A stretch of 44,973 nt of DNA from Desulfobacteraceae bacterium (lineage in GTDB: Bacteria > Desulfobacterota > Desulfobacteria > Desulfobacterales > JAABRJ01). Position 1 is the first letter of the stretch; each line of letters opens with the position of its first letter. The notes beneath the pieces were generated by a model. It was not told the origin of the DNA, did no database searches, and was given only the letters and a program-made list of their open reading frames with translations. The stretch is from assembly GCA_022340425.1 (NCBI GenBank), contig JAJDNY010000153.1:1-44973 (forward strand). The letters run 5' to 3'. The translations under genes were made by a program, and so were the position numbers. Positions 1 to 44,973 of the stretch are shown one piece after another.

Positions 1-474
1 TTTCCCTTTTTTCATGTCAAAAATTTTTATTATTGATCACAGGGTATCGGTAAAAAACGGGTAACCGGGCGGATTTTTCCCTGGACATCGCAGCACAGAG
101 CAAAAAAGCCGGCGGGAAAAAAGGCCACAAAAGGCACCGGCAATATATGCTGAAACCCAGCCAAACCGAGCAGGTCAAACCCGCGTGCTACCCCTTCGAG
201 AACACCGGTTTTCCGGCAACCCAGCCCGACCTTTCCCGGATCCACGCCTAACCTTCTCACACCTTTGACCAGAAACATTCGCACTAACCCAAATCATTCC
301 CACCTTGGTTTGCCTTGGCTTAAAAAGGTTCAACAAAAGCTCCGCTATGATTATGAGTGAATTTACAAAAAGTAAAATGGGCATACAAAAATTCACAATA
401 AATCAGCTTATTACATTATTTTTACTTAAGAACAAGCACTCTTGAACGGGCTGCACAAGGACACTTCTTGCAAT
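1..474. other. Intergenic region, no supported gene
   Basis: This stretch has no reading frame I believe. Two minus-strand frames (about 30-284 and 175-396) have no ribosome binding site, no recognisable motif and odd composition. The part from about 300 to 460 is AT-rich and looks like the upstream control region of the binding-protein gene at 570. It contains a separated inverted repeat, GTGAATT ... AATTCAC, near 356-395, which could be a regulator site but may be chance. Confidence 0.5.
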
Positions 475-490
475 TGGCTCTCAACTTGCC
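475..490 (+). promoter_or_regulatory. Candidate sigma-54 promoter of the peptide-binding protein gene
   Basis: The sequence TGGCTCTCAACTTGCC keeps the invariant GG (476-477) and GC (488-489) with the required 10-nt spacing, and keeps TGGC and TTGC of the sigma-54 consensus TGGCACG-N4-TTGCW. It departs at two -24 positions and at the last base. Transcription would start near 501, giving a leader of about 70 nt before the ATG at 570. I infer function from sequence match and position only. Confidence 0.45.
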
Positions 491-569
491 CATGTTGCAC
501 ATCGTGAAATTTTTTGCTAGTAGTGGAAAAGAGAAGTTTTTATCAACCCCAAAAGAAAGGAGAGGCGAC

Positions 570-2222
570 ATGAGGGCAAAAAAGCAAATTCACCCGGCAA
601 TTCCGAAGCTTAAAAACGAGATGGATAAGGGGAATCTTTCCCGGCGTGAATTTATCCACTACAGCGCGCTGCTCGGCTTGAGTGTAACCGCTGCCGGTCA
701 ACTCGCCGGGATGGTGCTGCCCAAAAAGCTTGCAGCTGCGGATATCAAACGCGGTGGGGTTCTCCGTGTATCCCAGCAAATCCAAAAGATCGACCACCCG
801 GCACGTTTTTCCTGGCTTATGCCGTCAAACGCCACCCGTCAGATTTGGGAGTATATGACCTTCACGGACGAAAACAATTTTACCCATCCTTACCTCTGCG
901 AAAGCTGGGAGGCCAGCGATGATTTGAAGACGTGGACCTTCAACGTCCGCCAAGGCGTGACCTTCAACAACGGCGACACCTTTACTGCAGATGACTGCAT
1001 TTTTACCATTCAGCAGTGGCTGGATGATGCCGTTGGTTCTTCTCTCAAGGGTTTTGTGGGCAGCTATCTGGAAACCTCGGGCATTGAAAAAATCAATGAC
1101 TACCAGTTCAAACTTCACCTGAAAAGCCCAGCCATTTCCCTGCCTGAAGATTTCTACCAGTATACCGCCCAGGTGGTTAATCATCGCACCTTCGAAGGTG
1201 ACATGAAGAAAGCCCCCCACGGCACCGGACCGTTCGTGCTTGATACGTACAAGGAAGGCGAGATCTGCATTGTCAAGGCGCGAAAGGACTACTGGCAGAA
1301 AGGGGCTGACGACCAGCCCTTGCCATACCTGGATGAAATTCGTTTCATCGATATGGGGGGTGAGAAAGCCCCCCAAATCGCCGCTCTGAAGTCAGGCGAT
1401 ATCGATTTGATCGACGCCTCCGACAGCCCAGGCCCCGACATCATGAAAGCAGTCAAGGGTGACGGCCACATTAAAATCATTCCGGTGACCACGGCTACCA
1501 CCCGCGTCCTGCGCATGCGGGCAGACCTCAAGCCCTGGAATGACAATCGCGTCCGCAAGGCCCTCAAGCTCTGTCAGCACCGCGAGAAAATCCTTGCCCT
1601 GGCCTACCAGGGTGAGGGTATGCAGGGACAAGATTTCCACGTATATCCAAAACATCCGGGCTATTGCGAGAAACCGGTGCCCCAGTATGATCCGGATCAG
1701 GCCAAACAATTGCTTGAGGAAGCCGGCTACCCAAACGGCATCGACGTCAATATTGCCGTCGGTTCGGAATGGACCGACGTCGTGCGCTACGCAGAAGTGC
1801 TCAAAGAGGACGCGGCGCCTGCCGGTTTTCGTGTCAACATCAAAACCATGACAACCAGCCAATACTGGGACAAGTGGACAGAAGAGGATCTGGGCATCAC
1901 ACCGTGGACCCATCGACCCTTGGAAACCATGGTTCTCAATGCCGCTTATACTGCTGATGAGAACGGCAAACCGGTTCCCTGGAACGAGACGCGCTGGGTA
2001 GACAAAGAGTTCAGCGAACTGCTGACCCAGGCAAGCGGGACCCTGGATGTCGAGACGCGCAGAGGAATCATGTGCAAGCTCGAGGACATTCAAATGGAGC
2101 GCGGCTCAATCGGCATCGCCTACTGGATGAACACCTGGATGTGTCCCAACAAGAAAATTCAAAACGTCATCGCTCACCCCAACCTGCTGCTTTTGCTTAA
2201 CGAGGTTTGGCTGGACGGCTAA
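570..2222 (+). CDS. Peptide/solute ABC transporter substrate-binding protein (SBP_bac_5), Tat-exported
   Basis: This 550-aa protein is a periplasmic binding protein of the extracellular solute-binding family 5, which captures peptides, nickel chelates or related solutes for an ABC importer. Residues 24-28 read SRREF, a twin-arginine motif, followed by a hydrophobic stretch and a probable cleavage site near AAA57, so export as a folded protein is likely. The body has the usual SBP_5 sequence (ATRQIWEYMTF, LYLCESW-like region, NGDTFTADD). I chose the ATG at 570 because AAAGGAGAGG lies just upstream; a longer in-frame extension to 468 would add non-signal-like sequence and swallow the promoter. 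The matching permeases and ATPase lie convergently downstream, so the importer is encoded as two opposed units. The substrate cannot be told from sequence. Confidence 0.93.
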   Translation: MRAKKQIHPAIPKLKNEMDKGNLSRREFIHYSALLGLSVTAAGQLAGMVLPKKLAAADIKRGGVLRVSQQIQKIDHPARFSWLMPSNATRQIWEYMTFTDENNFTHPYLCESWEASDDLKTWTFNVRQGVTFNNGDTFTADDCIFTIQQWLDDAVGSSLKGFVGSYLETSGIEKINDYQFKLHLKSPAISLPEDFYQYTAQVVNHRTFEGDMKKAPHGTGPFVLDTYKEGEICIVKARKDYWQKGADDQPLPYLDEIRFIDMGGEKAPQIAALKSGDIDLIDASDSPGPDIMKAVKGDGHIKIIPVTTATTRVLRMRADLKPWNDNRVRKALKLCQHREKILALAYQGEGMQGQDFHVYPKHPGYCEKPVPQYDPDQAKQLLEEAGYPNGIDVNIAVGSEWTDVVRYAEVLKEDAAPAGFRVNIKTMTTSQYWDKWTEEDLGITPWTHRPLETMVLNAAYTADENGKPVPWNETRWVDKEFSELLTQASGTLDVETRRGIMCKLEDIQMERGSIGIAYWMNTWMCPNKKIQNVIAHPNLLLLLNEVWLDG

Positions 2223-2269
2223 CCTCGAGTTAAACGGGTTGGTTGAAGTCCCGGTATAAGGGCCCCGGT

Positions 2270-2300
2270 AAAAAAGGGAGGCGTTGAAACGCCTCTCCTT
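2270..2300 (-). terminator. Intrinsic terminator of the permease/ATPase operon
   Basis: A perfect 7-bp stem, GAGGCGT (2278-2284) with ACGCCTC (2289-2295) and a 4-nt loop, is followed on the minus strand by a run of six T (plus-strand A run at 2270-2275). It sits between two convergent genes and fits the minus-strand operon best. On the plus strand the tail is only TCCTTCTT, so it may stop the binding-protein transcript weakly. Confidence 0.75.
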
Positions 2301-2323
2301 CTTGCGGCAATTTCGATCTAAGA

Positions 2324-4474
2324 TTATTCAGTCTTTTTCTCTTGCCTTGCTTTTTTCGGATGCACCACCGGTTCGAGTTTCATCAGCTCTTCGAGGGGTA
2401 TGTGGCAGAGGATGCGATGGCCCGATTCGTTCTGCTGCCAGGGCGGTTTTTCAGTTTCGCAGATCCGGCCGCCGTCGGGCAGCATCTCGGCCCGCCGGGG
2501 GCAGCGGGTGTGAAAATAGCATCCTGAGGGGGGATTGAGGGCACTGGGCACGTTGCCGCTCAGGCGGATATCTTTTTGCTCGGCCTCCGGGTCGGCAATG
2601 GGCACCGCCGACAGCAGGGCTTCGGTATAAGGATGATAGGGCGGGTCGTAAATTTTTTCTGCCGGGCCGATCTCGACGATGCGCCCAAGGTACATCACGG
2701 CGATGTCGTCGGAGAAATAACGCACCACGCTTAAATCGTGGGCGATGAATATCATCGACGAGCCAAAGGCCTGCTGGATCTCCAGCAGAAGGTTTATCAC
2801 CGCCGCCTGGACACTGACATCCAAAGCAGAAACCGGCTCATCGCAGATGATCAGGTCCGGCCGACTTGCCAGGGCGCGTGCGATGCCCACCCGCTGCTTC
2901 TCGCCCCCGGAAAGCTGCCGCGGCAGCCGGTCGTAGTAGGTTCCAGACAACCGCACGGCTTTGAGCAGACGAATCACTTCGTTCTTGACCTGACTGCGCG
3001 GCACTGTCTTGAAGCGCTGGATCGGGCGCGCTATCTGCCGACCCACGGTATAGGAGGGGTTGAGGGTCGAATCCGGGTTTTGAAACACCATCTGCATTTC
3101 CTTGATCAACGCCGTGTCCCTGGAGGTAACCCCCTCCTCGACCTCGATGCCTAAAAACTGCATTTTGCCGCCGGTCAGCGGCTCCAGTCCGATGAGCCCC
3201 TTGACCAAGGAGGATTTGCCGCAGCCGGATTCCCCCACCAGCCCCAGGGTACGGCCCTTGGCCACCCGCAGGCTTACGTCATCCACCGCCTTGACGTACT
3301 TCTTCTCACCCAGGCCGAACAGGCTGATGACACTGTCGGCGGCTTTGGGATACCAGATCTTTAAATTCTCCGAATCCAGGGCAACGTCATTTTTTTGCCT
3401 GTCCTTCTGATTCGCTATGACCTCCTTGGCTTTTTTAGCTCTGCACTTGCGCCGGATGGTCTTGGGGCGCGATTCGATGTCCGTGGCGTAGAAGCAACGG
3501 GCGGCGTGCTCCGGGGAGAGTTGAACCATGCCGGGCCGGGTCTCCAAACATTCGCCCGTGGCATAGTCGCAGCGCGGTGCAAAAATGCAGGCGTTCTGAG
3601 GACGATCAGCCGGGGCCGGCACACGCCCGCGAATGGGGTAAAGCACCGAGTCCAGCTTGCTGTCCCCCAGTTTGGGCACCGCCGAAATCAACCCGCGGGT
3701 ATAGGGATGGCTGGGGCTCTTGAAAATCTCCACTACGGTGCCCTTCTCCACCATTTGGCCGGCGTACATGACACACAGAAAATCGCTCACCCGAGCCACA
3801 ACCCCTAAATTGTGGGTGATGAAAATATTAGCCGCCTTGAAGTCCTGCTTGAGCTCCTCGATCAAGTCCAAGACCGCCGCTTCCACGGTGACATCCAAGG
3901 CCGTGGTGGGTTCGTCCATTATCAGCAAGGCCGGATTGTTGAGCATCGCCATGGCGATGACCACCCGCTGCTGCTGACCGCCGGAGATCTGGTGGGAGTA
4001 GCGCCTCATCACATCCTCGGGGTCGGGCATATTGACCCGTTTGAGCATGCGGACACACCGTTTCCATGCGTCCTTTGTGGAGATATCCCTGTGGCAGGTG
4101 AGCACCTCGGTCAGTTGTTCACCCAACCGCATGGATGGATTGAGGGACTGCATGGGATCCTGAAACACCATGGCGATACTGTTGCCGCGGATCTTTTTGA
4201 GCTCGGCCTGGCTGCGGTTGACCAGTTCGGTTTGTTGGAAGCGGATGTGCCCGCCGGTGATCTTGCCGTTGGGCCCCAAGTGATTGACGATGCCGTAGGC
4301 GATGGTGCTCTTACCGCAACCGGATTCACCCACCAGACCCACGGTTTCGCCCTCGCGCACGCAGAAAGAGACATCGCGCACGGCCTCCACGTCCCCCTTG
4401 CGCGTTTCATAGGAGATGCTCAAATGCTCCACATCGAGCACAATTTCCGATTTTTCGCTGACCAGTTCAATCAT
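2324..4474 (-). CDS. Fused dipeptide/oligopeptide ABC transporter ATPase (DppD-DppF type)
   Basis: This 716-aa protein carries two complete ABC ATPase domains that are usually separate subunits (DppD/OppD and DppF/OppF). Domain 1 has Walker A GESGCGKST (about 49-57), signature SGGQQQR (about 164-170), Walker B LLIMDE (183-188) and an oligopeptide-transporter C-terminal segment with cysteines (RCDYATGEC, about 301-309). A basic linker near 335-365 leads to domain 2, with Walker A GESGCGKSS (about 414-422), signature LSGGEKQR (521-528) and Walker B LIICDE (541-546). All ATP-site residues are present, so both sites should be active. It would power the two permeases encoded just upstream. I prefer the ATG at 4474, which has AGAGG five bases upstream, over the ATG at 4486, which has none. 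Confidence 0.93.
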   Translation of the reverse strand: MIELVSEKSEIVLDVEHLSISYETRKGDVEAVRDVSFCVREGETVGLVGESGCGKSTIAYGIVNHLGPNGKITGGHIRFQQTELVNRSQAELKKIRGNSIAMVFQDPMQSLNPSMRLGEQLTEVLTCHRDISTKDAWKRCVRMLKRVNMPDPEDVMRRYSHQISGGQQQRVVIAMAMLNNPALLIMDEPTTALDVTVEAAVLDLIEELKQDFKAANIFITHNLGVVARVSDFLCVMYAGQMVEKGTVVEIFKSPSHPYTRGLISAVPKLGDSKLDSVLYPIRGRVPAPADRPQNACIFAPRCDYATGECLETRPGMVQLSPEHAARCFYATDIESRPKTIRRKCRAKKAKEVIANQKDRQKNDVALDSENLKIWYPKAADSVISLFGLGEKKYVKAVDDVSLRVAKGRTLGLVGESGCGKSSLVKGLIGLEPLTGGKMQFLGIEVEEGVTSRDTALIKEMQMVFQNPDSTLNPSYTVGRQIARPIQRFKTVPRSQVKNEVIRLLKAVRLSGTYYDRLPRQLSGGEKQRVGIARALASRPDLIICDEPVSALDVSVQAAVINLLLEIQQAFGSSMIFIAHDLSVVRYFSDDIAVMYLGRIVEIGPAEKIYDPPYHPYTEALLSAVPIADPEAEQKDIRLSGNVPSALNPPSGCYFHTRCPRRAEMLPDGGRICETEKPPWQQNESGHRILCHIPLEELMKLEPVVHPKKARQEKKTE

Positions 4475-4537
4475 TGAACCTCTCATCGTGTAAAAACCAA
4501 GCTTCCCCGCGCGTCAACCTTCGGCCTGTGCGCCGTT

Positions 4538-5494
4538 TCATTGATAGCGCATGGACTCCTCCCGAATTCCGTCAGCCAAAAGGTTCAGCCCCACCACCAG
4601 CGAGGCGATGGCCAGCGACGGCCACAAGGCGGCCCAGGGGCTGCCTGCCAGAATAAACTCGCGCCCCTTGGCCACCATGGAGCCCCAGTCCGGCGATGGC
4701 GGGGGGATGCCCAGGCCAAGAAAGCCCAGGGTTCCCATGGCGAAGATCGCGTATCCCACCCGCAACATGGCGTCCACTATGATAGGGCCGCGGGCGTTGG
4801 GCAGAATCTCCACGAACATGATGAACCAGGCGTTTTCCCCCCGGGTCTCGGCGGCACGGATGTATTCGCGCGTACGGATGTCCAAAGATAGGCTGCGAAC
4901 AAGTCGGGCGATGCCCGGCGTGCCCACTATGGTCATGGCCAAAACGACGTTGATGGCCGATGCGCCCAGCGCGGCCATGATAATCATGTAGAGTAGGATG
5001 ATTGGCACGGCCATCATGGCGTCCAGCAGGCGCATGGTGATCTCGTCCACCCAGCCGCCGTGGTAGCCGCTGACCAGCCCCAATGTCGTACCCACGATCA
5101 AGGCCACGAGTACACCCCAAACGGCGGTTCCCCCCGGTATCCAGAGATTTTCGCTAATGGGCATAATCACCAGCACCACGCGGGCGCCGTAAATCAGGCG
5201 GGACCACAGATCGCGTCCCAGTTCGTCGGTACCCAGAATGTGCTCCGTGCTGGGGCCGCTGTTGGGATTTTTCCAGTCCTGCTCCAGGGGGCCGTAGGGT
5301 GTCAGCAGGGGGGCGAAAATAGCCACGAAAATCCAAAATAGAACCAAAAACAGGCCCACCGTGGCGGTCTTGGAAGCCCATAGGAAATCGACACCGTCTC
5401 TCATTCGCGAGAGAAGCGTTCGTCGCTCGCTTTTCAGCGGTGGGTTTTCGTCAAGCGAATTGTCGGATGCAGCAACTTGCGCGCCGTCGGGCAT
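4538..5494 (-). CDS. Peptide ABC transporter permease, DppC type
   Basis: This roughly 318-aa inner-membrane permease belongs to the DppC/OppC family. A cytoplasmic N-terminal tail precedes the first membrane segment (ATVGLFLVLFWIFVAIFAPLL), followed by the periplasmic HILGTDELGRDLWSRLIYGAR region typical of DppC. The coupling EAA loop is seen as EYIRAAETRGENAWFIMFVEI, and the C-terminus has the usual LGLGIPPPSPDWGSM segment. It is the second gene of a dppB-dppC-ATPase operon, 50 bp after the DppB-type permease and about 60 bp before the ATPase. The ATG at 5494 is preceded by GAGGAG at good spacing; an in-frame ATG at 5527 is possible but has a weaker site. Confidence 0.92.
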   Translation of the reverse strand: MPDGAQVAASDNSLDENPPLKSERRTLLSRMRDGVDFLWASKTATVGLFLVLFWIFVAIFAPLLTPYGPLEQDWKNPNSGPSTEHILGTDELGRDLWSRLIYGARVVLVIMPISENLWIPGGTAVWGVLVALIVGTTLGLVSGYHGGWVDEITMRLLDAMMAVPIILLYMIIMAALGASAINVVLAMTIVGTPGIARLVRSLSLDIRTREYIRAAETRGENAWFIMFVEILPNARGPIIVDAMLRVGYAIFAMGTLGFLGLGIPPPSPDWGSMVAKGREFILAGSPWAALWPSLAIASLVVGLNLLADGIREESMRYQ

Positions 5495-5545
5495 GATGCT
5501 CCTCACTGTTGTCTGTTCGCCGGCCATCGGCCTGAAAATAAAGCG

Positions 5546-6847
5546 CTACGCGTATCGAATGCGCGGATTGAGAAAAGTGTATACGATATCGGCCACCAGC
5601 TGGGTGCCAACGGCCAGCAGCACCAGAATCATGGCCCCGGCCTCAAGGCCGTTGATGTCCTTGAACAGGGCCGATTCGAGCAGGTACTTGCCCAAACCGG
5701 GATAGCCAAAGACCACCTCGACGATGACGATGCCGCCCATAAGCCAGTTGACATGCAGCATGATCACGGTGATCGGCGCCATCAAGGCGTTGCGGACGGC
5801 ATGCTTGAAGACAATGCGCCAATATGGCAGCCCCTTGAGATACGCCGTACGGATATAAGGAGATTTCATCACTTCCACCATGCTGGCCCGGGTGATGCGC
5901 AGAATGTAGCCCAACTCCACCAGCGTCAGGGTCAATACCGGCAAAATCAGCATGTCCAGGCGTTCCCAGGGCGCTTTTTCGCCAAACACCGTGGCACCGG
6001 GAACAATCTGCAGCCAGACCGCCATGATCAGGATCAGGAAAATACCGGTGGCAAATTCGGGTATTACCGAGAACATCATACCGCCGATGGACAGCACGCG
6101 GTCCTTGAGCGAGCCCTCCTTGAGGCCGGCGATCATGCCCAGCAGCAGGGCGGTGGGCATCACCAGCACAAAGGCGATGCCGGCCAAGACCATGGAGTTG
6201 CGCAGGCGGGTGAAAATCGTGTCGGCCACGGGCCGGCCGGTGCGCAAGGAGACGCCGGGATCACCACGAATAAATCCTTTTTTCAGGGGAATGTACTCCA
6301 CAGGCCCTCCGGTGGTCTTCATCCAGCCGGTGCCCATGACAAAAGTCCAAACCTCCAGGTCGGTGCCCTTTTCCCAGCGCACGACATTGTTCGCCGTGTC
6401 CACCCCCCAGGCGATTTGGCCGCCGTCCGGCCCGGGCTGCCAGCGGTCGTTGTCCGTTTGCCGCACCGGTTCGCCCAAGCCTTTGGGGAGGGTGATGGCG
6501 ACGATATCTTCGCCCTCCAACTTCCAGCGCACCAAGTCCCCGTTGGATCGAACTGCCCACCACTCTACAAAACCGTCATTGTTGGTAAGCCTTTCGAGTG
6601 GCATGCCCACCTTGCCTTCCGCCAGCCAGTCGCTGCCCAGCAACCAGCGAATGTAGCGGATGTGAACCGGCTTATCCAAACCCATCTGGGCCAAAAAGGA
6701 GGCTTCCTGCTCCGGGGTGATAAAGGCACCGAGTACGTTCTTGGCCACATTCCCCGGAGAGGCTTCGGTAATCAGAAAGACCGCCACCGATACCAGCAAC
6801 ATGGTTAAAACCAGTAATAAGAATCGTCTGATAATGAACTTAGCCAT
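5546..6847 (-). CDS. Peptide ABC transporter permease, DppB type, with extra periplasmic domain
   Basis: This 433-aa protein is a DppB-family permease. It begins with the standard first membrane segment (FIIRRFLLLVLTMLLVSVAVF) and ends with the normal core: DPGVSLRTGRPVADTIFTRLRNS, further membrane segments, and an EAA loop around YIRTAYLKGLPYWRIVFKHAVRNA. Between the first segment and that core, about residues 71-190, lies an insert of roughly 115 residues not found in typical DppB, rich in tryptophan and glycine with two similar VRW strands. DppB proteins are normally about 310-340 aa. The start at 6847 follows AGGA; a longer frame upstream has no ribosome site. It is the first gene of the minus-strand transporter operon. 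Confidence 0.92.
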   Translation of the reverse strand: MAKFIIRRFLLLVLTMLLVSVAVFLITEASPGNVAKNVLGAFITPEQEASFLAQMGLDKPVHIRYIRWLLGSDWLAEGKVGMPLERLTNNDGFVEWWAVRSNGDLVRWKLEGEDIVAITLPKGLGEPVRQTDNDRWQPGPDGGQIAWGVDTANNVVRWEKGTDLEVWTFVMGTGWMKTTGGPVEYIPLKKGFIRGDPGVSLRTGRPVADTIFTRLRNSMVLAGIAFVLVMPTALLLGMIAGLKEGSLKDRVLSIGGMMFSVIPEFATGIFLILIMAVWLQIVPGATVFGEKAPWERLDMLILPVLTLTLVELGYILRITRASMVEVMKSPYIRTAYLKGLPYWRIVFKHAVRNALMAPITVIMLHVNWLMGGIVIVEVVFGYPGLGKYLLESALFKDINGLEAGAMILVLLAVGTQLVADIVYTFLNPRIRYA

Positions 6848-7337
6848 GATGATGTCCTGTGAAATATCAACGCGGCACCGCAGGCAACACAGCGTTGAAG
6901 CATACGCGCATAAACCGCTGAACGCCAAAGATTGGCGGGAGGATAATTCTAAGCTATACTAAAAAGAAATTAATTACTATCAAACTTGTGTAATTATTTC
7001 AACTAGTAATAATTAAGAGTAATTTCGCAGCCATTTCGAAGCAGTGCCTGTTGACAGGTAAAAAAACAGCCAACAATTTGATCCGGTTAGAAATTTTGAT
7101 TACTTACCTTGTACTACGTTTAGCCGCTCATAATCCCGCCACTCCAATAAAGTACTCATGGATAAGCAAAACCGGTTAAAAAATTTGAGTATCTGATCAC
7201 AGGGGTGTGGATCCAGGAGAGGTCGGGATGAATCCGCTGGGCGTTTCCGCCGGACAAAACGGCGATTGGGTTTGACACGTCTTGCGATTTCGCAGATATA
7301 GGGGGCATGGGTATCATCGCCGGGCGGGGCCACACAT
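6848..7337. other. Divergent intergenic region, no supported gene
   Basis: This spacer separates the transporter operon from the phosphofructokinase gene. It is AT-rich from about 6945 to 7110. Minus-strand frames near 7100-7413 have no ribosome site or recognisable motif, so I do not call them. Candidate promoters on both strands are listed separately. Confidence 0.5.
6956..6983 (-). promoter_or_regulatory. Candidate sigma-70 promoter of the permease operon
   Basis: On the minus strand TTGATA (6983-6978) is followed after 16 bp by TAGTAT (6961-6956), in the most AT-rich part of the spacer. Transcription would start near 6949, about 100 nt before the DppB-type start codon. Only four of six bases match at the -10, so this is a moderate prediction. 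Confidence 0.35.
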
Positions 7338-7353
7338 TGGCGCTTTGGCTGCT
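7338..7353 (+). promoter_or_regulatory. Weak candidate sigma-54 promoter of the phosphofructokinase gene
   Basis: TGGCGCTTTGGCTGCT keeps GG and GC at the correct 10-nt spacing and has TGGC at the -24 region, but the -12 element is CTGCT rather than TTGCT. It lies about 95 bp before the start codon. In GC-rich DNA such partial matches occur by chance. Confidence 0.25.
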
Positions 7354-7448
7354 ATTCGGCGGCGCCGGCAATTTCACGCGCCTCACCGACCGGGCCGGGG
7401 CAGCGCCTCCCATTTAACCCTACAATTTTTTTTTGCGAGGAGATTCCC

Positions 7449-8558
7449 ATGACGCTCAAAAAAGTGGGCATCCTGACCGGAGGCGGCGACTGCTCCGGCC
7501 TGAATGCGGTCATCCGGGCCGTCACGCGGGCGGCCATTATCCAGGAAAATTGCAAGGTAATCGGCATCGAAGAGGGGTTTGAGGGGCTGGTGTGCAACCG
7601 CACTCAGGAGCTGACCATCCGTTCGACGCGGGACATCCTGACCCTCGGGGGCACGATTCTCGGCACCACCAACAAGGGCAACCCCTTTGCGTACCGCGAA
7701 TACACCCCCGATGGCGGGATCCGCGTCCATGACTATTCCGAGCGGGCCCTCGAGAACTTCAAAGCCCTCGGGCTGGACTGTCTGATGGTGGTCGGTGGCG
7801 AGGGCACCATGGAGATCGCCTACCGGCTATTCGAAATGGGCGTCCCGGTGATCGGCATTCCCAAGACCATCGACAACGACCTGGAGATGACCGACTACAC
7901 CTTCGGTTTTCAAACCGCCGTGGAGGTGGCCAGCGACGCCATGGACCGTTTGCACACCACCGGCCGCAGCCACCGGCGGGTGATGATCCTGGAGGTCATG
8001 GGCCGCAACGCCGGCTGGATCGCCCTGGAGGCCGGAATCGCCGGCGGCGCGCACGTCATTCTGATTCCCGAAATCCCCTACCGGATTGAGAACATCGTGG
8101 AGAAAATCCGGCTGCGGGCGGAAGGCGGCAGCCCCTACAGCATCGTCATGGTAGCCGAGGGCGCCCACGAGGAGGGCGGCTCGGCCATCGCCCAGGAGAG
8201 TGGTGCCACACGCCTTCAGGGCGTGCCGCAGCTAGGTGGGGTGGGTTTTTATCTCGCCGCTCAGATCCAGGAACACATCGCTCTCGAGGTGCGCTGCACC
8301 GTGCTGGGCCACATCCAGCGGGGCGGCTCGCCGTGCGCCTTCGACCGGGTGCTGGGCACGCGTCTCGGCAGCCGCGCGGTGGAGGCGGCGGCCCGGGGCG
8401 AGTTCGGCAACATGGTGGCCCTGCGCACCCCGGAGATCGTCCTGGTGCCGCTCTCGGAGATTGCCGGAAAGTGCCGCACGGTTCCGCTCACCTCCCAGCT
8501 GATCCACTGCGCCGAGGCCATCGGCATCAACCTGGGGCGCCAAAACGGCTTCTCGTAA
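7449..8558 (+). CDS. 6-phosphofructokinase (mixed ATP/PPi clade)
   Basis: This 369-aa enzyme phosphorylates fructose 6-phosphate to fructose 1,6-bisphosphate in glycolysis. It has the nucleotide loop GGGDCSGLNA (11-20), GGEGT (116-120), the catalytic segment PKTIDND (138-144) and MGRNAGW (184-190). The donor-specificity positions matching E. coli G104 and G124 are G119 and K139: ATP-type glycine at the first and PPi-type lysine at the second. This combination marks the mixed-substrate clade, whose studied actinobacterial members use ATP, so ATP is the likely but unproven donor. The start codon follows GAGGAG (7437-7442). It stands alone, converging on the lipoprotein gene 33 bp downstream. 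Confidence 0.93.
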   Translation: MTLKKVGILTGGGDCSGLNAVIRAVTRAAIIQENCKVIGIEEGFEGLVCNRTQELTIRSTRDILTLGGTILGTTNKGNPFAYREYTPDGGIRVHDYSERALENFKALGLDCLMVVGGEGTMEIAYRLFEMGVPVIGIPKTIDNDLEMTDYTFGFQTAVEVASDAMDRLHTTGRSHRRVMILEVMGRNAGWIALEAGIAGGAHVILIPEIPYRIENIVEKIRLRAEGGSPYSIVMVAEGAHEEGGSAIAQESGATRLQGVPQLGGVGFYLAAQIQEHIALEVRCTVLGHIQRGGSPCAFDRVLGTRLGSRAVEAAARGEFGNMVALRTPEIVLVPLSEIAGKCRTVPLTSQLIHCAEAIGINLGRQNGFS

Positions 8559-8591
8559 ACTTATGCATCTTGCCTTGCCGGACCAGGTTCG

Positions 8592-9299
8592 TCAGGGCGT
8601 CAACCAGTCGGGGCTTCCCTCCAGGCGCAGCGCCACCTCGCTGAACCACACCCGGAAGGTGCCGTCGGGCACCTTGTGATCCAGGGAGAGCACCAGCGGC
8701 CCGAGGGTCCGGTGGTCCTCCCAGGTGGCCGTCCGGGTGGGCTCGGGGGCCCCGCCGCGGCGATAGACCCACTGGTGGATGCGCTTATCCTCACCCACAA
8801 ACAGCTCGTAGACATCCCCCGGCGTGTACCCGGTGGACGGCGGGTAAGTCACCACCAGGCGCCGGGCGCTGCCGCCGCCCAGGGGCAGCGGATGGCGGCC
8901 GAGATCTGCCAGGGTGAGGTCTGCGTCCCACACCAGGTGCAGCGGGAAAAGCAGCCAGTACTGGTCGTTGATAAAAGCCGCATCCAGCTTGCGCAGCTCT
9001 TCGCTGGAGTCGGCCGACAGCGCCCGGCGCTCGAAGCTGACCGGCCCCTCGGCGCCAAAAAAGGTCACCCGGTCGCCCTTGGGCTCCCACTGCCAGGCGC
9101 GGCGAACCGTTTTGTCGCCGATCAGGGCGTTGAAGGTGAAGCGCAGGGCCTCGACCCGGTGAAACTCCTGCACGCCGTAAGCCGCAGCCACCTCCCGGGC
9201 GATATCGGGCGCAGCCGCCCCACCCCGCTCGCCGGCACAGCCGACCACCCCGATTACCAGCATCATCCCTAAAACCGTCCACAGCCAAGTTCTCTTCAC
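8592..9299 (-). CDS. Hypothetical lipoprotein
   Basis: This 235-aa protein has a basic N-terminus, a hydrophobic stretch and a lipobox ending in Cys21 (VIGVVGC), so it should be a lipid-anchored envelope protein. The mature part is rich in aromatic beta-strand-like sequence (LRFTFNALIGDK, AWQWEPKGDRVTFFG, QYWLLFPLHLVWD), which recalls LolA- or DUF6503-like lipid-binding beta folds. I cannot assign it to a characterised family. The start is GTG, preceded by GGGGAGGG at good spacing. It is transcribed alone towards the phosphofructokinase gene. Confidence 0.8.
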   Translation of the reverse strand: MKRTWLWTVLGMMLVIGVVGCAGERGGAAAPDIAREVAAAYGVQEFHRVEALRFTFNALIGDKTVRRAWQWEPKGDRVTFFGAEGPVSFERRALSADSSEELRKLDAAFINDQYWLLFPLHLVWDADLTLADLGRHPLPLGGGSARRLVVTYPPSTGYTPGDVYELFVGEDKRIHQWVYRRGGAPEPTRTATWEDHRTLGPLVLSLDHKVPDGTFRVWFSEVALRLEGSPDWLTP

Positions 9300-9479
9300 G
9301 GCACCCTCCCCGGCCGGTGGGAATGGTAGTGCGTCCCGCCCCGGCCATCGCTAAAAATTCCGGAACCAATTCTTTACAGGCGACAGTTTCAAGGTAGCAT
9401 CGTGCGGTGGTCTGTCAAGGCGCCGGGCGGCTGGGAACCCCGCTGCGGGCGCACCCCCGACCAGGGGCGCTGGCCGATT

Positions 9480-10643
9480 TTAAAGGGATGCCTTGCGGAT
9501 CTTTCCCCGGCCAAACTTGCGGCTGATGGCGTCCACGGTCCGGTCGACCTTTTCCCAGCCGGCGTTGCGCTCGGCGGCGCCGTCGAAGAGCATCCTCTGG
9601 GAAGGCGCGGACTGCGGCAGAAAATGGGATGCACCGACCCCGATCAGGCGCACCTTGCGCGCGAGGGGCTGGGCCTGCAGGAGGTTCACGGCGGTCCCGA
9701 AAATGGTGTCGGCCGCCTGGGTGGCGCCCGGCAGGGTCACACTGCGGGTGATCTGGCTGAAATCGGCATACTTTAGTTTCAAGGTGATGGTTTTGGCCCG
9801 CAGGCCCATCTTGCGCAGCTGCGCCCCGACGGTCTCGGCCTGCAGCAGCAGGAGGTTTTTCAACAGCGCTTGATCGGCGGTGTCCGCGGCAAGGGTCTCC
9901 TCGCTGCTGACCGACTTGGCGGGCGAAACAGGCACCACCGGGGTGGGGTCCACACCGAAGGCCAGCGACTTGAGACGCCGCCCGAAACGCCCCAGGCGCC
10001 GCTCCAGAAGGCCGTCGGGAAATTTACGCAGCTCCCCGAGGGTCCGGATCCCCAGCCGCCGCAGGGTCTCCAGGGTCATCGGCCCGACCCCCGGCACCTT
10101 GCCCACCAACAGTTTTTCCGTGAACGCAAGCACCTCCCCGGCGGCGATCCGGGTCAACCCGTCGGGCTTGTCCATGTCCGAGGCGATCTTGGCCAGGAAG
10201 CGGTTGGGCGCGATCCCAATGGAGCAGGTCAGGGCGACGGTCTCGCGGATGCGGGTCTTGATCCTTTCGGCCAAAAGCGGTGGGGGCCCGAAGAGCCGTT
10301 CGCAGCCGGTGACGTCAAGATAGGCCTCGTCGATGGAGACCGGCTCCACCAGCGGCGTAAATTCCCTGAGAAGACCCATGACGGTCCGCGACACTTCCTG
10401 GTAGCGCTCCCTGCGGGGGGCGACGATGATGGCCTGGGGGCATTTGCGGCGGGCCTGGAACATCGGCATGGCCGAGCGGACACCGTAGCGGCGAGCCTCG
10501 TAGCTGGCGGTGGTCACCACCGCGCGGTCCGAAAGGCCGCCGACGATGACCGCCCGGCCCTGCAGGCCGGGGTTGTCGCGCTGCTCGACGGCGGCAAAAA
10601 ACGCGTCCATGTCCAGGTGCAGGATGGTGCGGCTGGCGTGCAT
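9480..10643 (-). CDS. dinB: DNA polymerase IV (Y family)
   Basis: This 387-aa error-prone polymerase copies damaged templates. The metal-binding residues are visible as D11 in LDMDAFFA and D105-E106 in SIDEAYLDVTG, with F15-F16 at the steric gate against ribonucleotides. The thumb has helix-hairpin-helix sequence (LVGKVPGVGPMTLETLRRLGI) and a little-finger domain follows. Near the C-terminus QRMLFD fits a beta-clamp binding motif. Length is usual for bacterial DinB. It lies 77 bp downstream of the EAL-domain gene on the same strand. I saw no convincing LexA box in the short upstream gap. Confidence 0.95.
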   Translation of the reverse strand: MHASRTILHLDMDAFFAAVEQRDNPGLQGRAVIVGGLSDRAVVTTASYEARRYGVRSAMPMFQARRKCPQAIIVAPRRERYQEVSRTVMGLLREFTPLVEPVSIDEAYLDVTGCERLFGPPPLLAERIKTRIRETVALTCSIGIAPNRFLAKIASDMDKPDGLTRIAAGEVLAFTEKLLVGKVPGVGPMTLETLRRLGIRTLGELRKFPDGLLERRLGRFGRRLKSLAFGVDPTPVVPVSPAKSVSSEETLAADTADQALLKNLLLLQAETVGAQLRKMGLRAKTITLKLKYADFSQITRSVTLPGATQAADTIFGTAVNLLQAQPLARKVRLIGVGASHFLPQSAPSQRMLFDGAAERNAGWEKVDRTVDAISRKFGRGKIRKASL

Positions 10644-10720
10644 GGCGGCCTGCTTCGAAATGTTCGTCCCGGCGGCTGTTTCAATGGGCCCGAAGGGATA
10701 CGCCTATCCCCCGCGGGCAC

Positions 10721-11917
10721 TCAGCCTTCGGTCGCACTGGTTTCCAGGGTTTCCAGGGCCTCGATCCAGTCCGCGGCGGGTCCGGGCCGGCCGTACAGGA
10801 ACCCCTGAACGAGACTCACCCCGCTTTGGCGAAGAATCTCGGCCTGCTGCCGGCGCTCAACCCCCTCGGCCAACAGCCGGCCGCCGAGCCTCGTGATGAC
10901 CTCCGCCGTGCGGCGGATCTCCTGGTCGATGCCCAGTTGGCGTCCCACCCGGCTGGTCACGGTGATACAGAGCTTGACGATTTCAGGTCTGAGGGTCCTG
11001 GCGGTCTGAAGGTCGAAAAAGCCGCAGCCGGTGTCGTCCAGCGCCAGACGAAACCCCAGCTCTTTCAGTTCCTTAAGAGCCCCCTGGAGGGTGTCGATGG
11101 CTTCCAGCGGCAGGTGCTCGGTAAACTCCAGCACCACCCGCGAGCGAATAGCGCGGAAATCACGGCGGGTGACCAGGTGGAAGAAATCGGGGTGTCGGAT
11201 CAGGGCAGGCGAGATATTGATGAAGATCCACAGGGGCGGTGGCAGTTTGAGCCCCCAATCCAGCGCCATGCCGACACAATCCAACTCCAGCACCTCCCCC
11301 AGACCCACCCGGGAGGCGGCCCCCAGCAGATCGGCGGCGTCGTGAACCCGGCTGTCCTGGGGGCCCCGGACCAGGGCTTCGAAGCCGATGATCTTTTCCG
11401 TGAGAAGGGCGTAAACCGGCTGCAGGTAGGTGAGCAGCCGGTCGCCGGCGATCAGGCGCTGGACTTCCTCCCGGGTGGGAAGGCCCTCGCGCCGGCGCGC
11501 ATCGGGGACATCCGCCAGCAGTCGGGGAACCAGCCGGTCCAGCGCCGCTTTCGGCATCTCCTCTTCCGGCAGAGCCAAGATTGCCGCCTTGATCCGCAGG
11601 CGGCTGCCGGTGGCCGGCCCGAAATTCTTCACGAGCGCCTCCCGGACCAATTCCCCGGCGGCCGCAGCCAGGCTCCGGCGCTGTTCCTGGTCTGAGCCCG
11701 ACCAGGCCGGGCGCTTCAGCGCAAACACTTGGTACCAGAGGCCGCGGGCCGCAACCCGGATAGCGCCCAGGGGCGTGTGGCGTTCTAGCAAACGCTGGGC
11801 CAGGCCCGAAAAATCCCGCGTCAAATCGCGTTCGACGGCTGCCATCAGGTTATCCCCGAAAACCGCCAGCAGGTGTTCAGGGTTCTGGAGTTGAAACACC
11901 AGGCAGTAGTTCCCCAT
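10721..11917 (-). CDS. EAL-domain protein, putative c-di-GMP phosphodiesterase
   Basis: This 398-aa cytoplasmic protein has a C-terminal EAL domain (about 150-385), the family that hydrolyses cyclic di-GMP to pGpG. The usual catalytic residues are present: E180 (EALVR), N234 (NIS), E264 and E267 (EFTE), D294-D295 (DDTGCG), K315, E351 (EGVE) and Q371 (QGF). Two positions are unusual: the aspartate normally two residues after the lysine is C317, and DDFGxG is DDTGCG. It may be active with altered metal binding, or be a c-di-GMP sensor. Residues 1-150 resemble no domain I can name; a degenerate GGDEF is possible. The ATG at 11917 has only a weak ribosome site. Confidence 0.88.
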   Translation of the reverse strand: MGNYCLVFQLQNPEHLLAVFGDNLMAAVERDLTRDFSGLAQRLLERHTPLGAIRVAARGLWYQVFALKRPAWSGSDQEQRRSLAAAAGELVREALVKNFGPATGSRLRIKAAILALPEEEMPKAALDRLVPRLLADVPDARRREGLPTREEVQRLIAGDRLLTYLQPVYALLTEKIIGFEALVRGPQDSRVHDAADLLGAASRVGLGEVLELDCVGMALDWGLKLPPPLWIFINISPALIRHPDFFHLVTRRDFRAIRSRVVLEFTEHLPLEAIDTLQGALKELKELGFRLALDDTGCGFFDLQTARTLRPEIVKLCITVTSRVGRQLGIDQEIRRTAEVITRLGGRLLAEGVERRQQAEILRQSGVSLVQGFLYGRPGPAADWIEALETLETSATEG

Positions 11918-12067
11918 GGCAACGCTTTCAGTGGTGAATCGATCCGGACGGCGTTGGGGACTTCCGCAGGCGGCGGAACCCCATCGAAAAATCGGCCAGC
12001 AACTATTCTTTCATACAGGAGACCGGCAATGGGATCAAGGCCTGTGCGCGGGGGGTGGCTGGGGCTT

Positions 12068-12691
12068 TCAGCCCCGGGGAGGGAATTCGGGAAAGGGGCC
12101 GGATGGTGACCGCAGCAGAAAAACCGGGGCTTTCTTGGAGGTGGTTTTCGGCCGCCGGCACAGCGCCCACCAGAGGCCCAGGACGACCGGCACGACCGCC
12201 AGCAGCGCCCAGCTGCCGTGGGGCAGGGCCGCCAGGTGAACCGACCAAACGTCCGCCAGCAGGACGCCGGCCGCTGCCGTCAGGCCCGCCCAGATCGATA
12301 CGCCCACGGCATCCAATAGCAGAAAGCGCAGTCCACCAATGGGCCCCATGCCGATAGCCAGCGGGATCACCGTCCGCAACCCATACAGAAAGCGGAAACC
12401 CACAATCAGCGGCAGACGGCAGCGCCGCTCAAGGCCTTGCGCCCGCTTCAGGCGGACCTGCCACAGGGGCCGGCGCGCCAAAAGCGCCTGTCCGCCGATG
12501 CGGCCCAGGCCAAAGAGCAACAGATCGCCGCAAAAGGCGCCCAGCAGGGCGGCCGCCATCACGGCGGAAATGTCCAGACAGCCCTGACGGGCCAGCATTA
12601 CCGCCACGATCAGGACGGCTTCCCCCTCGACGAGCGCCCCGAAAAAGACCGCGGCATAACCGTAGGCGGCGATGAAATCGGCGGTTGTCAT
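12068..12691 (-). CDS. DedA family membrane protein
   Basis: This 207-aa inner-membrane protein belongs to the DedA (SNARE-associated Golgi) family, whose members support membrane homeostasis and in some bacteria flip polyprenyl-phosphate or phospholipids. Diagnostic sequence includes GALVEGEAVLIVA near the N-terminus with acidic residues in a membrane segment, GAFCGDLLLFGLGRIGG, and the arginine-rich RFLYGLRTVIPLAIGM. It is the last gene of a four-gene operon, only 13 bp after the Lgt-like gene. Its neighbours, a phospholipid decarboxylase and a diacylglyceryl-transferase-like protein, suggest a lipid-linked role here. A GGGGCT/AGCCCC hairpin spans the stop codon but has no T run. Confidence 0.88.
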   Translation of the reverse strand: MTTADFIAAYGYAAVFFGALVEGEAVLIVAVMLARQGCLDISAVMAAALLGAFCGDLLLFGLGRIGGQALLARRPLWQVRLKRAQGLERRCRLPLIVGFRFLYGLRTVIPLAIGMGPIGGLRFLLLDAVGVSIWAGLTAAAGVLLADVWSVHLAALPHGSWALLAVVPVVLGLWWALCRRPKTTSKKAPVFLLRSPSGPFPEFPPRG

Positions 12692-12704
12692 CCTGTGGCG
12701 GGCC

Positions 12705-13754
12705 TCAAATACGGTCCTGAAGAACGTGGAAGTGAATTTTGGCGCCGGTCACCTGGCTTCGGCCGGTGTAGAGAAACGCAAACAGCCACAGCGCTTGCAG
12801 AAAAACCAGCACCCCGGGCTGCCAGAGGCTCCACAACCCGGCCAGGATGTCAACGGCCGCAACCGAGGGCGGGCAAAGGAGGGCGAAGGGCACGGCGGCG
12901 CCGGCGGCCACCAGGCTCATGGTCTGATATTTGGAAATCCGGCCAGCCCCGCGGTAATCCGCCCGCAGGAACTCGGAAAAAAAACGCCACAGCTGGGTGA
13001 CCACCACCACCTCCAGAAAGGCGGCACGATACCATTGGCCGAAAAAAAGGGCAAGCCCGAACGCCGCCGCTGCGCAGTAAACGATGGCTGTGACCGCCTG
13101 GACCGGCACCACCGGCTCGCCGTCAAGGCCGTCGGCAAAGGCGATCTTTTTGGTAACGCCCTGAAAGACGAAACCGCGGTTGCCGAAGAGCCGGCGGATC
13201 AGCGGATGAGTCCCGGAAAGCGGCTTGCCGTAGCAGCAACCGAAGCTGATGCAGGCCAGCCGCCCGACGCCTTCGCCGACCGCGTAGGCGATCGCAAGCG
13301 CGGCCAGGGTGGCGGCAAGCGGCAGCTCAACCCCCATTCGGGCTCCCAGCACCCGCCCGAGGCCCCAGACCAGCGGCGGCCCGCCCAGAATACCGACAAA
13401 GGCCGCCCCCCCGACACTGAAGGTGTATTTCTTTTTTTCCACCAGGCGCGCGATCAGCTTGGATGCCGGCACGCAAATCCCCAGCAAGACCGCCACTATC
13501 AAGAAAAACCCGGCGCATGGGATCCCCAGCGCCGCCAGCAGGCAGATGCCGACGGCCGTGGCCAGCAGGTAGGCATTGGCGTTGAAAACGCCGTAGTAGG
13601 TCAGATTGACGCCGCGCCAGCAACCGTCCGGCTGGCGCACACTGGGCAGCGAGGCCAGAAACTGCCATTTTTCGCGCGGCAGGTGGCGAAACCCCCAGAC
13701 CAGCATCACGGCCGTCAACAGGCAAAAACCGGCGACAAAAAGGGCTGCGGCCAC
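12705..13754 (-). CDS. Lgt-like (prolipoprotein diacylglyceryl transferase family) membrane protein
   Basis: This 349-aa polytopic membrane protein resembles Lgt, which moves diacylglyceryl from phosphatidylglycerol to the lipobox cysteine of prolipoproteins. Residues 159-178 (VGEGVGRLACISFGCCYGKP) align in style with the Lgt GR...N..YG signature, and LWRFFSEFLRADYRGAGRIS (256-274) with its C-terminal arginine region. The paired cysteines in FGCCYGKP and the long N-terminal part make it an atypical member, so its substrate may differ. I chose the GTG at 13754 because AGAGG lies 7 bases upstream and a membrane segment follows at once; a longer frame would run into the upstream decarboxylase gene. 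Gap to that gene is 64 bp. Confidence 0.8.
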   Translation of the reverse strand: MAAALFVAGFCLLTAVMLVWGFRHLPREKWQFLASLPSVRQPDGCWRGVNLTYYGVFNANAYLLATAVGICLLAALGIPCAGFFLIVAVLLGICVPASKLIARLVEKKKYTFSVGGAAFVGILGGPPLVWGLGRVLGARMGVELPLAATLAALAIAYAVGEGVGRLACISFGCCYGKPLSGTHPLIRRLFGNRGFVFQGVTKKIAFADGLDGEPVVPVQAVTAIVYCAAAAFGLALFFGQWYRAAFLEVVVVTQLWRFFSEFLRADYRGAGRISKYQTMSLVAAGAAVPFALLCPPSVAAVDILAGLWSLWQPGVLVFLQALWLFAFLYTGRSQVTGAKIHFHVLQDRI

Positions 13755-13818
13755 GACGGCACCTCTTTTTTTGGGGTTGAAGGACGCGCGCCGAACGAAA
13801 CCCGCCGGCGCGCCCGGG

Positions 13819-14865
13819 TCAAACCGGTTCGGGGCCGGCGGCAGCCGCCGGCAGGGCCCTACCGATGGCGGCCCGCACCGCCACCTCCGTTTCCACCAAG
13901 GGCTGGCCGAAGCCCTGGGAGTAGCGGCTGACGGCGTCCCGGCGGAACATGTTGGCGACGATATCCTCGGAAAAACGGACCCGGTCTTTTTCAAAAATCA
14001 GAACGTCCACCGAACTGCCCGGCCGGTAGAGGCTCTTGGGCTGTCCGCGCTGCAAGAAGTCCCCCGGCCGGACCGGCCGGGGGGCGTCGTAGCGGCTGTC
14101 GCTGTAACACTGGACGATATCCCCGATCATCAGGGCGACCACCTCGATCATGGCGACGTGGCCGGCGCAGGTGCCGCCCGGCACATCGGTATCGATGACC
14201 GTGACCACGCGCTTGTTCTTGGAAAAGGGGGTCACCGCCGCCACCACGGCGCCCGGGTTGCAGGCGTGGTAGCACCCGTCAAGGGCGTAGTGGTCCACCA
14301 CCCGCCCGGCCACGGGGCTGTGGTTGTAATGGTATTTTTCGGGGGTCAGCCGGAAGAGGGCGAAATGGCCGTCTTGGAAAAGGTCACGCCAGTCCGGGCG
14401 CCGAACACCCAGCAGTTCGTCGCCGTCGAAGAACTTTTCCTTAATGAAGAACCGGGTCTGATCGCCAAACGCCCCCACCAGCATGCGAGCATCCGCCGGG
14501 GCCACCACCGCGGCGGGGTCGGCGGGCATGGGACGGGTGTCCCAGTAGCGGATTCGCCGCTCGAAGACCGCCCGGGGCGAGTCCAGCGCCGCGCGCCCCC
14601 CCAGACACTCGGAGAGATCGATGCCCAGGGCGTGGATCAGGCGCTCGGCGCCTGAAAGGTTTCTCCCCTGCCGCCGGCCGTAGTTCAAAAGGCCCAGCAG
14701 GCGGGAGACGCGGGCCGAGGTCAGGGCGCGGAAAAGCACCGGCGCGCGCTCGCGCAGCGGCGTGTAGAGCAGGTTGACCAGACGGTCGGCAAACAGCCTT
14801 TCGTCGCGCACGCGGGCCGTCTCGCGTTCGATGTACTGGTGGGGGGTCAGGTAAGCAGCCCTCAT
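13819..14865 (-). CDS. psd: Phosphatidylserine decarboxylase
   Basis: This 348-aa enzyme would convert phosphatidylserine to phosphatidylethanolamine. Key sequence includes VAPADAR (D125), FRLTPEKYHYNHSPVAGRV with histidines 179 and 182, and the self-cleavage site RPGSSVDVLIF (G283-S284), where the serine becomes the pyruvoyl group. The site is GSS instead of the common GST, a conservative change. Length exceeds the short PSD-A type and matches longer proenzymes. The ATG at 14865 overlaps the upstream stop codon as ATGA, so the two genes are probably translationally coupled; a GTG nine bases further upstream is possible. It is the second gene of the lipid-type operon. Confidence 0.9.
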   Translation of the reverse strand: MRAAYLTPHQYIERETARVRDERLFADRLVNLLYTPLRERAPVLFRALTSARVSRLLGLLNYGRRQGRNLSGAERLIHALGIDLSECLGGRAALDSPRAVFERRIRYWDTRPMPADPAAVVAPADARMLVGAFGDQTRFFIKEKFFDGDELLGVRRPDWRDLFQDGHFALFRLTPEKYHYNHSPVAGRVVDHYALDGCYHACNPGAVVAAVTPFSKNKRVVTVIDTDVPGGTCAGHVAMIEVVALMIGDIVQCYSDSRYDAPRPVRPGDFLQRGQPKSLYRPGSSVDVLIFEKDRVRFSEDIVANMFRRDAVSRYSQGFGQPLVETEVAVRAAIGRALPAAAAGPEPV

Positions 14866-17282
14866 CGGACGCACTCCCCGGCACCGGCGGCCTGACGCCG
14901 GCGGTCGCGCTCCAAAGTCAGCAGCATCACCTGAATGGTGGTGCGCAGGGTGCCGGGGTCGGCCTGGGCGGTCAGCAAGTCGCGTTTGACGCCGCCCAGA
15001 AAATCGGGGGCGCTGCGGCCCCCCAAGAGGGTGTAGAGGTCCTTGTTGAAGGTCCCCTCGCGCCAGGCCGAAAAGGCGTCGATGGCCTTGAAGTCCTCCT
15101 CCAGTAGCCCGAAAGCATCCTGGATGGCCCTGTTTTTGAGCCCGTCGCGGTAATAGCGCTCGGCCGCGGTGTTGAATTCGGCCCCGGAGAGCTGCAGCGG
15201 GTGCTCGGCCCCCGCCGTTTCCAGGATGCCCATGGTCAGCCTGCGCGCCGCGCCGCGCTCCGGCGCCGCCAGACGCGCGGCCAGATCCTCGATCACGTCC
15301 CCGAGACCCATCTGCTCGATGAGCTCACGGCCGTCGCTGCGGATGGTCTCCACCAGGGCCTGACAGTAGGCCTGCCGCTGGACCCGCACGTAGCCCTTGT
15401 AGCGTCGGCTGAGGCGGGTGTCTTGGACCGTTCCCAGGATACGCGCCAGAAACCGGTTGCGGGTGTCCTGGCGGACGTAAAAGGTCGGAATCCCGACGGC
15501 CGCCCCGAAAAAAATCTGGCGCCGCTCGCTTTCAACGAAGGGGTCGTCGGGGATCTGGGCGTGGGTCACGTCGTTTCGCAGGACGTAGCCGAAGGCCAGC
15601 GCAGTCAGCAGCACCTGAAGGTCGGCCGCCGGTCCCATGTCTTCCATAATGTCGTGAAACATGCTGAAGTGACGGCCCTCGAAGCCCGAATAGCCCATGG
15701 TGCCGAACTGGCGCAGGCGATAGGCGAGATAAATCGACATCGCCGGGTCGAAGACCCCCATGGAAGCCAGGTCCTCCTTGAGGCGCTGTTCGTTGCCCAG
15801 CCGGCCGTCCAGCGCCGGGCTGCTGGCGGTGCTGAGCAGGGCTGCGGGGTAGTCCAGGAGGCGAAAATCGTCCACCAGGTCCCCCCGCAGGCCGAGGAAG
15901 CGGGGAATGCGCCGATCCAGCCATTCGGGGCCGAAGGGCGTCAGCGACCGGCCGCAGCAGCTCAGCGAGGCCTTTTTCTTCCAGCGCCGCCAGAGCATCC
16001 GCAGGTGGGTGAAGTCCAGCTCGTGGGGCAGAAAGCCCAGCACCTTCTCGGGGTGAAAGTCCTGAAAGTCCAGCCGGTAGGGGGCCGCGCTGTAGGTGCC
16101 GACAAAAAGCGGCAGAAAGTGCTCGACGATTTTGATCACCAGGTCGCCCATGTGCTTTTCGGCCGCGGGGCCGAAACCGGGCACCCCGGCTTGCAGCAGG
16201 GCCGAGAGCTTGCGGCTGCCGATGCTGACGTGGGTGCCGTTGTTGGCCAGGCTGGTGTTGGACACATCGGGCAGCACGATCAGGTTGCGGGTGATGATCC
16301 CGGCCTCCTTCAACTTGGCCACGGCGTTGAGCTGGCTGCGGGAGAGCACCTGGTGGCAGAGCACCATGTAGCGGTGTTTTTTTTCGCCGCAGTCCCAGCC
16401 GGAAAGGCAGGGGCTCATGAAGAGCTCGCGGTAGAAGCCGTCGGAGATCAGGCGGTTGAGCCGTTTCTGGCGCAAGGGGGGGTTGGGGGCGAAATAGACC
16501 GTCACCTCCTGCCCGCTTTGCGTCAGCCCGAAGTGCCGGTTGGCGAAGGCCATCAGAAATTGGGCGAGCAGAAAACGCCGCAGGGTCTCGCCGGCGATGG
16601 CCGCACCCGGCGAAGTCTGACCGTCGCCCGCCACGGGATGGAAGGAGAAGGTCTCAGGCGAGGTGTTGTCGCTTAAAAAATGGCGCAGGCAGCGCTCGCC
16701 ACTGATCCGCACCAGGGAGGACGGGTCCGCATCGCCGATAGCCTCCGCCAGGGACAGCTTGAGCAGGTAGCTCACCGGCACCCGCAGCCAGGTCGCACCG
16801 TTCTGCCGCAGAAAAAACCGCTCGCAGTCGCCGCGCCGCGGCCCGGGGCAGCCCTTGTCGGCTTGCAGGTCGCGCTCCAGCACGCTCCGGGCATAGCTCC
16901 CTAAGCGCTCCAGGGGAAACCGCACCCAGCTGTTTTCCCAGACCCCTTCAGGGTTGTCCGCCAGATGGGCAGCCAGCTCCGAGACGCTGCGCTGGGAGGC
17001 GTCGCCGGTCAGGGCCCGCCGCTGCAGGTTGCGATAGTAATTGGACTGGGCGATCATCAGCGGCAGGTCGACGGTCTGGCCCGAGCCGAGGACGGCGGTC
17101 TGCAGCTCGTTTTCCGAGCCGAGGGTGGCATCTCCGCCGGCAAACGGCAGCGAGGCGGCAAATCCGGCGGCGGAGGTGGTCTCGATCCCCAGCAGGTCCG
17201 CGACCCGGCGGCAGTCGAAGGTGGGCTCCGGCGCCGCTGCGGGCTCCGGCACCACGCGCAGATGGGCGCTCTGTGGGCTCAT
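14862..17282 (-). CDS. Large conserved-looking protein of unknown function (806 aa)
   Basis: I do not recognise this 806-aa protein. It has no signal peptide or clear membrane segment and should be cytoplasmic. Notable stretches are a Cys-containing segment CPGPRRGDCERFF (about 145-157), NNGTHVSIGSRKL (about 347-359), YRLDFQDFHPE (about 402-412), a basic WRRWKKK (431-437) followed by SCCGRS, and GTMGYSGFEGRHFSMFHD further on. Clusters of H, D, E and R look enzyme-like, but no known catalytic motif can be named. It is the first gene of an operon with phosphatidylserine decarboxylase (ATGA overlap), an Lgt-like protein and DedA, so a role in phospholipid or lipoprotein metabolism is a contextual inference. 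The ATG at 17282 has GGAGG five bases upstream. Confidence 0.75.
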   Translation of the reverse strand: MSPQSAHLRVVPEPAAAPEPTFDCRRVADLLGIETTSAAGFAASLPFAGGDATLGSENELQTAVLGSGQTVDLPLMIAQSNYYRNLQRRALTGDASQRSVSELAAHLADNPEGVWENSWVRFPLERLGSYARSVLERDLQADKGCPGPRRGDCERFFLRQNGATWLRVPVSYLLKLSLAEAIGDADPSSLVRISGERCLRHFLSDNTSPETFSFHPVAGDGQTSPGAAIAGETLRRFLLAQFLMAFANRHFGLTQSGQEVTVYFAPNPPLRQKRLNRLISDGFYRELFMSPCLSGWDCGEKKHRYMVLCHQVLSRSQLNAVAKLKEAGIITRNLIVLPDVSNTSLANNGTHVSIGSRKLSALLQAGVPGFGPAAEKHMGDLVIKIVEHFLPLFVGTYSAAPYRLDFQDFHPEKVLGFLPHELDFTHLRMLWRRWKKKASLSCCGRSLTPFGPEWLDRRIPRFLGLRGDLVDDFRLLDYPAALLSTASSPALDGRLGNEQRLKEDLASMGVFDPAMSIYLAYRLRQFGTMGYSGFEGRHFSMFHDIMEDMGPAADLQVLLTALAFGYVLRNDVTHAQIPDDPFVESERRQIFFGAAVGIPTFYVRQDTRNRFLARILGTVQDTRLSRRYKGYVRVQRQAYCQALVETIRSDGRELIEQMGLGDVIEDLAARLAAPERGAARRLTMGILETAGAEHPLQLSGAEFNTAAERYYRDGLKNRAIQDAFGLLEEDFKAIDAFSAWREGTFNKDLYTLLGGRSAPDFLGGVKRDLLTAQADPGTLRTTIQVMLLTLERDRRRQAAGAGECVR

Positions 17283-17425
17283 GCATACCTCCAATGGTGG
17301 GTGGATGCCCCCACGGGGCCGCGACCCCATCCGGGGCAGGGCACCGTCGGGGCGGGTCGACGACCCGCAACCCGTCGCCGCGATGGGTTCTTTTTTTTCC
17401 GCAGCTTATATCGGCCTCGAATATT

Positions 17426-17458
17426 TTGACATTGTGAGCAAAAGGTGAATTCTATATA
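17426..17458 (+). promoter_or_regulatory. Weak candidate promoter of the HD/MFS operon
   Basis: A perfect TTGACA (17426-17431) and a TATATA (17453-17458) occur in the AT-rich part of the divergent spacer. The 21-bp spacing is too long for a classic sigma-70 promoter, so only one of the two boxes may be used. The rest of the 17283-17533 spacer shows nothing else I can support. Confidence 0.25.
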
Positions 17459-17533
17459 AAACTTCGACCGCAGCGGCCTGCTGCCAGCCGGCGCCGGGCC
17501 GCACCAAACCGAAAGCCGAGGAGGAGCGTTGCG

Positions 17534-18121
17534 ATGGAATCCCGAATGCCCACCCGAACAGAGGCCTTTGCCCTTCTGCAGAAGTACAACCGCAGCGACA
17601 GCCTGATCAAACACGCCCTGGCCGTGGAGGGGGTCATGCGCCATTTCGCCCGCCAAAACGGCCAGGACGAGGAAAAGTGGGGCATCGTGGGCCTGGTCCA
17701 CGATCTCGACTACGAGCAGTTCCCCGAAGCGCACTGCCGCAAGACCGAGGAGATCCTGACCGCCGAGGGGTGGCCCGCGGAGATGATCCGCGCGGTGGTC
17801 AGCCACGGCTGGGGCATCTGCTCGGAGGTCCGGCCGGAGTCGCCGATGGAGAAAACCCTCTACGCCGTTGACGAACTCACCGGGCTGGTGGCCACCACCG
17901 CGCTGGTGCGCCCCAGCCGCAGCGTGCTGGACCTGACCGCCCAGTCGGTCAAGAAAAAATGGAAGGACAAGCGCTTCGCCGCCGGGGTCGACCGCACCAT
18001 CATCGACCGCGGGGCGGAGATGCTGGGCATGGACCGCAGCGCCCTGATCACCGAGACCATCCTGGGCATGCGGACGGTGGCCGAGGCCATCGGGCTCGCG
18101 GGACAGCCCGCCCAACCATGA
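17534..18121 (+). CDS. HD-domain hydrolase
   Basis: This 195-aa cytoplasmic protein has an HD phosphohydrolase domain, a metal-dependent family acting on nucleotides and other phosphate esters. Metal ligands are visible as H27 (LIKHALAVE), H56-D57 (GLVHDLDYE), a later SHGWG and D in YAVDELTG. The substrate is unknown; similar small HDIG-type proteins are widely annotated only as hydrolases. The ATG at 17534 follows GAGGAG, with an alternative ATG four codons on. Its stop codon overlaps the start of the MFS gene as ATGA, so the two are coupled. Confidence 0.88.
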   Translation: MESRMPTRTEAFALLQKYNRSDSLIKHALAVEGVMRHFARQNGQDEEKWGIVGLVHDLDYEQFPEAHCRKTEEILTAEGWPAEMIRAVVSHGWGICSEVRPESPMEKTLYAVDELTGLVATTALVRPSRSVLDLTAQSVKKKWKDKRFAAGVDRTIIDRGAEMLGMDRSALITETILGMRTVAEAIGLAGQPAQP

Positions 18122-19320
18122 CGGCCCACAGCCTGAGCACCGGCGCGGAGGCGCCGCGCCCGGCGGCCGGGACGTTTCAAGCCGGTCGGGTGCTGGCCCT
18201 TTCGGTCTGCCATTTCATCCACGACGTCTATTCCAGCTTCCTGGCGCCGCTGCTGCCGCTGCTGATCGCGAAGCACTCCCTGTCGCTGACCCAGGCGGGG
18301 CTTCTGACCACCGTCATGCAGGTGCCGGCCCTGCTCAACCCCGTCATCGGCACCCTGGCCGACCGCATGAGCACGCGCTGGTTCATCATTCTGGCGCCCT
18401 CCCTGACGGCGGTGCCCATGAGCCTGATGGGCTTGGCCCCGTCCTACACGGTCCTCCTGATCCTGATGTTTTTGGCCGGCATCAGCGTGGCGCTCTTTCA
18501 CGTGCCCGCACCGGTGATGGTCTCCCGGCTTTCGGGCACACGGGTGGGGCGGGGGATGAGTTTTTTCATGACCGGCGGGGAATTGGCCCGCTCTTTAGGG
18601 CCGTTGGCGGCGGTTGGTGCGGTGTCGGTGCTGGGCTTCGAGGGCTTTTACCCGGTGATGGGGGTGGGGCTGCTGGCCTCGCTCTGGCTTTACAACCGTT
18701 TTGCGGATGTACCCCTCAAAGTCGCGGGGCCCAAAAGAGCCTCGATCCGCCAGGTCTGGCGGGAGACACGCCATGTGCTTCTGCCGCTTTCGGGCATTCT
18801 GACGGCGCGGGGGTTCATGCACGCTGCCATGACGGCCTTCCTGCCGACCTTCATCCTCCAAGAGACCGGCAATCTCTGGCTGGCCGGCGCCGGCCTGACC
18901 ATTTTCGAGGGCGCCGGCGTGGTGGGCGTGCTGGCCGCCGGCTCGCTGAGCGACGTCTTCGGCCGCCGGCGGGTGCTGCTGGTCTCGCTGATCGGGGCCC
19001 CGCTGAGCCTTTTTCTCTTCACCTGGCTCAGCGGCCCGGCGCGCGTTTTCATGCTGGTCTGCACCGGCTTCACCCTGCTGTCCACCTCACCGGTGATGCT
19101 GGCCATTGTGCAGGAGCGGGCGGTCAAGAGTCCGGCGGCCGCCAACGGACTCTACATGATGATCTCCTTCATGGCCCGATCGGCGATCGTGGTGGGGGTG
19201 GGGTACCTGGGGGACCTGATGGGGCTTCGCGACACCTACCTGGCGGCCGCCGCCCTCGGGCTGCTGGGGCTGCCCTTCGTGATGATGCTGCCCCGCAGCC
19301 GGCCGGCAGCCGGGATCTGA
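18118..19320 (+). CDS. MFS transporter, Fsr (fosmidomycin-resistance)-like
   Basis: This 400-aa inner-membrane protein has about twelve hydrophobic segments and belongs to the major facilitator superfamily. The N-terminal CHFIHDVYSSFLAPLLPLL and the LADRMSTRW loop are typical of the Fsr branch, to which E. coli fosmidomycin exporter belongs. A second loop, LSDVFGRRRVLL, starts the C-terminal half. It probably exports a small molecule by proton exchange, but the substrate is unknown. The start at 18118 is fixed by the ATGA overlap with the HD-domain gene; a longer frame upstream is a reading-frame shadow. The gene ends 38 bp from the convergent ferritin-like gene. Confidence 0.88.
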   Translation: MTAHSLSTGAEAPRPAAGTFQAGRVLALSVCHFIHDVYSSFLAPLLPLLIAKHSLSLTQAGLLTTVMQVPALLNPVIGTLADRMSTRWFIILAPSLTAVPMSLMGLAPSYTVLLILMFLAGISVALFHVPAPVMVSRLSGTRVGRGMSFFMTGGELARSLGPLAAVGAVSVLGFEGFYPVMGVGLLASLWLYNRFADVPLKVAGPKRASIRQVWRETRHVLLPLSGILTARGFMHAAMTAFLPTFILQETGNLWLAGAGLTIFEGAGVVGVLAAGSLSDVFGRRRVLLVSLIGAPLSLFLFTWLSGPARVFMLVCTGFTLLSTSPVMLAIVQERAVKSPAAANGLYMMISFMARSAIVVGVGYLGDLMGLRDTYLAAAALGLLGLPFVMMLPRSRPAAGI

Positions 19321-19358
19321 GCGCCCGGCGGGGAAAGAGCGGCTGCCGACGACAAGCC

Positions 19359-19844
19359 TCAGCGGCACGCGTCGGCGACACCGGCCTCACTTTCCAGGAA
19401 GGTCTGCAACTTCTCGATGTGGCGGTTTTCCTCGGCGATGATCGTCTCCAACTGCGCCAGAGTGGCCGGGTCCTCGATGAACGGTTTGAGCATCTCGTAG
19501 AAGAGCACGGTATCCTCTTCAAAGGCCACCGATACTGCCAGCAACTGGGCGACCGTCTGCATGTTGGTAAAATCGGCATCCTCGAGGGAGAAGCTCTGGC
19601 CTGCGACCAGTTGGGTCAGCAGCCCCTGGTTGAGCTCTTCCAGCACCGGGGTCTGAAAAGTGTCGGCGGCCACCCGGGCCTTTTCGGCAAACCAGGCGGC
19701 GTGGCGCGCCTCCTCATCGGCCAGCCACTCCAGCAGCGGCACCAGCACCGGGTGGGTGATGCGGCGAGCGGCCTGGCGGTAGGTGGCCTCGCCGTTTTTC
19801 TCGATCTGGACGGATAGATCCAGTATCTCTTTGATGGTGAACAA
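19359..19844 (-). CDS. Ferritin-like/rubrerythrin-family di-iron protein
   Basis: This 161-aa protein looks like a four-helix bundle of the rubrerythrin group. Candidate iron ligands occur in the expected order: E15 (and E19) in helix 1, E45-x-x-H48 in EEARH, E110 in AFEED, and E139-x-x-H142 in EENRH. There is no C-terminal rubredoxin Cys4 domain, so it is the short erythrin type, linked in anaerobes to peroxide or oxygen defence or iron handling. The start is TTG at 19844, preceded by AGAGAGGA at good spacing; no ATG fits. The 103-bp spacer to the next, divergent gene probably holds both promoters. Confidence 0.85.
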   Translation of the reverse strand: MFTIKEILDLSVQIEKNGEATYRQAARRITHPVLVPLLEWLADEEARHAAWFAEKARVAADTFQTPVLEELNQGLLTQLVAGQSFSLEDADFTNMQTVAQLLAVSVAFEEDTVLFYEMLKPFIEDPATLAQLETIIAEENRHIEKLQTFLESEAGVADACR

Positions 19845-19947
19845 GGGGTTCCTCTCTTGAATTCCGCGGGTTGAAGGTCGGCAGGGCCCGCCGAACTCCG
19901 CCGGCAGGCGTCTGTAATCAATTCAATTTAGAACAAAAAGAGACCAA

Positions 19948-20460
19948 ATGCAAACCCCCCTGGACACCGACAACGCCCTGGCCCTGAGCCGCAAATGGAC
20001 CCTGCGGGCCCACGGCCGCCAGGTGGTGGTGGTCAAAAAGCGCCGGGAGCGGGCCTCCCACGTCTTGATCAAGGCCTTCATCTGGGCGCTTTACCTGCCG
20101 GAATATCCCGACCTCAAGATCGAGGTCGGCATCGGGGGGCGCTACACGCCGGATGTGGTCCAACTGGACCAGCGCGGGCAGCCGGTCTTCTGGGGCGAGG
20201 CCGAACGGGTCAGCCTGAAAAAAACCAGGGCCCTGGTGGCGCGTTTTCCCTCAACCCACCTGGTCTTCGGCAAATGGGCCGCCCCGCTGGCGCCGTTTGC
20301 CAAAACCCTCGGCGCGGCGGTCGCCAAAAGCAGACGAAAGGCACCGGTGGATCTGATCCGCTTTCCGGTGGAGAGCGCCGCCCGCTTCATGGATGGCGAC
20401 GGCCGGATCACAATCGACTTCGCGAACCTCGAGTGGCGGCGGTTCGCCCCGCAATCCTGA
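19948..20460 (+). CDS. Hypothetical protein with PD-(D/E)xK-like features
   Basis: This 170-aa protein has the segment IEVGIGGRYTPDVVQLD...FWGEAERVSLKK (about 58-92). The order PD, then an acidic GEAE with flanking lysines, resembles the PD-(D/E)xK nuclease fold as seen in YaeQ-like proteins, but the E-x-K is not canonical and the enzyme may be inactive or act on something else. No signal peptide or membrane segment is present. The ATG at 19948 has only a weak AAGAGA upstream. It is divergent from the ferritin-like gene and followed by a possible terminator. Confidence 0.7.
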   Translation: MQTPLDTDNALALSRKWTLRAHGRQVVVVKKRRERASHVLIKAFIWALYLPEYPDLKIEVGIGGRYTPDVVQLDQRGQPVFWGEAERVSLKKTRALVARFPSTHLVFGKWAAPLAPFAKTLGAAVAKSRRKAPVDLIRFPVESAARFMDGDGRITIDFANLEWRRFAPQS

Positions 20461-20535
20461 ATCCGCCCGGCGCCCGGCCAGGATATAGGGTTTGTTTTCT
20501 CCCAGCGGTTCTGTTACTTTCTGGTTTTTTTGCCG

Positions 20536-20565
20536 GCACGGGAAATGCCGTGCTCACATTTTTTT
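20536..20565 (+). terminator. Possible intrinsic terminator
   Basis: A 6-bp stem, GCACGG (20536-20541) with CCGTGC (20548-20553), is followed five bases later by seven T. The stem is short and the T run is offset, so this is a modest prediction. It would separate the 170-aa gene from the next small gene, which starts 30 bp on. Confidence 0.4.
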
Positions 20566-20595
20566 AGCCGCCGCCCCCGAAAGGAGACCCGCAGC

Positions 20596-20961
20596 ATGCC
20601 AGTCGACCGGAACCCCGACATCGATTTTACCGTTGATCGCGCCAACCTCTACCTGGAGGAGGGCTTCACCGATATGAAGGTGGCCTCCATCCGGCGCCTG
20701 ACCCCGGTGAAGGCCGACGGCTCGCCGGACCCCGGCCGCCGGACCGTCTTTATCGGTCAGACCCAGCTGATGACCCCCGAAGGCCCCCTGCCGATTCAAA
20801 ACGAGCTGGCGGCGGCAACCCTCAGCGAGGCCATCGACAAGTTCCCCGCGGCCATGGCCGAAGCCATGCAGCACGTGATTCTGGAGCTGCGCCGGATGGA
20901 GCAGATGCAACAGCAGCAGAAGAGCCAAAAGGATTCGCGGATCATCGTGCCGGGCCGTTAA
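20596..20961 (+). CDS. Small conserved-looking cytoplasmic protein
   Basis: This 121-aa protein has no signal peptide or membrane segment. It has a beta-strand-like N-terminal half (VDRANLYLEEGFTDMKVASIRRLTPV), the phrase FIGQTQLMTPEGPLPIQ, a helical glutamine-rich stretch (ELRRMEQMQQQQK) and the ending SRIIVPGR. I have an impression of similar short proteins in delta-proteobacteria, but no function is known to me. The ATG at 20596 follows AAGGAGA; a longer frame upstream is not supported. A strong terminator follows directly. Confidence 0.75.
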   Translation: MPVDRNPDIDFTVDRANLYLEEGFTDMKVASIRRLTPVKADGSPDPGRRTVFIGQTQLMTPEGPLPIQNELAAATLSEAIDKFPAAMAEAMQHVILELRRMEQMQQQQKSQKDSRIIVPGR

Positions 20962-20990
20962 CCCCCCGGACCTGCGGGCCCTGGGGGCGC

Positions 20991-21020
20991 CCCCGCCGGT
21001 TTGCGGCGGGGTCTTTTTTT
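20991..21020 (+). terminator. Strong intrinsic terminator
   Basis: A perfect 8-bp stem, CCCCGCCG (20991-20998) with CGGCGGGG (21004-21011), has a 5-nt loop and is followed by TCTTTTTTT. It ends the transcript of the small gene at 20596 and faces the end of the convergent nitrilase gene. Confidence 0.88.
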
Positions 21021-21037
21021 GGGGCGCCGCAGCAGGT

Positions 21038-21835
21038 TCACCCCAGCAGGTCCCGCCGGCGATGTTTCAGGGCGGGCAGTTTCTCGCGCACGGCCGCAAC
21101 CCGGGCCGCGCTGACCGTACCGAAAATCAGGGCCGGTTCTTCACCTGCGCCGGCCAGCGGCACGCCGAAGGGGTCGAAAAGGGTGCTGCGGCCGCAGAAG
21201 GGCGAACCCACCAGGTCGCACCCGGCCACGTAGCAGGCGTTCTCTATGGCCCGGGCGCGCAGCAGGGTCAGCCAGTGGTCCTCCTTCATGACCCCCTGGT
21301 ACCAGGCGGCGGAGACGATCACCAGCTGCGCCCCCTGATCGGCCAAGTAGCGGAAGAGCTCGGGGAAGCGCAGGTCATAGCAGATGGCAAACCCCAACCG
21401 GATCCCGCCGCAATCGATCACCGGCGGCAGGGCCGCGCCCGGCACCAGGGTGTCGGATTCCCGCAAGCTCAGGGCGTCAAAGAGGTGCAGCTTGCGATAG
21501 GCCGCGGCAAACCGCCCTTGGGGCGAAAAGGCGAAGAGGGTATTGAAGGCGCGCCCCGGCTGGGTGGACGCCTCCCAGCCACCGGCGACGACAAAGAGCC
21601 TGTTTTCGGCCGCGATTTGCGCCAGGGCGTCCTGGAACCGCCCCCCGTCGGCCGCCGCGACTTTCGCCGGCGGGTTGTCGGCCGCCGGCCGCGCCATAAA
21701 CATCTCTGGCAAAGCCAACAGACCGGCACCGCCGGCAGCCGCCCGGCGGGCCAGGTCGCCGGCCGCTGCGATGTTTTTGGCGGGCTGCCGATCGGCGCTC
21801 ACCTGTCCCAGTGCGATCCGCAACTGCACCTCCAT
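21038..21835 (-). CDS. Nitrilase/omega-amidase family carbon-nitrogen hydrolase
   Basis: This 265-aa enzyme has the nitrilase-superfamily catalytic triad: E44 (LPEMF), K115 (YRKLHLFD) and C152 (ICYDLRFPELFR). The CYDLRFPE context is closest in style to omega-amidases (Nit2/YafV type), which hydrolyse alpha-keto acid amides such as 2-oxoglutaramate; other amides are possible. I prefer the ATG at 21835, which has AAAGGAGGGG before it and fits the family N-terminus (RIALGQ). An ATG at 21868 overlaps the activator's stop codon as ATGA and could also be used. It shares an operon with the sigma-54 activator, which suggests that it acts in the pathway that activator controls. Confidence 0.88.
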   Translation of the reverse strand: MEVQLRIALGQVSADRQPAKNIAAAGDLARRAAAGGAGLLALPEMFMARPAADNPPAKVAAADGGRFQDALAQIAAENRLFVVAGGWEASTQPGRAFNTLFAFSPQGRFAAAYRKLHLFDALSLRESDTLVPGAALPPVIDCGGIRLGFAICYDLRFPELFRYLADQGAQLVIVSAAWYQGVMKEDHWLTLLRARAIENACYVAGCDLVGSPFCGRSTLFDPFGVPLAGAGEEPALIFGTVSAARVAAVREKLPALKHRRRDLLG

Positions 21836-21864
21836 GGCCCCTCCTTTGACTTTCGCGCCCGCCG

Positions 21865-23280
21865 TCATTTCTTAAACGCCTCCTTGCGCAGCCCCGCCTG
21901 TTTCATCTTGTTGTACAACCCCCGGGGGTGAATGCCCGCGATCCGGGCGGTCTCGGCGATGCGGCCGCCGGTTTTCCTGAGCGCCATTTCCAGATAAAGC
22001 CGCTCGACCTGCGCCAGCACCTCTTTCTGCACCTCGGGCAGGGTCTTGTCCAGCCATTCAGCGGCGCCCCGGGCGGCGCCGGTAAGGCCCGCCGCCGAAA
22101 CGGCCGGGTTGCCGTGAAACACATGGGGCAGCTCGGCCATTTGGATCACATCGGTCTTGCACAGCAGCATGGCCCGTTCGATGACATTCATCAGCTCACG
22201 CACGTTCCCCGGCCAGTCGTAGTTGGAGAGCGCCTGGAGGGCCTGATCCGAGAAACCGTTGATCTCCCGCCCGATTTTGTAGCGAAAAAAAGCGATAAAA
22301 CGCCGCACCATCGTGGGGATGTCCTCCCGGCGATGGCGCAAGGGGGGGATCGTGAGGGTCAACACGCTCAAGCGGTAGTAGAGATCCTGCCGGAAGTTGC
22401 CCCGGGCGACTTCCGCCTCCAGGCTGCGGTTGGTGGAGGCGGTCACCCGCACGTCCAGCCGAATGGTTTTTTCCCCGCCCACCGGCCGCACCTCGTAATC
22501 CTGAAGCACCCGCAGCAGCTTGGCCTGCAGGTGCAGGGGCATCTCACCGATTTCATCCAGGAAAATGGTTCCGCCATGGGCCAGCTCGAACGCCCCCCGG
22601 CGATACCGGATAGCCCCGGTGAAAGCGCCCTGCTCATGACCGAAGAGCTCGCTTTCCAGCAGGTTTTCGGGCATCGCCGCCGTGTTGACCGACACAAACG
22701 GGCCGGCCGAGCGGGGGCTTTCGGCGTGGATGGCCTTGGCCAGGTGCTCCTTGCCGACGCCGGTTTCACCCAGCAGCAGAATCGGCGAATCGCTGGGTAT
22801 GACCTGGAGCACCTCTTCCATGAAGAGCTGCATGGCCTGGCTTTCGGAAACGAAATCCGAAATTTTGGGCTTTTCCAGCCCGCGGCGGTCAAAGCGCCTG
22901 CGCATGATGTACTGGCGCCGGGACTCCAGGGTGGTCTCCATGGCCTCGACCATGCTCTTTTTGGAAATCCCGGCGTAGAGCACCACGTCCGCCCCGGCGG
23001 CCGCCAGCTGGGCATGCTCCTCGGCGGAATCACTGTCATGGATGATCACGGTGGTGGGGCTTTCGGGCAACTCGTTGAGAATCGTAATGCCGTTGTCGGC
23101 CGGTCGCAGGAGCAGCGATTCGCTGATCACGATCACATCACAGCCGCTGCAGAGCACCTTCTGCCAAACCGTGCGCTGCTGGCCGAAGGACTCCACCCGG
23201 ACGTCGTACTCCGCGAGCTTGCGCTCCAGATAGCGCTGCAAGTTTCTGTCCTTGAGGGCCAACCCCAAACGAATCAGCAC
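21865..23280 (-). CDS. Sigma-54-dependent activator with degenerate receiver domain
   Basis: This 471-aa protein is a bacterial enhancer-binding protein. The AAA+ domain (about 143-375) has Walker A GETGVGKE (171-178), the sigma-54-contacting loop GAFTGA (218-223), Walker B TIFLDE (238-243) and the arginine-finger region [10 protein letters not shown] Fis-type helix-turn-helix closes the protein ([19 protein letters not shown], about 438-456). Residues 1-125 have the pattern of a receiver domain, but the phospho-acceptor aspartate is replaced by S53 (DVIVISES), so it is unlikely to be a normal phosphorylation switch. The start is GTG at 23280 after GGGAGGAGGG. It is divergent from an operon with a near-consensus sigma-54 promoter, its likely target. 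Confidence 0.93.
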
Positions 23281-23625
23281 CGTTCCCTCCTCCCGTTAAC
23301 GGCAACCCCGTACCGATTTTGGGCCGGGGTATCACAACCCGCTTTGAGAATGAAATTACCGCTTTTACCCCCCCGACCCGCCACCGGGTGACATCGACAA
23401 TACTGGAAACCAACTGAAAATTATAGCTAAAATTTCCTTTCAGCCGCCGCCTGGGCCCCGGACCGGGTTTTGAGCGGGCGGTCCTTCTTTTTTTGGCATT
23501 ACAGTACCGGTTTTTTTACTATTCGGCAAACAAATACCTTTTTTGGCCCGAAAAGTGACGCCGGCAACGTTGCGAATTTCAATAAAAAAATTTCATTTCA
23601 GTAAGTTATAATTTTTTAATAGTGC
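23281..23625. other. Divergent control region of the activator and biosynthetic operon
   Basis: No gene is seen here. Candidate regulator sites are the palindromes CCGTTAACGG (23293-23302), close to the activator start, and GCAACGTTGC (23564-23573), about 60 bp upstream of the sigma-54 promoter. A separated CTGAAA ... TTTCAG pair (about 23414-23443) and a further TTTCAG near 23595 may be enhancer half-sites. These are sequence observations without functional proof. Confidence 0.4.
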
Positions 23626-23641
23626 TGGCACGCTCTGTGCT
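23626..23641 (+). promoter_or_regulatory. Sigma-54 promoter of the GNAT/ATP-grasp/decarboxylase operon
   Basis: TGGCACGCTCTGTGCT matches the sigma-54 consensus TGGCACG-N4-TTGCW at every position except one (GTGC for TTGC). GG and GC are correctly spaced. Transcription would start near 23652, about 110 nt before the ATG at 23763. A gene for a GAFTGA-containing activator lies directly divergent. Confidence 0.8.
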
Positions 23642-23762
23642 CAAGGCGGGCAGCCTGTTCACAAGGCGCCGCGGCGTCCTGCCGCCGCCACGCCCGGGCC
23701 GCCTTCGCAAAATCGGATACACCCTAATTTGCCCCTCACGCTTCAGGACACGGGAGTGCACC

Positions 23763-24728
23763 ATGATCGAAGTCAGCGTGTGTCAGGATCTCAAGGAAGC
23801 CAAGCGCCACTGGCAGCGCCACTGGCCCCAGCAGTGCCTCTTTGATCTCTGGCCTGTGAGGGCCTGCTTTCAGGCCGAGTTCAACAACAGCCCGTATTTC
23901 CTGATCGCCTCCCGCCGGGGCAGCTTCTGCGGGATGCTGGCCCTCAGCTGGATCGATGAAGAGCAGTGCTTCGGCCATTTTCCGGGGGAGCTCTGGGAGG
24001 GCAAAACCTGGCTGGAGCAGAACAAAATTCTGGCCAGCGACCCGGCGGTCGCCGGCGCCCTGCTGGAGCAGGTCCCGGCGGCGGCGAAGATCCGCTATTT
24101 GACCTTGGGGCCGGGTCTGGCGGCGCCGGGATCGGAGAACGTCGACGAGATCGGCTACCTCTTCTTGCCGGGGCAATACGGCTACTGTTTCCCGGCTTTC
24201 CTGCAGAGTTTTTCGGGAAAATCGCGCAAGAAAATGCGGGTCGAGCTGGACCGTCTGAAGGCCCGGGGAGTGTCCTGGCGCCATGACAGTTTCGCCGATG
24301 TGGAGCGGATGTTCCGCCTCAACCTGGAGAACTTCAAGGAATACTCCTACTTCAGCGACGACCGCTTTTTGCGGGCCTTTGAAAACCTCGCCTCCTGGCT
24401 GCAGGCCAAAGACATGCTGCGGGTGACCACCGTCCTGATCGGCGGCGAGGTGGCCGCGGTGGATATCGGCGCCGTCCGGGGCGCCACCTACACGGTCCTG
24501 GCCGGCGGCACGCACCCTGAATTTGCGGGCGTCGCCAAGCTGATCAACCTGCACCATCTGGAATGGGCCTGCCAGCAGCGATTTGCAGAGGTGGACTTTC
24601 TCTGCGGCGAATTCAATTGGAAAAACCGGTTTCACCTGACCCCACGCCCCCTGTTCCAGGTGTGCAACCAGCAGGCCCTGGCCGAGTGGCCCGCGGCGTC
24701 GGCCCCGGCGGTTTCCTGTGCCGCTTAG
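23763..24728 (+). CDS. CelD/BioF2-like GNAT family acyltransferase
   Basis: This 321-aa cytoplasmic protein has a GNAT fold of the CelD/FemAB-like (Acetyltransf_6) type in its C-terminal half. The basic start of the domain is seen as SFSGKSRKKMRVELDRLKARG (about 152-172), followed by LRVTTVLIGGEVAAVDIGAV and the closing FAGVAKLINLHHLEWACQQ ... VDFLCGEFNWKNRF. Relatives transfer acyl or aminoacyl groups to amines in cell-wall or metabolite synthesis. The ATG at 23763 follows GGGAG; a longer frame would start inside the promoter region. It is the first gene of a three-gene overlapping operon, with an ATP-grasp ligase and a decarboxylase, under a sigma-54 promoter. The substrate is unknown. Confidence 0.82.
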   Translation: MIEVSVCQDLKEAKRHWQRHWPQQCLFDLWPVRACFQAEFNNSPYFLIASRRGSFCGMLALSWIDEEQCFGHFPGELWEGKTWLEQNKILASDPAVAGALLEQVPAAAKIRYLTLGPGLAAPGSENVDEIGYLFLPGQYGYCFPAFLQSFSGKSRKKMRVELDRLKARGVSWRHDSFADVERMFRLNLENFKEYSYFSDDRFLRAFENLASWLQAKDMLRVTTVLIGGEVAAVDIGAVRGATYTVLAGGTHPEFAGVAKLINLHHLEWACQQRFAEVDFLCGEFNWKNRFHLTPRPLFQVCNQQALAEWPAASAPAVSCAA

Positions 24729-25992
24729 CCCGCGCGTCCTGGTGGTCGGCACCACCCCGGACTACATCGACTGGATCCGGAACAGCCGGGTCGACGGCAC
24801 CCTGTTTTTGACCGACCCCGGCCTGCGCCGCCGCGCCCGCGAGTCCGCCCCGACACCGGAGGAGGAGATCCTCTGCGACCTGTCCGACCATAGCCGGCTG
24901 CGCCACGCGCTGCACGCCCACACGGAGCGCTTCGGGCAGCAGGTGGTTGGGGTTGCAGCTTACGACTGCGAATCCATGGCGCCGGCCGCCCGGCTGGCGG
25001 CCAACTTGGGCCTGCCCTACCCGTCGCTGCAGGCCGTCCGCAACTGCCGCGACAAGCACCTTTCAAAGACCCTTTGGGAGGCCGAAGGGCTCCGCTGCCC
25101 CACATCCCGCCTGGTCCGCTCGCCGGCCGATGCCGCCCGGTTCGCGGGAGAACTCGGCCGTCCCTGCGTCCTCAAACCCCTCAGGGGGAGCGGCAGCGAG
25201 CTGATCTTTCGCTGCGAGAGTGCCGGGGCGTGCGTGGCCGCTTTTGAAACCATCGCAAGCGGCCTGCGAGAGCGGCGCTCACACCGTCTTTACGCGGCCG
25301 CCTGCCCGCCGGAGGCGCCGGAAATCCTGGCCGAGGAGTGGATCGCGGGCGAGGAGTTCAGCTGCGATTTCAGGGTTGAAAACGGCCGGGCGACCCTCAT
25401 CCGCCTGACCCGCAAGATCCTCTCGGAGACCGGCCCCTTCGGCACCGCCAGGGGGTACTTTCTCTCCACCGCGCCACCCGCCGCCGTGGGCCCCGACAGC
25501 CTGCCGCAAACCCTTTATCGCAGCGCCGCGGCCCTGGGGCTGGAGCGGGCGCTCTGCATGCTGGACTTCAAGGTTCAGGATGAACGGATCGTTCTGCTGG
25601 AGCTTGCCCCGCGCCCCGGCGGGGACTGCCTGCCGTTTCTGCTGCGCCGCTGCTGGGGTCTTGACATCCTGGGGGGCTTCCTGGATTTCTGCGCCGGGCG
25701 GCCGGTGGACTTCACGCCCCCGACCGGGGCCAGGCCCTGTGTGGGGCTGCGGCTGCACGCCCCCCGGGGGGGAATACTCAAGCGCCTGGATGCGCGCCTG
25801 CTGGCACAGGACCCGCGCGTGCGCGAAATCCACCTGGCGCGCGCACCTGGCGCGCGCGTCCGGATGCCCCCCGCGGACTACGACTCCTGGCTCCTGGGGC
25901 ACGTCATTTTCGAGCCCGACCCGGACCCCGACCCGGCCGTCCAATGCCAGCGCCTCGCGGCCAAGCTGGCGGTGGAAATGGAGACCCCCTGA
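24718..25992 (+). CDS. ATP-grasp ligase
   Basis: This 424-aa protein is an ATP-grasp carboxylate-amine (or thiol) ligase. An N-terminal Rossmann-like part (RVLVVGTTPDYIDWI) leads to the ATP-grasp core: KHLSKTLWEAEGL (about 117), the lysine strand CVLKPLRGSGSELIF (about 155), EEWIAGEEFSCDF (about 215), and the metal-binding strand VLLELAPRPGGD (about 294-305). The C-terminal 100 residues are less conserved-looking. It starts at GTG 24718, overlapping the GNAT gene by 11 bp without an obvious ribosome site, so coupled translation is likely. Its stop overlaps the decarboxylase start. It would join a carboxylate to an amine made by its neighbours; the actual product is unknown. A 13-bp tandem repeat lies near its 3' end. 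Confidence 0.88.
   Translation: MPLSPRVLVVGTTPDYIDWIRNSRVDGTLFLTDPGLRRRARESAPTPEEEILCDLSDHSRLRHALHAHTERFGQQVVGVAAYDCESMAPAARLAANLGLPYPSLQAVRNCRDKHLSKTLWEAEGLRCPTSRLVRSPADAARFAGELGRPCVLKPLRGSGSELIFRCESAGACVAAFETIASGLRERRSHRLYAAACPPEAPEILAEEWIAGEEFSCDFRVENGRATLIRLTRKILSETGPFGTARGYFLSTAPPAAVGPDSLPQTLYRSAAALGLERALCMLDFKVQDERIVLLELAPRPGGDCLPFLLRRCWGLDILGGFLDFCAGRPVDFTPPTGARPCVGLRLHAPRGGILKRLDARLLAQDPRVREIHLARAPGARVRMPPADYDSWLLGHVIFEPDPDPDPAVQCQRLAAKLAVEMETP
25831..25856 (+). repeat. Perfect 13-bp tandem duplication inside the ATP-grasp gene
   Basis: CACCTGGCGCGCG occurs twice in direct succession (25831-25843 and 25844-25856). The unit length is not a multiple of three, so gain or loss of one copy would shift the reading frame near the end of the ATP-grasp gene. 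Confidence 0.85.
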
Positions 25993-27296
25993 TGACCCGC
26001 GACCCGTTGCAGCTGATCCCCAAACTCCAGGCAACCCTTGCCCGGGAAACGCCCCTGCTGCCCGCGGCGGAACTCCAGTCCTTTGTGGCATACCATTTCC
26101 AACGGCGAGAGGTTTACCTCGGGGCCCTGGACCGTCAGCCGGCCCCGCTCTACCTCCAGGAAGCGGCGGTGCTCAGGCAGCGCGCGCACCAGCTCAAAGA
26201 GGCCTTCCGGGCGGTCCTGCCGGCGGCTTCCTTCTACTACGCGGTCAAGAGCAACAACCAGCCGGACATCTCCCGCATCCTGCTCTCATCCGGGTTCGGC
26301 CTGGATGTCTCCAGCGGGCTGGAGCTGGAAATGGCGCTGGGCCTGGGGGCCCGCGAGATCATCTTCAGCGGGCCGGGCAAAACTGAAGCGGAGCTCCGGC
26401 TGGCGACCGCCCAAGCCGATCGGGTGGTGGTTCTGCTGGACAGCTTCGGCGAGCTCCAGCGGCTGGCGGCCATCGCCGCCGGCATGCAGCGACCGGTGCG
26501 CTGCGGGGTGCGACTGACGGTGGGCGGCGACGGGTTCTGGCGCAAATTCGGCATTCCCCCCGAAACCCTGCCGGCCTTCTGGCGGGAGGCCCGCCGCTTT
26601 GGGCAGATCCGCCTCCAGGGGCTGCAGTTTCACTCCAGCTGGAATCTTGCGCCGGACAACCAGGCCGCCTTCATCCGCCTGCTGGGCGGGGTACTCGCCG
26701 ACCTGCCCCCGGCGGACCGCGCCGAAATCGCGTTTATCGACATCGGCGGTGGCTACTGGCCCCCCCAGGGCGAATGGCTGCAGCCGACGGCAACCCCGCG
26801 GGGCCAGCTGCTGACGGCCCTGGGGCAGCCGCCGGACGCCCCTGATGTCCACCACCGCCTGCCGGCCACCCCCATCGGGGCCTTCGCCGAGCGGATCGCC
26901 GACGCGATCCGCCGGCACATTTTCAACGTCCTTTCCTGCCGGATCTGCCTGGAGCCGGGCCGCTGGATCTGCAACGACGCCGTCCACCTGCTGATCTCGG
27001 TGGTGGACAGGAAAGCCCCCGACCTGGTGATCACCGATGCGGGCACCAACGCCGTCGGCTGGGAGCGCTTCGAAAGCGACTATTTCCCGGTCCTCAACCT
27101 GAGCCGCCCGGCGCTGACGGAGAGGCCCTGCCACATCCTGGGCTCCCTCTGCACCCCCCACGACGTCTGGGGCTACCAGTACTTCGGCGCCGACATCCAG
27201 CCGGGCGACATCCTCATGATCCCCACCCAGGGCGCCTACACCTACAGCCTGCGGCAGAACTTCATCAAGCCGCTGCCGGCGGTGCTCACGGTCTGA
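25992..27296 (+). CDS. Fold-type III PLP-dependent decarboxylase (Orn/DAP/Arg group IV)
   Basis: This 434-aa enzyme belongs to the alanine-racemase-fold decarboxylases that act on ornithine, diaminopimelate, carboxynorspermidine or similar amino acids. The PLP lysine is K86 (FYYAVKSNN), followed by DVSSGLELEMAL, a histidine segment QFHSSWN, the phosphate-binding GGGYW (about 256), EPGRW (about 328), and the C-terminal SLCTPHDVWG cysteine-aspartate motif and YTYSLRQNF. Substrate-specific residues cannot be read with confidence, so I name no substrate. The ATG at 25992 overlaps the ligase stop codon as TGATG. It is the last gene of the sigma-54 operon and would supply, or trim, an amine used with the ligase and acyltransferase. 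Confidence 0.9.
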   Translation: MTRDPLQLIPKLQATLARETPLLPAAELQSFVAYHFQRREVYLGALDRQPAPLYLQEAAVLRQRAHQLKEAFRAVLPAASFYYAVKSNNQPDISRILLSSGFGLDVSSGLELEMALGLGAREIIFSGPGKTEAELRLATAQADRVVVLLDSFGELQRLAAIAAGMQRPVRCGVRLTVGGDGFWRKFGIPPETLPAFWREARRFGQIRLQGLQFHSSWNLAPDNQAAFIRLLGGVLADLPPADRAEIAFIDIGGGYWPPQGEWLQPTATPRGQLLTALGQPPDAPDVHHRLPATPIGAFAERIADAIRRHIFNVLSCRICLEPGRWICNDAVHLLISVVDRKAPDLVITDAGTNAVGWERFESDYFPVLNLSRPALTERPCHILGSLCTPHDVWGYQYFGADIQPGDILMIPTQGAYTYSLRQNFIKPLPAVLTV

Positions 27297-27334
27297 GGCT
27301 CCTGAGCATCCGGCCCTCGGAGCGCAAAAAACTG

Positions 27335-27363
27335 TTGTAAAAAAACCGCGGCGAATTTAGATT
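27335..27363 (+). promoter_or_regulatory. Candidate sigma-70 promoter of the lipoprotein/peptidase pair
   Basis: TTGTAA (27335-27340) and TAGATT (27358-27363) are separated by 17 bp, each matching four of six consensus bases. The site lies about 165 bp before the lipoprotein start and just after the decarboxylase gene. Confidence 0.35.
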
Positions 27364-27529
27364 TGTGATAAGAGCGCCGCCCGGCCTGAAACCGCGGGGA
27401 TCACGTTTTCTTGATAGCTCCCCCCTGCCCGCCGCCGGGCGCCCCCCAAGACCGACAGGATATCCGGCCGTGCCGTGCGTTTTCCGGGAAGCTGGGAAGC
27501 CGCATGGGCAGCCGCGCAAACAGGGCCCC

Positions 27530-28093
27530 ATGGACCATTCGACACTCCCCGGAGCAGTAACCCGCTTCAACCGCAACGCCGCTCTTTGGCTTGCCCTCTT
27601 GACGTGGCTTACGGCCGCCGTAGGCTGCACGGCCCCCCAGGGCCCGCCGCAGCCCCTCCAGGAGCCGGCGCAAGAGGTGTTTCAGGGGGCCTGGTTCGAA
27701 ATCAGCTACCCGGCGGGGTTCACGCCGGTTCCCTCGCTGGTCAGCAGCACGGCCGATGGATACGACAGCGCCGTTTTCATCGCACCCGACGGCAGCGTCT
27801 CCTTTTACGTCTACGCGCCGCAGTGGGGCGGCGAGCCAGCCGACATCGCCCTGGATCCCGTGCGCGAAACCCTGGTCGCCGACAACCGGGCGGTTCAAAA
27901 CGACCGTGAGATCCGCCGCCTGACGATCTGTGCCAAAGACGGCAGCTATTGCCGCAGCTACCGTGACACCCGCGACCAGCAGGGATCGGTGCGAACGGTC
28001 GTGGGAATTACCTACCGCGACCAGGAGGCGCGGCGCCGCCATCTTCAGGATTACCTCAGATTTCGCAACTCCCTTCAGCAGTTCGCGGACTGA
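27530..28093 (+). CDS. Hypothetical lipoprotein
   Basis: This 187-aa protein has a hydrophobic N-terminal segment ending in a lipobox with Cys33 (LTAAVGC), so it should be anchored in the envelope. The mature part (WFEISYPAGFTPVPS, DGSVSFYVYAPQWGG, RYRDTRDQQGSV-like strands) looks like a compact beta-rich domain with two cysteines in TICAKDGSYC. I know no function. The ATG at 27530 is chosen because the signal peptide follows it; only a weak AGGG lies upstream. It probably forms a unit with the peptidase gene 71 bp downstream. Confidence 0.78.
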   Translation: MDHSTLPGAVTRFNRNAALWLALLTWLTAAVGCTAPQGPPQPLQEPAQEVFQGAWFEISYPAGFTPVPSLVSSTADGYDSAVFIAPDGSVSFYVYAPQWGGEPADIALDPVRETLVADNRAVQNDREIRRLTICAKDGSYCRSYRDTRDQQGSVRTVVGITYRDQEARRRHLQDYLRFRNSLQQFAD

Positions 28094-28164
28094 TCCCCGC
28101 CCGCCGGGCTTTGCCGGCGCGGCGTACCGTTTGCCGGAAACCCAGCAGACAAAGGAGGCCGCCC

Positions 28165-28980
28165 ATGAAAGCAACCGCCGTTCGTTTGGTGCAGCAGGCC
28201 CTGGTCGCAGAGGGGCTCTCCCCCGGAAAGATTGACGGCCGGCTCGGCCCGAAGACCTACGACGCCGTCGCCGCGGCGCTGGCCAAACGCAGCGCCGAGC
28301 TGCCGGCGGGCTGGCGGGAGTGGTCCAACCGCCGCCGCTGCGTCGCCATGCTGCAGCTGCTGTGCAAGGCGCAGGAGATCGCCGTCGGCCGGATCGACGG
28401 GCTGTGGGGCCCCCAGACCGAATACGCCTACGATATGCTGGCCTACCACCACGAACATGGCAGGCTGCCGCCCCCCTTTCGGGACGAGACGCCCCTGGAC
28501 GTCAACCCCAACGGCTGGCCGCGCCAGACCGAAGCGGAGCTCATCCGGTACTACGGGGAGATCGGCAAAAACCAGACCATGCTGACCCTCCCCTATCCCC
28601 ACCGGCTGGCCTGGGACCTCAGAAAAACCGTTAAAAAGTTCTCGTGCCACGAAAAAGTGCATGACAGCGCGCTGCGGGTACTGCAACGGGTGCTCTCCCA
28701 CTATGGCCCGGAGCGCATCACAGAGCTTCGCCTGGACCGCTGGGCCGGTTGCCTGAACGAGCGCAAGATGCGCGGCGGCAACCGCTGGTCGCTGCACGCC
28801 TGGGGCATCGCCATCGATTACGACAGCGAATTCAACGGGTACAACTGGGGGCGCGACCGGGCCACCCTGGCCCAACCGGAATACGACCCCTGGTGGCGTT
28901 TCTGGGAGGAGGAAGGCTGGGTCAGCCTCGGCCGCACCCGGAATTTCGACTGGATGCACGTCCAGGCGGCCAAACTCTGA
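28165..28980 (+). CDS. M15-like peptidoglycan peptidase with peptidoglycan-binding repeats
   Basis: This 271-aa protein has two N-terminal segments of peptidoglycan-binding type (VRLVQQALVAEGLSPGKIDG...GPKTYDAV and MLQLLCKAQEIAVGRIDG...GPQTEYAY) and a C-terminal M15-like D-Ala-D-Ala carboxypeptidase domain. Zinc-site motifs are SLHAWGIAIDYD (His and Asp ligands) and DWMHVQ near the end. No signal peptide is seen, which is more like a phage endolysin or an export-by-other-means enzyme than a standard periplasmic peptidase. The ATG at 28165 follows AAAGGAGG; a longer frame is not supported. The last base of its stop codon is the first base of the palindromic element that follows. Confidence 0.85.
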   Translation: MKATAVRLVQQALVAEGLSPGKIDGRLGPKTYDAVAAALAKRSAELPAGWREWSNRRRCVAMLQLLCKAQEIAVGRIDGLWGPQTEYAYDMLAYHHEHGRLPPPFRDETPLDVNPNGWPRQTEAELIRYYGEIGKNQTMLTLPYPHRLAWDLRKTVKKFSCHEKVHDSALRVLQRVLSHYGPERITELRLDRWAGCLNERKMRGGNRWSLHAWGIAIDYDSEFNGYNWGRDRATLAQPEYDPWWRFWEEEGWVSLGRTRNFDWMHVQAAKL

Positions 28981-29101
28981 CAGTTCCGTAAAATGGCCAA
29001 TTTCTGCGTTACGCTGCATCTCGAAGTCGCTGCGGCTTATAGTAGTACGCCTCACGCCGCTGAGATTTGTGCGCCGTAACTTGGCCATTTTACGAAACTG
29101 T
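28980..29101. repeat. MITE-like palindromic element (122 bp)
   Basis: Terminal inverted repeats of 21 bp (28980-29000 and 29081-29101) match at 20 positions; the left arm contains CGTAAAATGGCCAA and the right TTGGCCATTTTACG. The interior is also partly self-complementary (GTTACG near 29028 with CGTAAC near 29075), so the whole element could fold into a long hairpin. It abuts the stop codon of the peptidase gene and carries no gene. It looks like a small non-autonomous mobile element or a dispersed repeat, and could also stop transcription. No second copy was seen in this window. Confidence 0.65.
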
Positions 29102-29150
29102 CTGGATTTTGAGTTTTTACTGGTTCATCAAAACCTGAGAGTTTCACAAC

Positions 29151-29172
29151 GGTTCAATTTCTGAAGTGAACC
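29151..29172. promoter_or_regulatory. Inverted repeat upstream of the ATP-grasp/transglutaminase cluster
   Basis: GGTTCA (29151-29156) and TGAACC (29167-29172) form an inverted repeat with a 10-bp spacer; another GGTTCA lies at 29122-29127. The same half-site forms the palindrome at 38704-38721 beyond the other end of the cluster. A regulator site is possible, but short inverted repeats also arise by chance. Confidence 0.3.
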
Positions 29173-29277
29173 CTAAACCCCTCTGCTTGGTCGGTCGCCC
29201 GGTTGATACCCGGCGACCGGATTCCAAGGGACCGCACGCGCCCCGCCGCCCCGCGCCGGCAGGAAGGAAAAGCTTCG

Positions 29278-30708
29278 ATGGCGACATTTGAAAATTATGA
29301 CCCGGGGGACTACTACGATGAACTGATCAGCGCCGACGGCCACCCCCGGCCCGGGGCCCAGCTGCTGGTGGACAAGATCATGTCGCTGCCGCCGGGGGAG
29401 CTGGCCATCCGCCAGAAGGCTGCCGAGGCCCTGCTCCTCAAAATGGGCATCACCTTCAATGTCTACGGCCGCGATGAGGGCACCGAGAAGATCTTCCCGT
29501 TCGACATTATCCCCCGGATCGTTTCCAGCAACGACTGGCAGCAGATCGAAAACGGCCTGAAGCAGCGGATCTACGCCTTGAACGCCTTCATCCAGGACGT
29601 TTACAACCAGAAAAAAATCCTCAAGGACAAGGTGGTGCCCGAGGACCTTATTCTCACCAGCCGCACCTACCGCAAGGAGTGCGAGGGCTTCACCCCACCG
29701 CGGGGGATCTGGTGCCACGTGACCGGCACCGACCTGGTGCGCGACCGCGACGGGCGCTTTTACGTCCTGGAAGACAACCTGCGCTGCCCCTCGGGGGTTT
29801 CCTACGTGCTGGAAAACCGGCAGGTGCTCAAGCGCACCTTCCCCCAGGTGTTCGAGGCCTCCCGGGTGCGGCCGGTGGACGATTACCCCTCCCAGTTGCT
29901 GGAAATGCTGACCGACCTCGCCCCGGAGCACCTGCAGGCGCCCACCATCGGGGTGCTGACCCCCGGCATCTACAACAGCGCCTACTTCGAGCACTCCTTT
30001 CTCTCCCAGCAGATGGGGGTGGAGTTGGTGGAGGGTCAGGACCTGGTGGTCTCCGAGGGCTTCGTCCACATGCTCACCACCAAGGGGCTCAAGCGCGTGG
30101 ATGTGCTCTACCGCCGGATCGACGATGACTTCATCGACCCGGCGGTCTTCCGCCCGGACTCCGTGCTGGGGGTGCGGGGGCTGATGGGCGTCTACAGGGA
30201 GGGCCGCATCGCCCTGGCCAACGCGCCGGGCACCGGCATCGCCGACGACAAGGTGATCTACGCCTACGTGCCCGAGATCATCCGCTACTACACCGGCGAA
30301 GAGGCCATCCTGCCAAACGTGCCCACCTACATCTGCCGCAACGACCAGGACCGGGCCTATGTCCTGGCGCATCTGGACCAGCTGGTGGTCAAGGCCGCCA
30401 ACGAGTCCGGGGGCTATGGCATGCTGGTCGGCCCGCACGCCAGCGAGGCCGAACGCGCCGCCTTCGCCGCCAAGATCAGCGCCGAACCGCGCAACTACAT
30501 GGCCCAGCCGACCATTTCGCTCTCCCGGGTGCCCACCATCGTGGGCGACCGCATCGAGGGGCGCCACGTGGACCTGCGGCCTTACGTGCTCTTCGGCGAG
30601 GAGATCTACGTGCAGCCCGGCGGCCTGACCCGGGTGGCGCTGACCAAGGGCTCGCTGGTGGTCAACTCCTCCCAGGGCGGCGGGAGTAAGGACACCTGGG
30701 TGCTGTAG
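29278..30708 (+). CDS. Circularly permuted ATP-grasp protein
   Basis: This 476-aa cytoplasmic protein belongs to the circularly permuted ATP-grasp type 2 family (former DUF404/DUF407). Typical sequence includes [25 protein letters not shown], the nucleotide/metal segment [20 protein letters not shown] (about 162-181), [27 protein letters not shown], and the C-terminal [10 protein letters not shown] ... [12 protein letters not shown]. Members are predicted amide-bond-forming ligases, possibly adding amino acids to a peptide or protein, but no reaction is established. The ATG at 29278 follows AGGAAGGA. It begins a five-gene co-directional cluster; the next gene, an alpha-E protein, follows after 111 bp. 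Confidence 0.92.
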
Positions 30709-30819
30709 GCGAGGGGCTGCGGCGCGCCTGGCGGTCCTGCCGCGCGCCCGCCGACCGGGCCTTGACCCCGGCCGGGTCCCCGCCGTCCCGGACAGGCTTC
30801 AATCAGAGGAGAACTGCCA

Positions 30820-31794
30820 ATGCTCAGCCGCGTGGCCAACGCCATCTACTGGATGTGTCGCTACATCGAACGGGCCGAGAACGTCGCCCGCTTCATCAGC
30901 GTCAACCTCAACTTGTTGCTGGACATGCCGTCGGAGAAGGGCAAACACTGGGAGCCGCTGGTGATGATCACCGGCGACCAGGCGCTTTTCGAAAAAAATT
31001 ACCCGGACTATACCCAGGCAGCGGTGAGCCGCTTCCTGACCTTTGACCGCAACTACCCCAACGCCATCCTGACCTGCCTGGCGGCGGCGCGCGAAAACGG
31101 CCGTTCCATCCGCGAGATCATCTCATCGGAGATGTGGGAGCACCTCAACACCTTCTATCTGGAGTTGGCCGACGGCGGCTCCCCGGCCTTGGCCCTGGCC
31201 GACCCCCACCGCTTCTACAAGATCATTCAGATGCGCAGCCACCTGTTCACCGGCCTGATGGACTCCACCATGAGCCACGGCGAGGCCTGGAACTTCGCCC
31301 GCATCGGCATGATGATCGAGCGCGCGGACAAAACCTCGCGGATCCTGGACGTCAAGTACTTCATGCTGCTGCCCCAGGCGGACCTGGTGAACAGCCCCAT
31401 GGACAACATCCAGTGGACAGCGGTGCTCAAATCCGCCAGCGCCTTTGAAATGTTCCGCAAAGAGCACCACCACATCACCCCGCGCAACGTGGCCAATTTT
31501 TTGATTTTCGACGGCCAGTTTCCGCGCTCCATCCGCCACTGCATCGCCAAGGCGCAGATCTGCCTGCACCGCATCGACGGCTCCCCACCGGAGTCGGCCA
31601 GCAACATCGCCGAAAAGCGCTTGGGGCGCCTCAAGGCCGACCTGGAGTACACCGATATCGACGAGGTGATCGAGCATGGCATGCACGAGTATCTGGACGG
31701 CCTGCAGACCCGGCTCAACCAGGTGGACGCCGCCATCGGCACGACCTTCTTCAACCTCAAGCCCCTGATCGAGGCCACCTCCAGCGAGCAGTAG
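30820..31794 (+). CDS. Alpha-E domain protein
   Basis: This 324-aa protein is an all-helical alpha-E (former DUF403) protein. It starts with the family hallmark MLSRVANAIYWMCRYIERAENVARF and has an inner repeat-like stretch, FARIGMMIERADKTSRILDVKYFML, with the same ERA motif. Alpha-E proteins almost always sit beside circularly permuted ATP-grasp and transglutaminase-like genes and are thought to assist them; no activity is proven. It lies between the ATP-grasp gene and, 36 bp on, the large transglutaminase gene. The ATG at 30820 is preceded by AGAGGAGA. Confidence 0.92.
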   Translation: MLSRVANAIYWMCRYIERAENVARFISVNLNLLLDMPSEKGKHWEPLVMITGDQALFEKNYPDYTQAAVSRFLTFDRNYPNAILTCLAAARENGRSIREIISSEMWEHLNTFYLELADGGSPALALADPHRFYKIIQMRSHLFTGLMDSTMSHGEAWNFARIGMMIERADKTSRILDVKYFMLLPQADLVNSPMDNIQWTAVLKSASAFEMFRKEHHHITPRNVANFLIFDGQFPRSIRHCIAKAQICLHRIDGSPPESASNIAEKRLGRLKADLEYTDIDEVIEHGMHEYLDGLQTRLNQVDAAIGTTFFNLKPLIEATSSEQ

Positions 31795-31830
31795 CCCGCC
31801 GCCGCCCCCGATCCCCCGAAAGGACCGCCC

Positions 31831-34800
31831 GTGGGAATCCATGTTGCCCTGAACCACAAAACCTCCTACCGCTACGACCGGCCTGTGGCCCTCTCGCCCC
31901 ACGTCGTCCGGCTGCGACCGGCGCCCCATTGCCGGACGCCGATCCTGAGCTATTCGATGACCGTCCTGCCGCAGACCCATTTTCTCAACTGGCAGCAGGA
32001 CCCGTTCAGCAACTACCTGGGACGCCTGGTGTTTCCGCAAAAGACGACCGCCTTCGAGGTGGAGGTCGATCTGGTGGCGGAGATGATCATCATCAACCCC
32101 TTCGATTTTTTTCTGGAGCCCGATGCCGAAACCTATCCCTTTGACTATGCGCCCAAGCTCAAGGCCGACCTGGGGCCCTACCTGGCCGCAGAGCCGGCGG
32201 ACGCCAAGCTCACGGCATACCTGGCGCAGATCGATCGCAGCCCCAAACCGACCAACAATTTCCTGGTGGATCTGAACCAGAAGCTGAGCCGCGACATCCG
32301 CTATCTGATCCGCATGGAACCCAATGTGCAGCCCTGCGAACGGACCCTGGAGCTGGGCAGCGGCTCATGCCGCGACTCGGCCTGGCTGCTGGTCAACATC
32401 CTGCGCCATCTGGGCCTGGCCGCCCGCTTCGTCTCCGGTTACCTGATCCAGCTCGCGCCGGATGTCAAATCCCTGGACGGCCCGTCCGGGCCGGAAGCCG
32501 ACTTCACTGACCTGCACGCCTGGACCGAGGTCTACCTGCCCGGGGCCGGATGGGTGGGGATGGACCCCACCTCCGGGCTCTTCGCCGGCGAGGGGCACAT
32601 TCCCCTGGCCTGTTCGCCGGAGCCCCAAAGCGCGGCCCCGATCACCGGCGCCCTGGAGGAATGTAAGGTGGATTTCAGCCACAGCATGAGCGTGCGGCGC
32701 ATTCGGGAAGCGCCCCGCTCCACGCGGCCCTACCCGGAAGAGGTCTGGACGGCCATCGTGGAACTGGGAGAGCGGGTGGACCGTGAGCTGGCGGCGGCGG
32801 ATGTCCGTCTAACCATGGGCGGGGAGCCCACCTTCGTCTCCATCGACGATATGGACGACGCCCAGTGGAACACCGCGGCCCTGGGGAAGGAGAAGCAGCA
32901 GCTGGCCGAGACCCTGATCAAAGGGTTGCGCCAAAAGTGGGCCCCCGGCGGACTGCTGCACTACGGCCAGGGGAAATGGTATCCGGGCGAATCCCTGCCC
33001 CGCTGGGCCCTGGGGTGCTTCTGGCGCATAGACGGCCGGCCGGTGTGGCAGGACGACCGCTGGATCGCGGACGTGTCCAAAAGCTATGGCTTCGACGTCG
33101 CCGAGGCCAAGGTCTTCATCGACACCCTGGCCGAGATCCTGGGGGTCAGACGGCGCTACGTCCGCGCAGGTTACGAGGACATCCTGTACTACCTCTACAA
33201 AGAGCAGCGGCTATCGGTCAACGTGGACCCCGGCGACCCCCGGCTGGAGGATCCCGAAGCCCGTGCGCGCATGGTTAGCGCCTTTCAGCGCGGGCTGGGG
33301 GCCCCGGTGGGTTACGTGCTGCCCCTGCAATACGGCTCCTGGAAAAGCGGGCCGTGGCCGTTTCGCGGGGACCACATGTTCCTTTTGCCTGGCGATTCGC
33401 CCGCCGGGCTGCGCCTGCCCCTGGAGTCTCTGCCCTGGGTTGCCAAGACCGACTTTCCCTACGACCACCCCCTGGACCCCATGGCCGACCGCGGGCCGCT
33501 GCCGGACCTGCACGCCGGCCAGCAGGCTCTGCAGGGGCGGCCGGCGGAGAAGATCGGCGAGGGTGTGCGCAGCCAGCCCAGACCCTTTGACGAACCGGCG
33601 CCGGTTCCCGGTGAGTCCGCCGCCTGGGTGGTTCGCACGGCCCTCTGCGTGCAGCCACGCGGGGGCCGGTTGTATGTGTTCATGCCGCCGGTGACCGCCC
33701 TGGAGGGGTATCTGGAACTGGTGGCGGCCATCGAGGCCACCGCCGCAAGGACCGGACTGCCGGTGGTGATCGAAGGCTACACGCCGCCCTATGACCCGCG
33801 TCTGGAAAGCCTCAAGATCACCCCGGACCCCGGGGTGATCGAGGTCAACATCCAGCCCATGCACAGCTGGCGGGAGCTGGTGGATTGCACCACGACCCTT
33901 TACGAGACGGCCCGCCAGAGCCGCCTGGGCACTGAAAAGTTCATGTTGGACGGCCGCCACACCGGCACCGGCGGCGGCAACCACATCGTCATGGGTGGCG
34001 CCACGCCGGCGGAGAGCCCCTTCCTGCGGCGGCCGGACCTGCTGCGCAGCTTCGTCACCTTCTGGAACAACCACCCGTCGCTCTCGTTCCTTTTTTCAGG
34101 CCTCTTCATCGGCCCCACCAGCCAGCAGCCGCGCATCGACGAAGCCCGCCACGACAGTCTCTACGAGCTGGAGATCGCCTTTGCCGAACTGGAGCGTCAA
34201 ACCGCCCCGGACCGGCCCTGCCCGCCCTGGCTGGTGGACCGCCTCTTCCGCCACCTGCTGGTGGACGTCAGCGGCAACACCCACCGGGCCGAATTCTGCA
34301 TCGACAAGCTCTATTCGCCCGACAGCGCCGCCGGCCGGCTGGGGCTGCTGGAGTTCCGCGCCTTCGAGATGCCGCCCCACGCCCGCATGAGCCTGGCCCA
34401 GCAGCTTTTGCTGCGCATCTTTGTGGCGTGGTTCTGGCAGACCCCCTATCGGCGGAATTTGGTGCGATGGGGCACACGGCTCCACGACCGTTTCATGCTG
34501 CCCCAGCCGGTGCAGGACGATTTTGCCGACGTTTTGAAAATCTTGAATCAGGCCGGCTTTCCGGTGCGCATGGAATTTTTCCAGCCGCATTTCGAGTTTC
34601 GCTTCCCGATTTACGGCAAGGTGGACTGCGCGGGCATGGAGATCGAACTGCGCCAGGCCCTGGAACCGTGGCATGTGCTGGGTGAGGAGCCCGGTGGTGG
34701 GGGCACCGCCCGCTATGTGGACTCCTCTGTGGAGCGGCTGCAAGTCAAGGTCAGCGGCATGACCGGGGAGCGCTACATCGTTGCCTGCAACGGCCGCTGC

Positions 34801-35151
34801 ATCCCCCTGCAGCCGACCGCCGTGGCGGGCGAGTTCGTGGCCGGCGTGCGCTACCGTGCCTGGCAGCCGCCGGCTTGCCTGCACCCCACCATCGGCGTGC
34901 ACACCCCCCTGACCATCGATCTTTTCGACACCTGGTCCGGCCGCGCCGTGGGCGGCTGCACCTATCACGTGGGGCATCCGGGCGGCCGTCACTACGATGT
35001 CTTTCCCGTCAACGCCTACGAGGCCGAGGGGCGGCGCAACGCGCGGTTCATCCCCGGCGGCCACACCCCCGGCAGCCCCGTGGCGCTGCCGGCGGCCGAA
35101 ACCAACCCCTGGTTTCCCTATACCCTTGATTTGCGCCGCCAGACGGGTTAA
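31831..35151 (+). CDS. Transglutaminase-like protease fused to DUF2126
   Basis: This 1106-aa protein has an N-terminal transglutaminase-like part (beta domain from residue 1, core about 150-270) with the papain-type triad C180 (GSGSCRDSAW), H229 (DLHAWTEVYL) and D245 (GMDPTSG). The rest is the DUF2126 region, with phrases such as MGGEPTFVSIDDMDDAQWN, YGQGKWYPGESLPRW and GRHTGTGGGNHIVMGG. In these clusters the thiol domain is predicted to cut or form amide bonds. The GTG start at 31831 follows AAAGGA. No signal peptide is present, so action in the cytoplasm is likely. Length agrees with full-length members of the family. Confidence 0.92.
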   Translation: MGIHVALNHKTSYRYDRPVALSPHVVRLRPAPHCRTPILSYSMTVLPQTHFLNWQQDPFSNYLGRLVFPQKTTAFEVEVDLVAEMIIINPFDFFLEPDAETYPFDYAPKLKADLGPYLAAEPADAKLTAYLAQIDRSPKPTNNFLVDLNQKLSRDIRYLIRMEPNVQPCERTLELGSGSCRDSAWLLVNILRHLGLAARFVSGYLIQLAPDVKSLDGPSGPEADFTDLHAWTEVYLPGAGWVGMDPTSGLFAGEGHIPLACSPEPQSAAPITGALEECKVDFSHSMSVRRIREAPRSTRPYPEEVWTAIVELGERVDRELAAADVRLTMGGEPTFVSIDDMDDAQWNTAALGKEKQQLAETLIKGLRQKWAPGGLLHYGQGKWYPGESLPRWALGCFWRIDGRPVWQDDRWIADVSKSYGFDVAEAKVFIDTLAEILGVRRRYVRAGYEDILYYLYKEQRLSVNVDPGDPRLEDPEARARMVSAFQRGLGAPVGYVLPLQYGSWKSGPWPFRGDHMFLLPGDSPAGLRLPLESLPWVAKTDFPYDHPLDPMADRGPLPDLHAGQQALQGRPAEKIGEGVRSQPRPFDEPAPVPGESAAWVVRTALCVQPRGGRLYVFMPPVTALEGYLELVAAIEATAARTGLPVVIEGYTPPYDPRLESLKITPDPGVIEVNIQPMHSWRELVDCTTTLYETARQSRLGTEKFMLDGRHTGTGGGNHIVMGGATPAESPFLRRPDLLRSFVTFWNNHPSLSFLFSGLFIGPTSQQPRIDEARHDSLYELEIAFAELERQTAPDRPCPPWLVDRLFRHLLVDVSGNTHRAEFCIDKLYSPDSAAGRLGLLEFRAFEMPPHARMSLAQQLLLRIFVAWFWQTPYRRNLVRWGTRLHDRFMLPQPVQDDFADVLKILNQAGFPVRMEFFQPHFEFRFPIYGKVDCAGMEIELRQALEPWHVLGEEPGGGGTARYVDSSVERLQVKVSGMTGERYIVACNGRCIPLQPTAVAGEFVAGVRYRAWQPPACLHPTIGVHTPLTIDLFDTWSGRAVGGCTYHVGHPGGRHYDVFPVNAYEAEGRRNARFIPGGHTPGSPVALPAAETNPWFPYTLDLRRQTG

Positions 35152-35210
35152 ATCGACCCCTGGCGCCCGGTGGCGGCGCCGGCCACCCGCTAAGACGAGG
35201 CATCGGCTGT

Positions 35211-37721
35211 ATGGCCCATCCACCCCTTACCGACCCGGCTGCACCGACATCTCTGTTCGACGCGTTGACCTTCCCGCCTGACGCCTATTGCGAGACGTTT
35301 GCCTCTTCGGGAACCCCCCGCCCCCACTGGCAGCCGCTCATCGCGGCGTTGGCGGACACGCGCCCCGAGGTGCTCCAGATGCGCCAGGAGCGGGTCAAGC
35401 GCATGCGCCACGAGGACGGGGCGACCTTCAACCCCTTCGACGACCCCAGCGGGCGGGGAACCCCCTGGGCCCTGGAGATGATCCCGCTGCCCATCACCGC
35501 GGGGGAGTGGGCGGCCCTGGAGGCCGGCCTGGTGCAGCGGGCCGGCCTGCTGGAAAAGATCCTGGTGGACGTTTACGGCCCCCAGGACCTGATCAAGAGC
35601 GGCGGTCTGCCCCCGGCGCTGGTCTTCGCCAACCCCAATTTTCTGCGCCCCTGCCACGGCATCCAGCCCGCCGGCGGCCGCTTTCTGGCCTATTACGCGG
35701 CCGATCTTTACCGCGGAGCCGACGGGCGCTTCAGGGTTTACCGGGATTACGCCGCCAGCCCGGCCGGCCTGGGGTATGCCCTGGAAAACCGGATCGTCAT
35801 CTCCCGGGTCTTCTCGGATCTCTACCACAAGACGCCCATCCGCCGGTTGGCGCCTTTTTTCCAGAACTTTCACCGCGGACTGGCCCAGCGGGCCGCCCTG
35901 CGGCGGGTGGACCCCGGCATCGTGCTGCTCTCGCCGGGGCCGGAGAGCCGCATCTATTTCGAGCATGCCCTGCTCTCCCGCTACCTGGGCTACCCGCTGG
36001 TAGAGGGCCAGGACCTGACCGTGCGCAACGGCCGGCTGTTCCTCAAGAAGCTCGCCGGCCTGGAGCCGGTGGAGGTTATCTTCCGGCACACCGAGGACGG
36101 CAGCAGCGACCCCTTCGCCCTGCGACGCCAGCCCGCAAGCGGCGTGGCGGGGTTGATCCAGGTCTCCCGGGAGGGCAATATCGACATCGTCAACCCCATC
36201 GGCAGCGGGTTTGTCGATACGCCGGCGCTGCCGGTTTTTCTGCCGGCGCTCTGCCGCCCGCTGATGGGTGAGGACCTGGCCCTGGAAAACCACCCGGTCT
36301 GGTGGTGCGGAACCGCAGAGGGCAGGAATCACACCCTGGCCAATCCGGGAGAAGTGATCCTCGGTCCGGCCCTGGACCGCTCGGCGGCCGTCCCTTCCCC
36401 CGAGCTCCTGGGGAGGGCGATGGCGGCCGAACCCCACGCCTTCATGGCCCGCGCGCCACTTTACCCGGCGGCGGTCGCCGCCTGGGACGGCAACGGGGTC
36501 AGCGCCCGCTATAGCCTGCTACGGGTCTTTGTTTGCGCCAACGGCCGGGGCTTTGAGGTCATGCCCGGCGGCCTGGCCATCACCGCTGCGGACGTGGCGA
36601 CCCTCACCGGGGACTGCCCCGAGCGGCAGCAGAGCAAGGACATCTGGGTGCTGTCCGACCAGCCGGTGGAGGTCTTCAGCCTCATGGGCGGGCTCCAGAC
36701 GGTGGCCGACTTCCAGCGCGGCAGCGACCTGCCCAGCCGGGTGGCCGACCACCTGCTGTGGCTGGGCCGCTACTTGGAGCGCGCCGAGGGGCTGATCCGC
36801 CTTCTGCGCTCGGTGTTCCGCCGGCTGACCGGCGAGGCCCGACCGGTGGATATCCCCGAACTGCCCTTTCTGCTGAACCTCCTCAGGGCGGACAACACCA
36901 TCCCCGCTGCACCGGCCGGAGACGGCATCCCCCCCTACCGGGAGTTATGGTCCCACCTAAACGCCGCCCTCTACCGGGAGGATCGGCCCGAAAGTGTGGT
37001 CGCCATTCTCAAACGGGTGCAGGTGGCGGCCCGTAATGTGCGCGACCGGCTCTCCCTGGACTCCTGGCGGGTGATCAACCGTTTGGACGGCTTTACCGAC
37101 ACCCCGGCCAGCGACCCGCTGGAGCTTCTGGACGACACACTCTTCACCCTGAGCGCCTTCAGCGGGCTGGCCATGGAGAGCATGACCCGCGGCCTGGGGT
37201 GGCGCTTCATGGACATGGGACGGCGGATGGAGCGCGCCATGAACCAGACCGGCCTGATCCGCATCGGGCTGAAGCCGGTCTGCGGCGAGGCCGGCAGCGC
37301 TCTGGAGGCGCTGCTGGAGATCTATGACAGCATCATGACCTACCGCGCCCGCTACCGCACGGCCTTTCAGCTGGCCCCGGTGCTGGACCTGCTGCTGGTT
37401 GACGAGAGCAACCCCAAGTCCCTGGCCTTCCAGGTCAACCGCATAGCCGAGCATGTGGCGAACCTGCCCCGCCAGAGCGACCGGCGCTTCGCCAGCCCGG
37501 AGGAGCGCATGGCCCTTGAGATGCTCACCGCCGCGCGCCTGGTGGACCTCACCGGCCTGGATTGCGGCGCAGGCGACGCCGCGACGGGGCCACTGGCTGC
37601 CTTCCTGGAAACCATGGAGACGCGTCTCAAGGATTTCGCCCAGCAGATCAGCGCCCACTATCTCAGCCGGGTGCCGCCCACCCCCCATTTCTCCGCCATC
37701 ATGGGTGACCGCCGGCCATGA
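35211..37721 (+). CDS. Circularly permuted ATP-grasp fused to alpha-E domain
   Basis: This 836-aa protein repeats in one chain what the first two genes of the cluster encode separately. Residues 1 to about 500 are a circularly permuted ATP-grasp domain (PNFLRPCHGIQPAGGRFLAYYAADL, LENRIVISRVF, YPLVEGQDLTVRNGRLF, VMPGGLAITAAD, SKDIWVLS). From about 510 on is an alpha-E domain (VADHLLWLGRYLERAEGLIRLL, then WRFMDMGRRMERAMNQTGLI). The metal-site region PAGGRFLAYYAADLYRG differs from the EDNLRCPSG seen in the separate copy, so the fused ligase may be a divergent or inactive partner. The ATG at 35211 has ACGAGG upstream. It overlaps the final transglutaminase gene by 4 bp. Confidence 0.92.
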   Translation: MAHPPLTDPAAPTSLFDALTFPPDAYCETFASSGTPRPHWQPLIAALADTRPEVLQMRQERVKRMRHEDGATFNPFDDPSGRGTPWALEMIPLPITAGEWAALEAGLVQRAGLLEKILVDVYGPQDLIKSGGLPPALVFANPNFLRPCHGIQPAGGRFLAYYAADLYRGADGRFRVYRDYAASPAGLGYALENRIVISRVFSDLYHKTPIRRLAPFFQNFHRGLAQRAALRRVDPGIVLLSPGPESRIYFEHALLSRYLGYPLVEGQDLTVRNGRLFLKKLAGLEPVEVIFRHTEDGSSDPFALRRQPASGVAGLIQVSREGNIDIVNPIGSGFVDTPALPVFLPALCRPLMGEDLALENHPVWWCGTAEGRNHTLANPGEVILGPALDRSAAVPSPELLGRAMAAEPHAFMARAPLYPAAVAAWDGNGVSARYSLLRVFVCANGRGFEVMPGGLAITAADVATLTGDCPERQQSKDIWVLSDQPVEVFSLMGGLQTVADFQRGSDLPSRVADHLLWLGRYLERAEGLIRLLRSVFRRLTGEARPVDIPELPFLLNLLRADNTIPAAPAGDGIPPYRELWSHLNAALYREDRPESVVAILKRVQVAARNVRDRLSLDSWRVINRLDGFTDTPASDPLELLDDTLFTLSAFSGLAMESMTRGLGWRFMDMGRRMERAMNQTGLIRIGLKPVCGEAGSALEALLEIYDSIMTYRARYRTAFQLAPVLDLLLVDESNPKSLAFQVNRIAEHVANLPRQSDRRFASPEERMALEMLTAARLVDLTGLDCGAGDAATGPLAAFLETMETRLKDFAQQISAHYLSRVPPTPHFSAIMGDRRP

Positions 37722-38593
37722 AATACCGCATCACCCACAAAACCGCCTACCGCTACTCGGAGCCGGCTTCCCTCTCCCAGAACGAACTGTTCCTGCACCC
37801 CCGCGAAACTGGCACCCAGCGGGTCGTCCAGAGCCGTCTGACGATCGTGCCCGAGCCCCAATACCTGCACCGCCGGACGGATTACTTCGGCAACATCGTT
37901 TACGTCTTCATGGTTCAGCAGCCCCACAACGAACTGAGCATGACCGCGGCCAGCATCGTGGAGACGCGCCAGGCGATGGTACCGGCGCCGGCAGACACCC
38001 CGCCTTGGGAAAGCGTGGCGCAGCGCCTGGCCGCCCCGGCCGACCCGGCGGAGCTGGCGGCCTGTCAGTTCGTTTTTGGAAGCCCCCTGGCCGCCACCGC
38101 CCCCGGCGTCCTGACCTACGGGCAGCCCTCCTTTCCTCCGGGAAGGCCGGTCCTGGTGGGGGCCATGAACCTGATACAGCGGATCTTTACGGAATTCACC
38201 TACGACAAATCGGCCACCACCGTGGACACCACCGTGGACCAGGTGCTGGCCAAGCGCAAGGGGGTCTGCCAGGATTTCGCCCATCTGGCCATCGGCTGCC
38301 TGCGGGCCCTGGGTCTGGCCGCGCGCTATGTCAGCGGCTACCTGGAAACCAAACCGCCGCCCGGCAAGCCGAAGCTGGTCGGTGCCGACGCCTCCCATGC
38401 TTGGATCTCGGTCTTCGTGCCGGATGCGGGCTGGGTGGATCTGGACCCCACCAACAACCTGATCGCAGGTGAAAACCACATCACCCTGGCCTGGGGGCGG
38501 GACTACGGCGACGTCACCCCGGTGAAGGGGGTGGTCATGGGCGGCGGCATCCACACCCTCTCCGTGCTGCTGGATGTGGCGGCCCAGACCTGA
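37718..38593 (+). CDS. Transglutaminase-like cysteine protease
   Basis: This 291-aa protein has the bacterial transglutaminase-like N-terminal domain (KYRITHKTAYRYSEPASLSQNELFLHPR) and a transglutaminase core with C184 (KGVCQDFAHL), H227 (ASHAWISVF) and D243 (DLDPTNN), a complete triad. Family members in this context are believed to act as peptidases or amide-forming enzymes on a peptide substrate made by the neighbouring ATP-grasp proteins; this is not proven. Its ATG at 37718 overlaps the previous stop codon as ATGA. It closes the five-gene cluster. The downstream 650 bp hold no gene. Confidence 0.92.
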   Translation: MKYRITHKTAYRYSEPASLSQNELFLHPRETGTQRVVQSRLTIVPEPQYLHRRTDYFGNIVYVFMVQQPHNELSMTAASIVETRQAMVPAPADTPPWESVAQRLAAPADPAELAACQFVFGSPLAATAPGVLTYGQPSFPPGRPVLVGAMNLIQRIFTEFTYDKSATTVDTTVDQVLAKRKGVCQDFAHLAIGCLRALGLAARYVSGYLETKPPPGKPKLVGADASHAWISVFVPDAGWVDLDPTNNLIAGENHITLAWGRDYGDVTPVKGVVMGGGIHTLSVLLDVAAQT

Positions 38594-38703
38594 CTCCGGA
38601 GACCGCACAGGGCCTGCGCACGGCAGGATTCAAAATCATGAATCTCAAAAAAATTTATTTATTTCAATTGGTTAATTTAATGCCAGGGATCGGCGAGATT
38701 TCG
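38594..38703. other. Start of a long AT-rich intergenic region
   Basis: The spacer from 38594 to 39250 holds no supported coding gene. It contains the palindrome, IHF-like site, sigma-54 promoter and predicted small RNA listed below. This first part shows only AT-rich sequence. From 39026 to 39250 I see no clear promoter for the penicillin-binding protein gene. Confidence 0.5.
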
Positions 38704-38721
38704 GGTTCAAATTTTTGAACC
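38704..38721. promoter_or_regulatory. Perfect palindrome, candidate enhancer site
   Basis: GGTTCAAA (38704-38711) and TTTGAACC (38714-38721) form a perfect 8-bp inverted repeat with a 2-bp spacer, about 240 bp upstream of the predicted sigma-54 start site. A similar half, ATTTTGAAC, lies near 38786-38794. The form and place suit an enhancer-binding protein. Which protein binds is unknown. A second perfect palindrome, ACTGGC-CGC-GCCAGT, is at 38802-38816. Confidence 0.45.
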
Positions 38722-38747
38722 ACCCCCATAAATCGAATTTGTAATTC

Positions 38748-38760
38748 AATCAAAAGGTTG
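38748..38760 (+). promoter_or_regulatory. IHF-consensus site
   Basis: AATCAAAAGGTTG fits the IHF consensus WATCAANNNNTTR at every defined position. It lies in AT-rich DNA between the palindrome at 38704 and the sigma-54 promoter at 38927, where bending by IHF would help an upstream activator reach the polymerase. Confidence 0.45.
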
Positions 38761-38926
38761 GCATATTTTTCAGAAAAATCGGGTAAAAATTTTGAACTTT
38801 CACTGGCCGCGCCAGTAAATCCTTCGGGGGAGGGATAGGACCGGCCTGGATTTATTTTTTAACAAGATACTAAAATAATTATTAAATTTTTCCACCCCAA
38901 CCCAAAAGGAAGGCTTTTGAAAAAGT

Positions 38927-38942
38927 TGGCAAGCTGTTTGCT
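38927..38942 (+). promoter_or_regulatory. Sigma-54 promoter of the predicted small RNA
   Basis: TGGCAAGCTGTTTGCT matches TGGCACG-N4-TTGCW at all but one position (A for C at 38932), with a perfect TTGCT at the -12 region and correct GG-GC spacing. No start codon with a ribosome site follows closely; the next structure is a terminator hairpin about 45 nt on. Confidence 0.8.
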
Positions 38943-38952
38943 TAGACGAATG

Positions 38953-39025
38953 CTACCTAATAATTCTTCACCTTTTCTCCTCCTTAACGGCCGATTGTCC
39001 ACCTAACAATCGGCCGTTTCCTTTT
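38953..39025 (+). ncRNA. Predicted sigma-54-dependent small RNA, about 70 nt
   Basis: The expected start is about 12 nt after the GC of the sigma-54 promoter, near 38953, and transcription would end in the T-rich tail of the hairpin at 39018-39025. The first half is free of strong pairing and pyrimidine-rich; it contains CTCCTCCTT (38977-38985), the exact complement of AAGGAGGAG, a Shine-Dalgarno sequence. The second half is a 13-bp terminator stem with loop CCACCTA. Known sigma-54-dependent small RNAs (Qrr of Vibrio, GlmY of enterics) share this plan. Alternatives are an attenuated leader of the gene at 39251 or a terminated noncoding leader. Exact ends are inferred. Confidence 0.6.
38986..39025 (+). 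terminator. Strong intrinsic terminator of the predicted small RNA
   Basis: A perfect 13-bp stem, AACGGCCGATTGT (38986-38998) with ACAATCGGCCGTT (39006-39018), has a 7-nt loop and is followed by TCCTTTTG. On the other strand no T run follows, so it serves the plus strand. It is nearly 400 bp beyond the transglutaminase gene, closer to the sigma-54 promoter than to any coding gene. Confidence 0.85.
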
Positions 39026-39250
39026 GAATTCCGCAAGCGTTGCAAACTGCCCGTCGCCCCTGCATGGGCAAGCCCGCACGGCACCCGGCGCCTGCTTAAA
39101 AAAGCCCCGCTTCTCGGCGGGAACCCGCCCCGGTGACCATGGTTTCCAGTTTTCACTCATCCGCCGCGCCCGATTTGCCGATATAACCCTGGCGAGGGAA
39201 CCCCCTCGGCGAACCGCCATCGACCCGATCCTATAGTTCACCAGCCTGGT

Positions 39251-42200
39251 ATGTCTATTCATCGCGTCCTTCCCGAACACATCCCTGGGGTACTGGCGCC
39301 GGTAAAAAGCGGGCGGCCATCTGCCACCGCACGCGGAGGAGCGGGCTTCAGATCCGGCGCGCTGCGCCGCGCGCTGATGGTCTTGGGTCTTGTGCTGGTG
39401 GGGTTCGGCCTGGGCGGGCTGATCGCCCGGGGACTGCTGTCCTCCGCGCTGGAGGCCAAATACCTTGCCCGGACCGCGCAACAGATGACCTGGCAGTTGC
39501 TGCCAGGGCCTTCCGATGAGGTCCGCTACCCCGGCCAGGGGCCGTATGATCTGCGGCTTGGCTACAGCAAGCTGCCCGGCTACCTGGAACGCCTGCAAAC
39601 CAACGGCTGGCGGATCGATGGGCAGGCCCGGATCAGCAAGCAAATGGCGCGTGCGGCGGACCTCGGGCTTTTTCTGCCGTATCCCGAGAAGGACCAGGCC
39701 GGCCTCACGCTTTACGACGGCGACCGCCGGCCGCTTTATATCAGCCGGCATCCCGAGCGGGTCTACACCAGCTTTGACAGTATTCCGCCCTTGCTGGTGA
39801 ATGCGTTGACCCACATCGAAAACCGCGAGCTTCTGGTGGAGGCTTTCCCCACCCGCAACCCGGCGGTGGAATGGGACCGCCTGGCCCAAGCGCTGCTGGA
39901 GAAGGCCATCAGCCTGGTGGACCGCAAACGCAACGTGCCAGGGGGCAGCACCCTGCCGACCCAGATCGAAAAATACCGCCACTCGCCCGCCGGGCTCACC
40001 ACCGACATGCGCGAGAAGCTGCGCCAGATGGCCACCGCCAGCCTGCGCGCCTATTTAAACGGCCCCAACACCCTCGAGATGCGGCGCGAAACGGTGACCG
40101 CCTACCTCAACACGGTACCGCTGGCGGCAACGGCCGACTTCGGCGAAGTCAACGGGATCGGTGACGGCCTGTGGGCCTGGTACGGCCTGGACTTCGACGC
40201 GGTCAACCGCATCCTGGCGAAAACGCCGGGCGGCCCCGCCGATGACGCCTATGCCAGCGCCTTCAAGCACGCCCTGTCGCTGATCGTGGCGGTGCGGCGC
40301 CCCTCGTACTATCTGGCCACCGACCGTCAGGCCCTGGACAGGTTGACCGACGATCATCTCAAGCTGCTGGCCAATGCCCGTCTGATTTCACGCGAACTGG
40401 CCGACCGGGCCAGACAAGTCAGGCTGCGCAGCGCCAGCCCTCCCACGGCGGCGCCGACGGCGCGTTTTGCCGACCGCAAGGCCGCCAACGCGCAGCGCAT
40501 CCGGCTCATCGAGCTGCTGGGCGAATCCCGGCTGTACGACCTCGACCGGCTGGATCTGGCCGTCGAGACCACCATCAACCAGCCGGCGCAGCAAATCGTC
40601 AGCCGCTATCTGCAAGACCTGGCCCAGCCGGAAGCCGCGGCCGCATCGGGGCTGATCGGCCACCGCCTGCTGCAACCGGAGAACCCGCTGGAGAGCGTGA
40701 TCTACAGCTTCACCCTCTACGAGAAATCACCGGCCGGCAACCTGCTGCGGGTCCAGGCCGACAACCTCAACCAGCCCTTCGACATCAACAGCCAGGCACG
40801 GCTGGACCTCGGCTCCAGCGCCAAGCTGCGCACCCTGGTCACCTACCTGGAGATCATCGCCCGGCTGCACGGCGAATTCCGCAGCCTGGATCCAGCCGCA
40901 CTGCGGCAGAAGGCCCAGCCCCGGCGCGACGTGCTGGCCCAGTGGGCGGCGGCACGAATCCTTGCCAAGCCCGGCGAAACCCTGGCCGCCACCCTCGACG
41001 CCGCCATGGCACGCACCTATTCGGCCGCCCCGGAGCCGTTTTTCACTGGCGGCGGGGTGCACAATTTCGCCAATTTCGACCCCAAGGACAACAGCCGCGT
41101 GATGACCGTCTGGGAAGCCACCCGCAATTCGGTCAACCTGGTCTACATCCGCTTGATGCGCGACATCATCCGCCATTACGCCAGCAGCACCCCCGGGGCC
41201 GCGGCGCGGGTTCTGGAGGACGCCGGCAACCCCATGCGCAAAACCTACCTGACCCGTTTCGTCGACCGGGAGGGCCGGGTTTTCATCCACCGCTTCTACC
41301 AGCGCCACCGGAGGCTCACCCCGGTGCAGATGGCCGAGGAGCTTTACGCACGCACCGGCCTCAACCCACGTCGCTTCAGCGCGGTGTTCCGTTATCTGGA
41401 GCCGGAGGCGCCCTTCGCGTCCTACGTCGCCGCGCTCAGCGCGCAGGTGCCGGCCAGCGTCAGCCTGGACGCAAAGACGCTCCAAGCGCTCTACGCTGCC
41501 CATGCGTCCGAGACCTGCAGCTTGGCCGATCGCGGCTATATCGCGCAGATCCATCCGCTGGAGCTGTGGGTGGTCAAATCCTTGCGCGGCGAGCCGAAAA
41601 CCGACCTCAACACCCTGTATGATTCCGGCATGCAAGTGCGCCTGGAAGTTTACGACTGGCTCTTCAAAACCAGCCGCAAAAACGCCCAGGACATCCGGAT
41701 CCGGTCGCTGCTGGAAGTCGAGGCCTTTGACGGCCTGCTGCGGGACTGGAAACGCCTGGGCTATCCTTTCGAGACCATCACGCCGTCCTACGCCACGGCA
41801 ATCGGGAGCTCTGGCGATCGCCCCGCCGCCCTGGCCGAACTGATGGGCATTCTGATCAACGACGGGGTGCGGATGCCCAGAGTGAGCCTCAGCGGCCTGC
41901 ACTTCGCCGCCGACACGCCCTACGAAACCCGGCTGTCGCGGAAGCCCGACGCGGGTGAGTGCCTGATGCCGGCCGAGGTTGCGCGGACGGCTCGCCGCGC
42001 CCTGGCCCTGGTGGTCCAATCCGGCACCGCCGTGCGCCTGGCCGGCGTACTGAAGGACCCGGCCGGCCAGCCGCTGACGATTGGCGGCAAAACCGGCACC
42101 GGCGACCACCGTTACGAACGCTTCGGCAAGGGGGGCGAGCTGCTGGAATCGCGCGTGGTCAACCGCACCGCCGCCTTCGTGTTCTACTTGGGCGAGCGCT

Positions 42201-42472
42201 ACTTCGGCACCCTGACGGCCCTGGTACCCGGCGAGCAGGCCGGCCAGTTCGGCTTCACCAGCTCACTCACCACCCAGATCCTGAAAAGCCTGCTGCCCCA
42301 GCTGCAGCCGCATCTCTATCCGGAGCCGCCGGCACCTGACGGCTCCGCGGCCGAAGCCGCCGCCCAATCATCGCCGGCATCGCCCACAGCCGAAAAGCCC
42401 GACGGCACCACCCGCCAGGCCGACCCGCCGGCCGGGGAAGTGCTGCCGGCCGGAGCAGCCCAGAAATACTGA
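39251..42472 (+). CDS. Divergent class A penicillin-binding protein (GT51 plus transpeptidase)
   Basis: This 1073-aa inner-membrane protein has a cytoplasmic N-terminus, one membrane anchor (ALMVLGLVLVGFGLGGLIARGLL, about 41-63) and a GT51 peptidoglycan polymerase-like domain. There the catalytic glutamate would be E190 (HIENREL), and the GGSTITQQ motif appears as GGSTLPTQIEKY (231-242). A transpeptidase-like domain follows with S522-S-A-K525 (SxxK), SVN in a later segment and K947-T-G. It is longer than usual PBP1 proteins and its GT51 motifs are altered, so polymerase activity is uncertain. A Pro/Ala-rich tail closes it. The ATG at 39251 lacks a good ribosome site, and the start is the least certain part. 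Confidence 0.85.
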   Translation: MSIHRVLPEHIPGVLAPVKSGRPSATARGGAGFRSGALRRALMVLGLVLVGFGLGGLIARGLLSSALEAKYLARTAQQMTWQLLPGPSDEVRYPGQGPYDLRLGYSKLPGYLERLQTNGWRIDGQARISKQMARAADLGLFLPYPEKDQAGLTLYDGDRRPLYISRHPERVYTSFDSIPPLLVNALTHIENRELLVEAFPTRNPAVEWDRLAQALLEKAISLVDRKRNVPGGSTLPTQIEKYRHSPAGLTTDMREKLRQMATASLRAYLNGPNTLEMRRETVTAYLNTVPLAATADFGEVNGIGDGLWAWYGLDFDAVNRILAKTPGGPADDAYASAFKHALSLIVAVRRPSYYLATDRQALDRLTDDHLKLLANARLISRELADRARQVRLRSASPPTAAPTARFADRKAANAQRIRLIELLGESRLYDLDRLDLAVETTINQPAQQIVSRYLQDLAQPEAAAASGLIGHRLLQPENPLESVIYSFTLYEKSPAGNLLRVQADNLNQPFDINSQARLDLGSSAKLRTLVTYLEIIARLHGEFRSLDPAALRQKAQPRRDVLAQWAAARILAKPGETLAATLDAAMARTYSAAPEPFFTGGGVHNFANFDPKDNSRVMTVWEATRNSVNLVYIRLMRDIIRHYASSTPGAAARVLEDAGNPMRKTYLTRFVDREGRVFIHRFYQRHRRLTPVQMAEELYARTGLNPRRFSAVFRYLEPEAPFASYVAALSAQVPASVSLDAKTLQALYAAHASETCSLADRGYIAQIHPLELWVVKSLRGEPKTDLNTLYDSGMQVRLEVYDWLFKTSRKNAQDIRIRSLLEVEAFDGLLRDWKRLGYPFETITPSYATAIGSSGDRPAALAELMGILINDGVRMPRVSLSGLHFAADTPYETRLSRKPDAGECLMPAEVARTARRALALVVQSGTAVRLAGVLKDPAGQPLTIGGKTGTGDHRYERFGKGGELLESRVVNRTAAFVFYLGERYFGTLTALVPGEQAGQFGFTSSLTTQILKSLLPQLQPHLYPEPPAPDGSAAEAAAQSSPASPTAEKPDGTTRQADPPAGEVLPAGAAQKY

Positions 42473-42581
42473 AATCAATTTTGCCGTTCAACTGCTTGCT
42501 GGAACCCAAGGCGATGATTGCCGGATCTCATATCCGCCGGTGCGGCGAAGGCAGGTATACTCCGGGAGGCTTGCGGCGGGA

Positions 42582-43598
42582 TCAGCCACCCTCCGCCGGC
42601 AAGCGCGGATCGGGCACTTCCTCCCGGATGCGGTCGGAAAAGCGGGGGTCCTGGTCGGCGGCCCGCGCCTGGGCGGTGATCGCGCCGCGCCGGCGCAATT
42701 CCGCGAGCGGCAGGCGGGTGTCGACGCTGCCGCGGGCGTAGAGCAGCTCGTCCAGCCGCCCGTTGGCCAGAATGCGCCAGTCGAGCCGCTGTCCCACGCC
42801 GAGGTGCTTGAGGTGGTAGCGAATGCCGGTGGTGCAGTTGTGGGTCAGGGCGTTGTACCATCGGGGGCGCCGGGCCAGCAGATTCAGCTCGGCGAGATAT
42901 TCCAGCAGCAGCGCCCGGGCCTGGGCCAAGGACATCCGGATCCGGAACAGGTAAAGCTCCTCGCCCCGATAGTTGGTGCGCAGCCGCACCACGTCGCGCT
43001 CATCGGCGACCACGTAATAGACCTCGAACTGGCGGAAGAAGCCGCGCACCGCCGAGTAGGTCTCGCCCTTTTCCTTGCGCGTCTCGATGGAGATCGCCAG
43101 GGGCGGGCCTTCGGCAAACTCCCAGCTGGCAATGGTGTGGGCGATCGCCGTGGGCCCCCAGAAGCAGATGAAGAGGTCCACCCCGCGCAGCTGGTCGAGG
43201 TCATAGCTGCGGGTTTCCCAGCGCTCGGTGAAATCGGTCTCGCTGCGGTAGTCGAAATTGCGCAGGTTGTGCACGGTTATCCGGTTTCCCGCCACCTCGG
43301 CTGTCGTCGTGCGGGCCACGTCCAAAAGCCAGTCGCGGTCGTTGCTGGGCGGGATGGCCAGCCACCAGCCGAGAACGCCAGCAAATGCCGCCGACACGGA
43401 GAGCAGCGCCAGCCAGTAGGGGCGCAGCCCCAGCAGAATGCCAAGGCAAATCAGGGCAAAGGCCGCTGCCAGCGCGCCGGCCGCCCAGCGGTTGACCGGG
43501 CCGTCGAACCAGATCGCCGCCGCCGCCCAGGTCACCGCCAACACCAGCGGCAGGGCCAGCAGCACCCGGAGCGTCACACGCGTCCAGCCAGTGGCCAT
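42582..43598 (-). CDS. DUF4105 / Lnb-like N-terminal domain membrane protein
   Basis: This 338-aa protein has three N-terminal hydrophobic segments (about 8-28, 37-57 and 62-80) and then an extracytoplasmic DUF4105 domain, related to the N-terminal periplasmic domain of Lnb. Lnb of Enterococcus is a lipoprotein intramolecular acyltransferase. Visible conserved parts are the FICFWGPTAIAHTIASWEF segment with a histidine, and NALTHNCTTGIRYHL with a cysteine, the likely catalytic pair. Activity on lipoproteins here is inferred from family only. The ATG at 43598 follows AGGAGG. It lies 37 bp after the hydrolase lipoprotein gene and probably shares its transcript. Confidence 0.85.
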   Translation of the reverse strand: MATGWTRVTLRVLLALPLVLAVTWAAAAIWFDGPVNRWAAGALAAAFALICLGILLGLRPYWLALLSVSAAFAGVLGWWLAIPPSNDRDWLLDVARTTTAEVAGNRITVHNLRNFDYRSETDFTERWETRSYDLDQLRGVDLFICFWGPTAIAHTIASWEFAEGPPLAISIETRKEKGETYSAVRGFFRQFEVYYVVADERDVVRLRTNYRGEELYLFRIRMSLAQARALLLEYLAELNLLARRPRWYNALTHNCTTGIRYHLKHLGVGQRLDWRILANGRLDELLYARGSVDTRLPLAELRRRGAITAQARAADQDPRFSDRIREEVPDPRLPAEGG

Positions 43599-43635
43599 CG
43601 CAGCCTTCCTCCTGGCGCCATGTGCGCCGCCTCTG

Positions 43636-44934
43636 TCATGGCTTCGCCGGCACCGTTTCCAGCCACTGGCAGCGCTCGGCGACCACCGGCGCCACGTTCT
43701 CGTGGCCGATGCCGTGGACCATCAGACCGATGACGCGCTCGTCGTTGTCGTATTCGGTGTGGGCCGCCATCGGATTGGCGACCTCGCCCAGCCCGAAGAG
43801 GGGCGACAGCGGCGCGACGTTGAGGATGACATTGGTCAGGGTGGGACAAAGACGGGAATCGATGTGGCGGTCGAGAAAATCCGGCGGAATGGCGTAGCTG
43901 AAGAGATCGTTGGGGTCGCTGAAGGCGATCAGCCGCATTTCCCGGAACAGCCGCTCGTCTGCCCGGGGGGCGCCAGCGGTGCAAATCTCCGCGATCTGAC
44001 CGTGAAGCTTGGGTTCCGCCTGGCCCAGCTGCAGCAGCGGCAGCTGGTTGGAGAGCATGAAGACCGGAAAGGTCTTCTCCATCAGGACCGCCAGGCGCCT
44101 GGAAAGTCCGGGGTCGGCCTTGCCCTGGACCGCGATCTCCTGGAGGGCGTCGGTGGTGACCCGGCTGCCGAGGCTGTGGGTGATGAAAGCGTAGTCGTCC
44201 CCGAAGCGGTCCAGGGTCTCCGGGCTGGCGGGGTCGCAGAAGGCCGGCCCGGACGCCGGCAGGGTTTGCCAGGTGTCGCTCATCATCCAGCAGAGGGACT
44301 GGCCCACCGAGGTCTGGATCTGCAGGCGAAACTCGCCATAATAGAGCACCACGTCGGGCACCGTGTCGTTGACAAAGAGCTTCAGGGTGTTGTTGATGCC
44401 CGTCCGGCGAAAGGCGTATTCCCCCGAATTGTCGAAGGCGATGGTTTCCTTGGCGGCATCGATGATCGGGTCCCAGGTCAGCTCGTAAAAGATCAGTTCG
44501 CGTCCCGTCGCGGTATTGAAATAGCGGCTGACCCGCAGGGTGCCGAGCCCGCCGGTATATTTCGGGTGCGACAACTCGATTTGCTTGTATTTCTCCTCCA
44601 CCTGCGGCAGGGCCAGAGCCCGGGCGAGGTTCTCGGCCAGGCGGGTTGCGTAGCCGGGCTGGTGTGTGCCGATGCCGTGCACCATCAGGACCTTGAGCAG
44701 CCTCCGGTCGGCGACCCCGCGGGCGGCCTCCAGGTCCTGCTGCCGCATGTAGGCTTCCAGGCCGGGGAAGGCACGGCCCCGGACGAAACACTTGCGGGGG
44801 TCCTGGGTCTCCCCCGTGTCCTCCATCAAGGCCTGGGTCACCCCCTTGGCAAATCCCGCGCAGCCGCTCAAAAGCGCCAGCAGCCCAATCAGCAGCAGGC
44901 ACTTCCACGCCCGATCGAACATCTTTCCGTCCAT
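43636..44934 (-). CDS. Alpha/beta-hydrolase-like lipoprotein
   Basis: This 432-aa protein has a signal peptide with lipobox Cys25 (LLSGC), so it should be lipid-anchored. The mature part looks like a serine hydrolase of the alpha/beta fold: LMVHGIGTH provides the oxyanion-loop region, FITHSLGSR the nucleophile elbow (serine near 250, with threonine-histidine before it), and a second VHGIGH near the C-terminus may give the catalytic histidine. A lipase or esterase on envelope lipids is possible, but the substrate is unknown. The ATG at 44934 follows GGAAGG and lies close to the window end. It is the first gene of a pair with the Lnb-like gene. Confidence 0.82.
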   Translation of the reverse strand: MDGKMFDRAWKCLLLIGLLALLSGCAGFAKGVTQALMEDTGETQDPRKCFVRGRAFPGLEAYMRQQDLEAARGVADRRLLKVLMVHGIGTHQPGYATRLAENLARALALPQVEEKYKQIELSHPKYTGGLGTLRVSRYFNTATGRELIFYELTWDPIIDAAKETIAFDNSGEYAFRRTGINNTLKLFVNDTVPDVVLYYGEFRLQIQTSVGQSLCWMMSDTWQTLPASGPAFCDPASPETLDRFGDDYAFITHSLGSRVTTDALQEIAVQGKADPGLSRRLAVLMEKTFPVFMLSNQLPLLQLGQAEPKLHGQIAEICTAGAPRADERLFREMRLIAFSDPNDLFSYAIPPDFLDRHIDSRLCPTLTNVILNVAPLSPLFGLGEVANPMAAHTEYDNDERVIGLMVHGIGHENVAPVVAERCQWLETVPAKP

Positions 44935-44973
44935 GGATAGCCTTCCGATTGTTTTTGCGGTTTGCAGCCGGCG

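Follow-up and report, generated by a model that had tools for sequence, protein, structure and literature searches.

The gene that heads a run of lipid genes in the window (positions 1 to 44,973 of contig JAJDNY010000153.1, assembly GCA_022340425.1, from a Desulfobacteraceae bacterium) encodes an 806-amino-acid protein, here P806, whose structure model has the glutamate-cysteine ligase (GCL) / glutamine synthetase (GS) / Pup-ligase fold. Together with genes for a second phosphatidylserine decarboxylase (PSD2) and for a paralogue of the prolipoprotein diacylglyceryl transferase Lgt (LgtL), it forms a dedicated, co-inherited three-gene cassette. P806 and these linked, duplicated lipid enzymes point to a so far unrecognized membrane-lipid pathway of sulfate reducers and related bacteria. 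We hold with moderate confidence that P806 is a soluble ligase, using ATP to join a carboxylate to an amine or a thiol, and that it heads a cassette for an unusual lipid headgroup, the best reading of which is an amino-acid or peptide type.

The P806 gene

The minus-strand frame between 14862 and 17282 comprises 806 codons and a stop, while the plus frame there is interrupted by stops; the initial annotation had described a real frame but left the strand unstated. An alternative in-frame ATG at 17330 would give a protein of 822 aa, but the GGAGG five nucleotides before the ATG at 17282 favors the shorter start. As had been read before, the stop codon of P806 (TGA, 14864-14862) and the start of the decarboxylase gene (ATG at 14865) overlap as ATGA (14862-14865). 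Since the upstream neighbor, an HD domain gene (17534-18121), lies divergently on the plus strand, P806 is the first gene of its own strand run, in keeping with its earlier placement at the head of an operon.

Table 1. Positions in the window of the P806 cassette, its motifs and adjoining features.
Feature	Position	Strand	Remarks
P806	14862..17282	minus	806-aa protein modelled with carboxylate-amine ligase (GCL/GS/Pup-ligase) fold; cassette gene 1
GGAGG, Shine-Dalgarno-like	17288..17292	minus	5 nt ahead of P806 ATG at 17282
GxExE motif, codons 55-59	17106..17120	minus	ATP-binding motif of the superfamily
NGTH, codons 348-351	16230..16241	minus	N348, G349 and H351 in 58/58
F-E-G-R, codons 534-537	15672..15683	minus	E535 and R537 in 58/58
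ESERRQ helix motif, codons 584-589	15516..15533	minus	all six residues in 58/58
PSD2, second phosphatidylserine-decarboxylase paralogue	13819..14865	minus	PF02666, 120.7 bits; ATGA-coupled to P806
LgtL, Lgt paralogue	12705..13757 (conserved part); open frame to 13994	minus	PF01790
DedA/VTT protein	12068..12691	minus	PF09335, 44.8 bits; downstream, outside the conserved cassette

Sequence family and distribution

As far as sequence libraries go, P806 was rightly described as a protein of unknown family: it matched no Pfam or NCBIfam family at E values up to 1, and no family emerged from searches of Pfam, NCBIfam, PHROGs, PADLOC and PDB sequences (the best noise match across 58 members, E 0.0053, involved a single member). 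The profiles PF04262, PF04107 and PF03136 exceeded their curated cut-offs in 0/58 members, and PF04262 was found in 0/148 genomes of the phylum; we do not count P806 as belonging to PF04262 or PF04107. Within the named sequence libraries and the literature on the gene combination we found no description of the family: no paper was found that brings together PSD, prolipoprotein diacylglyceryl transferase and glutamate-cysteine ligase, and looser combinations of terms gave no title on such a cassette among the matches listed.

P806 nonetheless has many homologues. In addition to P806 itself, 57 sequences align to it over near-full length at 46-56% identity, a similarity that at the level of sequence is far beyond chance, and the mean column identity of the resulting alignment of 58 rows is 54%. 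This alignment holds 58 of 66 full-length sequences, those left out being L038 (runs of N), L005 and L060 (a stop inside the match) and, for reasons of space, L009, L027, L035, L050 and L070; at least two genomes seemingly entered twice (L036/L065 and L039/L073, whose contigs are of equal length). Homologues with about half of their residues identical are distributed patchily over the phylum (36/296 genomes). Cultured carriers of the cassette include Desulfosarcina widdelii PP31 (L025) and Desulforhabdus sp. TSK (L036). One homologue (L041) comes from a Victivallales contig, which may be mis-binned. A weak second match to P806 in genome G143 (E 9.3e-5) was taken as chance, the open reading frame concerned presumably encoding an aminopeptidase-like protein.

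Predicted fold of P806

The initial annotation could not place P806 in a family and proposed a structure-model search; the first statement stands for the sequence libraries, which gave no match, but not for the structure model, in which a carboxylate-amine ligase fold is evident. The AlphaFold (AF2) model (pLDDT 92.5) shows the curved beta sheet packed on helices that typifies GS, and in comparisons with VIA it matches GshF (Z 16.7, 3.9 A over 377 residues) and GshA (Z 16.7, 4.2 A over 416 residues), followed by YbdK proteins (Z 15.9 and 15.3), PafA (Z 14.6), Dop (Z 14.4) and, lower, GS (Z 9.2). All of the top 25 entries belong to the GCL/GS/Pup-ligase superfamily (Z 16.7 to 6.5); the 26th, which is unrelated, has a Z of 3.1. 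Foldseek returned no match to the model under E 0.001 (the best being 2.6e-3), and a viral structure library likewise gave nothing under E 0.001.

Profile comparisons by hhalign used alignments of GCS2, GshA and Pup ligase assembled for this purpose. The score against GCS2 (24.6) was reached by 3/40 block-shuffles and that against Pup ligase (18.7) by 29/40, neither being significant, while the score against GshA (28.1) was reached by 0/40 in an alignment that is out of register with the fold. Because sequence-profile comparison is not significant, membership of the superfamily rests on fold and motif.

Each of the nearest known systems resembles P806 in part. GshA and GshF share the overall fold and a GxExE near the first strand, and P806 plausibly shares their ATP-ligase residues; identity, however, is only ~10-12%, PF04262 matches no P806, and P806 is considerably longer than GshA (~510 aa) and sits in a lipid cassette. 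A role in glutathione synthesis was provisionally set aside, since this genome lacks PF04107 and PF04262 and the enzymes encoded alongside P806 in the cassette belong to lipid metabolism. The YbdK (GCS2, PF04107) order of landmarks – GxExE, xHVxxG, LP...SP/APY and ExR – matches that of P806 according to a sub-threshold alignment and a reading of the N-terminus, but YbdK is a protein of ~370 aa, and P806 differs in its large insertions and in a C-terminal part made up of helices. PafA and Dop (PF03136) have in common with P806 the fold and the GhExE motif, but no sequence signal.

Invariant motifs

GhExE is described as the ATP-binding motif of the carboxylate-amine ligase superfamily (PMC7947786). 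In P806 its residues G55, E57 and E59 are present in 58/58 sequences, while h is usually filled by S, V, T, C, A or I and thus not always hydrophobic. Sub-threshold hhalign alignments place NGTH against the HVHVG of YbdK, and the region of E535 and R537 against the YbdK E-x-R strand; on this basis H351 is proposed to be a metal/ATP histidine, E535 a metal ligand and R537 a phosphate-binding arginine. These tentative equivalences with GshA and YbdK come from sub-threshold alignment and background on the two enzymes rather than from a residue-level structure alignment. GxExE and the other likely metal/ATP residues are invariant across the 58 sequences.

The same residues bear on whether P806 is catalytic at all. 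P806 could be a Dop-like hydrolase that cleaves an amide bond of a headgroup produced by PSD2 and LgtL, or a regulator that has lost catalysis: Dop is among the fold matches, and it exemplifies use of the superfamily fold for amide hydrolysis (PMC7947786). Invariance of GxExE, H351, E535, R537 and ESERRQ in 58/58 sequences argues against lost catalysis and fits a ligase and a hydrolase alike; we regard this pair of alternatives as quite improbable.

A co-inherited cassette

Linkage to the decarboxylase gene, the loss of which had been named in advance as evidence against a lipid role, is retained. The trio P806, PSD2 and LgtL is present in 50/52 wide loci, the other two being truncated copies of P806; on 29 contigs PSD2 follows P806 in 27 and LgtL in 25, with the missing cases at contig ends, and PSD2 stands directly after P806, often with overlap. 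The phylogenetic profile proposed in the initial annotation agrees for this gene: PSD2 was found in 20/96 relatives, and 20/20 of these also carry P806. Evolutionary distances within the trio are correlated at 0.62, 0.72 and 0.60, against 0.36-0.40 with the housekeeping PSD (48 genomes).

The names first given to the neighbors were borne out by profile matches to PSD, to Lgt (weak; PF01790, 29.3 bits against a cut-off of 24.9) and to DedA/VTT. Of the coupling proposed among them, the part concerning PSD and the Lgt-like protein stands and the part concerning DedA does not. DedA was rejected as a component of the system: a DedA gene next to the trio was seen in just two loci, that of the window and L032, which is of the same genus.

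PSD2, an additional decarboxylase paralogue

PSD2 carries the D and H catalytic residues and the GS self-cleavage site of its family: D125, H182, G283 and S285 occur in 68/68 sequences and S284 in 66/68. Judged by gene content, it is an extra copy besides the housekeeping PSD, since another PSD is encoded in 20/20 relatives that have both P806 and PSD2, and at least two in 32/32 genomes of the phylum with P806.

Retention of these residues for the PSD reaction would be compatible with a route to N-modified phosphatidylethanolamine (PE), in which PSD2 would make a PE-like amine, P806 would extend it with an amide-linked carboxylate, either an amino acid or a dicarboxylate, and LgtL would pass on or remodel the diacylglyceryl group. 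The position of PSD2 directly behind P806 agrees with such a route, as does a report of N-acyl- and N-acetyl-PE from a sulfate reducer (PMC5193443). However, an N-modified PE needs as much phosphorus as PE itself and so poorly fits the phosphate-uptake neighborhood described below, the housekeeping PSD already supplies PE, and LgtL is left with no clear role. We consider this route doubtful.

LgtL, an Lgt-fold protein

An hmmsearch of the LgtL profile against PDB sequences did not find Lgt, but fold comparison did: the AF2 model (pLDDT 95.4) matches E. coli Lgt (5azb) at Z 13.6, the next entry having 6.2, and hhalign gives a probability of 98. Equivalents of Y26, G27, F102, R143, G154, R239, E243 and R246 are kept, among them the two catalytic arginines of Lgt, R143 (44/45) and R239 (45/45). 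The essential H103 of the HGGL motif, a proposed binder of the lipobox peptide (residue roles from PMC4728403), is replaced by V, A, I, L, C or T in 45/45 sequences, and where Lgt has NGELWG, LgtL has FGCCYG, with GCCYG invariant. The alignment contains 44 of 48 candidate frames plus the LgtL of the window; L098, L100, L113 and L126, which have long N-terminal extensions, were left out. LgtL keeps the donor-side residues and lacks the acceptor-side histidine, and because of the replacement of H103 we name it an Lgt-fold protein and not a lipoprotein Lgt. Going by the genes present it is, like PSD2, an extra copy, the housekeeping Lgt being encoded elsewhere in the genome. PF01790 matches below 45 bits lie beside a P806 in 18/19 cases; the nineteenth match falls on a fragment of a split gene.

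These observations weigh on a reading in which the cassette modifies proteins, P806 acting like a Pup ligase on a protein or lipid anchor and LgtL serving as a second lipoprotein diacylglyceryl transferase with a special substrate. The fold matches of P806 do include PafA and Dop, and LgtL has the Lgt fold, as such a reading would have it; but the HGGL histidine, the proposed lipobox-peptide binder, is replaced throughout, PSD2 has no role, and no gene for a small substrate protein recurs beside the cassette. That last search covered open reading frames of at least 90 aa, and among these no Pup-like partner recurs beside P806, Pup itself being too short to show. Modification of proteins is, in our view, very unlikely. 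The initial annotation had suspected an unrecognized step in lipid or lipoprotein processing; its link to the decarboxylase is kept, while of the two kinds of processing a lipid-headgroup synthesis is more probable than one on lipoproteins, given the missing HGGL histidine and the housekeeping Lgt, and the step itself is one that we infer.

A possible headgroup pathway

In the preferred reading, synthesis of an unusual headgroup, P806 would activate a carboxylate as an acyl-phosphate and couple it to a small amino-acid acceptor through the amine or thiol of the latter; LgtL would take a diacylglyceryl group from phosphatidylglycerol, or from a comparable donor, and place it on this small molecule instead of on a prolipoprotein; and PSD2 would use its pyruvoyl group to decarboxylate the amino-acid headgroup. 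In this scheme both the sequence of steps and every substrate are conjectural. A more specific, and speculative, proposal is a new lipid class in which P806 provides an amide or peptide-like headgroup, LgtL attaches to it the diacylglyceryl of phosphatidylglycerol in ether or thioether linkage, and decarboxylation by PSD2 yields a phosphorus-free, amine-bearing substitute for PE, used by sulfate reducers and related bacteria under phosphate scarcity.

If a pathway of this kind exists, it unites three enzyme folds whose usual places are thiol metabolism, PE synthesis and the maturation of lipoproteins, and it does so across many families of a phylum that matters in anoxic sediments; the redundant-looking second PSD and Lgt genes of many such genomes would be explained, and LgtL would possibly be the first example of an Lgt-type reaction with a small molecule as acceptor. 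For aminolipids of anaerobic environments that have not been assigned, the three genes of the cassette would also be a target open to direct testing.

Phosphate-uptake genes near the cassette

Phosphate-uptake (pho) genes occur near 9/52 cassette loci compared to 1/72 controls (Fisher P = 0.0017). The link was first noticed in earlier loci, two of which recur in the test set; with those dropped, the counts are 6/30 and 0/32 (P = 0.0097). Although the pho queries include Pst/PhoU proteins from test loci L107, L126, L127, L129 and L138, outside pho references on their own already matched the same nine loci. Hosts with pst genes adjacent to the cassette include G362 and G349. The association concerns a minority of cassette loci, and the stretch examined around the window cassette contains no pho gene. 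In at least some hosts the cassette lipid is probably made under phosphate scarcity.

A parallel exists in Desulfovibrio alaskensis G20, which under phosphate limitation makes MGDG and GADG by Agt and ornithine lipid by OlsF (PMC5193443). The organism is of the same kind and a common trigger is possible, but the Agt and OlsF pathways, as described in the text consulted, involve no carboxylate-amine ligase, PSD or Lgt paralogue. A gene for a PHP-GT4 glycosyltransferase, which invites comparison with the G20 lipid pathways, lies near 6/52 cassette loci and 0/72 controls.

A conserved protein family and its predicted fold

The open reading frame of P806, the large protein at the head of the proposed lipid operon, was confirmed (the plus strand there is interrupted by stops). 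GGAGG lies upstream of its ATG at 17282, and its stop codon shares an ATGA with the start codon of the adjoining phosphatidylserine decarboxylase (PSD) gene, here PSD2; downstream are, as described in the initial annotation, an Lgt-like gene (LgtL) and a DedA gene.

P806 had been assigned to no known family, which holds for the sequence libraries searched: searches of Pfam and NCBIfam, with E values up to 1 allowed, found nothing; PADLOC had no match either, PHROGs gave only noise, and phmmer matched no PDB sequence. A profile of 58 family sequences gave no match to PDB sequences (best E 0.73), and the 58 members scanned singly against family libraries gave scattered noise only. It does not hold for the fold, by which the predicted model places P806 in the superfamily of glutamate-cysteine ligases (GCL), glutamine synthetases (GS) and Pup ligases. 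The AlphaFold model, built from the 58 sequences, has a mean pLDDT of 92.5 and a pTM of 0.93. VIA-align matched it to GshF (3ln7_B; Z 16.7, 3.9 Å over 377 residues), GshA (1v4g_C; Z 16.7, 4.2 Å over 416 residues), YbdK proteins (1tt4_A, Z 15.9; 1r8g_A, Z 15.3), PafA (Z 14.6), Dop (Z 14.4), plant and yeast GCL (Z 12.4 and 10.1) and glutamine synthetases (Z 9.2 to 6.5), after which the next entry falls to Z 3.1; because rows no more than 1 Z apart are treated as tied, P806 is placed by superfamily and not by subfamily. Foldseek alone put the same families on top, though its best E was 2.6e-3.

The family is strongly conserved: the 57 other sequences of the alignment are 46-56% identical to P806 (mean column identity 54%), and the average pairwise distance over 48 genomes is smaller for P806 (0.477) than for housekeeping PSD (0.545). 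A GhExE ATP-binding motif is described as common to the superfamily (PMC7947786). P806 has G55-x-E57-x-E59 in all 58 sequences, and D72, E116, N348-G349, H351, E535, R537 and E584-S-E-R-R-Q589 are equally invariant. Residues that GshA uses (E27/E29, a histidine at about position 150, and E328 with R330) presumably occupy similar positions. Aligned by hhalign to a self-built GCS2 alignment, H351 falls on HVHVG of YbdK, the stretch at ~387-403 on the YbdK VPHFIALSAASPYM helix and E535/R537 on the YbdK E-x-R strand, with the landmarks in the same order, in a sub-threshold alignment whose score (24.6, reached by 3 of 40 shuffles) is not significant. The superfamily assignment therefore rests on the predicted fold, from which it is very probable that P806 belongs to the GCL/GS/Pup-ligase superfamily: as far as the searched libraries show, a new family inside a known superfamily.

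Positions of genes in and near the cassette
Gene	Contig or locus	Coordinates	Strand	Remark
P806	window	14862-17282	-	806 aa
HD-domain protein	window	17534-18121	+	divergent from P806
PHP + GT4 glycosyltransferase and radical SAM gene	L026	6612-9128 and 9142-10458		between PSD2 and LgtL

Linkage and distribution of the cassette

Neighbourhoods of up to ~20 kb around P806 from 51 genomes gave, with the window, 52 loci. P806, PSD2 and LgtL lie together on the same strand in 50; PSD2 starts 2.5 kb past the end of P806 in L107, and a glycosyltransferase separates PSD2 from LgtL in L108. Among 96 order-level relatives P806 is present in 22, and all 20 with a PSD2 match above 300 bits carry it. The proposed linkage to psd is thus kept; that to DedA is not, since DedA adjoins the trio only in the window and in L032, of the same genus (in L094 it is farther away, on the opposite strand). 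The HD-domain gene, too, lies beside the cassette only within the same genus.

Signs of decay are seen in three loci. L105 (genome G036) has P806 broken into two frames but still carries PSD2 and LgtL; the two loci without the trio, L106 (G023) and L140 (G025), carry a truncated P806, and these genomes are the two P806-bearing relatives without a strong PSD2 match.

P806 was found in 36 of 296 phylum genomes. A short-peptide-pattern scan of genome contigs (84,980 species), which would miss distant relatives outside the group, gave 29 loci. Most are titled as Deltaproteobacteria or families thereof; a few have no placement, and one belongs to a metagenome bin labelled Victivallales. Of these 29 contigs, 27 have PSD2 after P806 and 25 have LgtL; in the remaining cases the contig ends too early. 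The Victivallales contig (L041) reflects either cross-phylum transfer or mis-binning.

PSD2 and LgtL are additional copies

All 20 relatives with P806 and PSD2 have another PSD elsewhere (in G000 a partial match only), as against more than one PSD match in three of 74 relatives without P806 (G007, G039, G047); in a set of 32 P806-bearing phylum genomes, all have at least two. Of 19 PF01790 matches below 45 bits in 96 genomes, 18 lie beside P806 and the other (G066) is a fragment of a split gene. Both partners are therefore additional copies retained with P806. Distance correlations within the trio (0.62, 0.72 and 0.60; 48 genomes) exceed those to housekeeping PSD (0.37, 0.36 and 0.40).

PSD2, aligned to E. 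coli Psd (prob 98.6), keeps D125, H182, G283 and S285 in 68 of 68 sequences, and judged by these residues it should be competent for maturation and decarboxylation. The LgtL model (pLDDT 95.4) has the Lgt fold (5azb, Z 13.6; next 6.2). In E. coli Lgt, Y26, R143 and R239 are reported to act on the lipid donor side and in catalysis, and the essential H103 of HGGL is proposed to contact the lipobox peptide (PMC4728403). In the hhalign register LgtL agrees with Lgt at positions 26 (Y), 27 (G), 102 (F), 143 (R; 44 of 45 sequences), 154 (G), 239 (R), 243 (E) and 246 (R). It differs at position 103, where V, A, I, L, C or T replaces histidine, and in the signature loop, which has an invariant GCCYG. 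Because donor-side residues are kept while position 103 and this loop are changed, the sequence suggests an Lgt-type diacylglyceryl donor with another acceptor. Residues 248-256 of the window LgtL open frame read C-I-S-F-G-C-C-Y-G (NFINGELWG in Lgt); the three cysteines are invariant and may supply a catalytic thiol or bind a metal.

Phosphate genes and a proposed pathway

Pst, PhoU or Pit genes occur in the fetched flank of 9 of 52 cassettes; of 72 stretches that surround a housekeeping lgt or psd and served as controls, one has such genes (Fisher p 0.0017). In the phylum-level set they lie near 8 of 32 cassettes vs 0 of 32 controls (6/30 vs 0/32, p 0.0097, without the two genomes of first sighting). 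Six of 52 cassettes, but none of the 72 controls, have a PHP-GT4 glycosyltransferase nearby (p 0.0046). Because the genomes are related, these p values are optimistic. Besides L026, a large PHP + GT4 glycosyltransferase is found near the cassette in L025, L041, L092, L093, L094, L103, L108 and L111.

Our literature search found no description of the trio as a pathway. We consider it somewhat probable that the observed features (fold, invariant motifs, linkage, paralogy, co-inheritance and phosphate neighbourhood) reflect three enzyme steps: P806 would activate a carboxylate with ATP and couple it to an amine or thiol, LgtL would lipidate a small acceptor, and PSD2 would decarboxylate the headgroup. 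The more specific version, a phosphorus-free lipid made with Lgt chemistry, is speculative and rather unlikely. Under phosphate limitation a sulfate reducer is reported to swap phospholipids for glycolipids and ornithine lipids (PMC5193443). Two lipids of Desulfovibrio alaskensis, left unidentified in the legend of Fig 5 there (headgroup losses of 199 and 213 Da), are worth comparing with the products of the cassette.
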